Positions 1 to 64,000 of a stretch of DNA of 64,000 nucleotides are shown here, one piece after another. The notes below the pieces were generated by a model. The model saw only the letters and a program-made list of their open reading frames with translations. It made no database searches and was not told the DNA's origin. The number at the start of each line of letters is the position of its first letter. Position 1 is the stretch's first letter. The stretch covers positions 1,178,001 to 1,242,000 of the forward strand of contig NC_018656.1 in NCBI RefSeq assembly GCF_000299395.1. The letters are read 5' to 3'. A program made the position numbers and the translations under genes. The stretch comes from Candidatus Nitrosopumilus sediminis. Its GTDB lineage: Archaea; Thermoproteota; Nitrososphaeria; Nitrososphaerales; Nitrosopumilaceae.

Positions 1-749
1 TTGCCCAATCCTTTAACAGAGGAACTTGAGGGTTTAGTGGGTGAATCAAGAACACATGCTCCATCTTTGAGAATAGTTCCAGGACCACATCGCTCATCTA
101 GAACACATGCTCCATCTTTGAGAATAGTTCCAGGACCACATTGAGTTTTAGGAGTATCATCTACAGGTGTTTCTTCAACTGGTGTTTTTTCTACAGGGGT
201 TTCTTCAACTGGTGTTTTTTCTACAGGGGTTTCTTCAACTGGTGGTTCCTCTACAGATGGTTCTTCAACTGGTGGTTCCTCTACAGAATTATTGAAGGAA
301 GTTCCAATTACATCAACTTCAACAGTTCCCAAAGGTAATTCAATATTCAGAGTTCTACTTTGAGAAGTAGTAGTTTCTGTGAAGATCAAATCTTCACCAA
401 ATTGGTTAATGATAATGAAAGGATCATCAGATCCTTCAAAGGTGGAATCTAAGAATGAGCGTTCTAAAACAAGATTCAATGTTGCATCAGAATCAGTGAC
501 ATCCACAGTAAATAACAATGAACCAAATCCAGAATCGGGTTCAACATGGATGATAGTTAATCCAGTAGCAGTGTATTCAAAGTCAAAAGGAGTTCCTTCA
601 ACATTTACAGATATTGTTTCTGCATATACCAATGCTGTGGAAATAATAGTAAACAGAATTAAGCCAAGAGAGATTTTCAATAAGGAGTCAACACTAGGCA
701 AGCGAGTGTGTTTTTCCGAGTAGAGTTCCTTTACAGCGAAATTGTTCAT
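1..749 (-). CDS. Secreted low-complexity repeat protein, 3' end outside window
   Basis: A leftward frame opens at ATG 749 and runs off the left edge without a stop, giving at least 249 residues. The N-terminus carries a hydrophobic stretch near residues 24-42 (KISLGLILFTIISTALVYA), preceded by about 23 mostly polar residues, so export is likely. Residues about 45-155 are an acidic, beta-rich segment. Then come about five copies of a decapeptide of the VEETPVEKTP type, and two copies of a 17-residue unit built on CGPGTILKDGACVLD. Archaeal ammonia oxidisers have many exported proteins with similar Cys-Gly-Pro-Gly motifs, often with a C-terminal membrane anchor, but that part is missing here. 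No function can be assigned. Confidence 0.8.
   Translation of the reverse strand, partial: MNNFAVKELYSEKHTRLPSVDSLLKISLGLILFTIISTALVYAETISVNVEGTPFDFEYTATGLTIIHVEPDSGFGSLLFTVDVTDSDATLNLVLERSFLDSTFEGSDDPFIIINQFGEDLIFTETTTSQSRTLNIELPLGTVEVDVIGTSFNNSVEEPPVEEPSVEEPPVEETPVEKTPVEETPVEKTPVEETPVDDTPKTQCGPGTILKDGACVLDERCGPGTILKDGACVLDSPTKPSSSSVKGLG
49..140 (-). repeat. Two identical 41-nt direct repeats, 51-nt period
   Basis: Positions 49-89 and 100-140 are identical. They encode two copies of a Cys-containing 17-residue unit (CGPGTILKDGACVLD plus two residues). The identity at DNA level suggests recent duplication or gene conversion. More copies may lie beyond the left edge. Confidence 0.88.
151..290 (-). 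repeat. Tandem 30-nt coding repeat (about 4.6 copies)
   Basis: Units of 30 nt begin at 151, 181, 211, 241 and 271. The 181 and 211 copies are identical and the outer ones are diverged. The unit encodes a ten-residue Pro/Glu/Val spacer in the leftward secreted protein. The period is a multiple of three, so copy number can change without breaking the frame. Confidence 0.9.
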
Positions 750-852
750 TTGTATATTTAGACTTCCAAATCGACGTTAAAAATGAAGAGACGATAATTA
801 ATCACGTAAAAGTCAAGCTTTTTTACTTATTTTTAAAGTTAAGGTAGAAATT

Positions 853-1785
853 CTAGATTACTCCACGCAGTATCTGAATAATTTTTTCAGCAATCACATT
901 TGCAGCCAAAGATTGAGCCTCCTTTGTTTGAGCGCCAATATGAGGAGTTAAAATTACATTATCAAGTTCAGCTAGTTTAGTTCCAATAGCAGGTTCTTTT
1001 TCAAATACATCCAAAGCAGCACCGCCCAAAGTACCATTTTTGAGTGCATTGTAAAGTGCATCTTCATCAACAACACCACCTCTAGAAGTATTGATAATTT
1101 TTGCAGTTTTTTTCATAGTAGACATTTTTTCAGCATCAAGAAGGTGATATGTAGAATCTAAAAGTGGAACGTGAATTGAGACATAATCAGAACTTTGTAA
1201 AAGTGTGCCCAAGTCAGCTTTCATCAGACCGACTTCTTTTGCAAATTCTTCATCAATTGGTATTACATCATAACCTATGATATTCATGTTTAATGCACGT
1301 GCAAGTCTTCCTAGTCTTTTTCCAATATTCCCTAAACCAATAATTCCCAAATATTTTCCTCGAAGCTCTGTTCCTTTGAGTTCTTTTTTGAGCCATTTTC
1401 CATTTCTTATTTCTCTATCACCTCGTGTAGTTTGTCTAGCTAGAGATAGCATTAGACCTAAAACTAATTCGGCAACTGCATTCATTGCTCCTTCAACAGC
1501 ATTAATTACACGAATTTCTTTTGCTTTAGCTGCATCTTGATCAACATTATCTAATCCAACTCCAACTCGTGCAATAATTTTACAATTATCAGCTTTGTCA
1601 ATCATTTCTTTTGTAATAGTAGTTCTGCTTCTGACAATTACAATATTAAAAGTAGAAATTTTTTCAAGAATTTGTTCAGGAGTTATTTCAGGTTCATATG
1701 AAACATTTAATCCATTATCAATCAAAATTTTGTTCAAAATGGGATCGACTTCATCACAGATTAGTACAGAGTCTTCAAATCCCAT
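853..1785 (-). CDS. serA: D-3-phosphoglycerate dehydrogenase, short form
   Basis: A 310-residue member of the D-2-hydroxyacid dehydrogenase family. It should oxidise 3-phosphoglycerate to 3-phosphohydroxypyruvate with NAD+, the first step of serine synthesis. The Rossmann motif GIIGLGNIGKRLG lies around residues 147-159. The substrate-site segment ARVGVGLDNVD, the catalytic Arg region NTSRGGVVDE and the catalytic His in LTPHIGA are all present in family order. The protein ends right after the catalytic domain, so the C-terminal ACT (serine feedback) domain of long SerA is absent. Glyoxylate or other hydroxyacid reductase activity cannot be excluded. It lies downstream of nirK on the same strand with a gap of about 70 nt. 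Confidence 0.88.
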   Translation of the reverse strand: MGFEDSVLICDEVDPILNKILIDNGLNVSYEPEITPEQILEKISTFNIVIVRSRTTITKEMIDKADNCKIIARVGVGLDNVDQDAAKAKEIRVINAVEGAMNAVAELVLGLMLSLARQTTRGDREIRNGKWLKKELKGTELRGKYLGIIGLGNIGKRLGRLARALNMNIIGYDVIPIDEEFAKEVGLMKADLGTLLQSSDYVSIHVPLLDSTYHLLDAEKMSTMKKTAKIINTSRGGVVDEDALYNALKNGTLGGAALDVFEKEPAIGTKLAELDNVILTPHIGAQTKEAQSLAANVIAEKIIQILRGVI

Positions 1786-1853
1786 ATCTGAAGAAAATGA
1801 ACAACGGAATATAATTCATTAAGAAAATAAAAAGAAAAAAAGATGTTATAAGA

Positions 1854-3266
1854 TCAAGAAGTAAGGATTTCTGCCACTACAGGAATTACTTCCCATAATG
1901 CGACATAATCGCCACTTGCTTGCATTTCAGAAGCTACTTCATCAGTGTATAAACCGTGAATGTTTAGTGCAGGATGAGCAATGCTTTGTTCTCCCATTGG
2001 TGGGACAGCATCACTTGGATTGCCTAAAGCATATGCATAAGATGCTACTGGTGCTGGGATAACTCCTTTCTCAACTAGAACTGGGTTCAAGCCGAATGGG
2101 TCACCTGCTACAAAGACTGTAGCTGCGCCAGTGTAAATTGCTGCATAATCATGGTTTACTGCTGCATATGCACCTGGTTCATCAAAGACCAAGTCAACAA
2201 TCATGTTCTGTGAGCCACCGAGTAACCATGTTTCAGTTGCTGCGGATTGTACTCTATTGCCTTGGACAACTCTATCCAAAATTTCTCCAACGATGTGGAA
2301 GAATAGTGGTTCGTTACCATGGTTTTCAATAAAGAGTCTCACGTGTTGATCATTTTCAACAAACAAGAGTTGTGATTGGTATTGCTTGTGTTCAAGTCCA
2401 TTCCATGGTTGTGCGACAAAGATGTTCTTGTTTACATCGCCATTGACGAGTAAGTTATGAGCCATGTTTGGTACATAACCAAATTGCATTCCATTAACAA
2501 CTGTTGCAGTGTTATGATGCTTGAACATTGCTCCTGCATCATAATTACCTTCAGGTGTTAGGTACAATTGATTGTATTGGAGTTGGAACTCTAATGCGTC
2601 TGCATCATAGAATTTTCTGTCAAGTTCACCGCTTCCGCTGGTTTTCTCAACCATTAATTTCTTGTATCCATTAGCTGGATCAACGATTGCAATTCCGTAC
2701 ATGCCGGAAAGTACGTGTTGGTCCATGCCAATTAGTTTGACACCAGAACAATGGTATTTGAAGACACCTGCAGATTCAGCAATGTAACAGTACTGACTTG
2801 TTTCACCAGGATTAACTGATTCAAAGTTTCCTGCTGACATTTGTGATGCGTGCATGTCGTTACCGTGACCAGTAACTTCACCGTCTGGAATTGTAAGTGT
2901 CATTTTTACAACATCACCTTGTGTAACTCTAAGGGTTGGTCCTGGGACTGTTCCACTAAAAGTCATGGCGTTGTAAGTTTTTCCTCCCATGATTGGAAGT
3001 TCAACACTCTCACCGGTCAAGTTAAACTCAACTACGGTTCTACCAGAGCTTTCTAATGCACCACAATCAGTTTCTGCGAATGCTTGAGGCATTACAAGCT
3101 GTAAACCGCCCATTTGATGGATTTGTTCAATTACATCGACATCCATTTTGTTCATGTCGAGTGATTGTCCGCCAATTTGGGTTTGTGTGTATGTGCTTCC
3201 GAATAAGGTTGCTCCCATCACAGCTACTGCTGCAATAGTAAAGAGCATACTAACACGCTTATTCAT
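1854..3266 (-). CDS. nirK: Copper nitrite reductase NirK, archaeal type
   Basis: A 470-residue exported multicopper protein with an N-terminal signal (MNKRVSMLFTIAAVAVMGAT). Both copper sites of NirK can be traced. The type 1 site is His134, Cys173, His184 and Met189. The type 2 site is His139, His172 and His324, with Asp137 (proton relay) between His134 and His139 and a further His372 in the NHDYAAIY segment. This is the expected ligand set for reducing nitrite to nitric oxide outside the membrane. Ammonia-oxidising archaea express such a gene strongly, and NO is thought to be an intermediate of their ammonia oxidation. A TATA box just upstream suggests a leaderless transcript. I recall the Nitrosopumilus maritimus counterpart as Nmar_1259. 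Confidence 0.93.
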   Translation of the reverse strand: MNKRVSMLFTIAAVAVMGATLFGSTYTQTQIGGQSLDMNKMDVDVIEQIHQMGGLQLVMPQAFAETDCGALESSGRTVVEFNLTGESVELPIMGGKTYNAMTFSGTVPGPTLRVTQGDVVKMTLTIPDGEVTGHGNDMHASQMSAGNFESVNPGETSQYCYIAESAGVFKYHCSGVKLIGMDQHVLSGMYGIAIVDPANGYKKLMVEKTSGSGELDRKFYDADALEFQLQYNQLYLTPEGNYDAGAMFKHHNTATVVNGMQFGYVPNMAHNLLVNGDVNKNIFVAQPWNGLEHKQYQSQLLFVENDQHVRLFIENHGNEPLFFHIVGEILDRVVQGNRVQSAATETWLLGGSQNMIVDLVFDEPGAYAAVNHDYAAIYTGAATVFVAGDPFGLNPVLVEKGVIPAPVASYAYALGNPSDAVPPMGEQSIAHPALNIHGLYTDEVASEMQASGDYVALWEVIPVVAEILTS

Positions 3267-3287
3267 AAAGCAACGGACTTGTGAATC

Positions 3288-3300
3288 CTATATAATAATT
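3288..3300 (-). promoter_or_regulatory. TATA box of nirK
   Basis: The reverse strand reads AATTATTATATAG and is centred about 26 bp before the nirK ATG (3266). That spacing would place the transcription start at or next to the start codon, i.e. a leaderless mRNA. Confidence 0.55.
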
Positions 3301-3374
3301 CCCATTATTGGCATCAGAAATTTTGAAATTATCTGAAAAAGAATGAATAATGGGAGGAATTCAATAAAGTCAGC

Positions 3375-4736
3375 ATGAAATTTAGATTAGATCAAGATTC
3401 ACTTGGAAAAGTGAAAATCCCATCAGACGCATATTATGGAGCATTCACAGGGAGAGCAATTAAACAATATCACGTCACGGGGAATAAAAGCCATGAAAAT
3501 TTGATCAAGTCATTTGTGATGATAAAACGTTCTGCAGCAGTTGCAAATATGAAGACAAAGGCCATCGATACAAAGAGAGGAAAGGCAATTGTTTCAGCAT
3601 GTGATAAAATCTTGTCTGGAAAGTACGTTGATCAGTTTGTAGTAGATATGATAAACTCTGGGGCAGGTACTGCGTTTAACATGAATTCAAATGAAGTTAT
3701 TTCAAATGTGGCACTTGAAGTGCTTCATAAAAAGAAAGGCCAATACGAATTCTTACATCCAAATGATCATGTCAACATGTCACAATCAAGTAATGATACG
3801 TATCCTACAGCAATGCATGTTGCAATTCTAATGAATCTCAGAGAGACAATTCCTGCCATCGATATTTTGATAAAATCTTTATCTAAAAAAGCAAAAGAAT
3901 TTTCATCATTTAAGAAGATTGGAAGGACACATCTGATGGATGCCTTGCCAGTTACATTAGGTAGTGAATTTACAGCATATGTTACATCAATTACTAAAGC
4001 AAAAAAAGAAATCATTGATGCACAAAAAGAATTACAAAATGTTGCACTAGGAGGAACAGCAGTAGGTTCGGGAGCTAACACACCAAAAGGATATAGAAAA
4101 ATTGCAATATCAGAACTTGGAAAAATTTCAGAGTTACCATTAAGACCAGAAATGGATATGCAACATGGGTTACAAAGTAAATTTGCAGTGGCAAATTTAT
4201 CAAGTGCTTTGCGAAACTTGGCAATAGAAATTGGAAAGATTGCAAATGACATTAGATTGATGGCATCAGGTCCAATTGCAGGATTAGCAGAACTAGGAAT
4301 TCCTGCAGTTCATGCAGGTTCATCCATAATGCCAGGAAAAGTAAACCCATCTTTAGCAGAATGTATGAACATGGTTTGCTTTAATATCATAGGAAACGAT
4401 ACAGCAGTTTCTTGTGCTGCACAAGGAGGACAATTTGAGCTAAACGTTATGCTTCCTGGAATGCTAAAGTGTATGTTAGAATCAACAGATATGCTAAAGA
4501 ATTTCTTGCCAATATTTTCTGCAAATCTAATTGACGGACTAACTGCTAACAAAGAAAAATTGCGGGCAGATATTGAAAATAGTCCCGTAATAGTTACATT
4601 GCTAACTCCAAAAATAGGATATCTAAAATCAGCAGAGCTTTTCAAAGAGTCATTAAAAACTGGAAAGACGATCAGAGAACTTGTTGTTTCAAAGAAACTA
4701 ATGAGTAACAAAGAGATTGATTCTCTATTCGGATAG
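3375..4736 (+). CDS. fumC: Class II fumarate hydratase (fumarase/aspartase superfamily)
   Basis: A 453-residue superfamily member. The signature GSSIMPGKVNP lies near residues 316-326. The NDHVNMSQSSNDTYPTAMH segment and GRTHLMDALPVTLG match the fumarase substrate site; the His after Arg-Thr favours fumarase, since aspartases have Gln there. It would interconvert fumarate and malate, linking succinate made in the 3-hydroxypropionate/4-hydroxybutyrate cycle to oxaloacetate and biosynthesis. Aspartate ammonia-lyase is the main alternative. A GGGAGG sequence lies about 20 nt before the ATG. The next gene starts only 3 nt after this stop. Confidence 0.82.
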   Translation: MKFRLDQDSLGKVKIPSDAYYGAFTGRAIKQYHVTGNKSHENLIKSFVMIKRSAAVANMKTKAIDTKRGKAIVSACDKILSGKYVDQFVVDMINSGAGTAFNMNSNEVISNVALEVLHKKKGQYEFLHPNDHVNMSQSSNDTYPTAMHVAILMNLRETIPAIDILIKSLSKKAKEFSSFKKIGRTHLMDALPVTLGSEFTAYVTSITKAKKEIIDAQKELQNVALGGTAVGSGANTPKGYRKIAISELGKISELPLRPEMDMQHGLQSKFAVANLSSALRNLAIEIGKIANDIRLMASGPIAGLAELGIPAVHAGSSIMPGKVNPSLAECMNMVCFNIIGNDTAVSCAAQGGQFELNVMLPGMLKCMLESTDMLKNFLPIFSANLIDGLTANKEKLRADIENSPVIVTLLTPKIGYLKSAELFKESLKTGKTIRELVVSKKLMSNKEIDSLFG

Positions 4737-4739
4737 ATC

Positions 4740-6008
4740 ATGGCAAAGATTTTCGTAGAAGCCTACGGATGTTCAGCAAGCTTTGCAGATTCCGAAATGA
4801 TCTCAGGATTAATTCTAAACGGAGGTCATACTTTAACAGACAATTCTGAAGAATCTGATCTAAATATTGTAGTTACATGTTCAGTCAAAGATTCTACTGC
4901 TAACAAAATGATGTATAGGATTAACTCATTAAAATCAAAACCGCTTATTGTAGCAGGTTGTCTTCCTAAAGCAGAAAAAGAAACTGTCGAAAAGTTTTCA
5001 GAAAATGCCAGTCTATTAGGCCCAAATTCATTGGGAAAAACTCTCCAAGTCATCAATACAACATTAGGAGGTCAGAAGCAAGTTGCTCTAGAAGATTCAG
5101 ATTTGTCCAAAGTTGGATTGCCCAAAGTAAGACTTAATCCATCAGTAGGAATAGTTGAGATTGCTAGTGGATGCATGAGTGAGTGTACATTTTGCCAAAC
5201 CAAATTATCTAAAGGAGATCTATCAAGTTATAGATTAGGAGACATTGTTAGACAAGTTCAGACTGAAATAAAAGAAGGATGTAAAGAAGTATGGTTAACA
5301 TCTACAGATAACGGATGTTATGGATTTGATATTGGAACTGACTTGCCAACTCTAATTAATGCAGTTTCAGAAATTCCCGAAGATTTTATGATTAGAGTGG
5401 GAATGATGAATCCAATGTACATGCCAAGAATTAAAGAAAAATTAATTGATTCTTATGATAATGACAAAGTTTTCAAATTTTTACACATTCCAGTTCAAAG
5501 TGGAAGTGATAAAGTTCTAAATGATATGAAACGAGGACATACATCTAAAACATATAGAGAAATCGTTAGTAAAATCAAAGAAAGATTTGTAGACTTTACT
5601 ATTTCTACAGACATCATTATTGGTTTTCCTTCAGAAACTGAAGAAGAATTTCAAAAAACAATTTCATTGCTTGATGAAACAAAACCAGATGTTGTGAATC
5701 TATCCAAGTACAGTGCAAGGCCTGGAACTGAGGCAGCAGAATGGGAGCAAATTGATGCAGCTGAAGTTAAACGAAGAACCAAGATAATTTTTGAGCAGAT
5801 CAGTAAATTATCCATGGATAGCAATCAAAAATGGATCGGTTGGAAAGGCAGGGTCCTATTTGATGAGATGACAGATGAGGGGATAAAAGGTAGGAACTTT
5901 GCCTACAAGCCTATAGCTGTAGAAGACGATGTAGAGTTAGGTCAATCACACACGGTTGAAATCACAGATGCGACGGTAAAAAGACTGGTCGGTAAGATCG
6001 CAAGCTAA
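4740..6008 (+). CDS. tRNA methylthiotransferase, MtaB/CDKAL1 type (radical SAM)
   Basis: A 422-residue MiaB-family enzyme. The N-terminal UPF0004 domain has three cluster cysteines (C11, C47, C74). The radical SAM domain has C145-x3-C149-x2-C152. The C-terminal about 60 residues look like a TRAM RNA-binding domain. The archaeal/eukaryotic branch converts t6A37 to ms2t6A37 in tRNAs reading ANN codons. The opening MAKIFVEAYGCSASFADSE differs from bacterial MiaB and fits that branch. It follows the fumarase gene by 3 nt, so the two are probably cotranscribed, although no functional link is evident. Confidence 0.87.
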   Translation: MAKIFVEAYGCSASFADSEMISGLILNGGHTLTDNSEESDLNIVVTCSVKDSTANKMMYRINSLKSKPLIVAGCLPKAEKETVEKFSENASLLGPNSLGKTLQVINTTLGGQKQVALEDSDLSKVGLPKVRLNPSVGIVEIASGCMSECTFCQTKLSKGDLSSYRLGDIVRQVQTEIKEGCKEVWLTSTDNGCYGFDIGTDLPTLINAVSEIPEDFMIRVGMMNPMYMPRIKEKLIDSYDNDKVFKFLHIPVQSGSDKVLNDMKRGHTSKTYREIVSKIKERFVDFTISTDIIIGFPSETEEEFQKTISLLDETKPDVVNLSKYSARPGTEAAEWEQIDAAEVKRRTKIIFEQISKLSMDSNQKWIGWKGRVLFDEMTDEGIKGRNFAYKPIAVEDDVELGQSHTVEITDATVKRLVGKIAS

Positions 6009-6050
6009 ATTTTTTCGATCTAAAATTTGATTAAAAAAACGTAAGAAGGT

Positions 6051-6061
6051 TTTTTATCTAA
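6051..6061 (+). promoter_or_regulatory. Possible TATA box of the FtsZ-like gene
   Basis: TTTTTATCTAA lies 21-31 bp before the ATG at 6082, a spacing consistent with a leaderless or very short-leader transcript. Confidence 0.35.
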
Positions 6062-6081
6062 ATCAGAAAATAAGATTAGAA

Positions 6082-7032
6082 ATGAGTTTTCAAGTTAAAG
6101 AACCAGTTTTGGTCATAGGCATTGGAGGCGTAGGCTCAAAATTAGCAATGCAGGCAAAAGAGTCACTAAATTCAGATTGCCTGTTAATTAGTAATGATAA
6201 AAATGATTTATCACAAGAAAATCCATCTGTACATGTTTCAACAGATTCAGTAGTTAATCCATCTATTCAATTAATCAGAGGCTCAATTTACAAAGTCAAA
6301 GACGAAATAAAATCAAAGATTTCAAGTTATTCCACTGTTATCTTAATGAGTAATTTAGCAGGTAAAGCAGGCTCAGCCATGGCTCCTGTAGTCTCAGAAA
6401 TGTGTAAAGAATCAGATGCAGGATTGATTTCATTTGCAATTATGCCTTTCAAATATGAAAAAGATAGAATTTTCAATTCAGGAGTATCCCTAAAAAGAGT
6501 TAGAGAGAATTCTGAATGTACAATAGTATTAGATAATGATTCATTGCTAGAAAGTAATCCAGATCTAAGTCCTAAATCATGCTATGATATTGCAAATTCT
6601 GCAATGATGCATGTAATAGAATCACTAGGTGCCTCTGAGATATCATCAGAGACAAACATTATCTCTACTAGTAAAAATGGACAAAATATTGAAGATTCTC
6701 TTAGAGATTCACTAAAAATGCTTTATGGTAACGCACCACCAAATTCTGTTAAACGTTCAATGTTGTATGTAGTTGGAGGCAGTAATATCCCTGTAGGAGT
6801 AATCAATTCAATTACAAACATGACTGCAGGAATTGTTAATGAAAGCAATTCACAAATTGACACGACTTCAAACTCTGATGAATCCAAAGTTGTAATGCTA
6901 TCATCAATTCAAGGAATGACAAAGTTTGATAATTATGATCCATTAGGAATGATCCCCCAAGAAAATACTCTTGATTGGTCAACACCAGATTGTAGTATTG
7001 ATTGTGAACTGGATTTATACCAATTAGAATAA
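6082..7032 (+). CDS. Divergent FtsZ/tubulin-like GTPase
   Basis: A 316-residue protein with the FtsZ/tubulin fold order. A Rossmann-like loop VIGIGGVGSKLA (11-22) replaces the usual GCGGGG-type T1 loop. The FtsZ-like segment FAIMPFKYEKDRIFNSGVSL with a following LDNDSLLE lies at about 119-156. The T4 signature, normally GGGTGTGAAP, is degenerate here (NLAGKAGSAMAP, 91-102). Archaea of this group divide with the ESCRT-related Cdv system and carry such FtsZ-like proteins of unknown role. The changes to the phosphate-binding loops suggest altered or lost GTPase activity. The C-terminus is Asp/Ser-rich and lacks a recognisable FtsZ tail peptide. I recall the N. maritimus counterpart as Nmar_1262. 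Confidence 0.78.
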   Translation: MSFQVKEPVLVIGIGGVGSKLAMQAKESLNSDCLLISNDKNDLSQENPSVHVSTDSVVNPSIQLIRGSIYKVKDEIKSKISSYSTVILMSNLAGKAGSAMAPVVSEMCKESDAGLISFAIMPFKYEKDRIFNSGVSLKRVRENSECTIVLDNDSLLESNPDLSPKSCYDIANSAMMHVIESLGASEISSETNIISTSKNGQNIEDSLRDSLKMLYGNAPPNSVKRSMLYVVGGSNIPVGVINSITNMTAGIVNESNSQIDTTSNSDESKVVMLSSIQGMTKFDNYDPLGMIPQENTLDWSTPDCSIDCELDLYQLE

Positions 7033-7047
7033 ACAAATTTTTTAAAA

Positions 7048-7389
7048 CTATAATTTTTTGAAAAGAATTAATTCTACTTTATCAGAAACTTTTTTGGTTT
7101 CTTTTTCAGGAGTAACTTTAGATTCTGCATCCTCATCATATCTTGAAACAAGGACATAACCTTCATCAGTTTTACTCATTCTAACTCTAACTTTTCTTGG
7201 AGGACTTCTAACGCCTTTTGCCCAAACTTCATGTGCTAATTCTTCTTCAATTTTGATTGTTTCAACTTTCATGTGATGTTGAGCAAATTCTTTAATCATG
7301 TTAATTGCTCTAACAGCTCTATGTTGTGATTGTGAAAGCTTTACTTTACCTAGATTAATTGTATAAACTCGTTCTAATTCTTGAGACAT
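7048..7389 (-). CDS. rpl31e: 50S ribosomal protein L31e
   Basis: A 113-residue protein. The N-terminus MSQELERVYTINLGKVKL and the Arg-rich core around VRSPPRKVRVRMSK are typical of L31e, which lies near the peptide exit tunnel in archaea and eukaryotes. The acidic/Lys-rich C-terminal tail is longer than the core family. It starts 2 nt after the L39e stop, forming the usual archaeal L39e-L31e pair. Confidence 0.95.
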   Translation of the reverse strand: MSQELERVYTINLGKVKLSQSQHRAVRAINMIKEFAQHHMKVETIKIEEELAHEVWAKGVRSPPRKVRVRMSKTDEGYVLVSRYDEDAESKVTPEKETKKVSDKVELILFKKL

Positions 7390-7391
7390 AT

Positions 7392-7550
7392 CTATCCTAC
7401 CTCCACATCAGTTGATCTCCAAGCTCTGCGTTTTGGATTGGTTCTTACACTTCTCTTTGTTTTGAGAATAATCCATGCAGGTACTGCTGAAGTTTGTTTA
7501 GTCTTTTTTAGTAGACGAATTTTCCTTGGAGAGGACTTACGTGCAGCCAT
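7392..7550 (-). CDS. rpl39e: 50S ribosomal protein L39e
   Basis: A 52-residue, very basic protein with the L39e pattern: MAARKSSPRKIRLLKKTKQT at the start, PAWIILKT in the middle and RRAWR near the end. L39e lines the ribosomal exit tunnel. The gene is complete from ATG 7550 to TAG 7392 and is followed after 2 nt by L31e. Confidence 0.95.
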   Translation of the reverse strand: MAARKSSPRKIRLLKKTKQTSAVPAWIILKTKRSVRTNPKRRAWRSTDVEVG

Positions 7551-7587
7551 AGATTTTCAGGCACGAGGAGCTCTTTTTAAATGAATC

Positions 7588-8136
7588 TCAGGATTTTAGG
7601 CAATCATTAATCTGTTTTAGGATTCGAGCAGATGCCCCCCATACAGTTTGATTTTCATATTCAAAAGTATACATTTCTTGCATACGATTATGGTATGGAT
7701 CAGGATCTTTTGCCTGAGTTTTTAAAAAAGATTCCAAAGGAATATGTAAAATTTTTTCAACTTCAGTATTTGCATATAATGGAGGGATTTTATTAATGAC
7801 TGAGATAAATGGCAATATCAAAAAACTAGAATTGAGTGTTACAACAGGGTCTAGCTGACCAATCACTTGATCTTTAGAAATTGTCAGTCCTATCTCCTCA
7901 CTAGTTTCACGTAATGCAGTTTCCAAAAGATTTGAATCATTATGTTCCAACTTTCCTCCAGGAAATGAAATTTCACCTGCATGAAATTTCATATCTTTTG
8001 GTTTTTCAGTCATTACTACAATTGGTTTCTCGCCATAAATCACAACAAGGATTGATGCTAAACGATATTTTCCATTATTTTCTATGTGCGGGTTGAGAGA
8101 TGTAGAAAGTGTTGATTTTAAATCATCTAACAGCAT
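7588..8136 (-). CDS. Nudix hydrolase, CoA pyrophosphatase-like
   Basis: A 182-residue Nudix protein. The CoA-type motif before the Nudix box (VMTEKPKDMKFHAGEISFPGG, about residues 41-61) and the box core (ALRETSEEIGL) fit the CoA diphosphatase (NudL-like) subfamily. It would cleave CoA or acyl-CoA to phosphopantetheine and 3',5'-ADP. This family is often part of CoA turnover, which would suit a cell using many CoA esters for carbon fixation. It is divergent from the MetF-like gene. Substrate is inferred from motif only. Confidence 0.8.
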   Translation of the reverse strand: MLLDDLKSTLSTSLNPHIENNGKYRLASILVVIYGEKPIVVMTEKPKDMKFHAGEISFPGGKLEHNDSNLLETALRETSEEIGLTISKDQVIGQLDPVVTLNSSFLILPFISVINKIPPLYANTEVEKILHIPLESFLKTQAKDPDPYHNRMQEMYTFEYENQTVWGASARILKQINDCLKS

Positions 8137-8161
8137 AGTAATTCTTCCCTATTATTCAATA

Positions 8162-8191
8162 TGGGTTTTGATATTCAAAGGTTTTAACCCA
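8162..8191. promoter_or_regulatory. Inverted repeat in the Nudix/metF divergent promoter
   Basis: TGGGTT (8162-8167) and AACCCA (8186-8191) form a 6-bp inverted repeat with an 18-nt spacer between the two divergent starts (8136 and 8211). It could be an operator. It is short enough to be chance. Confidence 0.3.
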
Positions 8192-8210
8192 GAAGAAAAG
8201 AAATGAAAAT

Positions 8211-8948
8211 ATGACAATCAGGTACGAAGCCAATCCGCCAAAAATTTTACCTGATGTAAATATTGACGAGTCAATTCAAAAATTTGTCGAAAAAATTAAA
8301 ATTATTTCAAAGAAATGTGATGCCATACATCTGACTGAAAATGTATTAGGATTTCAAAGAGTTTCACCAATCAAAGTTGGAAAAATTATTAGAAAAGAAA
8401 TTCCAAATTTACCAATTACAGTTAGTCTTCGGGTGAGAGATAAAAGCGAAGTCGAGATTTCTGAATTTGTAGATGAGTGTATCTCCATTGGATTTTCAGG
8501 AATTTTGGTTTTGATGGGGGACCCATCGCAAATAGGAAAAGCAGACTCTGGTCAAATCCCTAGTCTGACAGTAAAGAGATTAAGAGAACAAGGAGTTGAT
8601 TCAAAAATTGACTTGTATCTTTCAATATCAAACAAACCTAACTACTCTAAAATTGGAAAGAAACTGGATGCTAAACCCAAAGGATTCATGACGCAGGTGA
8701 TTCAAAACATAGAACAAGTTAAAGAATTATCTGAAAACCTCAAAGGATTTTCAGTCATACCAATTCTATTGTACCCATCATCTAAAAATGAAAAATCTGC
8801 AAAGTTTTTGAATTTAGATTTAGCATCATACAACAATGGATTTGAAAAGTTGTTAAAAGATACACAGGAGATTACAGGAGATGTTCTACTTACATCACCT
8901 AGTGACTTTAATGGATTGAATGAATTTTTAGAAAAAATATCTAATTAA
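8211..8948 (+). CDS. metF: Methylenetetrahydrofolate reductase-like protein
   Basis: A 245-residue TIM-barrel protein resembling the MetF family. The YEANPPK opening and the ITVSLRVRDKSEVEISE and GILVLMGDPSQ segments (near residue 100) align in order with MetF motifs for folate/FAD binding. It is shorter than bacterial MetF (about 290-300 residues). Its 3' end overlaps the convergent methionine synthase gene by 4 nt, which supports a role in supplying methyl groups to methionine. The exact C1 carrier (tetrahydrofolate or a methanopterin) cannot be read from the sequence. Confidence 0.75.
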   Translation: MTIRYEANPPKILPDVNIDESIQKFVEKIKIISKKCDAIHLTENVLGFQRVSPIKVGKIIRKEIPNLPITVSLRVRDKSEVEISEFVDECISIGFSGILVLMGDPSQIGKADSGQIPSLTVKRLREQGVDSKIDLYLSISNKPNYSKIGKKLDAKPKGFMTQVIQNIEQVKELSENLKGFSVIPILLYPSSKNEKSAKFLNLDLASYNNGFEKLLKDTQEITGDVLLTSPSDFNGLNEFLEKISN

Positions 8949-11443
8949 AGTACAAAGTATTTTGCATCTGGATGATGAACAACAATTGCAGCAGTTGATT
9001 GTTCAGGAATAATTTGTCCAGATTCAGTCAAAGTCATCCCAGATTTTTCAGGTTGTAATAATTTCCATACCAGATGATGTTGTGTCACATCAGGACAGCT
9101 AGGAAATCCCCAGCTATACCTTAAACCGCCCTTTTCTAAATTCAATTCAGATTTAATTCTACGATTTACCCATTCTGCTAATGCTTCTGCAACTTCTACA
9201 GCTAAGCCATGAAGATAGTATGCATCTGTATACTTGTCTTCTTTGTTCCATTGTTCAATAATTTCTGCAACCTTATTTCCAACAGTTACAGATTGAAATG
9301 CAACAACATCATCATCACCAAAATAATCAGTTAAACAAAGATGGTCGGGTTTTGTAGAACGTGGAAATTCTAACTCCACATCATCCCCATGAGGATTTTC
9401 AACCAATAATTTTCTATTCTTGTTGTGACATTTGAAATAGCCATAAACAACTTCAGGCTCAAATAATTTATCTCGAAGAATTCTCATCTTCCATTCAGTT
9501 AGTAATTGTTCATGTTCATCTTCTGATTCAGAACCAGCTTTTCCTCTCAAGCCCCAAGATAATTTGAAAAGAGATTTTTTATCAATCAATGCCCAAACTT
9601 CACCCATATTGATCTGATCTAATTTTAATCGAATTGGCTCCCCAATAATTTTAGGAGTAGGAATAGTAACTGGCGTAATTTTACTTTTTGGAAGTGTGTC
9701 AGGATCTACTGTTGCAGTAGACTTTTCTTTCCAATTTTCTAATTTTTCTTTCCACTCAGCTAAAAGTTTTGGTTTGTCATCAGAAATTAAAATATCCATG
9801 GTTTTGAGCCCTTCAAACATAGTATTGCAATAAAATACTCCTGATTCATAAATCCCATCTTCTTTTGCAATTCGGTTAATGTAATTGCTGTTGATTGCAG
9901 CACCACCACAAAGAATTGGAATGGTCATGTTATTTTTTCTTGCATGTTCTACAAAGAATTTCATCTGTTTCGAAGTAGATACCAACAATGCAGATAACCC
10001 AATTGCATCAGGATTTGTTTCATCAATCTTTTCAAGAAATTTTTGCAGCGGTACTTGTTTCCCCAAATCATGTACAGTGTATCCATTATTTTGAAAAATT
10101 GTCTTTACAAGGTTTTTTCCAATGTCATGTACATCACCATAAACAGTACCTAAAACAAGTACGCCCTTGCTGGTTCCCTCTTCTTTGACCAAATATTTCT
10201 CCAGTTCTCCAACTGCAGCCTTCATACATTCTGCAGATTTTAGAACAAAGGGCAGAATCAGTTCACCAGCACCAAATTTGTCACCAACCTCTTTCATGGC
10301 AGGAAGTAAATCTTCATTGAGAGTTTTGATTGCACCATCGTGAGTTACATCTTTGGAAGCATCTAATGACAAAGTTCCCGCAGTGTCTTTAATAATTTCA
10401 TTTTGTCCAAGTTTTTCTGCTATGGCAGATACCACATCATTTTGAATTCCATCTTTGAGCCTATTTACAATTCTGAAGTTAGCACGTTTTCCTGCAGGCC
10501 ACGATGGATCCACATCCACCTTCTTTGATGCAGTACCACTTTGAGGTCCTGCATTTTCAAAGTAAGTAATCAAGTCTGCCAAAGCATTTGGATGAGTGTT
10601 AAAGATTAGATCTTCTGCTAGTTTTTTCTCTTTTTCGTCAATTTCACCATATGGAATAATCTCTTTTGCGTTAACTATTGCAGTATCAAGACCAGTTTTG
10701 ACTGCATGATACAAGAAAACAGAATTTAGAATTTTTCTGGCATATGGTGCCAAACCAAAACTAATGTTACTTAGTCCCAATGTAGTAAAGGCATTAGGAA
10801 ATTTTTCTTTAACTAATCTAATTCCTTCAAGTGTATTTTTTCCTGCATCAATAAATTCATCTTCTCCTGTTGCCAAAGTAAATGTAAGAACATCAAAAAT
10901 AAACTGTTCAATTTTCAAGCCATATTTTTTTCCTGTTTCATAAAGCAATTCTGCAGTGTCAATTTTTTGTTGCGGAGTTTTTGCCATTCCATCAGGGCCA
11001 ATACACAAAGCAATTGCAGGCAAACCATATTTTGCCATGATAGGAGCAAGTTTTTCAAATCTACTTCCATCACCTTCAAGGTTTATGGAATTAATTATTG
11101 GCCTTCCAGGGATCTGAGTAACTGCAGCCTCAATGACTTCAGGATCTGTAGAATCAATTACTAGCGGCGCATCAATTTCTAAGCTTAATCGTTTTACCAA
11201 ATTTAGCATAAACTCGCGTTCATCCGCACGTTCGGTAGTTGCAACACAAACATCAAGACAATGTGCACCATCCTCAACTTGCATTCGCCCTAAATCAACC
11301 AAGCCATCATAATCATCATCAAGAACCAGTTTCTTAGCTTTACGAGAACCTTGAGTATTGATCCTCTCACCAATAATTAGAGGTGGAGGAACTTGCTTAA
11401 GATCAACTGCCTTTAATGCCGAACTTACTCTAGGAACTGTCAA
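8945..11443 (-). CDS. metH: Cobalamin-dependent methionine synthase, pterin/B12/activation part
   Basis: An 832-residue protein covering MetH minus its homocysteine domain. Residues about 20-290 form the pterin-binding barrel (IIGERINTQGSRK, LDVCVATT, VIDSTDPEV). Residues about 340-420 are the helical cap. The B12 domain follows, with D437-x-H439-x-x-G442 (base-off cobalamin ligand) and a GLSALLVST segment. Residues about 650-832 are the AdoMet-dependent reactivation domain, with GLRYSWGFPSCPD. The homocysteine-binding domain is encoded by the next gene upstream, 32 nt away on the same strand. Together they form a complete five-function enzyme. The cell makes its own cobalamin in this lineage. 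Confidence 0.93.
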   Translation of the reverse strand: MTVPRVSSALKAVDLKQVPPPLIIGERINTQGSRKAKKLVLDDDYDGLVDLGRMQVEDGAHCLDVCVATTERADEREFMLNLVKRLSLEIDAPLVIDSTDPEVIEAAVTQIPGRPIINSINLEGDGSRFEKLAPIMAKYGLPAIALCIGPDGMAKTPQQKIDTAELLYETGKKYGLKIEQFIFDVLTFTLATGEDEFIDAGKNTLEGIRLVKEKFPNAFTTLGLSNISFGLAPYARKILNSVFLYHAVKTGLDTAIVNAKEIIPYGEIDEKEKKLAEDLIFNTHPNALADLITYFENAGPQSGTASKKVDVDPSWPAGKRANFRIVNRLKDGIQNDVVSAIAEKLGQNEIIKDTAGTLSLDASKDVTHDGAIKTLNEDLLPAMKEVGDKFGAGELILPFVLKSAECMKAAVGELEKYLVKEEGTSKGVLVLGTVYGDVHDIGKNLVKTIFQNNGYTVHDLGKQVPLQKFLEKIDETNPDAIGLSALLVSTSKQMKFFVEHARKNNMTIPILCGGAAINSNYINRIAKEDGIYESGVFYCNTMFEGLKTMDILISDDKPKLLAEWKEKLENWKEKSTATVDPDTLPKSKITPVTIPTPKIIGEPIRLKLDQINMGEVWALIDKKSLFKLSWGLRGKAGSESEDEHEQLLTEWKMRILRDKLFEPEVVYGYFKCHNKNRKLLVENPHGDDVELEFPRSTKPDHLCLTDYFGDDDVVAFQSVTVGNKVAEIIEQWNKEDKYTDAYYLHGLAVEVAEALAEWVNRRIKSELNLEKGGLRYSWGFPSCPDVTQHHLVWKLLQPEKSGMTLTESGQIIPEQSTAAIVVHHPDAKYFVL

Positions 11444-11475
11444 TGTTATAAAATCACACCTGTTTTTGTAAATAC

Positions 11476-12438
11476 TTAACCCTTGACGGAGTTGGCTTTT
11501 TCGTCAATTACTCTCCTCAAGGCTTTGATATGTTCAGGATTTGTACCACAACAACCGCCAATGATTCGAACTTTTTTGTATTCATTAAGAAAATCGCCTA
11601 ATGCGGCACCCATCTTTTCAGGAGTCATCTTGTAAACTGCTTGACCACCATCATTTTCAGGCATGCCAGCATTTGGAACAACTAGTACATTATGTTCATT
11701 TTGTTCATCTAGCCATCTAACACTAGGAGTCATTTCAATTGGGCCAGTGGAACAATTTAATCCAAACACGTCAATGCCCATGTCTGATACAGTGGTGTAT
11801 GCAGCTTGAATATTTGTTCCAAGTAACATCTTTCCATATTGATCTAAAGTAGTGTTTGCAATTATTGGAACTTTTTTACCAGTTTTTTTAATAGCATTAT
11901 GACATGCCTCAATTACCAATTTCACTTCCAGAATGTCTTGACTAGTCTCAATAAGCAATGCATCAACGCCTCCAAGAATCAACCCCTCAGCTTGTAACTC
12001 AAATGCTTCTCGAATTTCATCAAGAGATTTTTGACCCAAATCAGGATCATTTGAACTTGGAAGATATCCTGTAGGGCCCATCGAACCAATCACGTATCGA
12101 GGTTTATCAGTATATTCATTACACACTTCAGATGCAAGTGTGGCAATTTTTTTATTAAATTCAACAGTTTGATCACCAAAGCCATATTCATCAAGTTTAA
12201 TTTTGTTTGAACCAAAAGAATTTGTTTCAATGCAATCTGCTCCAGCGTCCAGATAATTTCTATGAATTTCTTTTATCCATTCAGGATGAGTAATAACTAA
12301 ACCGTCGTTAAACCCATCTTGATTATTTGGAAAATCCTCAGGTTTAGGATCATGTCTTTGAATTTCAGTTCCCATTGCACCATCAAATAATAAAATTCTA
12401 TTTTTTATTGCATCAAGAAATGGTTCTTTTTCTGTCAA
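11476..12438 (-). CDS. metH: Methionine synthase homocysteine-binding domain (split MetH)
   Basis: A 320-residue homocysteine S-methyltransferase barrel, equal to the N-terminal module of MetH. It starts with LLFDGAMGTEIQRHD. The Zn/homocysteine cysteines are in GLNCSTGP and in the C-terminal GGCCGTNPEH pair. It lies 32 nt upstream of the gene for the remaining MetH domains, so the two parts should be made together. A stand-alone BHMT/MmuM-type methyltransferase is possible, but the context strongly favours a MetH subunit. Confidence 0.9.
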   Translation of the reverse strand: MTEKEPFLDAIKNRILLFDGAMGTEIQRHDPKPEDFPNNQDGFNDGLVITHPEWIKEIHRNYLDAGADCIETNSFGSNKIKLDEYGFGDQTVEFNKKIATLASEVCNEYTDKPRYVIGSMGPTGYLPSSNDPDLGQKSLDEIREAFELQAEGLILGGVDALLIETSQDILEVKLVIEACHNAIKKTGKKVPIIANTTLDQYGKMLLGTNIQAAYTTVSDMGIDVFGLNCSTGPIEMTPSVRWLDEQNEHNVLVVPNAGMPENDGGQAVYKMTPEKMGAALGDFLNEYKKVRIIGGCCGTNPEHIKALRRVIDEKANSVKG

Positions 12439-12550
12439 TTTAATTTCAAGACGTTCTTGGACAGTTTAACTCTTTTCAGAAAAAACCACAAAGAAGAGTA
12501 GTATTGATACGTATGTTGAAATTAGGCAAAAAGTAATTTGATGTGGATTT

Positions 12551-13651
12551 ATGCAAAAGTTACATGTTAACAATCTAGTTCGTACTGCCACCTTTTTTCA
12601 ACATGCTGGAATTTCCATAATCTTTGTTTTCATGCCTGTTATTGCAAAAGGCGTTACAGAATCAGTTTTTGAGATTGGGCTTTTAGTAGCATCATTTAGT
12701 TTTGCCCAAATTTTATCCGAAATTTATTTTGGAAGACACTCAGACAAGAAAGGAACCAGGCTCAAATTCATTAGAATTGGCTTCATCGGCTGTGCTATAG
12801 CATTTGGATTACACTATTTTGCAGATGATCTAGGGATGTTTTTCTTGGTAAGAATTGCAGCAGGTGTTGCTAGTGGAATTATGATTCCTGCAATGATTGC
12901 ATATACTTATGAGGCAAACATTGACAAAAAGAGAGCAGCAACTGTAATTTCATTTCATGCATTAGGATGGCTTGCCGGAATTGCAGCAGCAGGAATTGCA
13001 AATGATCTACGACTAATTTTCTTGATAAGTGCTGCTTCATTTGTGATTGGATTGTTATTCACAATCAAATTACCAAATCCACAACAAGTAAAAGAACTGA
13101 CTCCGGGAACTACAAAAAAGGTTATCGTAAAAAACAAGTTTCTGTTCTCATCTTTATTACTAAGACATATTGGAGCAGCAGCTGTCTGGACCATCCTTCC
13201 AATAATGTTAATGGAGAAATTAGGTGCAGAACTTTATCAAATATCAATTGTATATGTTGCAAACACATTGACTGCTTTTATTTTGATGAATGTAATGGCA
13301 AGTAAAATCCATCTATCAAATGTTACGAAATTTCAAATCGGCATAGGCTTTACAACATTTGTGTTTGTAGGATTATCAATGATTACAGACTGGTGGATGG
13401 CGATGCCATTTATGTCACTAGTTGGTGCAACATGGGCATTTTTGTTTATTGGTGGAAATTTCCATCTTATGGATAACAATCCACGTTCAACATCAACTGG
13501 AATATTTAGTTCAACATTATCCATTGCAACAGTTGTAGGTCCAGTAGTTGCAGGAAGTATTGCATTCCTATTTGATTATACAGCAGTAATGTATTTTGCA
13601 ATTGTAATTATTGTATGTGCATTTGGAGTATCACTAAAGATTAGAAAATAA
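12551..13651 (+). CDS. Major facilitator superfamily transporter
   Basis: A 366-residue membrane protein with about 10-12 hydrophobic segments. The MFS loop signature between helices 2 and 3 is visible as IYFGRHSDKKGTRLKFI (near residues 57-73). Length is a little below the usual 390-400 residues. It shares a promoter region with the divergent metH operon. The substrate is unknown. A similar carrier sits at 42.8-43.9 kb. Confidence 0.8.
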   Translation: MQKLHVNNLVRTATFFQHAGISIIFVFMPVIAKGVTESVFEIGLLVASFSFAQILSEIYFGRHSDKKGTRLKFIRIGFIGCAIAFGLHYFADDLGMFFLVRIAAGVASGIMIPAMIAYTYEANIDKKRAATVISFHALGWLAGIAAAGIANDLRLIFLISAASFVIGLLFTIKLPNPQQVKELTPGTTKKVIVKNKFLFSSLLLRHIGAAAVWTILPIMLMEKLGAELYQISIVYVANTLTAFILMNVMASKIHLSNVTKFQIGIGFTTFVFVGLSMITDWWMAMPFMSLVGATWAFLFIGGNFHLMDNNPRSTSTGIFSSTLSIATVVGPVVAGSIAFLFDYTAVMYFAIVIIVCAFGVSLKIRK

Positions 13652-13695
13652 AAAGAAAAAGAAAGTTTGAACTGTTTTACTATTTTTTGATGTTA

Positions 13696-16600
13696 TCAGG
13701 AGCCTAATGGATCTTTTTGGTCATCATCCAAGTCATCAAGATAGTCTGCTATCTCTTCTGAACAAGGATCTACACCATTACCACATTCATCAACGGTTTG
13801 TTGAATCCAGCCTTCATAGACATTAGGAATTGCAAGAACTCCTTGTCCTCCCATTCCAGCATAACCAATTACAGGATCATCAATTGTTGTCTTAAACTCT
13901 TTAGTTAAGATGATTTTTCCTGCAATTTCTGCATCATATCCGTCTTTTGGATCAACTACAATTAGTGCATTTGAGAATTTGTTGGAAATATATGCATAGT
14001 ATCCACCATCTTCTTGTGCACCCCATTGTACACCATGGCATCCAGGATCACAAGGAAGTACAGATACAATTTCATCAATTGATGTATCTACAACAGTTAT
14101 TGCTGGACCAGTAGGTCCAATTAAATTGGCTGTAACCATCCATTTGTCATCAGGACTAACTGGAGTTTGAATTGGAAGTGCTACACCTACTTCAAGCAAA
14201 TCAATTTGATGAGTAATTTCTGCATCATCAATATCAATTACACTTAGAGTATTTCCAAGGAAATCAGCAGTATAATATTTTTCAGTACTTCCAAGCATTC
14301 CTGTTGCAATTGGTGCAATAAGAACAGATCCTCCACCAGTATGTTCTGCCTTGACAGATGTGTTATCTTCAAGGTTTACAATTGTAGAACTTAGGCTAAG
14401 AAAGTCTGGAGTTACCACATACTTACCATCACTACTAATCCAGTGACCATGAGGATGAGATGAATCGCCTGTAGAGATTTGTCTTGTAATCTCATAGGTA
14501 GTTGGATCAAGTTCGTTGATTGTTTCCTCACCATTCATTGCAATGTAGATTTTTCCAGTTTCTGGAGAAGTCATTACATGTGATGGGGATTGGCCAACAA
14601 AGTTGTCTTTAATCATTTCACCTGTTTCTCTGTCAATTACAACCATTCTAGAATCAAACCATTGTGTTTGATACACTACTTCATTTTTAGAATCAGTCCA
14701 CATGTTATGTGGATGGTTCATGTTGATTTCAGGAAGTGCAATTTTTTGATCAATACTCCAGTCGTTTGCATTAACTACAGTAATGGTTCCAGGTTTATCA
14801 TTTGGTGTTCCAGGATGATTCTTGTTTACAGTTTGTTCAAACTGTGTATTTACCCAGATTTCACCTACACCTTTTTGAAGTGGAGCCTGTCTGTCAGCAT
14901 TTGTAATTGGAACATTAGAATCTAATGCAGCACCTAATATCACATCTGGTGCGCCACCTGTGGAATTTGTGATTCCCAATGCAGTGGCTAATCCAATTAG
15001 ACTAGCAGTATCAGTGTGTAATGCAGCTACTACTTGTTCTGAGTTTGTAGTAACTAATGCAGGTACCACATTTACTTCCCAATTATCTTGGTTGTAATCT
15101 TTCCAGTTTGACGGATCAGAGATTACATAAAAGTCCTTTAACAATTCTAATGGCAAAGCATTAACGGGTCCAAGAGTTACTGGGAATTCCATATCATTAG
15201 TAACAGGATCAGGATACCTTGTTAGAATAGTCAAGTCATCAGACAAATCAAGTAAAGGCAATGTTGCACCACCAAGTGTAGATGATTTTACATTAGTTGT
15301 TGGATCATCAACAATTACAGCACTTATCATGTATGGGTGTATTTGACAAACAAAAACGTACAATCCAGGCTCATCAAGTGTTGCTGCAGAGCCGTCGGAA
15401 TTTGTCAAGAATGTAGAACCTCTAATACCTAATTGAGTATCAAAGAAAGCTACAGGAACATCGTTTGTAAGTAATCCATTACCTCCCAATGGGGAAGCTG
15501 CTGTAGGCCAGATCAATGAAGTAATAGTATGCTTTGTCTGAGAATCTTTCATGTTGAAAATCACTGTTTCGCCAGGATTAATTATTGCAAGTGATCGTCC
15601 CAAGGTATCACCAAATGCGGGTGAAATAACTTTGAGATAATCAAGGGGAAATCCTGTTCCAGGTCTAGGATCAACAGTTGGCAAACCAAGTGAGGTGAAA
15701 ATCGAATTTGCAGGAGCTAATGCTTCATCTAAATCATCAGCAATTCCAGCATTGAGAGTTTTCATCCAAAGTCCTGGTTCATCACTGAGAGTAAAGACAG
15801 CACCTACATCAGGTAATGTGTCATCACCTTCAAGGACCATCATCATTCCACTCATGCCTTGTTCCATATGGTTAAAGAAATGACAGTGATACATCCATCC
15901 TTCAGTTCCATCAATTCCGTTTTGGTTATCACTAACCTCAACTAAGAAAGTGTGTCTTTGAAGCGGAGTAATCTCTTTTACATCAATAATGTCAGCAGAA
16001 CCACCTTGAGATTCAACCCATCTATGACCATGCAAATGGAATGCATGAGTTTCGTCACCAATGCCTAAAACATGGTATCTAACTTTAGCACCATCTGATG
16101 CGTATAATGTTGGGTTTACCCAAAGAGGTGTTTGTTTACCACCGTTTTGATTATCAATTTCCATTCCATAGAAAATACTTTGTCCTAGTACGTCAGATGA
16201 AACCATCCAGAGAATGAATTCTTTTTCAATGTCATCTACCTTTATCTTGTCAATATTACCAGTACCGCTATTTACAAAGCCATCAACATTACCATTAGCA
16301 GGATTTACTATTACTGTTCCAAATAGTCCTACATCTTCTGCTCCAACCTCATTTTGGCTGAATGTATGATCATGATATGGCCAAGTTCCAGCAGTGCCGA
16401 GTCCTGCATCCCATGTATATTCTACAGATGAATTACATTCAGCAGCTGAAGTTTCTGCACCATTAACTCTATCATAGGTTGCATCATCACTAATGTCATA
16501 ATGGACACCATGTGTATGCATTCCAATGAAAAAGGTTTCTGCAGAACCAACTCCGCCATCAACAAAGTTTTCATCACATGCTTTGTTAGTTAATGTAATG

Positions 16601-16920
16601 TTGGCAGTATCGCCTTCTGTCATTACAATGGTTGGACCAGGAATTGAAGGGTCAGTGTCAAAGATTCCATTTGCTACTAAATCAGAACCATCCAAATCAT
16701 ACTCTACCATTCGATAAGCATACATGCCATCAGGCATTTTTACAGCTTCCATTTTGATGGTATGGTGTGCTCCGTTAGGTAAAGCTTCAGCAGCAAACAA
16801 AGGAACGTCTACATTTTCGTATGTCGTTGTATCAGTTTTTTCAAAATTGATTGTAAAAACAGATGCGAGAGTTATTGATAGTATTACAGTTGTCAGTATC
16901 ATTATTTGTGTTCGTTTCAA
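13696..16920 (-). CDS. Exported multicopper oxidase-cupredoxin-beta-propeller fusion
   Basis: A 1074-residue exported protein; the start is TTG at 16920, followed at once by a signal segment (residues 7-24). Part one is a multicopper oxidase with all four copper motifs: HTHG (135-138), HDH (183-185), HAFHLHGH (292-299) and HCH-x3-H-x3-GM (345-356). Part two is an extra cupredoxin with His464, Cys525, His528 and Met531. Part three (about 700-1040) is a YVTN-type beta-propeller with repeats such as VVNANDWSIDQKI and YTADFLGNTLSVID. The C-terminus is acidic. Multicopper oxidases are abundant in ammonia-oxidising archaea and are candidates for hydroxylamine/NO or electron-transfer chemistry, or for copper handling. 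The substrate is not known. Confidence 0.88.
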   Translation of the reverse strand: MKRTQIMILTTVILSITLASVFTINFEKTDTTTYENVDVPLFAAEALPNGAHHTIKMEAVKMPDGMYAYRMVEYDLDGSDLVANGIFDTDPSIPGPTIVMTEGDTANITLTNKACDENFVDGGVGSAETFFIGMHTHGVHYDISDDATYDRVNGAETSAAECNSSVEYTWDAGLGTAGTWPYHDHTFSQNEVGAEDVGLFGTVIVNPANGNVDGFVNSGTGNIDKIKVDDIEKEFILWMVSSDVLGQSIFYGMEIDNQNGGKQTPLWVNPTLYASDGAKVRYHVLGIGDETHAFHLHGHRWVESQGGSADIIDVKEITPLQRHTFLVEVSDNQNGIDGTEGWMYHCHFFNHMEQGMSGMMMVLEGDDTLPDVGAVFTLSDEPGLWMKTLNAGIADDLDEALAPANSIFTSLGLPTVDPRPGTGFPLDYLKVISPAFGDTLGRSLAIINPGETVIFNMKDSQTKHTITSLIWPTAASPLGGNGLLTNDVPVAFFDTQLGIRGSTFLTNSDGSAATLDEPGLYVFVCQIHPYMISAVIVDDPTTNVKSSTLGGATLPLLDLSDDLTILTRYPDPVTNDMEFPVTLGPVNALPLELLKDFYVISDPSNWKDYNQDNWEVNVVPALVTTNSEQVVAALHTDTASLIGLATALGITNSTGGAPDVILGAALDSNVPITNADRQAPLQKGVGEIWVNTQFEQTVNKNHPGTPNDKPGTITVVNANDWSIDQKIALPEINMNHPHNMWTDSKNEVVYQTQWFDSRMVVIDRETGEMIKDNFVGQSPSHVMTSPETGKIYIAMNGEETINELDPTTYEITRQISTGDSSHPHGHWISSDGKYVVTPDFLSLSSTIVNLEDNTSVKAEHTGGGSVLIAPIATGMLGSTEKYYTADFLGNTLSVIDIDDAEITHQIDLLEVGVALPIQTPVSPDDKWMVTANLIGPTGPAITVVDTSIDEIVSVLPCDPGCHGVQWGAQEDGGYYAYISNKFSNALIVVDPKDGYDAEIAGKIILTKEFKTTIDDPVIGYAGMGGQGVLAIPNVYEGWIQQTVDECGNGVDPCSEEIADYLDDLDDDQKDPLGS

Positions 16921-16947
16921 GTTATTGATAAAAATTCAAGACATGGG

Positions 16948-16956
16948 AAATATAAG
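16948..16956 (-). promoter_or_regulatory. TATA box of the multicopper oxidase gene
   Basis: The reverse strand reads CTTATATTT, 28-36 bp before the TTG start at 16920. This predicts a start site a few nucleotides before the start codon and supports the TTG choice. Confidence 0.45.
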
Positions 16957-17045
16957 TAATTATGATCATCATAAAAAAAGACGATGATCGCATAATAATA
17001 CTTTAATAATTGTTAAAATTACAAGCAGGAATTTAAATAAAAAAA

Positions 17046-17813
17046 TTATCTCAAGCCCCAACGAGACATGACTTTATTTTCCAATTTTTTGAAAATTACC
17101 CCATCAACTAACAGACCAATTCCCATAATCACTACCATGATTCCAATTACTTGTGAGACATCATTAAGAGAACGACCAGCATTAAGTAAGAATCCTAAAC
17201 CTAGGAATGAGAACAGTATTTCAGCACCAATTACTCCCCTCCATGCAAATGCCCATCCTTGTTTGAATCCAGAAATCATGTATGGGAATGCTGCTGGAAT
17301 CAATACTGCGGTAATTAATTGACTTCCCTTGGCACCCATATTTCTTGCAGCCTCAATAAAATGAGGATCTATATTTTTGACTCCAGTGTAGGTGTTGATA
17401 GTAACTGCAAAGATTGCACCAATTGCAGTAACAAAAATTATTCCTCCATCAGTTAATCCAAACCAAAGTATTGCTAATGGAACCCAAGCAATTGAAGGAA
17501 TTGATTGCAATCCCAAAACTAAAGAACCAACAGTTTGATTGATGACCTCAACTCTTGCCATAAAGATTCCAAGTACAATTCCACCAACAATTGCAATTGC
17601 CAATCCAATGGACAATCTCCACATGCTAGTTGCTATTCCATATAACAAACTACTATCTGCTACTCCATATGCCAAGTCTTCTGCCACTTCATAAGGAGAG
17701 GGGAAAATATTATCAGGCCATATTCCAGACATTGCAATCACTTGCCAAACTACAACAATTCCAATGTAAAACGCAATTCTATGTACTGTGAAATTCTTTG
17801 CCATAATTATCAC
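17046..17813 (-). CDS. ABC transporter permease, SsuC/TauC/NrtB family
   Basis: A 255-residue BPD_transp_1 permease with about six membrane segments. The EAA loop is the stretch EAARNMGAKGSQLITAVLIPA (near residues 155-175), which docks on the ATPase. It belongs to the nitrate/sulfonate/taurine importer group (NitT/TauT). Its start overlaps the ATPase gene by 4 nt. The operon order is binding protein, ATPase, permease. The substrate is unknown; candidates in this family include sulfonates, nitrate/nitrite, cyanate and thiamine precursors. Confidence 0.88.
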   Translation of the reverse strand: MIIMAKNFTVHRIAFYIGIVVVWQVIAMSGIWPDNIFPSPYEVAEDLAYGVADSSLLYGIATSMWRLSIGLAIAIVGGIVLGIFMARVEVINQTVGSLVLGLQSIPSIAWVPLAILWFGLTDGGIIFVTAIGAIFAVTINTYTGVKNIDPHFIEAARNMGAKGSQLITAVLIPAAFPYMISGFKQGWAFAWRGVIGAEILFSFLGLGFLLNAGRSLNDVSQVIGIMVVIMGIGLLVDGVIFKKLENKVMSRWGLR

Positions 17814-18574
17814 TCTTTACTTTTCTTTACCTCTGGTCTAAGTTCTGTCAAGATGTCTTGTTGGAATTTTAATAACGATTCATCTTCAGTAATTCTAGGT
17901 CGTGGGAAATTATTGTCAACTTCTTTTTTAATTACAGATGGACGATTACTGAAAATTGCTACTTTGGTTCCAAGAACAGCAGCTTCTGAAACACTGTGAG
18001 TGACAAACAAAATAGTCTTTTTTGTTTTCTCCCAAATTAATTGCATTTCAACTAATAACAAATCCCGAGTCTGTGCATCAAGAGCAGCAAATGGTTCATC
18101 CATTAGTAATACATCAGGATCCATTACAAGAGCTCTTGCAATAGCTACACGTTGTTTCATTCCAGTAGAAAGCTGGTATACGTAAGAATCTGCAAATTTG
18201 GTCAATTGCATCATGTCTAGAAATCTATGAGATATCTTAGCACGTTCTTCTTTTGGGATACCTGCCATCTTTAATCCAAATTCTACGTTATCTTGAACCT
18301 TAAGCCATGGGAATAATGCACCCTCCTGGAACACCATAATTCTTTCAGGCCCAGTTTCAGAAACAGTACGGCCATCAAACAAGATTTCTCCCTCATCTGG
18401 TTTTTCCAAGCCTGCAACTATGCGTAAAAAGGTAGATTTTCCACATCCTGAGGGGCCCACCAAACATACAAAATCGCCTGCCTCAACTTTGAGATTTATA
18501 CCTCCAAGAGCTTTGAGTTTGTGAGAATCATGGCTAAAGTATTTCACAATATTTTTTGCCTCAAGTTTGGTCAT
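17810..18574 (-). CDS. ABC transporter ATP-binding protein, SsuB/TauB/NrtD family
   Basis: A 254-residue ATPase. Walker A is GPSGCGKST (about 39-47), the signature loop is the degenerate YQLSTGMKQRVAIARAL, Walker B is VLLMDEPFAALDAQT, and the switch His is in FVTHSVSEA. It would power the adjacent permease. It overlaps the preceding binding-protein gene and the following permease gene by 4 nt each, so translation of the three is probably coupled. Confidence 0.92.
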   Translation of the reverse strand: MTKLEAKNIVKYFSHDSHKLKALGGINLKVEAGDFVCLVGPSGCGKSTFLRIVAGLEKPDEGEILFDGRTVSETGPERIMVFQEGALFPWLKVQDNVEFGLKMAGIPKEERAKISHRFLDMMQLTKFADSYVYQLSTGMKQRVAIARALVMDPDVLLMDEPFAALDAQTRDLLLVEMQLIWEKTKKTILFVTHSVSEAAVLGTKVAIFSNRPSVIKKEVDNNFPRPRITEDESLLKFQQDILTELRPEVKKSKE

Positions 18575-19598
18575 GTTGTATCATCTCCATCAATGGAATT
18601 TGTATCAAAGTAGTAAAAAATACCAGACAAATCATATCCATTTCTTCCCAGATATCCTAATGAATCTGCTTTCTCTGCAAATGAATAAACAGAATCAAGC
18701 AAAGGATCATCAGTGATTTGAAGATTAGATAATGCAGTATCTACAACATCATCAGATAATGATTGACCCAAATGAGAAGTTAAAAAATTATTAAAAATAA
18801 TTCTAGTTTCAGTAGGATTTTGATTAATCCAATTTGCTGTTTCATGATGAGAGTCCAAAAAATTTGTAATTATTGTAGGATTTTTTCTACAAAATTTGTA
18901 TTTGCAATTAAGAGAACAGATGCAAATTCTTGATTTGGCCACAATTCTTCTTCATGAAATAATCGTTTTCCATTCAATTCAGTTTCCAAAATTGTAGCCC
19001 AAGGTTCTGCAACCCAGGCGCCATCAATATCACCTTTGACAAATAATGTGTATATGTCAGGATTTGGAATATTGTAAATTACTACAGAACCACCTTTTTC
19101 AGCAGATTTTAATCCATTCTCAGACAGGTAATATCGCAATGATACATCCTGAGTATTACCTATTTGTGGAGCAGCGATTTTTTTTCCTGCAAAATCAGAA
19201 GCAGAATTTATTTCAGATAAAGGATGAACAATGAAACTTGCACCACCACTAGCTGCACCAGCAAGAATTTTTACATTATGATTTTCAGAGTTTAAGAATC
19301 CATTAATTGCAGGGCCCGGTCCAACATATGCTAGATCAATAGAATTTGCAAATAAAGACTCGATTGCCTGAGGACCACTGTCAAAAACTCGAGTTTCAAT
19401 CTGTGTTGTATTTCCAAGACTTGTTTCAAAGAATCCTTTTTCCATTCCAACTATTGCAATTGCATGACCAATATTTGGAAAATATGCAATGCGGAGTTTG
19501 TTTTCATCAGAGGCATTACTAGAATTCAGAGCAACACCGACTACAGATAAGAAAATAATCCCTCCAATAATAACAGAAATAACAGATCGGCTTTTCAT
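18571..19598 (-). pseudogene. ABC substrate-binding protein (SsuA/NitT-TauT-like), frameshifted
   Basis: Two overlapping frames together encode one periplasmic-binding-like protein. The first (ATG 19598) has a signal anchor (VISVIIGGIIFLSVVGVAL) and the family core (LRIAYFPNIGHAIAIVGMEKGFF, in shorter pieces GPGPAINGFL and DGAWVAEPWATILE). It hits a stop three codons after NTNFVEK. The second frame resumes with NPTIITNFLDSHHETANW, a normal continuation, and runs to 18571. The switch is at a run of six A on the coding strand (T6 at 18881-18886). One extra A, or a -1 slip, restores a protein of about 342 residues, the family's usual size. Either a true frameshift, a sequence error or programmed slippage is possible. 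The downstream genes are intact and overlapping. Confidence 0.8.
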
Positions 19599-19730
19599 AA
19601 AACAGCGTTATATCTGGCGGTTAAATAATCATCGAATTTTAGCTCAAGCTAGTCAGAAATTTTTTGAAAATAATTAATTTTGAGCCTATCACAAAAGATA
19701 AATTCCAAAATACGACGGAAAAGATGTTTT

Positions 19731-20930
19731 ATGACTCAAAAAGGAATTCTTGCATTTTCAGGAGGATTAGATACTTCAGTGGTTGTAAAATATCTTCAAG
19801 ATGAACATGATATGGATGTCATCACAGTAACTGTAGATGTTGGACAAGGTGATGATTGGAAAAAGATTGCAGCTAAAGCAAAAAAACTTGGCGTAAAAAA
19901 ACATTACAACATTGATGCAAGAAAAGAATTTGTCAAAGACTACATTTTCCCATCAATTAAAGCAAATGCTCTTTATCAAAAAAAATATTGTCTTGCAACA
20001 GCACTTGCCAGACCATTAATTGCAGAAAAAGTTTTAGAAATTGCAAAAAAAGAAAAAGTAACATCACTTGCACATGGTTGTTCTGGAAAAGGAAATGATC
20101 AAGTTAGATTTGACATTACATTACGTTCTGGATCAGATCTTCCCATCATAGCTCCAATTCGAGACAAAAATTTGGATAGAGATACAGAATTAAAATTTGC
20201 AAAAAAGCATGGAATTGAAATTGATACTGTAGCAAAAAAATTCAGTATTGATCAAAACTTGTGGGGTCGTGCAATTGAGGGAGGAGTGTTAGAGGATCCA
20301 TACAACGAACCACCTGACGATGCATTCATTTGGGTTAAAACAAAAGATTTACCTGACAGACCAACATACTTGGAAATTAAATTCAGCAAAGGAATACCAG
20401 TCGGAGTGGATGGAAAAACAATGGAGCCTCTAAAACTTATTGAATACATTAACAAAAAAGCAGGCAATGCAGGTGTAGGAATAGTAGACCATATAGAAGA
20501 CAGAGTTGTCGGAATTAAATCTAGAGAAGTATATGAAACACCAGCAGCAACTTGTCTAATTGAAGCTCATACGGATTTAGAAAAAATGGTCCACACTAAA
20601 CACGAAAACAAGTTCAAGTCAATTATTGATGATGAATGGGCATATTTGGTCTATTCAGGTCTTTGGCAAGATCCTCTCAAAGCAGATCTGGATGGATTCA
20701 TCGAAGCATCACAAAAACCAGTTTCAGGAACTGTGAAACTGAAATTGTACAAAGGAGGCCTAAGAGTTGTCGGAAGAAAGTCTGTTAATTCATTGTATAG
20801 TCACGATATTGCAACTTATGGGGTAGAATCAACTTTTGATCAAAGATTGGCCAAAGGATTTGTAGAATTGTGGGGAATGCAGTCAACAGAAGCTAATAAA
20901 TTACAAAAGAAAAGGTCAACAAAAACATGA
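19731..20930 (+). CDS. argG: Argininosuccinate synthase
   Basis: A 399-residue enzyme joining citrulline and aspartate with ATP. The PP-loop ATPase motif is at the N-terminus (ILAFSGGLDTSVVVKYL). The citrulline/aspartate segments YCLATALARPLIA and HGCSGKGNDQVRFD are present. The frame is open back to an ATG at 19680, but the ATG at 19731 (MTQKGILAFSGG) gives the family's length and start. Its stop overlaps the lysW start (ATGA), opening the arginine/lysine operon. No argH is in this window. Confidence 0.95.
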   Translation: MTQKGILAFSGGLDTSVVVKYLQDEHDMDVITVTVDVGQGDDWKKIAAKAKKLGVKKHYNIDARKEFVKDYIFPSIKANALYQKKYCLATALARPLIAEKVLEIAKKEKVTSLAHGCSGKGNDQVRFDITLRSGSDLPIIAPIRDKNLDRDTELKFAKKHGIEIDTVAKKFSIDQNLWGRAIEGGVLEDPYNEPPDDAFIWVKTKDLPDRPTYLEIKFSKGIPVGVDGKTMEPLKLIEYINKKAGNAGVGIVDHIEDRVVGIKSREVYETPAATCLIEAHTDLEKMVHTKHENKFKSIIDDEWAYLVYSGLWQDPLKADLDGFIEASQKPVSGTVKLKLYKGGLRVVGRKSVNSLYSHDIATYGVESTFDQRLAKGFVELWGMQSTEANKLQKKRSTKT

Positions 20931-21094
20931 ACTGCCCAGAATGTGATGCAACACTAAACATCCCAGACGATGCCTCAGTAGGAGAAATTGTCTCCTGTCC
21001 TGATTGTGGCGCTGACTTTGAAATCTCAAAAAAAGACGGATCAAATGTTGAGCTTAAACAAGCAGAAACCGTAGGCGAAGACTGGGGAGAGTAA
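20927..21094 (+). CDS. lysW: LysW amino-group carrier protein (copy 1, EDWGE end)
   Basis: A 55-residue acidic carrier. Two CxxC knuckles (CPEC at 3-6 and CPDC at 24-27) form a zinc ribbon. The conserved C-terminal EDWGE supplies the terminal Glu whose gamma-carboxyl is joined to the substrate amino group. The ATGA overlap with argG and the TAATG overlap with the ATP-grasp gene show tight coupling. Position next to argG and argX suggests that this copy mainly carries glutamate towards ornithine, but sharing with lysine synthesis is possible. Confidence 0.93.
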   Translation: MNCPECDATLNIPDDASVGEIVSCPDCGADFEISKKDGSNVELKQAETVGEDWGE

Positions 21095-21951
21095 TGTCAA
21101 AAGTTTGTATTGTCTTTGACCGCCTAAGAGCCGAAGAGAAGATGCTGCAAAAAGAAGCATCGGAATTAGGACATGACGCGTTGATGCTTGATGCAAAAAT
21201 CACTCAAATCAATACAGACAGTAAAAAAGAAGATTTTGATTTGGGAGATATTGTTTTAGAAAGATGTGTGAGTTATTTTAGAGGTCTTCATTTTACTGCA
21301 AGTCTAGAATTTATGGACATTCCTGTGTTAAACAAATTTGAGGTAGCAAACATTTGTGGAAACAAAATGTTCATGACGCTACTTTTGAAAAAAAATAACA
21401 TCCCAACACCTAAAACATATTTTTCATTTTCAAGTGAAAGTGCAGCAGAGAACTTGGAAAAAGTAGGATTCCCCTTAGTCATTAAACCAGTAATAGGCAG
21501 TTGGGGAAGAGGAGTGATGCCACTCAAAGACAAAGATGCAATGGAGGCAATTTTTGAAATCAGAGATATTACAGATAGTCCTCATGACAGAATTTACTAT
21601 TTACAAGAATTAATCAAAAGACCTCCAAGAGACATTAGAGTGATCACAGTAGGTGACGAGCCAATTGCTGCCATGTATAGAAAATCTTCAGGCGGATTTA
21701 AGACCAATATCGCATTGGGAGCAGATCCAGAACTTTGTGAGATCACAAAAGAGATGGAGGACATGGCAGTTAAAGCATCAAAAGCTATGGGTGGAGGAAT
21801 TTTAGGAATTGATATGATGGAAGATGAGGAAAAGGGCCTAGTAGTCCACGAAGTAAACAACACAGTAGAATTCAAAGGACTGGCAAGAGTTGCACAACGA
21901 AATATACCAAAAGAAATGGTAGAATTTGCTCTAAACTACATAAGAAAATAA
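21094..21951 (+). CDS. argX: LysW ligase, ATP-grasp (ArgX/LysX family, copy 1)
   Basis: A 285-residue RimK-type ATP-grasp ligase. It attaches glutamate or alpha-aminoadipate to the LysW C-terminus. Seen motifs: the N-terminal VLERCVSYFRGLHFTAS, the ATP-grasp Lys in PLVIKPVIGSWGRGV, and the metal-binding HEVNNTVEFKG near the end. Copy 2 at 26.9 kb has EYKN where this one has EFKG. That segment lies at the substrate pocket in the family. Neighbours (argG upstream, arginine-type order) make glutamate-specific ArgX the better guess here; this is inference. Confidence 0.85.
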   Translation: MSKVCIVFDRLRAEEKMLQKEASELGHDALMLDAKITQINTDSKKEDFDLGDIVLERCVSYFRGLHFTASLEFMDIPVLNKFEVANICGNKMFMTLLLKKNNIPTPKTYFSFSSESAAENLEKVGFPLVIKPVIGSWGRGVMPLKDKDAMEAIFEIRDITDSPHDRIYYLQELIKRPPRDIRVITVGDEPIAAMYRKSSGGFKTNIALGADPELCEITKEMEDMAVKASKAMGGGILGIDMMEDEEKGLVVHEVNNTVEFKGLARVAQRNIPKEMVEFALNYIRK

Positions 21952-21979
21952 ATTATACTCCATTAGAATTGGTCTTATC

Positions 21980-23026
21980 ATGAAAGTTGGGGTTGTAGGA
22001 GCATCTGGATATGTAGGCGGAGAAACACTTCGTCTTCTTGTTAACCATCCAGATGTTGAGATCGCAATGGTCACATCAAGACAGCATGTAGGAGAATATC
22101 TACACAGAATCCAACCAAGTTTGAAAGGATTTACCGATCTAACATTCTCAGAATTAGATTATGACAAATTAACAGACAAATGTGATTTAGTTTTTACAGC
22201 AGTTCCTCATGGAACTGCAACTGAAATTGTAAAAGCATTGTACGACAGAGGAATCAAAGTAATTGATTTGAGTGCAGATTATAGATTGCATGATCAAGAG
22301 GCATACGATAAATGGTATGGCTGGGAGCATCCACATCCAGATTATTTAGCAAAATCAGTATTTGGAGTTCCAGAATTACATAGAGAAGAAATCAAAAAAG
22401 CACAACTTGTTTCTTGCCCAGGATGTATGGCCGTTACATCAATGTTAGCACTTGCACCACTAATTAGAAATGACATTATTGATACTGAACATATTGTAGT
22501 AGACTCAAAAATTGGCTCATCAGGTGCAGGTTCAGGTTCAGGAACTGCACATGCAATGAGAGCAGGAGTAATCAGACCATACAAGCCAGCAAAACACAGA
22601 CACACTGGTGAAATTGAACAAGAACTAAGCGAAATTGCAGGAAAGAAAATTCATGTTTCAATGAGTCCACATGCAGTAGATGTAGTCCGTGGAATCTTGT
22701 GTACAAATCACACATTCATGAAAAAAGACATTGAAGAAAAAGAATTATGGAAATTATATCGTCAAGCTTATGGCGAAGAAAGATTTGTCAGATTAATCAG
22801 AGATAAAAAAGGATTGTATAAATTCCCAGATCCAAAATTCTTAGTTGGTTCAAACTTTTGTGATATCGGATTCGATATAGATGAAGATAACAACAGATTG
22901 ATAGCAATGTCGGCATCAGATAATTTAATGAAAGGTGCAGCAGGTTCTGCCATTCAAAACATGAATGTAATGTGTGGTTTTGATGAAATGGACGGACTCA
23001 GATACACTCCACTAACTCCTGTTTAG
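21980..23026 (+). CDS. lysY: LysW-gamma-glutamyl/aminoadipyl-phosphate reductase
   Basis: A 348-residue ArgC-family reductase. The NADPH fold opens with VGVVGASGYVGGETLRLL, and the catalytic Cys is in VSCPGCMAVTS (about residue 150). It reduces the carrier-bound acyl phosphate to the semialdehyde. Only one copy is present beside two LysW/ATP-grasp pairs, so it likely serves both arginine and lysine synthesis. The downstream kinase begins 2 nt after the stop. Confidence 0.92.
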   Translation: MKVGVVGASGYVGGETLRLLVNHPDVEIAMVTSRQHVGEYLHRIQPSLKGFTDLTFSELDYDKLTDKCDLVFTAVPHGTATEIVKALYDRGIKVIDLSADYRLHDQEAYDKWYGWEHPHPDYLAKSVFGVPELHREEIKKAQLVSCPGCMAVTSMLALAPLIRNDIIDTEHIVVDSKIGSSGAGSGSGTAHAMRAGVIRPYKPAKHRHTGEIEQELSEIAGKKIHVSMSPHAVDVVRGILCTNHTFMKKDIEEKELWKLYRQAYGEERFVRLIRDKKGLYKFPDPKFLVGSNFCDIGFDIDEDNNRLIAMSASDNLMKGAAGSAIQNMNVMCGFDEMDGLRYTPLTPV

Positions 23027-23028
23027 AA

Positions 23029-23832
23029 ATGATCACAATCAAAATCGGCGGAAGTGTAGTAGATGATTTACATCCATCAACAATTTCAGATATTAAAAAA
23101 GTAGCAGAGACTGAGGGAATAATTATTGTACATGGAGGTGGAAAAGAGGTTACAAAAGTATGTGAGCAATTAGGAAAAGAACCAAAATTTGTAACATCGC
23201 CAAGCGGCATCAAAAGTAGATACACAGACAAAGAGACTGCAGAAATTTTTACTATGGTTATGTCAGGTAGAATCAATAAAACAATCGTTCAAATGCTTCA
23301 AAAAAATGGCGTTAATGCAATTGGTCTTTCAGGAGTAGATGCCAGAGTGATTGAAGCAGATAGAAAAAAGAAATTGCTTATTGTTAATGAAAAAGGTAGA
23401 AAACAAGCAATTGATGGTGGATATACAGGAAAAATTAGAGAAGTAAATTCAAAATTCATCAAATCTCTCTTAGATCAAGGGCTCACACCAGTTATTTCAC
23501 CCATAGCAATGAGTGAAGAATCAGAATTTCTCAACATAGACGGAGATAGAGCTGCAGCATATGTTGCAGGCAAGGTAGGTTGTGATAAAGTATTATTCAT
23601 CACAAATGTTGACGGATTGTTAATGGATGACAAACTTGTTACAAAATTGACACTGGCAGAAGCAAAAGAGATCAGACCAAAGATTGGGCCAGGGATGGAA
23701 AAGAAAATTTTGGCATCTACTGAAGCATTAGATATGGGAGTTAAAGAAGCACTGATTGGAAATGGACAAAGGGAAAATCCAATATCATCAGCTATTGCAC
23801 ATAATAATTGTACGGTGATTGAACATGAGTGA
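23029..23832 (+). CDS. lysZ: LysW-gamma-glutamyl/aminoadipyl kinase
   Basis: A 267-residue amino-acid kinase of the ArgB/LysZ family. Motifs: IKIGGSVVDD at the N-terminus, IIVHGGGKEVT, GLSGVDARV and NIDGDRAAAYVAGK. It phosphorylates the carrier-bound Glu/aminoadipate side chain. Its 3' end overlaps the aminotransferase start by 8 nt. Probably bifunctional for both pathways. Confidence 0.92.
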   Translation: MITIKIGGSVVDDLHPSTISDIKKVAETEGIIIVHGGGKEVTKVCEQLGKEPKFVTSPSGIKSRYTDKETAEIFTMVMSGRINKTIVQMLQKNGVNAIGLSGVDARVIEADRKKKLLIVNEKGRKQAIDGGYTGKIREVNSKFIKSLLDQGLTPVISPIAMSEESEFLNIDGDRAAAYVAGKVGCDKVLFITNVDGLLMDDKLVTKLTLAEAKEIRPKIGPGMEKKILASTEALDMGVKEALIGNGQRENPISSAIAHNNCTVIEHE

Positions 23833-25006
23833 AGATCAATACATGGGCAATCTCTATCAGAGATTTCCAGTAACAATTGAAAAAGGTGTTGGATCTCATG
23901 TGTGGGATATAAACGGAAAAGAGTATATCGATTGCATGGGAGGATACGGAGTAGCTCTAGTAGGTCACAAAAATCAAAGAGTTAACAATGCAATCAAAGA
24001 ACAGATTGACAAAATCATTACAGTTCATAGTTCATTATACAACAAAACAAGAGAGGAATTTTTGACAACACTAATTGGTTTAGCACCAAAAGGGCTCACA
24101 CAAGTTCATCTAAACAACAGTGGTGCTGAAGCAATAGAAGCTGCAATGAAATTTGCAAGAAAGTTTACAGGCAAAAAAGGAATGGTTGCAATGAAAGGTT
24201 CCTATCATGGAAAATCATTTGGTGCATTATCATTAACATTTAATCCAAAATACAGAAAAGCATTTGCACCACTAGTAGAGAAAGTTTCATTTGCATCTTA
24301 TGGAGACATTGAATCTTTACGTTCAGTAATTGATGATGATACCGCATTTGTAATTTTAGAACCAATTCAAGGGGAAAGTGGAATTATTGTTGCACCTGAT
24401 GGATTTTTACAAGATGTTAGAAAATTATGTGATGAAAAAGGAATTGTGTTAATTTTTGACGAAATTCAAGCTGGTTTAGGTAGAACCGGACGATTATGGG
24501 CTTGTGAACATTGGAATACAGTACCAGACATCCTATGCCTTGCAAAAGGAATTGCAGGCGGTGTACCAATGGGAGCAACTCTTGTAAAACCAGAAATTTT
24601 AGCTGCAATTAGTAAAGGAGAGCATTCATCAACATTTGGAGGAAACCCAATCTCATGTGCAGCAGGAATTGCAGCTCTTAAAGCAATTACTGAAGACGGA
24701 TTGATTGAAAATTCAGAGAAAATGGGCAAATTGTTTAGAGAAGGATTAGAAAAATTAAAAGAAAAACACACAATGATCAGAGAAGTTAGAGGTAAAGGAC
24801 TAATGATAGGTGTCGAGATGAAATTTGAAGTTAAAGATATTTTGATGGGATTAATAAAAAAAGGAGTTCTGATGTTGTATTCTGGAAGAAATATACTTAG
24901 AATTCTCCCCCCATTAGTAATATCTGAAGAAGATGTAACAAAAGTTTTACATGCTCTTGATTCCATACTTACAGAAGAGGAACAAAAAAGAGATGTACAA
25001 GGATAA
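23825..25006 (+). CDS. lysJ: LysW-ornithine/lysine aminotransferase
   Basis: A 393-residue class III PLP aminotransferase. The PLP Lys lies in LCLAKGIAGGVPMGAT, the cofactor Asp in LIFDEIQAGLGRTG, and SGAEAIEAAMKFARK is present. It aminates the carrier-bound semialdehyde with glutamate as donor. I chose ATG 23825 over the in-frame TTG 23819. A GGTGAT Shine-Dalgarno sits at 23814-23819 just before it. The 3' end overlaps the regulator gene by 14 nt. Confidence 0.92.
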   Translation: MSEDQYMGNLYQRFPVTIEKGVGSHVWDINGKEYIDCMGGYGVALVGHKNQRVNNAIKEQIDKIITVHSSLYNKTREEFLTTLIGLAPKGLTQVHLNNSGAEAIEAAMKFARKFTGKKGMVAMKGSYHGKSFGALSLTFNPKYRKAFAPLVEKVSFASYGDIESLRSVIDDDTAFVILEPIQGESGIIVAPDGFLQDVRKLCDEKGIVLIFDEIQAGLGRTGRLWACEHWNTVPDILCLAKGIAGGVPMGATLVKPEILAAISKGEHSSTFGGNPISCAAGIAALKAITEDGLIENSEKMGKLFREGLEKLKEKHTMIREVRGKGLMIGVEMKFEVKDILMGLIKKGVLMLYSGRNILRILPPLVISEEDVTKVLHALDSILTEEEQKRDVQG

Positions 25007-25412
25007 AGTAGACGAAAAAATTATCGGATATTTGAAAGAAGATTCTAGAGAGTCATTTGTGGATATCGGTAAAAAACTAAAGTTGTCAGAATCAGCAGTT
25101 AGAAGACGTGTAAAAAATTTGGTAGACAGCGGAACAATTAAGAAATTTACTTTGGAGCTCGGAGAGGAAAATTCAACCAGTGCAATTGTTTTGGTTTCGG
25201 TTGATTCTGCAACGGACACATCCAAGGTATCACTAAAGCTTGCAAAATTAGAAGGAGTAAAAACAGTTTATGAAATTACAGGGCAGTATGACATTACAAC
25301 AATTATGAGTGCTACAAATATTGCAGAAATTAACAGTAGTATTGATGCACTCAGAAAGATTCCAGGTGTGGTAGATACCAATACAGTCATCATTTTAAGA
25401 AAAATAATCTAA
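24993..25412 (+). CDS. lysM: Lrp/AsnC-family regulator, LysM-like
   Basis: A 139-residue regulator. An N-terminal helix-turn-helix (VDIGKKLKLSESAVRRRVKN) is followed by a RAM ligand domain. In Sulfolobus an Lrp-family LysM gene is clustered with the lysine genes and its DNA binding responds to lysine; position here suggests the same job. ATG 24993 is preferred to an upstream in-frame start at 24951, which would add 14 residues with no family match. It is the last gene of the first arg/lys operon. Confidence 0.85.
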   Translation: MYKDKVDEKIIGYLKEDSRESFVDIGKKLKLSESAVRRRVKNLVDSGTIKKFTLELGEENSTSAIVLVSVDSATDTSKVSLKLAKLEGVKTVYEITGQYDITTIMSATNIAEINSSIDALRKIPGVVDTNTVIILRKII

Positions 25413-25495
25413 AAACGACTTTCGTTTCACAATTTAATTTCAAAAACTAATCTAGGATCATTTTTAGATATTTCAGACGAAGATAGTACGAATAT

Positions 25496-25504
25496 GTTTA
25501 TATC
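25496..25504 (+). promoter_or_regulatory. TATA box of the homocitrate synthase operon
   Basis: GTTTATATC lies 27-35 bp before the ATG at 25531, indicating a separate promoter for the lysine-specific operon that starts after lysM. Confidence 0.5.
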
Positions 25505-25530
25505 ATCAATCTAATGCAACGATTTCTGTA

Positions 25531-26697
25531 ATGAAAGATCCGAATCACTATGCAAATATCTATAACGCATATGACAAAAATCCAAAAAAAATCAGAATTT
25601 TGGATAGTACATTGAGAGAAGGAGAACAACATCCAGGTGTTTCATTTACAAACAAACAAAGAATCCAGATTGCATGGATGTTGGATTATTTTGGTGTAGA
25701 TCAAATTGAAATTTCACCAGTAGTTTCAAATGATCATAAAGAAGCAACTAAAACAATTATCAAACAAGGGCTAAAGGCAGATATTGTTTCTCATGGTCGT
25801 GCACTAAAAGAAGATATTGACATTTCATTAGATTGTGATGCAAAGTGGTGTGCAGCATATTTAGGAATTTCAGATATTCATCTTAAAGATAAATTACGAA
25901 TTTCAAGAGAAGAAGCACTTGAAAGAGCAGTAGAAACAGTAGAGTATGCAAAGTCACATGGATTAAAAATACGATTTACAGTTGAAGATGGAAGTAGGGC
26001 GGAACCAGAATTTCTATTGAAAGTTTGTAAAGCTATTGAAGAAGCAGGTGTAGATAGAATTAGTCTTCCAGATACAGTAGGAATTTTACGTCCAATTGGA
26101 ATGCATAATTTTGTCAAAAAAGTAAGAGAAGTTATAGACGTTCCATTAGACGCACATGTTCATAATGATATTGGATTTGCAGTAGCTAATGCATTTTCAG
26201 CATGTGATGCAGGAGTAGATCAAATTCATACTACTATTGATGGTATTGGTGAAAGAACAGGAATCCCTCCACTTGCAGAAGTTGCAGTAGCCTTAACTTA
26301 CCTTTACAAATCACCAAATGATTTCAGATTGGACATGTTGCTGGATTTATCCAGATTGATTGAAGAATACACATCAATCAAACCATATGATTCTAAACCA
26401 ATTGTAGGTTCATCAGCATACAAACACAAAGCAGGAACACATCTTGCAGCTATACTCAAAAACCCTGCGGCCTATGAGCCAATTCCTCCTAGAGCAGTTG
26501 GAAATAGAAGAAGAATAGTGTTTGGAGAACTAGCTGGAAAAACTGGCGCTGCATATTTGATGTCATTGTTAGGATTGGAAAAAGATGATGAAGGGGCAAA
26601 AGCTGTAGCTGCAGGATTAAAGGGCCTCAGAATGGGTGATCTGATAGAGATCCCTCTAGAAGACAGACTTGAAAAAAAGATAATTAATGATAAATAA
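25531..26697 (+). CDS. Homocitrate synthase
   Basis: A 388-residue DRE-TIM enzyme condensing 2-oxoglutarate and acetyl-CoA, the first committed step of alpha-aminoadipate lysine synthesis. The signature is ILDSTLREGEQHPGVSF (about 23-39); metal-binding HVHNDIGFAVANAF follows at about 208-221. EGEQHPG is typical of homocitrate synthase rather than isopropylmalate synthase (EGxQxPG with different flanks), and the lysine gene context agrees. It leads the operon with lysW2, lysX and lysK. Confidence 0.88.
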   Translation: MKDPNHYANIYNAYDKNPKKIRILDSTLREGEQHPGVSFTNKQRIQIAWMLDYFGVDQIEISPVVSNDHKEATKTIIKQGLKADIVSHGRALKEDIDISLDCDAKWCAAYLGISDIHLKDKLRISREEALERAVETVEYAKSHGLKIRFTVEDGSRAEPEFLLKVCKAIEEAGVDRISLPDTVGILRPIGMHNFVKKVREVIDVPLDAHVHNDIGFAVANAFSACDAGVDQIHTTIDGIGERTGIPPLAEVAVALTYLYKSPNDFRLDMLLDLSRLIEEYTSIKPYDSKPIVGSSAYKHKAGTHLAAILKNPAAYEPIPPRAVGNRRRIVFGELAGKTGAAYLMSLLGLEKDDEGAKAVAAGLKGLRMGDLIEIPLEDRLEKKIINDK

Positions 26698-26719
26698 AGA
26701 GGAGTTATGAAGAGATAAT

Positions 26720-26887
26720 ATGTCAAAATGTGAAGAATGTGATGCAGATATTTCCGTTCCAAGTGATGCACTTGAAGGAGAGATCGTAACATGTCCGGAA
26801 TGTGGCGCAAGTTTTGAATTAGTTCAAGGTTCAAACGGTTTCGATCTAAAGCCAGCCCAAACGGTTGGCGAGGATTGGGGACAGTGA
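26720..26887 (+). CDS. lysW: LysW amino-group carrier protein (copy 2, EDWGQ end)
   Basis: A 55-residue paralogue of the carrier at 20.9 kb, with CEEC (4-7) and CPEC (25-28) zinc knuckles and the conserved TVGEDWG before the end. The last residue is Gln (CAG, 26882-26884) in place of the canonical Glu. In characterised LysW the terminal Glu is the attachment residue. The CAG overlaps the GTG start of lysX (CAGTGA). Gln might be deamidated, used differently, or reflect a sequence error (GAG). Position next to homocitrate synthase suggests a lysine-dedicated carrier. Confidence 0.9.
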   Translation: MSKCEECDADISVPSDALEGEIVTCPECGASFELVQGSNGFDLKPAQTVGEDWGQ

Positions 26888-27726
26888 ATCCTGACGTTAC
26901 CATTCTTTACGATACCATCCGTTGGGAAGAAAAAGCTCTGCTAGAAGCCGGTAAAAAAAAGAACATTAACATCCAGATGGTCGATTGTAAGAAATTGGCA
27001 ATAGATTTAGAAAAAAAACCTGAAGATTATGGCATTGTTATTCAAAGATGTGTAAGTTACTATAGAAATCTTCATTCAACTGCAGCTCTTGAAGGAATTG
27101 GTGTGAAGGTAATCAATTGTCTAAACACAGGGGTATTTGCAGGAAATAAATTATTCACACATATGTTACTAAAGAAATTTGGAGTGCCGACACCTGATGC
27201 AACTGTTGCTTTTTCAAAAGAAGCAGCTTTACAAGCATTAGATTCACAAGGATACCCAAAAGTGATCAAACCAACAGTTGGTAGTTGGGGCAGATTAATT
27301 TCAAAATTAAATGACAGAGATGCAGCTGAGGGGATCATTGAAAGCAGAGAGAACATGTATCCAATCTATCAAGTTCATTATTTGGAAGAATTTGTAAAAA
27401 GACCTCCAAGAGATATTAGAGCAATAATGATAGGAGACAAAATTGTAGCAGCAATTTATCGTACTTCTAAACATTGGAAAACCAACATGGCATTAGGAGG
27501 CACAGCAGAGCCATGTAAAGTAACGCAAGAAATGGAAGAAATGTGCATTAAAGCAAAACATGCAATTCAAGGAGATATTGTAGGTGTCGATTTGATGGAA
27601 AGTGATGAGAAAGGATTGGTCGTACATGAAGTAAACAACACTACAGAATACAAGAACACAGTAAGAGTGTGTGAAGTTGACATTCCTTCCTTAATGTTAG
27701 ATTATGCACTGAAGATGGAAAAGTAG
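26884..27726 (+). CDS. lysX: LysW ligase, ATP-grasp (LysX family, copy 2)
   Basis: A 280-residue ATP-grasp paralogue of the enzyme at 21.1 kb. Motifs include IQRCVSYYRNLHSTAA, VIKPTVGSWGRLIS and HEVNNTTEYKN. The start is GTG 26884, overlapping the lysW2 stop (GTGA). Lying in the homocitrate synthase operon, it is the better candidate for alpha-aminoadipate-LysW ligase. The EYKN versus EFKG difference from copy 1 is consistent with different substrates. Confidence 0.86.
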   Translation: MNPDVTILYDTIRWEEKALLEAGKKKNINIQMVDCKKLAIDLEKKPEDYGIVIQRCVSYYRNLHSTAALEGIGVKVINCLNTGVFAGNKLFTHMLLKKFGVPTPDATVAFSKEAALQALDSQGYPKVIKPTVGSWGRLISKLNDRDAAEGIIESRENMYPIYQVHYLEEFVKRPPRDIRAIMIGDKIVAAIYRTSKHWKTNMALGGTAEPCKVTQEMEEMCIKAKHAIQGDIVGVDLMESDEKGLVVHEVNNTTEYKNTVRVCEVDIPSLMLDYALKMEK

Positions 27727-27728
27727 GA

Positions 27729-28853
27729 ATGGACACTTTTACAGTAACACCAAGATTTGCAGTAAAGATGTTAGAGAAAGCACTCAGACTGTATACACCT
27801 TCTTTGAGTGAAAAACCAATGGCAGAATTCTTAGCAGACAAATGTGATGATTTAGGTTTTGAAGATATTCAGATTGATGAAGTAGGGAACATAATAGCAA
27901 AGAAAGGTTCAGGTTCTCCAAAAATAATGTTATGTGGACATATGGATGTAGTTCCAGGAAAAGTCAAAGTTAGAAAAGAAGGGGATGCATTGTATGGTAG
28001 AGGTGCATCAGATGCTAAAGCACCACTTATGGCAATGTTGTTTGCTGCAGCATCAATTCAAAACAACAATGGCACAGTATTTTTTGTTGGAGCTGTAGAT
28101 GAAGAAGGAAATGCAACAGGAATTAAAAATCTCGTAAAGAAAGAAAGAGGTATCGATTATGCAGTATTTGGCGAACCAAGCGGAATTAAACAAGTCACTA
28201 TTGCATACAAAGGAAGGCTGGCAATCAATCTCAAAATCAGTGTTGATGACAGTTCTCATGCAAGTGCACCATGGCTTTCAAAAAATGCAATTCAAGAATC
28301 TATGATTTTTGTAAAAGAACTAAAAGACAGATTAGAAGCAAATCAGGATGGTAGAACTAAAGGAATGTTACTTACAGTTACCATGACAGAAATCAAAGGA
28401 GGGACAAGTCACAATGTAACACCAAAGGATTGTGAGACCACATTTGATATTAGAATTCCTGTAGATATGAATTGTAAAACTATAGAACAGAAAATTGCAA
28501 CACTTGTAAAAGAAATTGCTCAAGAAAGAGAAGTTGAAGCATTTTATTCAATTCTTGATGAAACAGAGCCATTTGAGGCATCTCATACTTCGCCTTTAGT
28601 CAGAGCATTTACCCTTGGCATTATGGAAGTTGAGCATTCAAGGCCAACTCTTATCAGAAAAACAGGTACTGGAGACATGAATGTTTTAGGCAATCAATGG
28701 AGTATTCCTGTAGTCACATACGGTCCAGGAGACCCACATGAGGCACATACAATTGATGAAAAAGTTTCAATTGATGAATATCTGAGAGGAATTGAAATTC
28801 TCAAGAAAACACTACAGCACTTAAAAAGACTTCATGATAAAAAAATTAAGTAA
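27729..28853 (+). CDS. lysK: LysW-lysine/ornithine hydrolase (M20 family)
   Basis: A 374-residue zinc peptidase of the ArgE/DapE/LysK type. Metal-site segments are LCGHMDVVPG (His/Asp) and GAVDEEGNATG (Glu pair), with the substrate-side GPGDPHEAHTIDE near the C-terminus. It releases lysine (and probably ornithine) from the carrier. It starts 2 nt after lysX and shares one base with the diphthine synthase start (TAATG). Confidence 0.9.
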   Translation: MDTFTVTPRFAVKMLEKALRLYTPSLSEKPMAEFLADKCDDLGFEDIQIDEVGNIIAKKGSGSPKIMLCGHMDVVPGKVKVRKEGDALYGRGASDAKAPLMAMLFAAASIQNNNGTVFFVGAVDEEGNATGIKNLVKKERGIDYAVFGEPSGIKQVTIAYKGRLAINLKISVDDSSHASAPWLSKNAIQESMIFVKELKDRLEANQDGRTKGMLLTVTMTEIKGGTSHNVTPKDCETTFDIRIPVDMNCKTIEQKIATLVKEIAQEREVEAFYSILDETEPFEASHTSPLVRAFTLGIMEVEHSRPTLIRKTGTGDMNVLGNQWSIPVVTYGPGDPHEAHTIDEKVSIDEYLRGIEILKKTLQHLKRLHDKKIK

Positions 28854-29662
28854 TGCTCTGGTTTGTAGGTTTAGGAATTTCTGGATTCAAATCAATTCCT
28901 AGTGAGGCATTAGATGTTTTATCAAAGGCAGATATTGTTTATTTGGAGCAATTTACCAGCCCAATTGGAAAATCAGATTTATCAAAGATCAAAAATGCCA
29001 CAAAAGGGGAATTCAAACTAGCAAAAAGATGGCTAGTTGAAGACGGTAATGAAATTTTAAAAAATGCAAAGAAAAAAAAGGTAGCACTATTAGCATATGG
29101 AGATCCATACATTGCAACAACTCACATTGAATTAAGAACGAGAGCTATAGAAGAAAAAATCAAAACACAATCCATTCATGCATCTTCATCACTTACTTCA
29201 ATGATAGGAGAATGTGGTTTGCATTTTTACAAAGTAGGAAGAATTGCAACAATTATGAGTGAGATGAAATCACTAACAACTCCATACTATGTAATATACA
29301 AAAACATCATTGAAGGAAATCACACAGTTCTTCTTTTAGAATTTAATCAAGATAAAGATTTTTTCTTAGATCCAAAGGATGCACTAAATGGACTTTTAGA
29401 AACTGAAAAAGGACAGATAAGAAATGTGATTAGCCCGTCAACATATGTCATAATTGCATCAAGGATAGGATTCAAAGATCAACGTATTATTTCAGGTAAG
29501 ATATCTAGTTTGAAGAAAACAGATTTTGGTAAACCACCACACACAGTTATAATTCCAGGAAGATTACACTTTACAGAATCAGACGCCTTGAAAATATTCA
29601 GTCAATGTATTGATGAACCATTTGACAATACAGAAAAAACAAAAAAATTTCAGTTCAAATGA
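28853..29662 (+). CDS. dph5: Diphthine synthase
   Basis: A 269-residue SAM-dependent methyltransferase of the tetrapyrrole-methylase fold. It has the typical start LWFVGLGISGFKSI and LLAYGDPYIATTH (near residue 80). It methylates the modified His of elongation factor 2 during diphthamide synthesis. It overlaps lysK by 1 nt and DUF357 by 4 nt, so it appears to be carried along in the same transcript. Confidence 0.92.
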   Translation: MLWFVGLGISGFKSIPSEALDVLSKADIVYLEQFTSPIGKSDLSKIKNATKGEFKLAKRWLVEDGNEILKNAKKKKVALLAYGDPYIATTHIELRTRAIEEKIKTQSIHASSSLTSMIGECGLHFYKVGRIATIMSEMKSLTTPYYVIYKNIIEGNHTVLLLEFNQDKDFFLDPKDALNGLLETEKGQIRNVISPSTYVIIASRIGFKDQRIISGKISSLKKTDFGKPPHTVIIPGRLHFTESDALKIFSQCIDEPFDNTEKTKKFQFK

Positions 29663-29889
29663 TGAAAAAATATGTCCCAATGGTAAGAGAAGCACTTGAA
29701 GAGGTAGAGCCATTATACAAAGATCAAAAGGAATTCCAAGTAATTTTGGAAAATGCTGAATTGTATGTCAAAGATGCAGAGAAATTTCTTGAAGACGGTC
29801 AAGATGAAGTAGCAATATTGAGTATCGGTTATGCTGATGGTCTTGTTGATGCATTAAGGCTGGCAAAAGGCCTAGATCCAAAGATGTAG
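29659..29889 (+). CDS. DUF357 family helical protein
   Basis: A 76-residue, charged, all-helical protein. The segment AEKFLEDGQDEVAILSIGYADGLVDAL matches the conserved archaeal DUF357 family in pieces (DGQDEVAILSIGYADGL). The function is unknown. In archaea these genes often sit next to riboflavin/FAD genes, and here it directly precedes the FAD synthetase. It begins with an ATGA overlap on dph5. Confidence 0.82.
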   Translation: MMKKYVPMVREALEEVEPLYKDQKEFQVILENAELYVKDAEKFLEDGQDEVAILSIGYADGLVDALRLAKGLDPKM

Positions 29890-29933
29890 ATTTTAGCGAT
29901 GAATTAAAGAGAGGGTCAAAAATAGAAAAAATA

Positions 29934-30551
29934 TTGAAACAAAGTGAAAAAGCCATCCTGTCTATCATGTATGTATGTCAAATTGAAGGAAAAGAGGTAT
30001 TTGAAGTAATTAGGAAAAAGACCATGTTTTCTGAAGATTTGATTAATTCAAAAATTGACGAATTGATAAAAAATCAATTAGTAAATAATGATAGAAAAAC
30101 ACTCACAGATATAGGAAGAAATTCATTATGTGTGGTATTAGCAGGAGGAGTTTTTGATATTATCCATCCAGGGCATATACATACATTAAATGCTGCAAAA
30201 AAATTAGGAGATGTTTTGGTGGTGGTGGTGGCTACTGATAATACAGCAGTAAAGATGAAAAAAAGAAGACCCCTTCATGCACAAGAACAAAGACAAGAAT
30301 TGGTAAATTCATTGTCAATGGTAGATCTATGTTTAATCGGTCAAGAAGACGATATTTTCAAAACAGTAAACCACGTCAAACCACAAATAATTGCATTAGG
30401 TTATGATCAAGTTCATCAAGAAAAATTCATCATAGAAGGATGTAAGAAGATTGAGCTTGATGCAAAAGTTGCAAGGTTACAGTCCCCAATTCCTGAAAGT
30501 TCAAGCTCTAAAATTCAAAAAGAATACGGAGAATCCATTCACGGAATTTAG
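29934..30551 (+). CDS. ribL: Archaeal FAD synthetase with N-terminal winged helix
   Basis: A 205-residue protein. Residues about 1-65 look like a winged-helix domain. The rest is a cytidylyltransferase-like fold with the HxGH motif GGVFDIIHPGHIHTL, followed by KKRRPLHAQEQRQELV and ALGYDQ. It would adenylylate FMN to FAD. The start is uncertain: the frame is open upstream, with TTG 29934 the best start that keeps the whole winged helix, and ATG 29967 as the alternative. Its stop overlaps the convergent riboflavin kinase gene by 4 nt. Confidence 0.85.
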   Translation: MKQSEKAILSIMYVCQIEGKEVFEVIRKKTMFSEDLINSKIDELIKNQLVNNDRKTLTDIGRNSLCVVLAGGVFDIIHPGHIHTLNAAKKLGDVLVVVVATDNTAVKMKKRRPLHAQEQRQELVNSLSMVDLCLIGQEDDIFKTVNHVKPQIIALGYDQVHQEKFIIEGCKKIELDAKVARLQSPIPESSSSKIQKEYGESIHGI

Positions 30552-31231
30552 GAGTTTATTGGAATTTTAATTGATACTTTTGAACCATCCTTTAATTTAG
30601 CAATTTTTCTCAAACAAGTCTTCGAAATTAATTCTATAATAGAATCATCATGATGTGTACGCTCTAAAATAATTAATTCACAATTTGCAGAATTATTTAG
30701 TTTTGCAGCAAAGCATTTGACCCACCCATAGGTTCTTTTTCCATCTGAGAAGCTATTAATTTTGACACCCTCTAGAGTTTCAAATTGCTTAATTGCTTCT
30801 TGATGAATTTTTTGATCTAGTTTGACATTAAGGGTTCCAGGATATGGAACATAGCCAATTTTTGATTCAAATTGTTTTGTATAGCCTTTTAATCCCATAT
30901 AGTATGCACCTTCACCCATTCCAGAAACCAATGTACCTTTGAGTTCAACATGAGAGGGAGAAGAATCAAGGCTTTTTTGTAACGTTGCAGAAAGTTTAAC
31001 CATTTCAGAATATCCTTTTGGAGTAATTTTGACTGAAATATTCCTTCCATTGATTATTCGCTCAATGAATTGATTTTGTTCCAATTCTAGAAGATGTTTT
31101 GATGCAGATTGCTGTGATTTTTTGATGTTTTTACCAAGCGAAGACGTCGTAATAGAAACATAGTTGTATTTTGCACCTTTTGAGAGTAAATATGAAAGAG
31201 TTAGGATGTGCTGAATTTTTAGTTCAGTCAT
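30548..31231 (-). CDS. ribK: CTP-dependent riboflavin kinase with N-terminal winged helix
   Basis: A 227-residue protein. Residues 1-85 form a MarR-like winged helix (SLGKNIKKSQQSASKHLLEL). The C-terminal domain is the archaeal RibK barrel with GMGEGAYYMGLKGYTKQF and GYVPYPGTLNVKL. It makes FMN from riboflavin using CTP. The fused DNA-binding domain suggests autoregulation by flavin. It follows dnaG by 5 nt and meets ribL tail to tail, so the FMN and FAD steps are encoded side by side. Confidence 0.93.
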   Translation of the reverse strand: MTELKIQHILTLSYLLSKGAKYNYVSITTSSLGKNIKKSQQSASKHLLELEQNQFIERIINGRNISVKITPKGYSEMVKLSATLQKSLDSSPSHVELKGTLVSGMGEGAYYMGLKGYTKQFESKIGYVPYPGTLNVKLDQKIHQEAIKQFETLEGVKINSFSDGKRTYGWVKCFAAKLNNSANCELIILERTHHDDSIIELISKTCLRKIAKLKDGSKVSIKIPINS

Positions 31232-31236
31232 CTATT

Positions 31237-32379
31237 CTAAGATACACCCAAGTCACCGAATGTTTTTAGTGTCATTCCTTCAGAGTTTGATAATTTTGCA
31301 ACTCTATGTCCAATTACACATTCAACACCAGCATTTTTGGCACCTTCTAAAAGTCTCTGGGTGATAATTCCATCCAACAAAAGATATTTGATTCCTGATT
31401 GAGATGATAATTTGCTTACAACCTCACTGATTGGAACTTTGAAAATCTCATTTTGATCACCATCTAATGCAATTGCTTCAAGAGTTTCATTGAGATTTGG
31501 GAATACTTTTGCGGCCATTTCGGCTATAGGTTTGTCATCTTCACTTTTTAGTTGAGGTGCAGGTTTTCCTTGTTTAATCTCATCAGCAATAGGTCTTAGG
31601 ATTTCATCAATTCTTTGTGGAGTTAGTTCTTCTACCTCAACACCAGTGTCTGCTTGAAGTGCATAGTCTAAGTTAACAAGAGATTTGAGCTCTTTGAGAA
31701 TGAATCCGCCAGATCTGTCACCATCAAGGAAGGCAACAACAGTATCCTTAGAATTACATAGTTCTTTGATGGATTCATCAATTTTAGCACCTTCAATTGC
31801 AAGAACATTATCATATCCAGCTCTTAGAAGATTGATTACATCGGCTCTTCCTTCAACCAGAATAACCCAATTAGAATCAGCAAGACCTGAACTACACGTT
31901 AGTTTTGATGGGCCATATGTGGATAGTTTTTTAGCATCACCTTGGTGAACGTCATTTAACATGCTTTCACCTTCACTAACAGTTTTAGTTGCCCATTTTT
32001 GTTTAATTTCTTTTGCACGTCTTACAATATCATCTTTCTTTGCAGCTCGAACATCATCAATAGCTTCTAATTTGAATTTACAATCAAATGGGCCTACTTT
32101 GTCAATACTCTCAATACCAGCTGCAATTAATGCACAAGTATCAATATCAGTGCTCATTGGAATTAATGCATCACCGCTTGTAGTGTTGGATGTAGATTTT
32201 GCATTAACTTCAATGCGACCTACTTTAGAAACTCGTTGCAGTTCATTCAGATTCATCTCTGGGCCTAACAGTCCTTCTGTTTGGCCAAAGATGGCGCCGA
32301 TTATATCTGCTCTTTCAACGAGTCCATCGACTTCATAGGAAAGTTTAACGTGATATTTGACAATTCCTGATTGAGGCAT
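31237..32379 (-). CDS. dnaG: Archaeal DnaG-like protein
   Basis: A 380-residue protein with a conserved N-terminal region (QSGIVKYHVKLSYEVDGLVERADI), a central Toprim domain with the catalytic Glu in WVILVEGRADVINLLRAG and an Asp pair in VAFLDGDRSGG, and a conserved C-terminal domain ending in LKTFGDLGVS. In archaea DnaG acts with the exosome as an RNA-binding/polyadenylation factor and may have primase activity. A strong Shine-Dalgarno lies 8 nt before the ATG. Confidence 0.94.
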   Translation of the reverse strand: MPQSGIVKYHVKLSYEVDGLVERADIIGAIFGQTEGLLGPEMNLNELQRVSKVGRIEVNAKSTSNTTSGDALIPMSTDIDTCALIAAGIESIDKVGPFDCKFKLEAIDDVRAAKKDDIVRRAKEIKQKWATKTVSEGESMLNDVHQGDAKKLSTYGPSKLTCSSGLADSNWVILVEGRADVINLLRAGYDNVLAIEGAKIDESIKELCNSKDTVVAFLDGDRSGGFILKELKSLVNLDYALQADTGVEVEELTPQRIDEILRPIADEIKQGKPAPQLKSEDDKPIAEMAAKVFPNLNETLEAIALDGDQNEIFKVPISEVVSKLSSQSGIKYLLLDGIITQRLLEGAKNAGVECVIGHRVAKLSNSEGMTLKTFGDLGVS

Positions 32380-32387
32380 AAACTATT

Positions 32388-32396
32388 CATCTCCTT
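32388..32396 (-). promoter_or_regulatory. Shine-Dalgarno of dnaG
   Basis: The reverse strand reads AGGAGATGA, 8 nt before the dnaG ATG (32379). It fixes the start and contrasts with the apparently leaderless genes nearby. Confidence 0.7.
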
Positions 32397-32535
32397 TATT
32401 ATCATAATTGGGGTTTTTACCTGCGATATATGAGGGTATCGCAAAAAATGATGTTAAAAATATAAAAAATTTCAAAAAATATGTTTATCATAGCAATCGC
32501 TAGAGAAACTAAAAATGAAAAATAATGAAAATTGT

Positions 32536-32886
32536 TTATTCAGTGCTAAATGAGTGACCACATGAACAGGATTTTGTAACATTTGGATTGTTAATTTTGA
32601 ATCCAGAGCCCATCAGGCTTTCAATATAGTCTACGTTTGCACCTTGTAAATGATCAACGCTGTAGCTATCAACTAGAAGTTTAACGCCATTTTCTTCTAA
32701 GACAATGTCATCTTCTTCTGGTGCTTTTTCAAAACCCATTCCATATGATAGACCGGAACAACCGCCACCTTGAACGTATACTCTAAGGTATTCAGGGGCT
32801 TCTGCTTCTTCTTTCATAAATTCTTGGATTTTTTCAGCAGCTTTTGCGGTAACTGTGACCATTTTTTGTGTTTGCTCAGTTGCCAT
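32536..32886 (-). CDS. Iron-sulfur cluster assembly protein, IscA/ErpA family
   Basis: A 116-residue A-type carrier. The three conserved cysteines are C43 (GGCSGLSYGM) and the C-terminal pair C107-x-C109 (SCSCGHSF). It should pass Fe-S clusters to apoproteins. It stands alone, with no Isc or Suf genes nearby in the window. Confidence 0.93.
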   Translation of the reverse strand: MATEQTQKMVTVTAKAAEKIQEFMKEEAEAPEYLRVYVQGGGCSGLSYGMGFEKAPEEDDIVLEENGVKLLVDSYSVDHLQGANVDYIESLMGSGFKINNPNVTKSCSCGHSFSTE

Positions 32887-32978
32887 TATAAAGAAAAAAG
32901 GCGATTCAAATTATAATAAGCTTTTCCCACCAGACACACTAGTAATTCAGGAAATTGTGGGACATGCAATGAATATTT

Positions 32979-33380
32979 CTAGTGATCAGCAATATGTTTG
33001 ACTAAATCACTAGATGTTAAAATTCCAACAACCTTATCATCGTCAATAACAGGTAATTTTTTTACATTTCTAGTAGACATCAAGTCAGATGCAATCCATA
33101 AATCAGAATCCGGATCAATTGAGATGAGAGGGGAAGACATTATTCTTCTAACAGGAGTATCAATAGGATAGGAGTGGGCAGTGATTTTAATTGCAAAATC
33201 CCTATCAGTTACAATTCCAACAGGCAAATTATTTTCCAAAACTATAACAGCTCCAATTCCAGTATCTTCCATCATTTTTGCAGCATCTGTAGCAGTAACA
33301 GAAGAATCAACAGATACAATAGAATTGTTCATGATTTGTTTTACCAGAGTTTTTTGTTGAACAGAATCAGGTGAAGTCAT
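32979..33380 (-). CDS. Two-CBS-domain protein
   Basis: A 133-residue protein made of one CBS pair (Bateman module). Repeats: MNNSIVSVDSSVTATDAAKMM...VGIVTDRDFA and MSSPLISIDPDSDL...VGILTSSDLV. Such modules bind adenine nucleotides or SAM and act as sensors. No effector domain is attached. Large families of these stand-alone proteins exist in this archaeal group. The regulated partner is unknown. Confidence 0.9.
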   Translation of the reverse strand: MTSPDSVQQKTLVKQIMNNSIVSVDSSVTATDAAKMMEDTGIGAVIVLENNLPVGIVTDRDFAIKITAHSYPIDTPVRRIMSSPLISIDPDSDLWIASDLMSTRNVKKLPVIDDDKVVGILTSSDLVKHIADH

Positions 33381-33425
33381 AGATAAATATTATGAAAAGA
33401 GATATTTCAAATGATAAATTGAATT

Positions 33426-34025
33426 TCAATTATGATAATCATGTTCATTAAAATCAGAGCCCAACGAAATTGACAGAAGTACTGTGGTATCAGTTGTTTG
33501 GAATTTTAGTTCTTTTTCAGGTAAGAAACTACGAAAGACTTGAGTTAACAATTGTTCAGCAAAAACAGACCACCTTAAACCTAAATCATGTTGAATCAAA
33601 AACGTATGCATATCGCCTTCTACTCGATGATCAGAGTTCATCCCAGATGCTCTCATGTAATCTTCTAATGTTTCAATACATCTTTTCAAATCATATCCAC
33701 CTTTGATAAACAAAACAGTGTCCTTTATCATAGGAAACATCAAAGTGATTATTTCATCAATGTCTTTTCCATCAAGTTCTCCACCCAATGCTTCAAGGAT
33801 TCCCTTTGGAACTGGAATCATTCCAATTTTACTAGAAAAACGATCCCATTGGACATATTTTTCTAGAATTTGTCTGACCAATACATTTTGTGAAATTCCT
33901 CTTTGTGTAGACTCAGTTTCTAATTCAGAGACGAGTTTTTCTGGTAGTCTGTACGTAATGCTTCGAGTAGATTCTTTTTTTTGGGAATGAATTTGTCTAT
34001 TGGGTGTAAGATTTTCGTCCATCAT
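33426..34025 (-). CDS. Ribbon-helix-helix-type DNA-binding protein with unknown C-terminal domain
   Basis: A protein of about 199 residues. Residues about 20-60 (SITYRLPEKLVSELETES, then QNVLVRQILEKYVQ) look like an Arc/MetJ/CopG ribbon-helix-helix. The remaining about 140 residues (LFIKGGYDLKRCIETLEDYM, FLIQHDLGLRWSVFAEQLL) form a domain I know only from archaeal ammonia oxidisers. A TTG at 34040 is in frame, but ATG 34025 is the more natural start. It lies 28 nt downstream of a winged-helix gene, so the two regulators are probably cotranscribed. Target unknown. Confidence 0.7.
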   Translation of the reverse strand: MMDENLTPNRQIHSQKKESTRSITYRLPEKLVSELETESTQRGISQNVLVRQILEKYVQWDRFSSKIGMIPVPKGILEALGGELDGKDIDEIITLMFPMIKDTVLFIKGGYDLKRCIETLEDYMRASGMNSDHRVEGDMHTFLIQHDLGLRWSVFAEQLLTQVFRSFLPEKELKFQTTDTTVLLSISLGSDFNEHDYHN

Positions 34026-34053
34026 TTTTAGCTCAAACAAAAATCTCCAACAG

Positions 34054-34395
34054 TTAACTTGCGTGTGAAGTATTTGGAACCAATTCCACAGTCGTGACCT
34101 CTAAATCACATTTTAGAGAAATGGATTTTACCCTACTCTTGTATAGAAAGTATTTCTTTCCATCCTGATTAATCGAGCCAGAAATAGCCAGTAATTTGGC
34201 ATCATATAGAGTCTGTAATCTTCTATATACAGTGCTAATAGGAATTTTTTTTTCACTGGATATTTCCATTGCAGATTTTGGCTTTTCTAGAGTGTTATGC
34301 AGGATTAGTTTGCAATATTTATCAGCAAGTATTTCCAAAATGACCTGCTTTCTATCTTCATCCATAATTTTTTGAGATTGAATTAATTCTTGCAT
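34054..34395 (-). CDS. Winged-helix transcriptional regulator (ArsR-like)
   Basis: A 113-residue protein. The HTH lies at about 42-65 (SAMEISSEKKIPISTVYRRLQTL), followed by a wing with YFLYKSRVKSISLKCD. The C-terminal strand might bind a ligand, but no clear metal site is visible. It is divergent from the cupredoxin gene at 34664 across 268 bp and upstream of the ribbon-helix-helix gene. Confidence 0.78.
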   Translation of the reverse strand: MQELIQSQKIMDEDRKQVILEILADKYCKLILHNTLEKPKSAMEISSEKKIPISTVYRRLQTLYDAKLLAISGSINQDGKKYFLYKSRVKSISLKCDLEVTTVELVPNTSHAS

Positions 34396-34663
34396 GAAAA
34401 AATAGGTTCAAAATTAAATATAACAGATTAGTTTACACTGCAAGACAATGTATACACATTTTCAGAGCCAAGATCAAATAATTTTAAGATCTCAACGATC
34501 GTAATTTTCAAAAATTATGTCTAATTACATCATTAAATCACATAAGAAGGTTCATAGAAGAACAACTCCACTTTTTTATTTTTATTTAATAATTTATAAA
34601 ATATTTAGAGAACTATTTGAAAATCTACATAATCATTTAAATTTACAAAAAACATCGTAGTGT
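34396..34663. promoter_or_regulatory. Divergent AT-rich intergenic region (regulator / cupredoxin)
   Basis: This 268-bp region separates the leftward regulator pair from the rightward cupredoxin. It is very AT-rich, with TATA-like stretches near 34585-34605 (TTAATAATTTATAAAATATTT). It also holds AGATC/GATCT arms at 34471-34475 and 34488-34492. A 47-codon frame at 34517-34660 looks like chance. I see no RNA gene. Confidence 0.4.
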
Positions 34664-35188
34664 GTGGAAAATAAATCAAGAAAATTAGTCGTTCCAGTTT
34701 CAGTGTTAACAATATTATTAATTTCATTTTCCATAAATTTTGCAAACGCAGAACCAGTTCCAGAATGGGTAAAAAATACAGCATTGTGGTATGGTGAAGG
34801 GATTATTTCGGAAGAGGAATTTCTCAATATGATAAAATTTTTAATAGAAAATAAGGTCATTGTGTTAGATAGTATTACGGAGCCAGCCCCACAGATTGTA
34901 AATACACAAGTCATTATTCCAAATGGGAACTTTGATGTTACAGGTGCAGGATTTTACTCCCCCTTGAATCTGGAGATTGAAGTAGGAACCACAGTCACTT
35001 GGGTAAATGACGATTCAGTTCCTCACAATATACAAAGTATGGGCGATAGTGGAAAAGTCACACAGTTGTTTAACAGTCCGCCACTAAATACAGGTGACAG
35101 ATTTGAATTTACATTTGAAAAATCAGGTGTGTATAATTACTTCTGTTCATTCCATCCTTGGAGAGTTGGAGTAGTTACAGTTTCTTAA
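34664..35188 (+). CDS. Exported cupredoxin-like protein lacking the axial Met
   Basis: A 174-residue protein starting at GTG 34664. Residues 9-29 form a signal peptide (PVSVLTILLISFSINFANA). A domain common in exported proteins of this lineage follows (WVKNTALWYGEGIISEEEF, about 35-65). The rest is a plastocyanin-like cupredoxin with the first His in DDSVPHNIQSM and the Cys-His pair in YFCSFHPW. The next residue, normally Met in the C-x2-H-x2-M loop, is Arg (HPWRVG). The copper site would be three-coordinate or altered. It probably acts in electron transfer or copper binding outside the membrane. Confidence 0.85.
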   Translation: MENKSRKLVVPVSVLTILLISFSINFANAEPVPEWVKNTALWYGEGIISEEEFLNMIKFLIENKVIVLDSITEPAPQIVNTQVIIPNGNFDVTGAGFYSPLNLEIEVGTTVTWVNDDSVPHNIQSMGDSGKVTQLFNSPPLNTGDRFEFTFEKSGVYNYFCSFHPWRVGVVTVS

Positions 35189-35226
35189 AACAAAAAATAA
35201 TAAAATAAGAAAGAAATTAGAAATAG

Positions 35227-36024
<798 letters not shown>

Positions 36025-38142
36025 CTATTTTCCGAGTGTTTTTCCCCATTGAGCCAATGCGGAAGCTGCTGCAACCCAAGTTCGGAGATCTTGATAAACA
36101 GGAACATTGTGTTTTTCAATTAATTTTATCATTTTTTCAGTATATGGACCTCCATTGCCACCAGCAAGGATGGGTTTCTTATTTTTCTTTGACAATTCAT
36201 CTAGAAAACCAACAATTGTTTCTTCAAGAGGATCATCTTGGAACACAAACCAAGGCATGGCAATATCAATATTTTTTTCAGCTAAAAATTGTTCAATAAC
36301 AAATCTATAGTCATCAGCAGTTGCACCACCACCAACATCTGCAGGATTACCGTTATGGATTGGGACAGTAGGTGGGAAACGAGCCTTAATTTTTTTGAGA
36401 ATTTGTGGAGATAGTTTTCCTATTGTAAGACCTAATCTTTCTAATTGATCAATTCCACCAATCATTGGACCAGCCCCATTACTTGTCATAGCAACACGAT
36501 TGCCCTTTGCAGCTGGTTGCCATGCAAGTGCCTTTAAGACTCCCACTAGTTCTTGATAACTATCAACTGAAATAATTCCTGCTTGCTTGAATGCACCCAT
36601 AATCATTGCATTTGAGCCTCCGAGTGAGCCTGTATGTGATGCAGCTTGTTTTGCACCGGCAGCAGTTCTTCCACTCTTCCAAATTACGATTGGTTTCTTT
36701 TTCTCTTTCATTACACGTTTAGCAGTATTGATGAATTTTCTACCATCACCGAATCCTTCAACGTATAATCCAATCACTTTGGTTTGAGGATCATTTGCAG
36801 CATACCATATCATGTCTGCCTCATCAACATCAGAACGATTACCAAAACTAATCATTTTCGATAAACCAAATACATCTGCACTTTCTAACATACTAATTCC
36901 CATAGTTCCGCTTTGGGAGAAGAATGCAACATTTCCTAATTTTGAACGAACCATTCTTTCTTGACCTTGGAATGCACAATCAAGTCTATTTGCAGCATTG
37001 AACATTCCAATACAGTTAGGACCTACTACACGAATTTTGTGTTTTAATGATAATGCTTTAACTTCAGCTTCCATTGCTGCTCGGTCACCACCAAGTTCTT
37101 TACCACCACCTGAAACAATAACAACATTATGAATTCCTTTCTTTGCACAGGTCTTCATAATTTCTCCACATGCTGAAAGATCAACACATACAACTACCAG
37201 ATCAACCTTTGCAGTAATTGCATCTAATGATGGATAGCATTTGATTCCAAGAATTTCTTTTTGTTTAGGATTAATAGGATATACTTTACCTTTGTAATCT
37301 TGTTTTCCTAGTGCATCTAGTACAGAATTACCAATCTTTCCAGGTGTTGCAGATGCACCAACTAGTGCAACAGACTTTGGAGTAAAGAATGACTCCATAG
37401 ATTCTATGTTGGGTTTTGCTTTGGAAATTGAATTCTTTTTCAATTTATTATTTAGAATAATTTTTGCATCAACTACAAAGTGGGATTTTGGATAAACAAC
37501 CACAGGGTTAAAGTCAATACTGTTGATGTAATCTGCATTTTCTACGCCTAATTTTCCAATTTGAACTAACATTTTTGCCACCATGTTAAGATCAACAGGT
37601 TCGCTTCCTCTGAAACCTTTGAGGAGTTTGGAGCCTTTCAGTTCGTTTAACATTGATTTTGCATCAGATGTTGTAATAGGTAGCATTCTAAATGCAACAT
37701 CCTTGAAGACTTCGGTCATAACTCCTCCCAATCCAGCCATAATCATTGGACCAAATTGTGGATCATTTTGAATACCTACAATTAACTCAATGCCTTTTGG
37801 AACCATCTTTTCCAAAAGAATTCCTTTAACTTCAACTCCTTTCTTTTTTGAAAGACGACCATGCATATCTTTGAATGTCTTTTTTACATCGTTGACATTG
37901 TCAATTCCAACTTTAACTCCACCAACATCAGTCTTGTGTAAGATTTGTGGAGATACTACTTTCATTACAAGAGGGAACCCAATTTTTTTTGCTTGCTTTA
38001 CTGCATCTTCAGCAGAAGTAGCAAGTGCATATGGTGGAACTTTAACTCCATATGTTTTAAGAATGGATTTTGATAATTCTTCAGTGATGACTTTATGATC
38101 TGTTTGAATAATTTCTTCAAAAATTTTCTTGACAGCAGTCAT
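36025..38142 (-). CDS. 3-Hydroxypropionyl-CoA synthetase (ADP-forming)
   Basis: A 705-residue NDP-forming acyl-CoA synthetase. Domain order is ATP-grasp first (about 1-225, with [20 protein letters not shown]), then CoA-binding (about 250-380, [19 protein letters not shown]), then the ligase domain with the phospho-His in [12 protein letters not shown] (near residue 510). Thaumarchaeal carbon fixation uses ADP-forming synthetases at two steps, saving ATP compared with AMP-forming ones. The orthologue I recall as Nmar_1309 activates 3-hydroxypropionate. Substrate assignment rests on that synteny; a 4-hydroxybutyrate or acetate enzyme looks similar. Confidence 0.85.
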
Positions 38143-38184
38143 CGTTCTATCGATAAAATTAGAATTAACTATATTAAACTTTGG

Positions 38185-38868
38185 TCAAAGGTCAAATGCA
38201 TATTTGAAATTTTTGTAAAAATTATTCATATTTGATTTTACAATTGGAATATTTTCAACAAGATCTGAACGAATTTTTTGTGGATCGATGTAGGGTATTT
38301 TTTGTAATTTTTCTTCTGTATTATCAAGCCACAAATTCACCATATCTTCATTTACTTCTAAATGAAATTGCAGACCAACTGCACTCTTGTATTGAAATGC
38401 CTGATTTGGATAATGCTCAGATGATGCTAATTGAATTGCACCTTGGGGTAAATCAAAGGTATCTCCATGCCAATGAAATACAGTGAATGGATTTTTGAAG
38501 CCAGAAAAAAATAAAGAATTGCCACTAGTTTTCAAATCATTATAAAATCCGATTTCTTTTTTTGGTCCAGCGTAAACTTTGGCACCAAACGTTTTAGCAA
38601 TTAATTGAGACCCCAAACAAATTCCAAGTATAGGAGTATCCTTTTCAACAGAATTTCGGATAAGTTGTTGTTCTGCTAGAAGATAGGGTAAATCGTCATT
38701 CGCACTTTCAGGTGCACCTAAAATCACAACAAGCGAAAAGTCTTTGTCTGGAAGTTTTTCATGTTTTGCGTTTACAGATGTAATTTCAAATCCATCTTTT
38801 TGTAAAAGTTCACCAAGATATCCCGAACCTTCAATCCGTGTATTTTGTATAAGTAATACATTAGACAT
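38185..38868 (-). CDS. Class I glutamine amidotransferase-like protein
   Basis: A 227-residue single-domain GATase1 protein. The nucleophile elbow is ILGICLGSQLIAKTFGA (Cys near residue 103) and the catalytic His-Glu is in GLQFHLEVNEDMV. Family members include GMP-synthase-like and gamma-glutamyl hydrolase-like enzymes. The exact reaction is not clear. It begins 4 nt after the stop of a 46-residue gene on the same strand. Confidence 0.82.
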   Translation of the reverse strand: MSNVLLIQNTRIEGSGYLGELLQKDGFEITSVNAKHEKLPDKDFSLVVILGAPESANDDLPYLLAEQQLIRNSVEKDTPILGICLGSQLIAKTFGAKVYAGPKKEIGFYNDLKTSGNSLFFSGFKNPFTVFHWHGDTFDLPQGAIQLASSEHYPNQAFQYKSAVGLQFHLEVNEDMVNLWLDNTEEKLQKIPYIDPQKIRSDLVENIPIVKSNMNNFYKNFKYAFDL

Positions 38869-38872
38869 TTTT

Positions 38873-39013
38873 CTAAACGTCTTGTCCTGTAACTACCCAC
38901 TCAAGACATCTAAGAACACCCTGATAGTATTTCATGGCATCCATTGATTCGGATTTTACTAATTTTTCTTCAATCTTTTTTCTATATTCGGCAATTTCTG
39001 TTTCAGTTTTCAT
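38873..39013 (-). CDS. Small conserved-looking helical protein, 46 residues
   Basis: A short frame from ATG 39013 to TAG 38873: MKTETEIAEYRKKIEEKL, then SMDAMKYYQGVLRCLEWVVTG. It looks like a helical, amphipathic protein with good codon use. It ends 4 nt before the amidotransferase ATG, which argues for translation. No known family recognised. Confidence 0.6.
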   Translation of the reverse strand: MKTETEIAEYRKKIEEKLVKSESMDAMKYYQGVLRCLEWVVTGQDV

Positions 39014-39087
39014 TTTATACAGTAATTCATCTTAGTGAATTAATTTATTGGTTTTCAACGTGATGTATTTTAATATGTTAAACCAGA

Positions 39088-39474
39088 TTGGATGTAGTGT
39101 TAGTATCTGAACAAGAAATTCTTGAACTAAAAAAATTTGTATGTGAATTAAATGCCATAGAAAACGGAGTGGTGATTGTAGAGGGGAAGCGAGATTCTAC
39201 TGCATTAAGAAAATTAGGTTTTACAGGTAAAGTTTTAGAATTTCATAGATTTACAGGAATGATTGATTTTGCAGATTCTGTTTCAAAACATGAAAGACTG
39301 ATTATTCTTTTTGACAGAGACAAAAAAGGTAGAACGTTGACTGGAAAAACAATTCAATTATTACAAAGAAGGACAAAAGTAGATCTTTCCTTCAAAAGAA
39401 AATTACGCATAATTACAAAAGGAAAGATAATGTTTATTGAGCAATTAGTGAGTTACGAATCTTATCTAGTCTAA
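39088..39474 (+). CDS. Stand-alone Toprim-domain protein
   Basis: A protein of about 128 residues consisting of a Toprim fold. The catalytic Glu is in GVVIVEGKRDSTALRKLG and the Asp pair in LIILFDRDKKGRTL. Similar short Toprim proteins (RNase M5/DnaG-like) occur widely in archaea, with nuclease or RNA-processing roles suspected. The start is TTG 39088 or GTG 39097. It is convergent with glutamate dehydrogenase, with a 2-nt gap between the stops. Confidence 0.82.
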   Translation: MDVVLVSEQEILELKKFVCELNAIENGVVIVEGKRDSTALRKLGFTGKVLEFHRFTGMIDFADSVSKHERLIILFDRDKKGRTLTGKTIQLLQRRTKVDLSFKRKLRIITKGKIMFIEQLVSYESYLV

Positions 39475-39476
39475 GA

Positions 39477-40751
39477 TTATGGCCATATGCCTTTTTGGTT
39501 AAAGGCCTCAAGAACTCTTTCTACAGCTAATACCATAGTTGCCTTCCTCATGTCAATTTTATGCTTTTTGCTGAGTTCATATGCATCTTTGAATCCCTTT
39601 GTGATATTTTTTTCCATCTTGTTTGCAACCTCATCAAAGCTCCAATAGTACCCCATGTTATTTTGTACCCACTCCAAGTAAGATATACAGACACCACCAG
39701 AGTTTGCCAAGATATCAGGAATAACCAAAATTTTCTTTTTAGCAATAATGGGATCTGCTTCAGGTAATGTAGGACCATTTGCAGCTTCTCCTATGATTTT
39801 GCATTTGAGGTTATTTGCAATCTTTGCAGTGATTTGATTCTCTAATGCACCTGGAACTAGAATATCACATTTAGCAGTAAGTAATTCTTCAGTTGAAACT
39901 TTTTTACTTCCAGGAAATCCAACAACAGAGCCAGTTTTTTCTTTATACTCCATGAGTTTGCTAACTTTGGCACCTTTTTCAAATAAAATAGAACCTTTAG
40001 AATCACTTGCACCAATTACTTTGGCTCCCATCTTTTCCAAATAGATACCTGCAAATGTAGATGCATTTCCAAATCCTTGTAGAACAACTTTTGAAGTTTT
40101 AAGATTGATTTTCAATGCTTTAGCAGCTTCTCTTACACAGTATGCTGTTCCCAAACCAGTTGCAACGTTTCTTGCAAGTGAGCCTCCCATAGAGATTGGT
40201 TTTCCAGTAATAACACCGGGGGAATATTTGTTACCGTTTAATTTGCTAAATGTATCCATAATTTGGGTCATTTCTCTACCAGTGGTGTAAACATCTGGTG
40301 CTGGAATATCTTTTTCAGGTCCAATAATTTCAGAAATTTTATATGCAAATTGACGTGTTAGTCTCTCCATTTCACCATCGCTGAGTTTCTCAGTTTTTGG
40401 ATTAACATAGATTCCACCTTTACCACCACCAAGAGGAATATCTACAATTGCACATTTCCATGTCATCCATGAAGACAGTGCCATGACTTCGCGTTCCATG
40501 TATTCGACTCCGCCTTCAGGATTAAAGTAACGAATGCCCCCTTTGTATGGACCTCTGTCATTGTTATGTTGACTTCTAAAACCTGTGAAAACTCTAATTT
40601 TTCCATTATCCATTTTTACTGGAATTTTAACTCTCATCATTTTATTTGGCATTGCCAAATATTCACGTAATTCTTTGTCTTTGATTCCAATAATATCGCA
40701 TGCATCATTAACTTGTTTTGTTGCATTTGCAAATGGATCGTTTTTGACCAA
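39477..40751 (-). CDS. gdhA: Glutamate dehydrogenase
   Basis: A 424-residue Glu/Leu/Phe/Val dehydrogenase. The catalytic region is IVDIPLGGGKGGIYVNPK, with the substrate Lys in the Gly-rich loop; GGIRYFNPEGGVEYMEREVMA precedes it in pieces. The Rossmann motif is VVLQGFGNASTFAG. It links 2-oxoglutarate and ammonium to glutamate, the main nitrogen entry in an ammonia-fed cell. The start is TTG 40751, with a TATA box 20-33 bp upstream. No good ATG lies nearby. Confidence 0.93.
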   Translation of the reverse strand: MVKNDPFANATKQVNDACDIIGIKDKELREYLAMPNKMMRVKIPVKMDNGKIRVFTGFRSQHNNDRGPYKGGIRYFNPEGGVEYMEREVMALSSWMTWKCAIVDIPLGGGKGGIYVNPKTEKLSDGEMERLTRQFAYKISEIIGPEKDIPAPDVYTTGREMTQIMDTFSKLNGNKYSPGVITGKPISMGGSLARNVATGLGTAYCVREAAKALKINLKTSKVVLQGFGNASTFAGIYLEKMGAKVIGASDSKGSILFEKGAKVSKLMEYKEKTGSVVGFPGSKKVSTEELLTAKCDILVPGALENQITAKIANNLKCKIIGEAANGPTLPEADPIIAKKKILVIPDILANSGGVCISYLEWVQNNMGYYWSFDEVANKMEKNITKGFKDAYELSKKHKIDMRKATMVLAVERVLEAFNQKGIWP

Positions 40752-40770
40752 GATAATTTTTCAAATTGTG

Positions 40771-40784
40771 CATATTATATTAAC
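40771..40784 (-). promoter_or_regulatory. TATA box of glutamate dehydrogenase
   Basis: The reverse strand reads GTTAATATAATATG, 20-33 bp before the TTG start at 40751. The spacing supports that start codon and a leaderless transcript. Confidence 0.45.
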
Positions 40785-40823
40785 TTTAGTTCAAATTTTC
40801 AGATCGCTAATTTAGAAACCACA

Positions 40824-41207
40824 TCACATGTAGATTTTTGTCTTATTCATTTTTCTATCTAATTTGTCAATGGCCTCATCAAGTGCACCAATGTTAATTT
40901 CAAGGAAATTAGACAAGTAAAATATTGCACCATATTTTTCACCAATTTTTGAAACCATATTATTTTTCTCAAGGACTTTCATGTGATGCTGAACGGCTTT
41001 GTAATCAAGTTCGAGTTTTTGTGCTAGTTGATGTGTATTATACCCTTGATCTAACAAATGAATGATTATTCGTAATCTTGTAAAGCCGCCTCTAGTACTT
41101 GTGAATAAGTATAGCAAGAGTTTCCTAGTCTGTTTGTCGGTTTTTCTTTGTTCTGAAGATTGTCTTGATCTAATGATTTCTTTGAATTCTAATAATTGAT
41201 TGGTCAT
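40824..41207 (-). CDS. Winged-helix regulator (ArsR-like)
   Basis: A protein of about 127 residues. The HTH is at about 55-95 (NTHQLAQKLELDYKAVQHHM, KVLEKNNMVSKIGEKYG). The C-terminal helix (LDEAIDKLDRKMNKTK) may dimerise. An in-frame TTG at 41231 exists, but ATG 41207 with GGGA upstream is preferred. It lies between gdhA (same strand) and the divergent proteasome gene. Target unknown. Confidence 0.82.
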   Translation of the reverse strand: MTNQLLEFKEIIRSRQSSEQRKTDKQTRKLLLYLFTSTRGGFTRLRIIIHLLDQGYNTHQLAQKLELDYKAVQHHMKVLEKNNMVSKIGEKYGAIFYLSNFLEINIGALDEAIDKLDRKMNKTKIYM

Positions 41208-41318
41208 TTTCCCTGAGATAAGTAAAGTCAATTTTGCTTAAAACCCTATTTCCAGATCTTTTCCACATTCAGGCAAGATAATTACCCTTAAATTGACTGA
41301 GAATGAACTCGTGATATT

Positions 41319-42041
41319 ATGATGGCATCGCGTGGTTATGATATGACCCCTACAATGTATTCACCAGATGGTAGAATATACCAAGTCGAATATGCAATTG
41401 AGACCGTAAAGAGGGGCACATTAGCTATTGGTGTCAAAAGTAAAGAAGGAGTGATCATGGCAGTTGAGGAAAAGCCTCGTACTTTGCAAACTAGTAATGT
41501 TACACAGAAAATTTTTCAAGTTGATTATCATATTGGCGTCGCTGCAGCAGGTTACATTCCAGATGCACGTGTTCAAGTAGATGGTGCAAGATTCTTCTCA
41601 CAAGGAAATAGAATGACATATGATGAATCAGTTGAAGTTGCAACAGTTGCCAAACACCTAGCAGACCAAGCTCATCAATTTACACAGTATGGAGGAGTTC
41701 GTCCTAATGGTGTTTCAATGATTATTGCAGGGATTGATCAAAAAGGAGAATCAATCTATGTGACAGATCCTAGTGGAACATATGTTCAATTTGCAGCAGT
41801 TGCAATAGGTGCAGGTGCTGATGACGTAAATGCATTTTTAGAAAAACATTACAATGATGATTTGAGTTTGGAAGATGCTGCAGCTTTGGCAATAGCAGCA
41901 ATTAATCTTAAGGCAGAAACAAAAGAAGGAGTAAGCCACATAAAAATGGCAAAAATCACATCTGAAGCAAAGATCTTTGAGAAAGTTTCAGAATCTGATT
42001 TACAAAATTATTCTCAAAACGCATCAAAGTTTGCTCCATAA
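41319..42041 (+). CDS. psmA: Proteasome alpha subunit
   Basis: A 240-residue alpha-type subunit. The N-terminal gate motif GYDMTPTMYSPDGRIYQVEYA is recognisable (in pieces TPTMYSPDGRIYQVEYA), together with the Tyr-Asp-Arg-like element and RPNGVSMIIAGID. It lacks the catalytic Thr, as expected for alpha. It forms the outer rings of the 20S core. ATG 41319 and ATG 41322 are both possible starts. The beta subunit is not in this window. Confidence 0.95.
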   Translation: MMASRGYDMTPTMYSPDGRIYQVEYAIETVKRGTLAIGVKSKEGVIMAVEEKPRTLQTSNVTQKIFQVDYHIGVAAAGYIPDARVQVDGARFFSQGNRMTYDESVEVATVAKHLADQAHQFTQYGGVRPNGVSMIIAGIDQKGESIYVTDPSGTYVQFAAVAIGAGADDVNAFLEKHYNDDLSLEDAAALAIAAINLKAETKEGVSHIKMAKITSEAKIFEKVSESDLQNYSQNASKFAP

Positions 42042-42093
42042 TTGAAATTTTGATTTGCAAGATATTCAAACAAGGATACTGAGACGATAGACT

Positions 42094-42783
42094 ATGGGTT
42101 TAGGAAGTTATTGGGGAGAAGTAATGGAAGTACTTCGAGAGATCATTCCAGTTTACGACAAAGTCAATTCTATAATTTCATTAGGCAAAGATAAGGAGCA
42201 TCGAATTCGCGGAATTTCACAAAGAGTACTTCCAGGCAACAAAATCCTGGATGCAGGATCAGGTTTTGGAAACATGTCAAAAACTGCAATGAGATTAACT
42301 GATGGTAACATCTCAATTACACTTTATGATCCTCTAGTACCCATGTTAAAAAATACAGGCACATTCTTTGAAAAAACTCTAGATATGGCAAATGGTGTTT
42401 TTGAACATATTCCATTTAGAGATGAAGAATTTGACGCAGTATTATGTGGCTATTCATTAAGAGATGCAATCAATTTGAGAATTGCAATATCTGAAATTCA
42501 TAGAGTATTAAAAAAAGGTGGAAGATTTGTAATAGTAGATTTGGGAAAACCTGATGAAGTATTTTTCCGAGCAGGAGTCTCATTTTATCTTAGATGTATT
42601 TTACCGATTCTTGCATTTGTTGCAGGTGGAAGATTAGGATTAAAGTTCGGTACTCTGTATGGAACATACAAAAGATGGCCCAAAAACAAAAAACTAGAAC
42701 AGTTAATTTTAGAAAAATTCTCAAGAATAGAATTTGAGAAAGATCTTATGGGTGGGGCAATAATGGTTGCAGCATACAAATGA
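42094..42783 (+). CDS. UbiE/MenG-like methyltransferase
   Basis: A 229-residue class I SAM methyltransferase. Motif I is ILDAGSGFGNMSK (about 52-64), with FDAVLCGYSLRDAINLRIA typical of the UbiE/COQ5 group. It may methylate a quinone; members of this lineage contain menaquinone-type (calditol-free) respiratory quinones, but the substrate is inferred only from family. It overlaps the following MFS gene by 4 nt (ATGA). Confidence 0.8.
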   Translation: MGLGSYWGEVMEVLREIIPVYDKVNSIISLGKDKEHRIRGISQRVLPGNKILDAGSGFGNMSKTAMRLTDGNISITLYDPLVPMLKNTGTFFEKTLDMANGVFEHIPFRDEEFDAVLCGYSLRDAINLRIAISEIHRVLKKGGRFVIVDLGKPDEVFFRAGVSFYLRCILPILAFVAGGRLGLKFGTLYGTYKRWPKNKKLEQLILEKFSRIEFEKDLMGGAIMVAAYK

Positions 42784-43934
42784 ATAGAGTCCTCATTCTT
42801 GTCAACATCACGGGTTTTATCATAGGGATTTCATATGGATTACATGGCCCAATTTTGCCAGTATTTGCAAAAAATATCATAGGTGCAACATATTCTGAAC
42901 TGGGATTAATTGGATTAACAAATTTTATTCCATACATGTTCATCCCATTGTTTGTAGGAATTTTACTAGATAGAATTAACAATGGATATTTACTAACATT
43001 GGGTGCCGCAATAAATTCGGCATCAATTTATCTTCTATCGATTGCACAGTCAGTTCCAGAAATTATGGGATTTAGAATTATGACAGGTATAGCACATGCA
43101 TTTTTTTGGCCCCCATGCGAGGCTATAATTTCAAACGAAAGTTCAGAAAAGAACAGAGTAAAACACATTTCATGGTTTACAATGTTTTTTGTAATTGGAT
43201 TCATGGTAGGACCATTGCTCGGAACAGCATTCCTTGAAGGGTTTGATATAACATATAGGATTTTATTCCAAATTGCCGCATTTATTCTCGCAGCTGCAAT
43301 AATTTCTTCACTTTTAGCCTCAAAGAAAAACATAAAGAAACATCAAGAACGGTTCACATTTTCATCAATTAAGGAAATGAAGCGATTTCCCGAAGTTATA
43401 ATATTGCTAATTTTCGGCACTTCTTCTTTTGGAATAATCCTCACAATTTATCCAGCATTTCTCAATGATAGTGGAATGTCAGCAACAGATATTTTGATAT
43501 TGTATTTTGTTTTTGGAATATCACGAGTTGTATCTCTTGCATTTGCAGGAAAGTTAGCAAGAAAGACAAGTCAAACTTTGATTGCAGGAACTATTGCAGT
43601 CTCAACAGGGTTGGCGATATCGATGGTTGCAGATTCAATCATTACATTTGGAATCGCTTTAGTCCTAATGGGATTTGGATTTAGTATATTTTTCCCATTA
43701 ACTCTGGAAATAATTTTGAGTAAAACTAGAAAGAAAATTTCAGGCAAAATTATTGGTGCATTTGAAACAGTTTTTGGAATGGGTTGGGCAATAGGGCCAA
43801 CCATAGGAGGACCAATTACACAATCATTTGGAAATGAAACACCATATCTTGTTTTTTGTATTATAGGATTCGTAGTTGCATTATTTGCAATATGTGTTAG
43901 AAAGAAACTAGAACCACAGAAAATCTTGAATTAG
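42780..43934 (+). CDS. Major facilitator superfamily transporter
   Basis: A 384-residue protein with about 12 membrane segments. Typical MFS segments: the helix 1 glycine-rich start (ITGFIIGISYGLHGP), the loop LLDRINNGYLLTLG, and a duplicated C-terminal half. It is translationally coupled to the methyltransferase (ATGA) and its stop overlaps the convergent PII gene by 4 nt. Substrate unknown. Confidence 0.85.
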   Translation: MNRVLILVNITGFIIGISYGLHGPILPVFAKNIIGATYSELGLIGLTNFIPYMFIPLFVGILLDRINNGYLLTLGAAINSASIYLLSIAQSVPEIMGFRIMTGIAHAFFWPPCEAIISNESSEKNRVKHISWFTMFFVIGFMVGPLLGTAFLEGFDITYRILFQIAAFILAAAIISSLLASKKNIKKHQERFTFSSIKEMKRFPEVIILLIFGTSSFGIILTIYPAFLNDSGMSATDILILYFVFGISRVVSLAFAGKLARKTSQTLIAGTIAVSTGLAISMVADSIITFGIALVLMGFGFSIFFPLTLEIILSKTRKKISGKIIGAFETVFGMGWAIGPTIGGPITQSFGNETPYLVFCIIGFVVALFAICVRKKLEPQKILN

Positions 43935-44245
43935 ATATCCATTGTTCCACGTTTTTTGGTGCAAATATCAAGTGCATCTACTATTTCAGTTACAAAGACT
44001 TTGCCGTCACCTTTAGTTCCTGTACAAGCAACATTTGCAATTGCATCTATTACTTCATCTAATTTAGGATCATCTACAACACAGATAATCATATCTCTAC
44101 TGAAATATTGTCCAACTAGAGGAGGATCTTGTGCACCTTGTCCTTGAACTTGATGAACAGTTACACCGCCAACACCGACTTTTTTGATTGCAGTGATTAC
44201 TGCATCTTTTGTTCCTGCTGGAACAATTGCCTCAATTTTTTTCAT
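43931..44245 (-). CDS. PII-like signal protein with shortened T-loop
   Basis: A 104-residue PII-family protein. The N-terminus MKKIEAIVPAGTKDAVITAI, the VGVGGVTVHQVQGQG strand and the C-terminal GDGKVFVTEIVDALDICTKKRG match GlnB/GlnK. The T-loop (about 37-51) is shorter than in canonical PII and has no Tyr51 uridylylation site. The B-loop (CTGTKGDGKVFV) is kept, so ATP/ADP sensing is likely while control by uridylylation is not. No amt gene is adjacent in the window. The partner is unknown. Confidence 0.85.
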   Translation of the reverse strand: MKKIEAIVPAGTKDAVITAIKKVGVGGVTVHQVQGQGAQDPPLVGQYFSRDMIICVVDDPKLDEVIDAIANVACTGTKGDGKVFVTEIVDALDICTKKRGTMDI

Positions 44246-44373
44246 AAAAGTTCTCAGCTCTGAATTTATTTAAATCAATAAGTGCTTCTCATGAATGATA
44301 TTCAATGGCAAGTCACTAATTCAGGCACAAATACAGACATTACGTTTAATTTCAAATTAGACAATATCAAGAC

Positions 44374-44721
44374 ATGTTTGATTATTCATTAAATATTGGC
44401 GGCAGTGAATGGATGATCATAATTTTTGTTGCAATTGTTTTGATTTTAGGTACAGGGAAATTACCAGGAGCTGCAAGAAAAATGGGGAAAGCAGTTAACG
44501 AATACAACAAAGCAAAAAATGAGATTCAAGACCAAATTAAAGAAGCAACAGAAGAAACACCCAAAATTTCAGGGCCTGTAGAAACAGAGCGAGAAAAGTT
44601 AGAAATGATTGCAAAATCAGCAGGAGTAAAAATTGGAGATAAAACAGATGATGAACTAAGGGAAAGCATTGCATTGAAGATGGGGCAAAAAAGAAAAGAA
44701 GAACCTGAAAAAAAAGAATAG
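44374..44721 (+). CDS. tatA: Twin-arginine translocase subunit TatA
   Basis: A 115-residue protein. One membrane helix at about 12-27 (EWMIIIFVAIVLILGTG) is followed by the conserved amphipathic helix (KLPGAARKMGKAVNEY) and a charged tail with Lys/Glu repeats. TatA forms the Tat pore for folded proteins such as copper enzymes. No TatC gene is in the window. It is convergent with the DNA methyltransferase gene, with the stops directly abutting (44721/44722). Confidence 0.88.
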   Translation: MFDYSLNIGGSEWMIIIFVAIVLILGTGKLPGAARKMGKAVNEYNKAKNEIQDQIKEATEETPKISGPVETEREKLEMIAKSAGVKIGDKTDDELRESIALKMGQKRKEEPEKKE

Positions 44722-45537
44722 TTATTTTGATTTTTTAATTCTATACGTATCAGTATCAAGTCGTTTCTTAGCAAATTTATAATATTCTGGAACTATTTCA
44801 AAACCAAGAAATTTTCTTTTTAGAGACTTGCTAACTACTGCAACTTGACCTGAACCAAGAAATGGATCAAATACAACATCGTTCTTTTCGCTTGAATATT
44901 CTAACAGTTTTTTAATTATTTCAGAAGGCAGTTTTGTAGGAGTTTTTTCATCACCGGTCCAATATTCTCTTTTGATATTCCAAACATCCTCCTTATCCTT
45001 ATAATGAAGACTGCGTCCATCATCTGTTTTTTCATCTTTTTCAAACCTAGAAAATGGAAAAAATTTTCGTTTCTTATCATCCTTGCAGACATAAAGACAG
45101 TGGTAATGAGAAGTTACAAATTTCTTTTTAGTGACAACACCGAATTGATATTTCCAGATTACGTGATTTACGGTAGTAAACCCAACATCATCTAATGCAC
45201 GTAAAATATCTTTGAGGTTATTCCATCCTGAAAATACATACATGCTTCCAGAATCTTTTAAGATTCGAAAGACTTCACTCATCCAAGCAAATGTAAAATC
45301 ATAATAATCCTTAGGCAAGATTTCATTATATCCAGAGAGTACTCGAGATGATGTTCGATTGTAATTTGCCTTTTTAGCCTTGAAATTTATGGCAAATGGA
45401 GGATCAGTGATGACAAGATCAATTTTATTTTTAGGAATTAAACTCATTCCTTCAATACAATTTTGATTGTAAATTTTGTTGATTTCTATTTTTTTCAATT
45501 TTAAATTCAAAACTTCACTCCAGCTTAATAATGTCAT
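44722..45537 (-). CDS. DNA methyltransferase (N4-C/N6-A type, beta order)
   Basis: A 271-residue site-specific DNA methyltransferase. The catalytic motif IV is TDPPF (44-48) and the SAM motif I is FDPFLGSGQ (223-231). This IV-before-I order is the beta class. Such enzymes make N4-methylcytosine or N6-methyladenine. No restriction endonuclease gene is adjacent, so it could be an orphan epigenetic enzyme, the methylase of a split system, or a defence component. It is divergent from a DUF1998 helicase, with 55 bp between the starts. Confidence 0.88.
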   Translation of the reverse strand: MTLLSWSEVLNLKLKKIEINKIYNQNCIEGMSLIPKNKIDLVITDPPFAINFKAKKANYNRTSSRVLSGYNEILPKDYYDFTFAWMSEVFRILKDSGSMYVFSGWNNLKDILRALDDVGFTTVNHVIWKYQFGVVTKKKFVTSHYHCLYVCKDDKKRKFFPFSRFEKDEKTDDGRSLHYKDKEDVWNIKREYWTGDEKTPTKLPSEIIKKLLEYSSEKNDVVFDPFLGSGQVAVVSKSLKRKFLGFEIVPEYYKFAKKRLDTDTYRIKKSK

Positions 45538-45592
45538 GGACCAAAATGCCTACTAAACAATAAATCATCAAGCATTTCTTATCAAATAGATC

Positions 45593-48103
45593 TTGAAGTT
45601 CTCATGTCCTAAATGCAAGTCAAAAATTGAAATTCAAAAAACATTCAATAAAAAAATGCACGTATCTTGTGAAAAATGCGGGATTGAGGATCTCTTAGAA
45701 TTCTCAAAGAATCCAGACGAGGTATTTCTAGAATTTCTTTCAAGGTTTGACAAGGGACTGGTAACAGAAAGAGGACTGTCTGAAGGACTCAAAGACGAGG
45801 GAATCGTCAGGGGAGAAAGTGAAATTAAGGAAATGATTGGAAAGAACAAACCAGATAAAATTACAGAAGAAATACTATATTCAAAAAAAGACTATATCTC
45901 ACAATACAAAGTTTTGAGCAATCCTGAGCCTAAAATGGGCTGCAAAGTAGAAGATTTGGGACTGGATGAATCAATTACAGAGCACCTCAAAGAACTGAAT
46001 ATAGAAAAATTTTACAGATTTCAACAAGATGCGATTGAGGAGATAACATATGGTGAAAATGTCGTAATTGAGGCACCCACTGCATCTGGAAAAACAGAAG
46101 CATTTCTAATTCCAGTTATTCAAAGAATAAAAAAAGATGCAAGCGAAGGCAATGTCTTTGCAATCTTTGTATATCCAACTAAAGCATTAGCACGTGACCA
46201 ACATCCAAAAATTCAAAAATTTGCAGAGAAAATAGGTATCAAAGTCAAGGTCTTTGATGGAGATGTAAAATTAGAAGAACGCAGAGAAATAATAGACAAC
46301 CCACCTCATATTTTGATCACAAATTTTGATGTTCTGCATTATCACATGTGGCACCAAACAAAATTTTCATCATTACTAGCATCAACTAGGATTCTTGTAA
46401 CAGATGAGGCTCATGTATACTCTGGGATTTTTGGAACAAATGTTCATTATATAATTAAAAGACTCAAAAGAATTTGCACTAACAAATTACAGTTTGTTGC
46501 AGCTTCAGCTACACTTGATGATGCAAAAGAATTCTGTCAAAAGTTGTTCGGGGAAAAGATGCAAAAAATTCAGGGTTCAGGTAAAAAAGGGCAGACAGAT
46601 TTTACAATGTTATTTCCATCACTTCGAACACAGAGGGCACTCATGGTAGAATTGACAAAGAAACTAACTCAAAAAAATCACAAGACAATGATTTTTAATA
46701 ATTCGCATCTAAATTCTGAATTACTAGCAATACAGGCAAAAAGACAAAAAGTGAACATCAAAGTTCACAGGGCAGGATTGATGGCAAATTACAGAGCATC
46801 AGTTGAGAGGCAATTCAAAGAAGGGAATTTACAAGCAATATCATGCACTCCTACGCTTGAATTAGGCATAGATGTGGGCAATGTTGACTGTGTAATATCA
46901 TCTACCATTCCAGTAAACAGACTAATCCAAAGAATAGGAAGAGCCGCAAGAAAAGGTCAAAGAGGATATGCATTTTTGGCATTAGGAAATGATCCAATAT
47001 CACAATACTACAAAAATCATCCAGAGGACTATTTTGAAGACATTGAAAAAATATACATCGATCCCAAGAACCCATTTGTTGAAGAATTCCAAGTATTGGC
47101 CATGGCATGTGATAGACCCATATCAAAACACGAACTAAAAGAACATCAAGAAATTATTGAACAACACATCATTAATGAGAATTTAAAGGAGTTTAACAAT
47201 AGGATCATTCCAAATTTTGATAAAATTAATTCCATGTTAAATGACTATAGCATTAGAGGGATTGGAAAATCAATTGATATTTTTCTTGATGGAAAAAAAG
47301 TGGGCGACAGAGTGTTGCCAATTGCATTAGAAGAACTACATAAAGATGCAATCTATTTTCTAGCAGGTGTACGTTACAAAGTAAAAGAATTTGATTATCC
47401 AAAAAACAACTATGCAAAACTAGAGCGAATTCCAAGAGACTATCCATACTATACAAAATCATTAACAGAGGAATGGCCAACTATTGAAACAGTTTTTGAG
47501 AGAAGAAATGCAAATGGTATTGAAGTTGCATTCTGTAAATTGCACATAGAAAAAAAAGTATACGGTTATGTCAATATCGAATTAGGGCAAGAGATAACTC
47601 AAGGTGAAAAAGTTCAACTAGATGCTCCTTTAGAATATGATTTTGTTACAAAGGGAATTGTATTTCATGCACCCAGACCTCTCAAAGTGATTGAAGAATC
47701 AGAAGATGAGGAATATACAGAAGCCAGTGGATATCATGCAACAGAACATGTTGTAATAGAAGGCAGTAATATGATTACAGGTGGAGTATCACAAGATTTG
47801 GGAGGTATATCATTGGGTGCATCAGGCTTGATTTTCATCTATGATGGGGCAATCGGTGGGAGTGGTGCAAGCAAAGCCCTCTATGACAGATTTGAGAAAG
47901 CCCTAGAACGTAGCATGTTCATAGTAAAGGAATGTCCTTGTAAAAACGAATCAGGATGTCCCAGATGCACGTTCTCCTACAGATGTGGCAACAACAACGA
48001 GTATCTACACAAATATTCAGCATTGGAAATTTTAGAGAGAATTAATTCAGGAGAAAAAACGGAGCTGACAGATCCTGTTGAAGGAGATAAACCTCTAGTA
48101 TAA
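45593..48103 (+). CDS. DEAH-box helicase with N-terminal zinc ribbon and DUF1998-like C-terminus
   Basis: An 836-residue superfamily 2 helicase starting at TTG 45593. Zinc knuckles CPKC and CEKC lie at 5-29. Walker A is APTASGKTE (161-169), the DEAH box is at 271-274, and motif VI is QRIGRAARKGQ. The C-terminus holds four-cysteine DUF1998-like features (ECPCKNESGCPRCTF and YRCGN). This matches the MrfA/Hrq1-like helicases for DNA repair. DUF1998 helicases also occur in DISARM-type defence. It is divergent from a DNA methyltransferase gene. Repair is the more conservative assignment. Confidence 0.85.
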   Translation: MKFSCPKCKSKIEIQKTFNKKMHVSCEKCGIEDLLEFSKNPDEVFLEFLSRFDKGLVTERGLSEGLKDEGIVRGESEIKEMIGKNKPDKITEEILYSKKDYISQYKVLSNPEPKMGCKVEDLGLDESITEHLKELNIEKFYRFQQDAIEEITYGENVVIEAPTASGKTEAFLIPVIQRIKKDASEGNVFAIFVYPTKALARDQHPKIQKFAEKIGIKVKVFDGDVKLEERREIIDNPPHILITNFDVLHYHMWHQTKFSSLLASTRILVTDEAHVYSGIFGTNVHYIIKRLKRICTNKLQFVAASATLDDAKEFCQKLFGEKMQKIQGSGKKGQTDFTMLFPSLRTQRALMVELTKKLTQKNHKTMIFNNSHLNSELLAIQAKRQKVNIKVHRAGLMANYRASVERQFKEGNLQAISCTPTLELGIDVGNVDCVISSTIPVNRLIQRIGRAARKGQRGYAFLALGNDPISQYYKNHPEDYFEDIEKIYIDPKNPFVEEFQVLAMACDRPISKHELKEHQEIIEQHIINENLKEFNNRIIPNFDKINSMLNDYSIRGIGKSIDIFLDGKKVGDRVLPIALEELHKDAIYFLAGVRYKVKEFDYPKNNYAKLERIPRDYPYYTKSLTEEWPTIETVFERRNANGIEVAFCKLHIEKKVYGYVNIELGQEITQGEKVQLDAPLEYDFVTKGIVFHAPRPLKVIEESEDEEYTEASGYHATEHVVIEGSNMITGGVSQDLGGISLGASGLIFIYDGAIGGSGASKALYDRFEKALERSMFIVKECPCKNESGCPRCTFSYRCGNNNEYLHKYSALEILERINSGEKTELTDPVEGDKPLV

Positions 48104-48145
48104 CAAATCAAAATGGGATAAATATGACAAAAATATTGAATCAAT

Positions 48146-48976
48146 ATGGAAAAAGTAGCTCTAGTAACTGGCAGTTCATCAGGGATTGGTTTGGAGACAG
48201 CGCTATCATTGGCAAGAGATGGATATCATACATTTGCCAGTATGAGACATACTGAAAAAGCTGGAGAACTAGAGCATGCTGCAAAAAAAGAGAATCTTTC
48301 TATCAAAGTAATTGAGTTAGATGTAGATAAAGAAGAATCAATTGTTTCTGCAATCAAAAAAATTGTTGCAGAATGTGGAAGACTAGATGTACTAGTTAAC
48401 AATGCAGGGTATGGACAGTTTGGATGTACAGAAGATGTAACAGTTGATGATTTTAGAAGACAGTTTGAGACAAATTTCTTCAGTGTTGTAAGAATCATAC
48501 AAGAAGTTGCACCAATCATGAGAAAACAGGGTTCAGGAAGCATTATCAACATTAGCTCCGTTGCAGGACGAATGGGGCTACCAGGTTCCCCAGCTTACAT
48601 TAGCTCAAAATTTGCATTGGAAGGCTTGGGCGAATGTTTAAGATATGAGCTTGGACAGTTTGGAATTAAAACCACACTTATTGAGCCAGGTGTTATCAAA
48701 ACAAACTTTTTCAATTCAATGAAAGTTCCAGAATCAAAGGCAGATCCTAAATACAAAGAGTTGACTGACAATATTTTGGCAGGATTGAAAATGATGGTAG
48801 AAATGGGTACCCCACCATCACAGGTTGCAGATGTTGTAATGAAGGCAATTCATGATGATGAAATGCTACCACGATATGTGGTAGGTACTGATGCGGCCAT
48901 GTTTATGGAGGCAAAAAAGATGAAAACAGACCTAGAATTTGAGAAATATCTGAGTAAAGAGATATTTCCTAGCTGA
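48146..48976 (+). CDS. Short-chain dehydrogenase/reductase
   Basis: A 276-residue classical SDR. The cofactor motif is VTGSSSGIG (about 7-15), with LVNNAGYG and the catalytic Ser-Tyr-Lys in NISSVAGRMG and AYISSKFALEG. The basic residues after the second strand (SMRHTEK) suggest NADP(H). The C-terminal about 60 residues extend beyond the core. Substrate unknown; it does not sit in a clear operon. Confidence 0.88.
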   Translation: MEKVALVTGSSSGIGLETALSLARDGYHTFASMRHTEKAGELEHAAKKENLSIKVIELDVDKEESIVSAIKKIVAECGRLDVLVNNAGYGQFGCTEDVTVDDFRRQFETNFFSVVRIIQEVAPIMRKQGSGSIINISSVAGRMGLPGSPAYISSKFALEGLGECLRYELGQFGIKTTLIEPGVIKTNFFNSMKVPESKADPKYKELTDNILAGLKMMVEMGTPPSQVADVVMKAIHDDEMLPRYVVGTDAAMFMEAKKMKTDLEFEKYLSKEIFPS

Positions 48977-49049
48977 CATCGTACTTGTACGCTAAATTGA
49001 TATACAGATAAAGTAGAGTTTTCATCAAAGTCCGCAATTTTGAAATGAT

Positions 49050-50717
49050 ATGAAATGGAAAACTCTACAACATAATGGAATCCTGTTCCCTCCTGCATAT
49101 GAGGCTCAAGGAATCAAGATAAAGATCAAAGGAGAGCCTGTAAATCTTGATCTCAACCAAGAAGAAATGGTGTACCAGTGGGCAAAAAAGAAAGATACAC
49201 CATATGTCCAAGACAAAGTTTTTCAGAAGAATTTTACTGCAGATTTTGCTAAAACACTAGATTCAAAATTTAAAAAAATTTCATATGAAGATATTGATTT
49301 TTCAAATGCTTACAAAATAGTTGACAAGGAAAAAGACCTCAAAGAGATGATGACTAAAGAAGAAAAGAAATCCCTTGCAGCAAAAAGAAAAGAATTGCGA
49401 GAAAAACTAAAAGAGAAATTTGGTATTGCCATCATGGATGGCAAAGAAGTAGAAGTTGGAAATTATATGGCAGAACCACCTGGAATTTTTATCGGGAGGG
49501 GGGAACATCCACTAAGAGGTAGGTGGAAGCCTCGAGTTACTGCAAAGGACGTAACCCTAAACCTTGGAAAAGAGGCAAAAGTACCAGAAGGCAAATGGGG
49601 CAAGATAATTCATGATAAAAATTCAATGTGGCTAGCAAGCTGGATGGATTTTCTGACACAAAAAAGAAAATACGTATGGCTTGCAGATACTGCGGGATTA
49701 AAACAAGATAGAGACAAAGAAAAATATGAAAAAGCAGTAAAGCTTGCCAAGGAAATTAACAAGATTAAAGACAGAATTGTCAAAGATATGAAAAGTAAAG
49801 ATCCTAAAATTAGCAGAATTGCCACTGCCTGTTATTTGATTTATAGAACTGCTATGAGGGTAGGAGACGAAAAAGATCCAGAAGAGGCAGATACCGTAGG
49901 TGCCACAACTCTGAGAAAAGAGCATATCAAAATTACTCCCAACGCTATTGAATTTGATTTTCTAGGAAAAGACAGTGTCAGATGGCAAGAGACAGTGGTT
50001 GCAGAAGGACATGATAAGCAATTTCATGAAAATCTCAAGAAACTAGTAGAGAAGAAAAAACCAAAAGATGAAATTTTTGACGACATAACTTCAAGACATG
50101 TCAATCAGTATTATTCTAGCATAGTAAAGGGCTTGACTGCCAAGGTATTCAGAACATACCTTGCAACAACTGTTGTCAAAAACTATCTTGTTGAGCATGA
50201 TAACATGAAAGGCAAAACAGCTACAGAGAAACTATACCATGCAAAATTGGCAAATCTTGAAGCTGCTATGATGTGTAACCATAAAAGAACAATTCCTAAG
50301 ACGTTTGAGCAGTCATTACAAAAGAAAAGAGATACTTTGAAAAAAGTTGAAAAAGAGCAAGCATGGAAGAAAACTCAAGAGACTCTCAAAAAAGTTGAAG
50401 CAAGTGAACCTAAAACGGATGCACAAAAGAAAACCAAAGCAAAAAGAATCAAGACATTAAACGAGCAAATTAAAAAACAAAAATCAAAACACAAAGAAAG
50501 ATTAGAAAAATTAGAGTTACAAATCGATTTATCTGAAAAAACCAAAGATTACAACATTGGAACATCATTAAGAAACTACATAGATCCTCGTGTTTTCAAA
50601 GCATGGACTGACGAAGTAGGAGCAGAATGGGAGAAATTGTATACATCAGCGTTACAAAAGAAATTCCTCTGGGTAAAAAATGAGAATGTATCTTGGCAGG
50701 ATTTAAAGGGAAATTAG
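49050..50717 (+). CDS. DNA topoisomerase IB, eukaryote-like
   Basis: A 555-residue enzyme. It opens with KWKTLQHNGILFPPAYEAQG, as in the eukaryotic core domain; the fragment GEHPLRGRWKPRV (about 152-164) is typical of eukaryotic Top1. The catalytic Tyr510 is in SLRNYIDPRVFKAW, and a Lys-rich linker (about 410-480) precedes it. Among archaea, TopoIB of this eukaryotic type is a hallmark of Thaumarchaeota. It relaxes supercoils. It is followed by tRNA-Met. Confidence 0.95.
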   Translation: MKWKTLQHNGILFPPAYEAQGIKIKIKGEPVNLDLNQEEMVYQWAKKKDTPYVQDKVFQKNFTADFAKTLDSKFKKISYEDIDFSNAYKIVDKEKDLKEMMTKEEKKSLAAKRKELREKLKEKFGIAIMDGKEVEVGNYMAEPPGIFIGRGEHPLRGRWKPRVTAKDVTLNLGKEAKVPEGKWGKIIHDKNSMWLASWMDFLTQKRKYVWLADTAGLKQDRDKEKYEKAVKLAKEINKIKDRIVKDMKSKDPKISRIATACYLIYRTAMRVGDEKDPEEADTVGATTLRKEHIKITPNAIEFDFLGKDSVRWQETVVAEGHDKQFHENLKKLVEKKKPKDEIFDDITSRHVNQYYSSIVKGLTAKVFRTYLATTVVKNYLVEHDNMKGKTATEKLYHAKLANLEAAMMCNHKRTIPKTFEQSLQKKRDTLKKVEKEQAWKKTQETLKKVEASEPKTDAQKKTKAKRIKTLNEQIKKQKSKHKERLEKLELQIDLSEKTKDYNIGTSLRNYIDPRVFKAWTDEVGAEWEKLYTSALQKKFLWVKNENVSWQDLKGN

Positions 50718-50754
50718 AATCATTTAATTTCCCAAATTTTTAGCATAATAACAT

Positions 50755-50869
50755 GCCGGGGTAGCTCAGCCTGGTTAGAGTGCCAGTTAATTTGGTAAAC
50801 TCTAACGGTTCTCCAACTAAGGCAATACTCATAATCTGGAGGTCGCGAGTTCGAAACTCGCCCCCGGCA
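50755..50869 (+). tRNA. Elongator tRNA-Met (CAT) with a noncanonical intron
   Basis: Acceptor arms GCCGGGG (50755-50761) and CCCCGGC (50862-50868) pair fully. D stem GCTC/GAGT, T stem GCGAG/CTCGC and the discriminator A at 50869 fit. Removing 50787-50826 gives anticodon stem CCAGA/TCTGG with loop CTCATAA (anticodon CAT) and a mature tRNA of 75 nt. The GCCGGGG acceptor points to elongator Met rather than initiator. The 3' CCA is not encoded. tRNA-Ile2 (CAT) is an alternative but fits the acceptor less well. Confidence 0.9.
50787..50826 (+). other. tRNA intron (40 nt) between positions 30 and 31
   Basis: The intron boundaries are set by requiring a perfect anticodon stem: G30 at 50786 and A31 at 50827. 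This is inside the 5' strand of the anticodon stem and not at the common 37/38 site. Inner pairing TTGG/CCAA (50792... and 50813-50816) could form the intron helix. A strict bulge-helix-bulge is not obvious, so a relaxed form would be needed for splicing. Confidence 0.7.
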
Positions 50870-50928
50870 CACACAAATTAGTTTGATACCCCACATCTAA
50901 TACAAGGTCATAAAGTACCACTCATGTT

Positions 50929-51951
50929 TCAAGAAATAGAATCAACTTCATGTCTACAAATATCGAACGAGTCAAAGTATTCAAATTTTTTTCCAGGAGG
51001 ATCAGGGTTTCCAAGATTAGAATTTAATGTATCTTCTGAAGTTTCATCTCCCCTTAACACAAAAAATATTTTATTAATTTTATCACCATAATTTGAAGAA
51101 ATTTTTGTAGTGTATTCACCAGGTAAGAAATCAGTCGGGACATAATATTGCAAATTTGAGTATCCAAATTGATTTGTAGTTTTATTAAATTTCTCTATTG
51201 TTTTATTTTGATGTAATATTTCAATTGTTAATTTTGCATCTTTAACATATCCCCAGTTTTGTAAATAAGGAGATAAAATATTAAAAATTTTATCATATTC
51301 ATTTGCATTATATACTCTCATAGTAAGATCATAAAAATATCCTCTTGTAACTCTTAAAGAATGATCTGCCACTATTTTTAAATTATCATTATGTTTGATT
51401 TCGATCGGTTCTTCATTTTTATCTAAATCAGAAACAATATTGGTTTTAATTTTTTTGGATAGTAAGGTTTTTGCGTCTGTTTTTATTAGTACAAGTCCAT
51501 CATGATAAGAAAATACTCCAGTAATAGAAAATTTTGGAGAAGGGTAATAATATTCATATGAAACAACGAAAAGAACTCTTGCATCGACGTATTTTCCTTG
51601 AGTACCTGTTCCTTTTAAAACAATAATATTTTTTTCAGCGTTGTATCTAGTATCCCAAGAAGAAATGTGGTAATTATTATTATTAAAATTAATAGTATCT
51701 GAAATCACAGAGACTGAATTATCGACAATCATAAATTTCAAATGTATGTCATAATCTTCAGAATCAGATAATTTACTTTTTGCATAAATAGAATATAGTG
51801 TGTCATCATTCATTTGAGAATATGCATTATCAAGAATACTCAAGTTTGCTACTACGTATAATGAAAAACAAATAATGGAGAAGAAAATAAATTGTGTTTT
51901 ATATTTCTGAAAAATTCTAATCATAATCATATGTATAATGTATGATAGCAT
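50929..51951 (-). CDS. Exported protein of unknown function, AT-rich gene
   Basis: A 340-residue protein. A hydrophobic segment at about 21-37 (FIFFSIICFSLYVVANL) suggests export. The rest is predicted beta-rich with many Asn, Tyr, Lys and Asp residues (TINFNNNNYHISSWDTRYN, SYEYYYPSPKFSITGVF) and possible adhesion- or surface-like domains. I do not recognise a family. An internal ATG at codon 8 or 10 could be the true start. Base composition is more AT-rich than the housekeeping genes upstream. It is the first gene after tRNA-Met. Confidence 0.7.
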   Translation of the reverse strand: MLSYIIHMIMIRIFQKYKTQFIFFSIICFSLYVVANLSILDNAYSQMNDDTLYSIYAKSKLSDSEDYDIHLKFMIVDNSVSVISDTINFNNNNYHISSWDTRYNAEKNIIVLKGTGTQGKYVDARVLFVVSYEYYYPSPKFSITGVFSYHDGLVLIKTDAKTLLSKKIKTNIVSDLDKNEEPIEIKHNDNLKIVADHSLRVTRGYFYDLTMRVYNANEYDKIFNILSPYLQNWGYVKDAKLTIEILHQNKTIEKFNKTTNQFGYSNLQYYVPTDFLPGEYTTKISSNYGDKINKIFFVLRGDETSEDTLNSNLGNPDPPGKKFEYFDSFDICRHEVDSIS

Positions 51952-52165
51952 AAAATTCTATAAAAAACATATTTTTAGTTGTTTTAACTAAGAAATGTCT
52001 TTGAATTCAAATTTTGTTTATAAACAAAAATAGGATCGACATTCACAATTACAAGACAAAGGCATCTGATTGTAAATGTCACGAAATTAATGGGCAAATA
52101 CGGATGAAAAAGAAAACCCCTAGTACTGTATAAAATATTACGATTCTTATTCTCTTTTTATTGTA

Positions 52166-52468
52166 TTAATTTTCTAAACAGGATTTGCATACTTTTTCAT
52201 TAATCATGCTATTTTTTGGGATGAACTCGTTTTTACAATTAGTACATACATTAAGTAAACGTAAGCCATTGACCATATTTTGATTTTTTTCAATGTTAAT
52301 TATTACAGGTTTGTTTTTTTCTTCATTTGACTTTTCAATGCGGTTTGAACTATTGTTTATCCCTCTAATCTCTTCATCTATTCTGTTAATATCCTCTGTT
52401 GATAGTTGTATCTTGAATTCATTATCTTTTGAAATGCTTGATCCATTATCTCTAGAGAGGTTTTCCAT
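52166..52468 (-). CDS. Small protein with C-terminal zinc ribbon, downstream of TFB
   Basis: A 100-residue protein. The first about 70 residues are polar and probably disordered (Asn, Glu, Ser, Lys). The end has CTNCKNEFIPKN and KVCKSCLEN, a CxxC/CxxC zinc ribbon. It starts 16 nt after the TFB stop on the same strand. A transcription-related partner for TFB is possible but not shown. Confidence 0.65.
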   Translation of the reverse strand: MENLSRDNGSSISKDNEFKIQLSTEDINRIDEEIRGINNSSNRIEKSNEEKNKPVIINIEKNQNMVNGLRLLNVCTNCKNEFIPKNSMINEKVCKSCLEN

Positions 52469-52484
52469 TTCTTTTAAATCCGAA

Positions 52485-53414
52485 TTAAATCATTGTAGAA
52501 AACAAATCTAATTTTGTTTTAAATTCCTGTATTCTATTTCTTATAGAAACCGTGCTAGTGTTTGCAGCTTCTGCAATTTCTATTTGAGATTTTAATTCTC
52601 CTGTAATTACACATGCTGCATAAATTGCGGCAGCTGCCATGATCTCTGGATTTTTACCAGCAATAATTTCTGCATCTTGGGCTGCAGTCAAAATTTGTGT
52701 TGCTTTACGAATTACTTTTTCAGATGAGCCTATCTTACTTGCAATTTTATTAATCGATTTTATTGGATCAACTACAGATACAGTAAATCCTAATTCTCTA
52801 AACAATATTCGGTATGCTCGCGCAATCTCTTTTCTTTTGATTACAAATTGAATTGCGATTTCCGTTAGAGTTCTATGGTGTTCTAAATCTCGACATGAAG
52901 CATACAAGCACGCTGCTGCAATAGATTTCACAGTTCTGCCTCGAATAAGGTTTCTCTCTATTGCCTTTCTGTAAAAAAGAGATGCTCGTTCAACTACGGT
53001 ATCTGATAGGCCTAATTTTGATTGTACTTTGTCAAATTCTATGAGGGCAAATCTGAGATTCTTCTCTGCAGAGTTTTTTGTCTGTGATCTACTATCCCAT
53101 TTTCGCAATCTGCCAAACATCTGGGTTGTTTTCGCTGAAAGTGGTTTTCCAACCGAATCCTTATTTTGCACTCCTATTCGCGTATTCAATCCCTTGTCAT
53201 GCATTTTGAGTGTCAGTCCAGGACCTGTTCTAGCAGTATCAGACGTATTTGAAATCAGTCTGCGCTCCAATCCTCTATCTTCGGCATTTTCTGAAATAAC
53301 GAATCCGCAACTTGAGCAAATGATTTCACCAGTGATTTGATCAGTTACAAATTTTGAAGCATGGCAATAATCACAAAATAGCTTTGTTTTTTTAATTATC
53401 TGTATTGTGGTCAA
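52485..53414 (-). CDS. tfb: Transcription initiation factor B (TFB)
   Basis: A 309-residue TFIIB homologue. The N-terminal zinc ribbon is CDYCHASK...IICSSCGF (about 14-38), followed by the B-finger region with DRGLERRLIS. Two cyclin repeats follow at about 110-205 and 210-300 (IAAACLYASCRDLEHHRT and MAAAAIYAACVITGE). Archaea of this group have several TFBs. The proximity of tiny zinc-ribbon genes suggests a specialised paralogue rather than the only general one. A 54-residue zinc-ribbon gene ends 9 nt before the TFB start. Confidence 0.93.
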   Translation of the reverse strand: MTTIQIIKKTKLFCDYCHASKFVTDQITGEIICSSCGFVISENAEDRGLERRLISNTSDTARTGPGLTLKMHDKGLNTRIGVQNKDSVGKPLSAKTTQMFGRLRKWDSRSQTKNSAEKNLRFALIEFDKVQSKLGLSDTVVERASLFYRKAIERNLIRGRTVKSIAAACLYASCRDLEHHRTLTEIAIQFVIKRKEIARAYRILFRELGFTVSVVDPIKSINKIASKIGSSEKVIRKATQILTAAQDAEIIAGKNPEIMAAAAIYAACVITGELKSQIEIAEAANTSTVSIRNRIQEFKTKLDLFSTMI

Positions 53415-53423
53415 TAATTTTAC

Positions 53424-53588
53424 CTAAGCCGTCAATGGTATTTTTTCAATGATGCAATAGGTATGAATTTCCTTTTCTGTATTTAGATTACAATTGTGGC
53501 AAATAAACTCAATGGGCTTTTTACATTCAGGACAATTTTGGAATACATCCATTTTCCTACCACATTTTCTACAAGAGGTTATTCTCAT
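53424..53588 (-). CDS. Zinc-ribbon microprotein (54 residues), upstream of TFB
   Basis: ATG 53588 to TAG 53424. Three CxxC pairs are visible: CRKC (6-9), CPEC (19-22) and CHNC (30-33). That would bind one or two zinc ions. It ends 9 nt before the TFB start, so cotranslation with TFB is likely. Unrecognised family; could be a TFB cofactor. Confidence 0.7.
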   Translation of the reverse strand: MRITSCRKCGRKMDVFQNCPECKKPIEFICHNCNLNTEKEIHTYCIIEKIPLTA

Positions 53589-53681
53589 CACTTATGTTAT
53601 GTTGTTCTTTGTATTAAAGAGGAGTAAAATTAGTATACCCTAATGATCATACATATAAAATTTCAATGAACGTTGAATCAT

Positions 53682-53804
53682 TTATGACGCAATTACATGA
53701 CCTTGTTCATCAAGTGTATTGCCACATGTTTTACATTCCCATTTGTCATCACTAATCTCTTGAGCATTCTTTGAAGTATTGCAAACCTTACATCTAGTAG
53801 ACAT
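53682..53804 (-). CDS. Zinc-ribbon microprotein (40 residues)
   Basis: ATG 53804 to TAA 53682. CKVC (5-8) and CKTC (24-27) form a rubredoxin-like or zinc-ribbon pair with the conserved DKWECKTCGNTLDE. The start overlaps the stop of the upstream microprotein by TAATG, a strong sign of translation. Confidence 0.72.
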   Translation of the reverse strand: MSTRCKVCNTSKNAQEISDDKWECKTCGNTLDEQGHVIAS

Positions 53805-53935
53805 TATTTTGTTTTCATTCCTACTGTCTTTGATTGAATATTGTTTGAATGAGTTTTTTCATGTTCACGAACTTTTTCAAAAGTATCTACTGTTCCTTCC
53901 CATTGAAAACTGCAATCTTTACAATTGTATTTCAT
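53804..53935 (-). CDS. C2H2-like microprotein (43 residues)
   Basis: ATG 53935 to TAA 53804. CKDC (5-8) is followed by a His pair in REHEKTH (24-29), the spacing of a C2H2 zinc finger. It overlaps the next gene by TAATG and the previous one by ATGA. C2H2-type small proteins are found in archaea, but this family is not known to me. Confidence 0.72.
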   Translation of the reverse strand: MKYNCKDCSFQWEGTVDTFEKVREHEKTHSNNIQSKTVGMKTK

Positions 53936-54042
53936 TTCGTTGAATCATCTTTCTTTTCAAATTCTTTGGATGCATTAACATCGCCTGCCATTTTGGTTTT
54001 ACAAGAACCAAATTTCAGTTTTTTAATTATTTTTTCGAACAT
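53932..54042 (-). CDS. Basic microprotein (36 residues), first of a four-gene chain
   Basis: ATG 54042 to TGA 53932. The sequence is Lys-rich with an amphipathic helix at the start (MFEKIIKKLKFGSCKTK) and one Cys. No fold or family is recognised. Overlap by ATGA with the C2H2-like gene supports its being translated. Confidence 0.55.
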   Translation of the reverse strand: MFEKIIKKLKFGSCKTKMAGDVNASKEFEKKDDSTK

Positions 54043-54144
54043 GTTTTTAATATAATCCTCCTTGATTTATACCCGCGTAATTTTTCCATTTTACGCCTGA
54101 TTTTCTATAGATATTTTTATTTAACTATAAAGATGAGTGCGCAA

Positions 54145-54153
54145 GTATATATT
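54145..54153 (+). promoter_or_regulatory. TATA box of the 30-residue microprotein gene
   Basis: GTATATATT lies 23-31 bp before ATG 54176, giving a leaderless or nearly leaderless transcript. Confidence 0.45.
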
Positions 54154-54175
54154 GATCATAACTATCTATATAGTC

Positions 54176-54268
54176 ATGACAAAAGAAACAAACCCAACAA
54201 TTATCGTTGCAAACGATGACAAAAAAGAAGAGCCAAAGAAAGAAGACTCTACTAAATCAGACAAATAG
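54176..54268 (+). CDS. Charged microprotein (30 residues)
   Basis: ATG 54176 to TAG 54268. A short hydrophobic strand (NPTIIVAN) is followed by a Lys/Glu/Asp tail (DDKKEEPKKEDSTKSDK). It has a good TATA box upstream and a hairpin just after its stop, so it may be a complete small transcription unit. No known family; could also be an mRNA for a regulatory peptide. Confidence 0.5.
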   Translation: MTKETNPTIIVANDDKKEEPKKEDSTKSDK

Positions 54269-54282
54269 GATTAACACACCTC

Positions 54283-54299
54283 CCCATCTTTTACATGGG
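54283..54299 (+). terminator. Hairpin after the 30-residue microprotein gene
   Basis: CCCAT (54283-54287) pairs with ATGGG (54295-54299) around a CTTTTAC loop, starting 15 nt after the stop. The run of T after it is weak, so termination strength is uncertain. Confidence 0.35.
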
Positions 54300-54471
54300 T
54301 TAGAATAATTTCAAAAGTTAAATGAATGCAATAATTATTTTAGCTAATTTTCAAACAAGCATTGTTTGAATTAGAGAAAAACAATTGCACTATTATTAAA
54401 AAAATTAAACAGTCGTTGAAGAATCAGCTGTCAAAACAGTAGTTTTTATGGCACACTATGATGTATTGTAT

Positions 54472-54570
54472 ATGGTAGATATCATCATTTGTTCAAATTG
54501 TGGTCTATCGTATTCTACACAAGAAAATGAATCATGTACTCATTGTAGATTTACGCTTAAAGAACAGTGA
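54472..54570 (+). CDS. Zinc-ribbon microprotein (32 residues)
   Basis: ATG 54472 to TGA 54570, with CSNC (7-10) and CTHC (22-25) as a compact zinc knuckle. An in-frame ATG at 54448 would add eight residues. It is one of a series of tiny zinc proteins in this area. Function unknown. Confidence 0.55.
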   Translation: MVDIIICSNCGLSYSTQENESCTHCRFTLKEQ

Positions 54571-54615
54571 ACATGGAATTCAATACGCTTAAGTTGATAC
54601 AAAAGCTAGACATGT

Positions 54616-54765
54616 ATGAACTGCCATCAAAAAAGTGAAGCACATGTTTGGAGATATTCAAAACATAACAAAATACGAAGATGTGTAAAGTGTAAATCTC
54701 GAATTCCAATTACTAAAGAAGAATTTGAGCTTAAATGGGGCAAAAAGCAAATCAAAATCCAATAA
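54616..54765 (+). CDS. Zinc-binding microprotein (49 residues)
   Basis: ATG 54616 to TAA 54765. CxH at the start (MNCHQKSEAHVWRYSKH) and CVKC (24-27) form a possible Cys/His zinc site, followed by a basic/aromatic tail (EEFELKWGKK). It looks like a nucleic-acid-binding peptide. Unrecognised. Confidence 0.55.
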   Translation: MNCHQKSEAHVWRYSKHNKIRRCVKCKSRIPITKEEFELKWGKKQIKIQ

Positions 54766-54854
54766 TTTATTTTCTTTTTCCCATATTATTTACTAGAAAA
54801 CGATCTTTTTCTACAACTATGACGGTTCTTATAGGTGATAATAATATCATAATT

Positions 54855-54983
54855 ATGTCAGAAGACAGAAAAATGTACAAATGTACATGTGCAGATTGTG
54901 GCAAAGATTCAGAAGTTCCTTTTGAACCAAAACCAGATAGACCTGTATATTGTAAAGAATGTTTACCAAAACATAGAAAGTAG
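54855..54983 (+). CDS. Zinc-ribbon microprotein with CxxC-x-CxxC pattern (42 residues)
   Basis: ATG 54855, with AGGTGAT at 54833-54839 as a possible Shine-Dalgarno (15-nt spacing). CTCADCG (about 10-16) and CKEC (about 33-36) flank VPFEPKPDRPVY. The pattern (Cys pair, VPF-x-P, RPVYC) is shared with a widespread family of small zinc-ribbon proteins in bacteria and archaea of unknown role. An upstream in-frame start at 54735 would add 40 unlikely residues. Confidence 0.7.
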   Translation: MSEDRKMYKCTCADCGKDSEVPFEPKPDRPVYCKECLPKHRK

Positions 54984-55175
54984 AAGATTTTAGATTAGTT
55001 TCGTTTGATTAATTTTGAACATAATTATTTTTAGATAATTCTCAAACCTTTTTTTATTTTATGAGATGTATAATAGAGCATATGGATTATCAGGAAAAGT
55101 TCATACAAAAATTTCACGGGTATTTTGCCGCAAAATAAATTCAGTCAATTCTTACAGGGTTTGGATAGTCAGGAT

Positions 55176-55304
55176 TTAATCAGGATATTCTCTTTTTCTT
55201 CGATATGCTCCACATTTAGGACATGGCTTTTTTTTCTGACCTGCAAGAGTCAATTCTAAAGGAGTTCCACAATCAAGACAGGATTCTGTCACATTTGTTG
55301 ACAT
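55176..55304 (-). CDS. Zinc-ribbon microprotein (42 residues)
   Basis: ATG 55304 to TAA 55176. CLDC (9-12) and CPKC (28-31) form a zinc ribbon, followed by a basic tail (GAYRRKREYPD). It is similar in style to ribosomal or transcription zinc ribbons. Unrecognised. Confidence 0.62.
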   Translation of the reverse strand: MSTNVTESCLDCGTPLELTLAGQKKKPCPKCGAYRRKREYPD

Positions 55305-55342
55305 GAGTTTTCTGATATGTTGAGCACTTAAGCCTATTGGAA

Positions 55343-55606
55343 TTATGGCATAGTGGGAGGATTCAATCTTTGTTCCTCTTCAATACGATCAAAGCATTTT
55401 TCTAATTCCTCAGATTGACCAATGAATTTTTCCCTACATTCTTGTTCAAGATATGTTTTTTGTAGTAACTGCCATGCAATTTCATTACGTTGATCCTCAG
55501 ATGTGTTTTGAGGGTTTTCCTCTTTAAATGATGAAACTAGAAAAACTGAAAATGCCACTGCTATAATAATTGGGATGATTATTATGAAAAGAATTGTAGG
55601 TTTCAA
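55343..55606 (-). CDS. Small membrane-anchored helical protein (87 residues)
   Basis: One N-terminal membrane helix (FIIIIPIIIAVAFSVFLV, about 7-24) is followed by a soluble charged helix (QNTSEDQRNEIAWQLLQKTY) with two Cys (ECREKF and KCFDRI) that could form a disulfide hairpin. No family recognised. It is divergent from the Kazal-DUF4377 gene. Confidence 0.6.
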   Translation of the reverse strand: MKPTILFIIIIPIIIAVAFSVFLVSSFKEENPQNTSEDQRNEIAWQLLQKTYLEQECREKFIGQSEELEKCFDRIEEEQRLNPPTMP

Positions 55607-55694
55607 TGATTTCCTAAATTTTGTTTGGACTTAAGCTTATTGGAATTTAGAAATTAATCATAACAATTAAGAATAAATCATTAAATCAAACAAT

Positions 55695-56444
55695 ATGAAT
55701 AAGATAATTCCAATTAGTATTGGAATTGCAGTTATAATTGGAATCATTGCAATAAATTTTCTGGATAAAGAGCAGACAAATTTTCTTCAGACAAACTCAG
55801 AATCTAATCATACTATATCACAGCAAGATTTGAAAGCGATGGTGGAGAGATGGATAGATGATCCAGACAAAGATGATAGAAATCAACGTCTTGAGATTAT
55901 GAAAGCGTATTATACGTTTGAAGAGACAGGTCAAAAACTAACTCAGGATAGAGAAGGACTTGTTTTGATGAACCAGATTAGAAAAATGGTTAGTCTTGAC
56001 ATTCCAAAATCAGAACTTGATAAATTAAGGCAAGATATTCGTGAAGAGTTCAACAGAAATGAAAACAAAGAATGCTCAATTCAGTGTTTGGTCTATGATC
56101 CTGTTTGTGGCGAAGATAACATCACTTATGCTTGTGGTGTTGAAGATGCTACATGTCACAATGTTAAAGTCAAGTATTCTGGAGAATGTAACGCATCATC
56201 TGAGACTAAGATTTTGTATGTTGATTCAAAACTAGTTGATTGTGTAGGTGTGAGTCCTCAACAATGCATGTTAGTTAGGGAAAGCACAGATTCTAAATGG
56301 CAAATGTTTTATGATAAAATAGAAGGGTTTGATTTTCAAGAAGGGATACAATACAAACTTAAAGTAATGATTGACAATGTCGAAAATCCCCCAGCAGATA
56401 GTTCATCACTAAAGTATACCCTAATAGAAATTCTAGAGCCTTAA
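55695..56444 (+). CDS. Exported Kazal-like and DUF4377 protein
   Basis: A 249-residue protein. An N-terminal membrane/signal helix (IIPISIGIAVIIGIIAINFL) is followed by a helical region (about 45-125). Residues about 130-166 form a Kazal-like inhibitor module: six Cys with YDPVCGEDNITYACGVEDAT and YSGEC. Residues about 170-248 match DUF4377, with VDCVGVSPQQCMLVREST and FYDKIEGFDFQEG. Kazal modules inhibit serine proteases outside the cell. The combination suggests an extracytoplasmic lipoprotein-like or inhibitor role; the true function is unknown. Confidence 0.75.
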   Translation: MNKIIPISIGIAVIIGIIAINFLDKEQTNFLQTNSESNHTISQQDLKAMVERWIDDPDKDDRNQRLEIMKAYYTFEETGQKLTQDREGLVLMNQIRKMVSLDIPKSELDKLRQDIREEFNRNENKECSIQCLVYDPVCGEDNITYACGVEDATCHNVKVKYSGECNASSETKILYVDSKLVDCVGVSPQQCMLVRESTDSKWQMFYDKIEGFDFQEGIQYKLKVMIDNVENPPADSSSLKYTLIEILEP

Positions 56445-56527
56445 AATCAATCACATGAGCAAATTATAGAAGTAAAATCCATTTTTTATGTAAAATTTAA
56501 CTGCTATAATCTATAAAATCTAAATTT

Positions 56528-56920
56528 CTATTCATCATTATCTCCCCACTGTCTCCCAAGAGTGGCAAGGATTCTAAAAGCAAATCTATCTATGTTAATG
56601 TGTGATTCAGCAATAATCATTACCACATGATCATAAATTGGAAAACTCATTATTACAACATGCTCTCTTCGTGAGGAAGAATATTTTACGTGTCCTAGTT
56701 CAGAATTGAATTTTTTTCTTTTGGTAACTCTGGATGCTAGTTCTGTACAAATGGATTGATGTTGTTCATCTGTTAATCTAGAACATGTCCCTTCTTTGTA
56801 CCCACCAGCTAAAAGAGTTCCAGATCCATCTAGCAATCCTGCAAAAAGTATTTCGGGGTCTTCTAGTATTTTCTTACACTTTTCATCATATTCTTTTGGA
56901 TCAAAATTTGATTTACTCAT
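56528..56920 (-). CDS. DUF6659-like/roadblock-like protein of ammonia-oxidising archaea
   Basis: A 130-residue soluble protein. The segments EILFAGLLDGSGTLLAGGY and VVIMSFPIYDHVVMIIAESH look like the profilin/roadblock-type sensing fold. This family is expanded in Thaumarchaeota and is known to me only as a domain of unknown function. A perfect 7-bp inverted repeat sits directly before the start codon. Confidence 0.65.
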   Translation of the reverse strand: MSKSNFDPKEYDEKCKKILEDPEILFAGLLDGSGTLLAGGYKEGTCSRLTDEQHQSICTELASRVTKRKKFNSELGHVKYSSSRREHVVIMSFPIYDHVVMIIAESHINIDRFAFRILATLGRQWGDNDE

Positions 56921-56923
56921 GCT

Positions 56924-56944
56924 AACAGATTACTATGATCTGTT
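56924..56944. promoter_or_regulatory. Inverted repeat at the DUF6659-like start
   Basis: AACAGAT (56924-56930) and ATCTGTT (56938-56944) are perfect inverted repeats with a 7-nt spacer, ending 4 nt before the ATG at 56920. With a leaderless transcript this would be right at the transcription start, a typical operator position. Confidence 0.45.
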
Positions 56945-57072
56945 ATCTATGTAAATAGCTTTTAAGATGTCAGTTTTGCTAACTACACCACCTAAACTCT
57001 TAGTTGTAAAATTAATTCACAAAATCAAATGTACGCATAAAGGATAAAACCATAGATGAGAATTAGATTTTT

Positions 57073-57082
57073 TTTAATATAA
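57073..57082 (+). promoter_or_regulatory. TATA box of the symporter gene
   Basis: TTTAATATAA lies 22-31 bp before the TTG start at 57104. It supports this start and a leaderless mRNA. Confidence 0.45.
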
Positions 57083-57103
57083 TAGAAATATGATAATATC
57101 ACA

Positions 57104-58426
57104 TTGGCACTAAAGTCATTCAAATATCCTATTCCCCATGTCACATATCTTGTAAAGAGGAAATTATGGGCACAAGTGCTTTTTGCATTATTTTTAGGGC
57201 TGATTACAGGCATGGTTTTAGGACCAGAGTTCGGAATTGTTGAAAAAGAGACTACAGAAATAATTACTGATTGGCTATCTATTCCTGCCAATCTTTTTCT
57301 AAAAATCATTCAAATGATTATTGTACCGTTAATTTTTGCATCAATTATTAGAGGACTAACATCATCTGGAAGCTTAGAACAACTTCAAAAGATGGGTCTT
57401 GGAGCTTCCTTGTATTTTGTTGCAACAACTGCAATAGCACTAACAATTGGAATAATTGTTGTAACTACAATAATGCCAGGAAATTTTATTGATAGTTCTT
57501 TGATTAGAGAAAGTTTTGGAATAGAGGATCTAGAACCAGTTCAAAACACAGAAATGTCTATTTTAGATATTCCTCAAAGCATAGTAGGAATCGTTCCTAG
57601 CAATCCATTGGCATCTTTTATGTCCGGCGAGATGTTGAGCATCATTGTTTTTGCAATAATCGTCGGAGTCTCAATGATTACTTTGCCCAAAGAAAGCTCA
57701 AAACCAATACTTGACTTGTTAGAATCCGTGCAAAAAATCACCTTGAAAGTAGTGTCATGGGCAATGCGTTTGGCACCATTTGCAGCATTTGGTCTAATGA
57801 CAGGCATCACATCAAAGCTTGGACTGTCTGCACTTTCAGGACTAGGTGCATACATGCTAACTGTTGTCATAGGTCTTTTTGCAATGATATTTGTATACAT
57901 GTTAATCATCAAATTTTTTACGAAGAGACCATTATTCTCAACTTTTGCAATGATGAAAGATGCACAGTTGTTAGCATTTTCAACTTCCAGTTCTGCTGCA
58001 GTAATGCCACTATCAATTAAAACTGCAGAAGAGAAGATGAAGATAAAACCCAAAGTTTCTCAGTTTATCATTCCTTTAGGTGCTACAATAAACATGGATG
58101 GAACTGCTCTTTATCAAATAGTTGCAGTATTTTTCTTAGCGCAGTTATTCAGTATTGATTTAGGATTTACCACAATTCTGTTAATTTCTCTAACTGCTCT
58201 TGCAGCATCCATTGGAGCACCATCAGCTCCTGGAACAGGGATAGTAATTCTTTCAACAATTCTGATAGCTGCAGGAATTCCTCCTGTTGCAGTTGTACTC
58301 CTGTTAGGGGTGGATAGAATTTTGGATATGACTAGAACTATGGTTAATGTTACAGGAGATCTTACTGCTTGTTTGTTTTTTGATAATAGAATAAAGGAAG
58401 ATAAACCTCCTGAAAAGAAATTGTGA
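57104..58426 (+). CDS. Dicarboxylate/amino acid:cation symporter (DAACS family)
   Basis: A 440-residue membrane transporter starting at TTG 57104. The family motifs are the serine-rich loop FSTSSSAAVMPLSIKTAEE, the NMDGTALYQ helix and the DRILDMTRTMVNVTGD helix near the C-terminus. It is related to GltP/GltPh and DctA, which take up glutamate, aspartate or C4-dicarboxylates with H+ or Na+. It would allow uptake of organic acids or amino acids in an otherwise autotrophic cell. It is followed by a stand-alone Lrp ligand domain in opposite orientation. Confidence 0.92.
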   Translation: MALKSFKYPIPHVTYLVKRKLWAQVLFALFLGLITGMVLGPEFGIVEKETTEIITDWLSIPANLFLKIIQMIIVPLIFASIIRGLTSSGSLEQLQKMGLGASLYFVATTAIALTIGIIVVTTIMPGNFIDSSLIRESFGIEDLEPVQNTEMSILDIPQSIVGIVPSNPLASFMSGEMLSIIVFAIIVGVSMITLPKESSKPILDLLESVQKITLKVVSWAMRLAPFAAFGLMTGITSKLGLSALSGLGAYMLTVVIGLFAMIFVYMLIIKFFTKRPLFSTFAMMKDAQLLAFSTSSSAAVMPLSIKTAEEKMKIKPKVSQFIIPLGATINMDGTALYQIVAVFFLAQLFSIDLGFTTILLISLTALAASIGAPSAPGTGIVILSTILIAAGIPPVAVVLLLGVDRILDMTRTMVNVTGDLTACLFFDNRIKEDKPPEKKL

Positions 58427-58459
58427 AATGTTTACAAAATCTTTGATCAGTAATAGACT

Positions 58460-58714
58460 CTAACTTTCTTGATCTATACTGCCACCCTGACCATACAATA
58501 CATGCATGGTAAAAGTATCTGTAATGTCAGGATGATTTCTCAATCTTTTGGTAATCAGTTCTATGCCATCAGGATCAGGAGTTTTAACTTTTATGAAAAT
58601 ATCATATTTCCCCCAAATCCCATTAATTTCAATTATTTCAGGTATTTTCCTAAGTTCAGCAATGACACTTGTTTCACTGCCAGTATTACAATTTATGAGA
58701 ATGTATGCTTGCAT
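58460..58714 (-). CDS. Stand-alone Lrp/AsnC ligand-binding (RAM) domain
   Basis: An 84-residue protein that is only the alpha/beta RAM domain (YILINCNTGSETSVIAELRK, IWGKYDIFIKVKT), with no helix-turn-helix. Such stand-alone domains can form oligomers with full Lrp proteins or bind amino acids alone. It is convergent with the symporter gene (stops 33 nt apart), which suggests but does not show amino-acid sensing. Confidence 0.85.
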   Translation of the reverse strand: MQAYILINCNTGSETSVIAELRKIPEIIEINGIWGKYDIFIKVKTPDPDGIELITKRLRNHPDITDTFTMHVLYGQGGSIDQES

Positions 58715-58837
58715 ACACTAAATTACGTTTCAAATTATTAAAGATCTCTATGAATTGTTTGGAAATTGTAACTTGTCGTTCTTTTTTACTGATTTAACTT
58801 GAAGTAGAATCTTAATTGAATTTTTGATAAACTGTCA

Positions 58838-58978
58838 TCATGTCGTCTTCCTGTGTCTAAAATTGTAATGACATCTCTTATTACAAAACCAATCTAGACC
58901 ACCCAAGTATTCTACACGATCAGACTTCCCGCAAAAGGTGCATTTCATAAAATGTTTCATACTTTTTTCTTTGTTCAT
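58838..58978 (-). CDS. Zinc-binding microprotein (46 residues)
   Basis: ATG 58978 to TGA 58838. CTFC (13-16) and FCNKRC (36-41) make a treble-clef-like site with a basic end (HYNFRHRKTT). It resembles small MYM/TRASH-type zinc domains. Function unknown. Confidence 0.6.
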   Translation of the reverse strand: MNKEKSMKHFMKCTFCGKSDRVEYLGGLDWFCNKRCHYNFRHRKTT

Positions 58979-59044
58979 AGTGTTTTCATCCTAATAATAA
59001 CAGGTCAATAATGCTATAAAGTCTGTTATTTCGACAATCATAAT

Positions 59045-59791
59045 TTAGATTAATTTTCCAGTAATTGCATCAATTCTAGCAACTGCAACCTTGTTTTTAT
59101 TATCATAGCATTTTGTTTCATAAATTGGTACAAATATCTCACGAAATTCTGTTACAATGAATTCCTCATGATTTATTTTCAAATCATGTTTAAGACTATC
59201 TTTGAGTTTGTGAGCTAGTTTTGAAAAAATATCATCATCAATCATTTTGTTTCTTCTTACATGTCCTTTGTTTAAGTCTAGAACCTTTTGAGCATAGTTT
59301 TCTATTGCATCTGAATTGGTACTATAAGAAAAAGGAGTTTCTAATCCATTATTGTCTAGATATATAGAATCGGTCATACTTTTAATTACATTTTCAGTAG
59401 CCTTGATTTCTAAATCTTGTTTAGTTATTCCAACTCCTTGTTTCATCTTTTTCCCAAACTTTTTCCATACTCCAGATTTATTTAAAACAGAGAATTTTTC
59501 AGTACCAATTGCAACTTCCACAACATCAGGTTCTACTTTAATCATGTATGTGGTATTTCGATTAAAGTCAATTTCATAGTGACCCAAAACAAAAATGAAT
59601 TGTTCCAAAAATAATTGAGGGTTATCAACAGTTACTTCATCAGATTTGGGTCTTCTTAATGTAGAACCAAAAAGAGATGTTTTCTTTTTCTCTAAAATTT
59701 TCATAATATCCTGAGGCAATAATTTAGTTCTAAGTACAATAGTTTGTTTAGATGGAATATTATTTGGTTTTAGGTTTTCTTCATGAGGCAA
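59045..59791 (-). CDS. Uncharacterised protein of ammonia-oxidising archaea
   Basis: A 248-residue soluble protein without membrane segments. Segments such as FILGHYEIDFNRNTTYMIKV-like beta strands at 65-95, the basic VWKKFGKKMKQGVGITK and the C-terminal FVPIYETKCYDNKNKVAVAR can be seen. I do not recognise a family. It lies 26 nt downstream of the SHOCT gene on the same strand. Confidence 0.68.
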   Translation of the reverse strand: MPHEENLKPNNIPSKQTIVLRTKLLPQDIMKILEKKKTSLFGSTLRRPKSDEVTVDNPQLFLEQFIFVLGHYEIDFNRNTTYMIKVEPDVVEVAIGTEKFSVLNKSGVWKKFGKKMKQGVGITKQDLEIKATENVIKSMTDSIYLDNNGLETPFSYSTNSDAIENYAQKVLDLNKGHVRRNKMIDDDIFSKLAHKLKDSLKHDLKINHEEFIVTEFREIFVPIYETKCYDNKNKVAVARIDAITGKLI

Positions 59792-59817
59792 TTTTATTTC
59801 AAACCCTTGCTACGTAT

Positions 59818-60297
59818 TCATATTCTATCTAAGATCTTTTTCTTTTTATCATTAAATTCTTTTTCTGTGATAATTCCCAATTCTTTGAGTTTAGCTAGTT
59901 TTTCTAGAATTTCAAGACTCGAAGTGCCATATTGTGTACCAAGTTTGATTCTCCCTACAAGTAATTCAAAGAAGAGAAAAAAAGCAGTGGTAATTTTTTT
60001 GTAAAATTTAGGACTGTTCTTTTTGAGCATATTTTTTTGTTCTAAACCTTTTTCACGAAGTTTTAACGAGTTAATTTTCAATGTTTTTAGATATTCTTGT
60101 GATTTAAGAAAATCCGCAGTATTATTTGTGATTTGATGTATTTTTGTAATAGATTCTTTTCCAATCTGTTTTCCAAATTCTATTGTTTGAGCATAATTCT
60201 TTGTAACATCATCAAGAGTATGCTCTTGCTTTTTTTTAATAGTTTTTCTAGAATTTTCAGACTTGACTTTTTTATTTTCCATATATGTTGATTCCAT
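59818..60297 (-). CDS. SHOCT-domain protein
   Basis: A 159-residue, Lys-rich protein. The first about 100 residues are helical and charged; a hydrophobic stretch (TTAFFLFFELLVG, about 103-115) may touch the membrane. The C-terminus is a SHOCT domain (LEKLAKLKELGIITEKEF). SHOCT is a short oligomerisation domain. Function unknown; it appears to be cotranscribed with the next gene. Confidence 0.72.
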   Translation of the reverse strand: MESTYMENKKVKSENSRKTIKKKQEHTLDDVTKNYAQTIEFGKQIGKESITKIHQITNNTADFLKSQEYLKTLKINSLKLREKGLEQKNMLKKNSPKFYKKITTAFFLFFELLVGRIKLGTQYGTSSLEILEKLAKLKELGIITEKEFNDKKKKILDRI

Positions 60298-60357
60298 AGT
60301 TTTAGTGCAGAGGTATTATTTTAACAGATATATTCTTAGGACGTACTAATTTGCAAG

Positions 60358-60777
60358 TTAATCTTTAATTGTTATCTTATCTCCAACTCCAACAATTCTA
60401 TCAGAAGGGATGATTTTTGATTTAAATCGTGATTTTATCTCAAGAGATTGAATCTTGTTTGTCTCAGAATTAAGATTAATTTTGATAACCTTCCCTACGG
60501 ATTTTCCGTCTACATCTACAATCTTGTCATGAGGTTTTATTGGAATTGAATTTAATCGAAGAGAATCATCAGTCAAGATTTCAAAATAACTGGCAGATAT
60601 GAAATATTCAGAAGATAATCTTTGCTTTACCATAACACCCGAGATCGAGAATATTTGTGGGTCAATACACAAGGATTGAATTTTACCACAATCGTTTCCC
60701 TTACTGTCAAAAACATTTAGTCCAATAAGATGCTGACCAAACCAGTATTTTCCCAAGAATTTATTTTGGTTTTTCAT
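60358..60777 (-). CDS. PRC-barrel protein
   Basis: A 139-residue protein with two PRC-barrel-like halves (LIGLNVFDSKGNDCGKIQSL at about 17-36; KIVDVDGKSVGKVIKINL at about 85-102). PRC-barrels occur in photosynthetic reaction centre H and RimM; archaeal versions include CdvA. It lacks CdvA's coiled coil, so a CdvA role is not claimed. It precedes the SHOCT gene. Confidence 0.75.
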   Translation of the reverse strand: MKNQNKFLGKYWFGQHLIGLNVFDSKGNDCGKIQSLCIDPQIFSISGVMVKQRLSSEYFISASYFEILTDDSLRLNSIPIKPHDKIVDVDGKSVGKVIKINLNSETNKIQSLEIKSRFKSKIIPSDRIVGVGDKITIKD

Positions 60778-60786
60778 GCCTTTAAT

Positions 60787-60882
60787 CTAGGATATTTCTT
60801 TAGCACATTTTGCAGAACAACAAACTCTATACAAATCATAAAATTCATTCCCGCAGTGTCTACATGTTCTAATCATACTCAT
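60787..60882 (-). CDS. Zinc-binding microprotein (31 residues)
   Basis: ATG 60882 to TAG 60787. CRHC (7-10) and CCSAKC (20-25) form a zinc site in a very short chain. It ends 9 nt before the PRC-barrel ATG on the same strand, which supports translation. Function unknown. Confidence 0.5.
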   Translation of the reverse strand: MSMIRTCRHCGNEFYDLYRVCCSAKCAKEIS

Positions 60883-60961
60883 TAATTAGAATTAAAAAAT
60901 TGCCTAATCAAAAATAAACTCAAACAAAGTTGACATTTGATGTATCAGTTTGGTGTGAAAA

Positions 60962-61732
60962 TTAGATTTTTGAGAAGAAAAGTTCAAGTGAATTTTCAAA
61001 TTGCTTGTTTAATTTTTGGAGGTAATTGTCATCCACTGTAAGAGCATCTTCATCATACCAAGGGGATCGTAAATACATGTCTCGGTTCATCTCAACTTGA
61101 ATCCAAGGATAAGGATTATTTCCATATGTTCTAGTAATATACCCTCCATGAAAGGGATCATTTAGATATATTTCATCTCGATCAATAGAATATGATTTAG
61201 AGATAGAGTCAGCTAACAACTCAATCATTTCTTGGGAAGATGTTTGTCCGTCATTATTTGATAAACAAAACTTTGGTCGAGGATTTTTATTTCCATCAGG
61301 AGATATTCCTGGGGCAATAGATGCCATTGAATGACAATCAAGACATAACTGCAAATCTAATTCTTCAATACTTTTTTTGATAGACCTATGATATGGTAAA
61401 TAATACAGCTCTATTAGCAAATTACAAAGATTGTCATCAGGTGCCTTTCCATTTGTATAAATTGGTTTTTTATAACAAGTCATACTTTTTATCAATCCGT
61501 CAGGGTTTTCTGGAGGCATATCTTGCAAAGAACGATTAAGATCTACAAAGGCTCTTGCAATATCTGTTTTAATTACTCGTTGGACTTTATCCCCTAAATC
61601 ATAAAGTTCTATTACAAAAGGATCAGAATCATCAAAAAGATCCTTATTTGTTATAGATAAATGGCCATCAAGTTCTGTAGGTTTTCTTGCACCGCCATGT
61701 GGTATTGATAGTAATACAGGTAGTTTAGTCAA
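60962..61732 (-). CDS. N-formylglutamate amidohydrolase-like enzyme
   Basis: A 256-residue FGase-family protein. The metal site His is in SIPHGGARKP, with DLNRSLQDMP and LCLDCHSMASIAPG as further conserved segments, and an EMNRDMYL helix near the C-terminus. Bacterial members release glutamate from N-formylglutamate in histidine breakdown; no other histidine-breakdown gene is present here. Overlap of its start with the gamma-glutamyltransferase stop (ATGA) suggests a joint function on gamma-glutamyl or N-acyl amino acids. Confidence 0.85.
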   Translation of the reverse strand: MTKLPVLLSIPHGGARKPTELDGHLSITNKDLFDDSDPFVIELYDLGDKVQRVIKTDIARAFVDLNRSLQDMPPENPDGLIKSMTCYKKPIYTNGKAPDDNLCNLLIELYYLPYHRSIKKSIEELDLQLCLDCHSMASIAPGISPDGNKNPRPKFCLSNNDGQTSSQEMIELLADSISKSYSIDRDEIYLNDPFHGGYITRTYGNNPYPWIQVEMNRDMYLRSPWYDEDALTVDDNYLQKLNKQFENSLELFFSKI

Positions 61733-63360
61733 TTCAATCCTTCTGCTATTCCATCACGTCTTACTTCAGCTACTCCATGAAATCCATCCTGTGTTTGTAA
61801 TTTCATTACTGCATGAATTGCACCATGATAAAATGAATATCTGTCTTTTATAGAAATTTCATATCCCATTTCTTTAAGATAGTTAATAATTTCAGTTCGA
61901 AATCCTCCATCTTCTATACTAACAGTGCCATTTATGGAGCAATGAAATCGTGGTCTTTCAATCGCATCACTCATAGGAAGATTACCGTCAATTATTCGTG
62001 ATAGGAATTGAGTAACAGTAGAAAATATTCTCTGACTGCCTGGGCTTCCAAGCACCATCCAAAGTTTAGAATTATTGAAAATTAATGCAGGAGATACAGA
62101 AGTCCACGGTATAGCATTAGGTCTAATGTAAAAGGGATGATTTGGGTTAGTAAATTCAAATGCAGACATGTAATTGTTGTATAAAAATCCCAACCCATCA
62201 GCTGCTGCTTTAGAACCATAGGCAAGTTCGATAGATTGAGTGATACCTACAGCATTTCCCTCATCATCCATAGTTGATAGATGTGTTGTATCTTCACCAC
62301 CAAAATCAGGATCAATCATGGGCAATGTGGCATCCATAGAATTATGAATTGAATCAGCCATCTGTTTTGCAAAGGATCTTTGGAGATGTATTTTTTCCAC
62401 AATTTGATCATATGTGTGTCGATTAAATGGTCGCTGAACTCGATGTAAGAATGCTTTTCTGAAGGTTTCTGCAACAAAATGATATGAGCTAGGTTTTGAG
62501 CTACGCAAAAATTTGGAAGGGAGATGATTAAGCATCATGAGTGTAAGTAACAAAGTTCTTCCAGCTGCAGGGGGAGGTAGTGTTACAACAGTTAAATGTC
62601 TATATTTTCTGCTAATAGGTTTTCGAATTAATGGTTCTGGTATGTATGACAAATCTTCTTCCTGAATTAGACCTCTATTATTTTTCATATCAAGAGCAAT
62701 TTTTTTTGCAATTTCACCATGATAGAAAATTTGATATCCATAATCTGAAATCATGCCAAGCGTTGCAGCTAGATCTTTTTGAACGAATCTATCTCCAACA
62801 TCATATGGAACAACACCATCTTTTAAGAAATATTTCGCACCTGATTTAGATTTGATTGAAAGAAAATTTTTTAGTTCTCTTTCTTGTAAGTCATGTTGGA
62901 GTTGGGTAATTTTGTATCCTTTTTTGGCAATGTGAATTGATGGTGCAACTATTTTTTGCCATTCCAATTTACCGTATCTTTCATGTAGAAATCCAATTAG
63001 AGCCAAAGTGCTTGGAACTGTGGTTGCTTTGTACCCCAGACGACGATTTTTTGTCTTTGTGTAAGCTGATGAATTTGCCAAAGAAGGAGAACGACTAGAG
63101 CCATCAATTGCGTATGATTTTCCATTAACATGAATAATTCCCATAGATTGGCCTCCAATTCCAGAAGCTTGAGGTTCACACACACCTAATGCAAGGGCTG
63201 TTGCACATGCTGCATCAATTGCATTGCCTCCTTTTTTGAGCATTTCAACTCCTGCCTTTGTTGCATCAGGAAATGCTGATGACACCATACCTCTTTTTGC
63301 AACGGAGCATTTCTTGTTAGAAGTAGCTTTGAATGATTTTTCTATTTGTTCAAGCTTCAA
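61729..63360 (-). CDS. ggt: Gamma-glutamyltransferase-like Ntn hydrolase
   Basis: A 543-residue GGT-family enzyme. The autoprocessing/nucleophile Thr358 is in GEDTTHLSTMDDEGN; the oxyanion-type GSPGSQRIF follows (near 455-463). There is no signal peptide, unlike many bacterial GGTs, so it is probably cytoplasmic. Family members cleave gamma-glutamyl bonds or make gamma-glutamyl amino acids; cephalosporin-acylase-like members exist. It lies 15 nt downstream of the K+ channel gene and overlaps the FGase-like gene by 4 nt. Confidence 0.87.
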   Translation of the reverse strand: MKLEQIEKSFKATSNKKCSVAKRGMVSSAFPDATKAGVEMLKKGGNAIDAACATALALGVCEPQASGIGGQSMGIIHVNGKSYAIDGSSRSPSLANSSAYTKTKNRRLGYKATTVPSTLALIGFLHERYGKLEWQKIVAPSIHIAKKGYKITQLQHDLQERELKNFLSIKSKSGAKYFLKDGVVPYDVGDRFVQKDLAATLGMISDYGYQIFYHGEIAKKIALDMKNNRGLIQEEDLSYIPEPLIRKPISRKYRHLTVVTLPPPAAGRTLLLTLMMLNHLPSKFLRSSKPSSYHFVAETFRKAFLHRVQRPFNRHTYDQIVEKIHLQRSFAKQMADSIHNSMDATLPMIDPDFGGEDTTHLSTMDDEGNAVGITQSIELAYGSKAAADGLGFLYNNYMSAFEFTNPNHPFYIRPNAIPWTSVSPALIFNNSKLWMVLGSPGSQRIFSTVTQFLSRIIDGNLPMSDAIERPRFHCSINGTVSIEDGGFRTEIINYLKEMGYEISIKDRYSFYHGAIHAVMKLQTQDGFHGVAEVRRDGIAEGLN

Positions 63361-63375
63361 TTTCCAATTCCTTCT

Positions 63376-64000
63376 TTAATTACGAGATATATCCTTTCCA
63401 CAGTGAGGACAGGTATTGTTATTCTGCATCTTCTTTTTTCTTAGCTCTTCAGTAAATGCAGATGCCATAATCCCTGTAGGGATTGCATAGACAGCAATTC
63501 CAATTACAGCAACACCAGCAGCAATTAATTTCCCAGGCACAGTTACGGGGTAAACATCACCATAACCTATAGTGGTAAGAGTAACAATTCCCCACCACAT
63601 AGATGCAGGAATGCTAGAAAAAGCTTCAGGTTGTACTTCATGTTCGGCATGATACATCAAACTAGATGCAAAAATCAATACAATAAATAAAATAAAAAAT
63701 GCAACTGCTAAGTCCCCTGCCTTTGATTTGAATACATGTCCCAAAGTTTGCATCGGATCAGAATACCTTGCAAGTTTGAAGAGTCTGAACAATCTCAAAA
63801 GTCTAATTATTCTAATGAAGCGAGTATCTGCAACCACAAAAGGTAAGAAGAATGGAAGTATTGCAGCTAAATCAACTAGCATCATAGGAGTGAATACAAA
63901 TCTAATAAAACCTAACTTTGAATTTTGATATTTTGGGTTTAGTTTACAAACCATAATTCTTCCAATGTATTCTGATGTGAAAATAATAATGGAAAATACT
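63376..64000 (-). CDS. Voltage-gated K+ channel, N-terminus outside window
   Basis: The frame is open through the right edge at 64000, beyond an internal ATG at 63954 (SEYIGRIMVCKLNP continues upstream without a stop). The voltage sensor S4 has spaced arginines (RFIRIIRLLRLFRLFKLAR). The pore has the selectivity filter TTIGYGD. The C-terminus ends with a CPHCG half zinc ribbon. It resembles KvAP-type channels. S1 and part of S2 lie outside. The GGT gene follows by 15 nt. Confidence 0.9.
   Translation of the reverse strand, partial: VFSIIIFTSEYIGRIMVCKLNPKYQNSKLGFIRFVFTPMMLVDLAAILPFFLPFVVADTRFIRIIRLLRLFRLFKLARYSDPMQTLGHVFKSKAGDLAVAFFILFIVLIFASSLMYHAEHEVQPEAFSSIPASMWWGIVTLTTIGYGDVYPVTVPGKLIAAGVAVIGIAVYAIPTGIMASAFTEELRKKKMQNNNTCPHCGKDISRN

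Follow-up and report, generated by a model that had tools for sequence, protein, structure and literature searches.

An encoded C-terminal glutamine in the LysW carrier protein of ammonia-oxidizing archaea

The second of two LysW genes in the DNA studied here, a window of 64,000 nucleotides, encodes Gln at the C-terminal position of the reactive Glu. Comparative genomic evidence makes it probable that the product is a working alpha-aminoadipate carrier, which is made in an amidated, inactive form, is hydrolysed from Gln to Glu, and from then on acts conventionally. In the carriers that have been studied, the terminal Glu bears the substrate on its gamma-carboxyl, the product formed in vitro is carrier-Glu54-substrate, and replacement of the C-terminal Glu by Ala (E54A) abolishes arginine synthesis in a haloarchaeon (PMC10433800). 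The carrier, its ligase and the pathway are already known; from the sequences compared, what appears to be new is the Gln-encoded end of LysW, its distribution and the freedom with which it alternates with Glu. The open-access literature, to which our search was confined, yielded neither the string EDWGQ nor a description of any of these three features, and a Nitrosopumilus metabolic model mentions a single LysW gene.

Genomic context of the two LysW genes

The closed 1.69-Mb genome that contains the window has just two LysW genes. Copy 1 is located between argG and argX, copy 2 between a homocitrate-synthase-like gene and lysX-lysK, and the two copies enclose one set of lysZ, lysY and lysJ. 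The following features were identified (window coordinates):

20927-21094, plus strand: LysW/ArgW copy 1, ending EDWGE (GAG TAA; tail TVGEDWGE), above the archaeal LysW/ArgW cut-off
21094-21951, plus strand: ArgX, ATP-grasp ligase paired with copy 1 and second of the genome's two ligases (TIGR02144, 293.4 bits)
21980-23026, plus strand: LysY/ArgC reductase (TIGR01850, 418 bits)
23029-23832, plus strand: LysZ, [LysW]-aminoadipate/glutamate kinase (NF010662, 303 bits; cut-off 194)
23819-25006, plus strand: LysJ/ArgD aminotransferase (TIGR00707, 435.5 bits; cut-off 410)
24951-25412, plus strand: LysM-type Lrp/AsnC regulator (NF040947, 190.8 bits; cut-off 180)
25531-26697, plus strand: homocitrate synthase/isopropylmalate synthase-like protein, encoded immediately before lysW copy 2 (TIGR02146, 377.8 bits, under the cut-off of 413.6; PF00682 and PF22617)
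26720-26887, plus strand: LysW copy 2, a 55-aa zinc-ribbon carrier protein ending EDWGQ (NF041070 and PF21344 profiles)
26882-26884, plus strand: C-terminal Gln codon CAG of copy 2, where the reactive Glu would be expected
26884-26887, plus strand: GTGA overlap of the lysX GTG start and the lysW TGA stop
26884-27726, plus strand: LysX, ATP-grasp ligase paired with copy 2; contains GSWGR and the ATP-grasp residues D236/E239/E249/N251 (TIGR02144, 329.5 bits; cut-off 275.6)
27729-28853, plus strand: LysK, M20 metallo-hydrolase that frees the product from the carrier, and possible carrier deamidase (TIGR01902, 281 bits; cut-off 163)

Translation of the open reading frame at 26720-26887 gives MSKCEECDADISVPSDALEGEIVTCPECGASFELVQGSNGFDLKPAQTVGEDWGQ, with the tail TVGEDWGQ followed by the stop TGA (26885-26887). 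This agrees with the preliminary description of this DNA, in which copy 2 was read as ending GEDWGQ, with CAG as its last codon, and copy 1 as ending EDWGE. Copy 2 scores above the cut-offs of NF041070 (88.9 bits against 75) and PF21344 (49.7 bits against 27), and both copies fall under the TIGR01206 cut-off of 53.2 (33.7 for copy 2, 39.7 for copy 1). Two CxxC pairs (CEEC and CPEC) supply the four zinc-binding Cys of copy 2; the protein has a C-terminal EDWG motif, and its gene adjoins that of a LysX/ArgX-type ligase with GSWGR. Since the encoded tip is Gln (CAG) in place of the substrate-bearing C-terminal Glu that characterises the LysW/ArgW family, the protein is classified here as a homologue and variant of that family rather than as a proven classical member; deamidation could still supply the Glu. 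The relatives of LysX in the PDB are 3vpd, 1uc8, 5k2m and 3vpb; its GTG start occupies 26884-26886, and the reading frame is open as far as a TTG at 26875. LysK is the only above-cut-off copy in the genome. Elsewhere in the window, the minus strand (13696-16920) encodes a 1074-aa protein that, judged by eye, is multicopper oxidase-like and continues into beta-propeller-like repeats.

Conservation and spread of the terminal Gln

A search with copy 2 against 84,980 species genomes returned 80 named orthologues, nearly all from Nitrosopumilus and its relatives. The last codon is CAG (Gln) in 76 and GAG (Glu) in four, and the VGEDWG that precedes it does not vary among the 80. The preliminary description had named as a refutation orthologues that all end in Glu, with Gln confined to this assembly; the opposite was found. 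A specific, albeit imperfect, pattern for EDWGQ followed by a stop was then used to scan 398 Thermoproteota genomes, and located such a site in 62 of 63 genomes sampled from the family to which the window belongs, in all genomes of two further ammonia-oxidizer families of the same order (4/4 and 6/6), and in some members of the more distant Thermoproteota families f12, f17, f35, f11 and f38. A few matches arose by chance: in G020, G129 and G367, and at one of the two G209 sites, the frame continues into TGG, and G058 has a true LysW that ends EDYGE. Gene content and named loci suggest that family f1 corresponds to Nitrosopumilaceae, and f3 is probably Nitrososphaeraceae. In most Nitrosopumilaceae, the arginine copy has a Glu tip and the lysine copy a Gln tip. 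Both LysW copies end in Gln in a deep-branching genome of that family (L193 and L194 of G082).

To judge from these comparisons, the Gln tip is neither a sequencing error nor an oddity of one genome. Both a base error and a constraint from the lysX start codon had been raised as reasons for a Gln that would be neutral or forced, and the latter has a basis in the gene structure: the GTGA overlap reaches into the codon in every one of the 80 orthologues, also in the four that have reverted to Glu. Of the proposal that the bases of the Gln codon form the lysX GTG, the overlap itself stands, but only the third base of the codon is common to both genes. GAG TGA would therefore keep the GTG start, and the four Glu revertants indeed read GAGTGA, which leaves a constraint on the base by which the Gln and Glu codons differ unsupported. 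In other families, Gln is encoded without any overlap, as CAA TAA, CAG TAA or CAG TAG, and its conservation across families, in closed genomes and also in the form of CAA, led us to reject a base error. The comparison of orthologues and families thus rules out both causes, and a neutral or forced Gln is scarcely credible.

Genomes whose only carrier ends in Gln

Three closed Nitrososphaeraceae genomes (G209, G322 and G350) have a single LysW, and its tip is Gln, encoded as CAA TAA in two of them and as CAG TAA in the third. Their cluster is otherwise complete, in the order argG-argX-lysY-lysZ-lysJ-lysM-HCS-lysW-lysX-lysK, and each genome encodes exactly two ligases of the LysX/ArgX type and a single LysK above the cut-off; from these complete clusters, the species are likely to synthesise both lysine and arginine themselves. 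At the corresponding loci (L172, L173 and L174, of G322, G350 and G209, respectively), argW has been lost from its place between argG and argX, and argX follows argG after ~25 bp. Two further genomes (G009 and G017) combine one Gln-tipped LysW with two ligases, and two others (G386 and G221) have two carriers each, all with a Gln tip.

These genomes bear on the suggestion that copy 2 is a scaffold or decoy, in which case copy 1 would carry both substrates and copy 2 would merely help LysX. The window's genome does have a second carrier with Glu, and in Sulfolobus the two pathways share a single LysW (PMC10433800). However, G209, G322 and G350 have a Gln carrier only, beside both ArgX and LysX, so the Gln form must itself work as a carrier; the carriers of G386 and G221 all end in Gln, and the VGEDWG tail is invariant in the 80 orthologues. 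The scaffold reading, which the preliminary description had offered, is strongly disfavoured by these data and was discarded on the sole-Gln-carrier genomes as highly improbable. In some species, one Gln carrier would appear to serve both the lysine and the arginine pathway, in which case Gln is not a lysine-only label.

Exchange between Glu and Gln

LysW proteins extracted from all loci comprise 141 Gln tips and 100 Glu tips, counts that are not frequencies because of overlap between the loci and a selection that was in part guided by the pattern. For a fairer sample, LysW was fetched by profile from genomes that mostly match neither the Gln nor the Glu pattern. Its tails read EDYGE, EDFGE, EDWGGE or EDWGE, always with a Glu tip, and the exceptions were one family's LysW-like protein with a long Glu/Trp tail and three weak matches that are not LysW. 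All LysW tails of the EDWG/EDYG type that were read have Glu or Gln alone at the tip, including those with an EDYG, EDFG or EDWGG motif; none of the residues that a single base change would derive from Glu (Lys, Asp, Gly, Ala and Val) occurred there among the loci read. The LysW-like zinc ribbon with the long Glu/Trp-rich tail (...EEEEW replacing EDWGE) belongs to family f28 (L232, L233 and L234, of G133, G062 and G157, respectively), and no LysX/ArgX-like ligase was found within the 1.5-kb flanks of these loci.

On a tree of 84 partner ligases, which was built by a quick method and has some long branches, Glu and Gln were exchanged at least 9 times, and 7 of these changes are forced by well-supported branches. 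They include a reversion from Gln to Glu within Nitrosopumilus (L056, L072, L095 and L098).

The partner enzymes do not follow these switches. The ligase residues GSWGR (the element that recognises the carrier tail), RDIR, R193, N201, D236, E239, E249, N251 and E255 do not differ between ligases with a Glu partner and those with a Gln partner; no column of the ligase alignment changes consistently in five Glu/Gln contrasts, and adaptation of the ligase to Gln was rejected. The ligases of the revertant clade differ at positions 85, 172 and 277 only, none of which is among the invariant residues. Likewise, a comparison of conserved residues revealed nothing in LysK that tracks Gln or Glu, and adaptation of LysK was rejected.

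Proposed activation of the carrier and alternative chemistries

An ATP-grasp ligase requires a carboxylate. Given this requirement and the unchanged ligase residues, conversion of Gln to Glu before charging is the simplest account of the data, and we consider such a deamidation likely. LysW copy 2 would be synthesised in an amidated, inactive form, and its C-terminal Gln would be hydrolysed once to Glu. LysX would then activate the Glu gamma-carboxylate as usual and attach alpha-aminoadipate, the shared LysZ, LysY and LysJ would turn the carrier-bound substrate into LysW-lysine, and LysK would free the lysine, leaving LysW-Glu for the next round.

No dedicated deamidase or amidase is present among the genes identified in the cluster, and LysK is the sole hydrolase in the operon. 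LysK normally hydrolyses a gamma-amide at the terminal residue of the carrier. It would be the likeliest deamidase, the terminal Gln being equivalent to its gamma-amide bond with ammonia as the leaving group; we assign it this role tentatively, at somewhat less than an even chance. Deamidation by LysK is compatible with the comparison described above but not specifically supported by it, because the residues of LysK do not track Gln and Glu. Counted against the deamidation model is the strict Gln in the lysine copy of Nitrosopumilaceae, which is hard to explain if one hydrolysis makes it equal to Glu.

Two other chemistries would leave the terminal residue unhydrolysed before charging. RimK itself makes alpha-linked glutamate tails, and the ligase matches the RimK family (TIGR00768). 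LysX might accordingly join the substrate to the alpha-carboxyl of Gln by an ordinary peptide bond while the side chain stays an amide; a Gln end retains a free alpha-carboxylate, and a deamidase would be unnecessary. With this linkage, however, the side chain would be under less constraint, but the tips observed are Glu and Gln alone; at least 7 changes of linkage would be needed without a consistent change in the ligase; and the haloarchaeal E54A variant loses its function although its alpha-carboxyl remains (PMC10433800). The alpha linkage is unlikely and ranks behind deamidation. Alternatively, LysK or another enzyme might, in an ATP-independent exchange, replace the amide of Gln with the amine of the substrate, the amide serving as the activated group. 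Similar bond energies and the gamma-amide hydrolase in the operon speak for such an exchange, but an ATP-grasp ligase is also present and fully conserved with Gln carriers, each carrier could be used in this way only once because later rounds start from Glu, and efficient transpeptidation is not known of M20 hydrolases. Direct transamidation is accordingly very unlikely. That the carrier is charged without becoming Glu at all, through the alpha-carboxyl of Gln or an activated Gln amide, with two LysW linkage chemistries switched freely, appears improbable, and conversion of Gln to Glu by deamidation is the reading that we prefer.

Comparison with known systems

The LysW/ArgW proteins of Thermus thermophilus, Sulfolobus, Thermococcus kodakarensis and Natrinema gari have in common with copy 2 the four-Cys zinc ribbon, the acidic EDWG C-terminus, the adjoining LysX/ArgX ATP-grasp ligase and the enzymes of the same pathway. 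The encoded tip is Glu in these studied carriers and in the PDB sequences (3vpb, 3wwl and 5k2m), whereas in copy 2 it is Gln.

A similar masking is known from Pup, which ends in Gln in some actinobacteria (PupQ) and is deamidated by Dop, an enzyme that also cleaves Pup conjugates (PMC8599861). Like LysW, Pup is a small protein joined through the side-chain gamma-carboxyl of its last residue, which is Gln or Glu depending on the lineage; however, Pup tags target proteins, while LysW carries a metabolite, and no homology of LysW to Pup, or of LysK to Dop, is claimed. A LysK that both deamidates and releases would parallel the action of Dop on Pup. A profile search of the window's genome found no member of the Pup-ligase/Dop family (PF03136), and a Dop-like LysW deamidase was rejected on this ground; since Dop and PafA are absent there, only the working principle is compared, and LysW is not regarded as a member of the PupQ/Dop system. 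One genome of the same order encodes a PF03136 protein (G409:C102:1928-3112; E 1e-64), which is absent from the other 20 genomes searched and represents either contamination or an archaeal pupylation-like gene.

Carriers of the LysW type are also encoded on bacterial plasmids, with the tail RDWGQ in Streptomyces and RDWGE in Rhodococcus. The respective biosynthetic clusters (L251:7974-15761, plasmid of Streptomyces sp. NBC_01558; L252:7980-15386, plasmid of Rhodococcus fascians) comprise a LeuA-like or hypothetical gene upstream and genes for a RimK-family ligase, ArgC, a kinase or hypothetical protein, a protein of the gamma-glutamyl-GABA-hydrolase family and an AMP-binding protein. Their core gene order is the same with Gln and with Glu, and a gene of the gamma-glutamyl-amide-hydrolase family occupies the place where the releasing enzyme is expected. 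In the two clusters read out, the gene content looks like specialised metabolism rather than lysine or arginine synthesis, and a LysK-type M20 hydrolase, which the window has, is not annotated.

Conclusions

In most sampled ammonia-oxidizing archaea, the reactive residue of the lysine carrier, and in some species also of the arginine carrier, is not encoded as such. An annotated reactive Glu cannot be assumed for LysW carriers. If the terminal Gln is deamidated, the pathway would include an undescribed activation step like that from PupQ to PupE, and LysW would be a second case of a tag with a glutamine-masked gamma-carboxyl; if it is not, the chemistry of LysW would be broader than thought.
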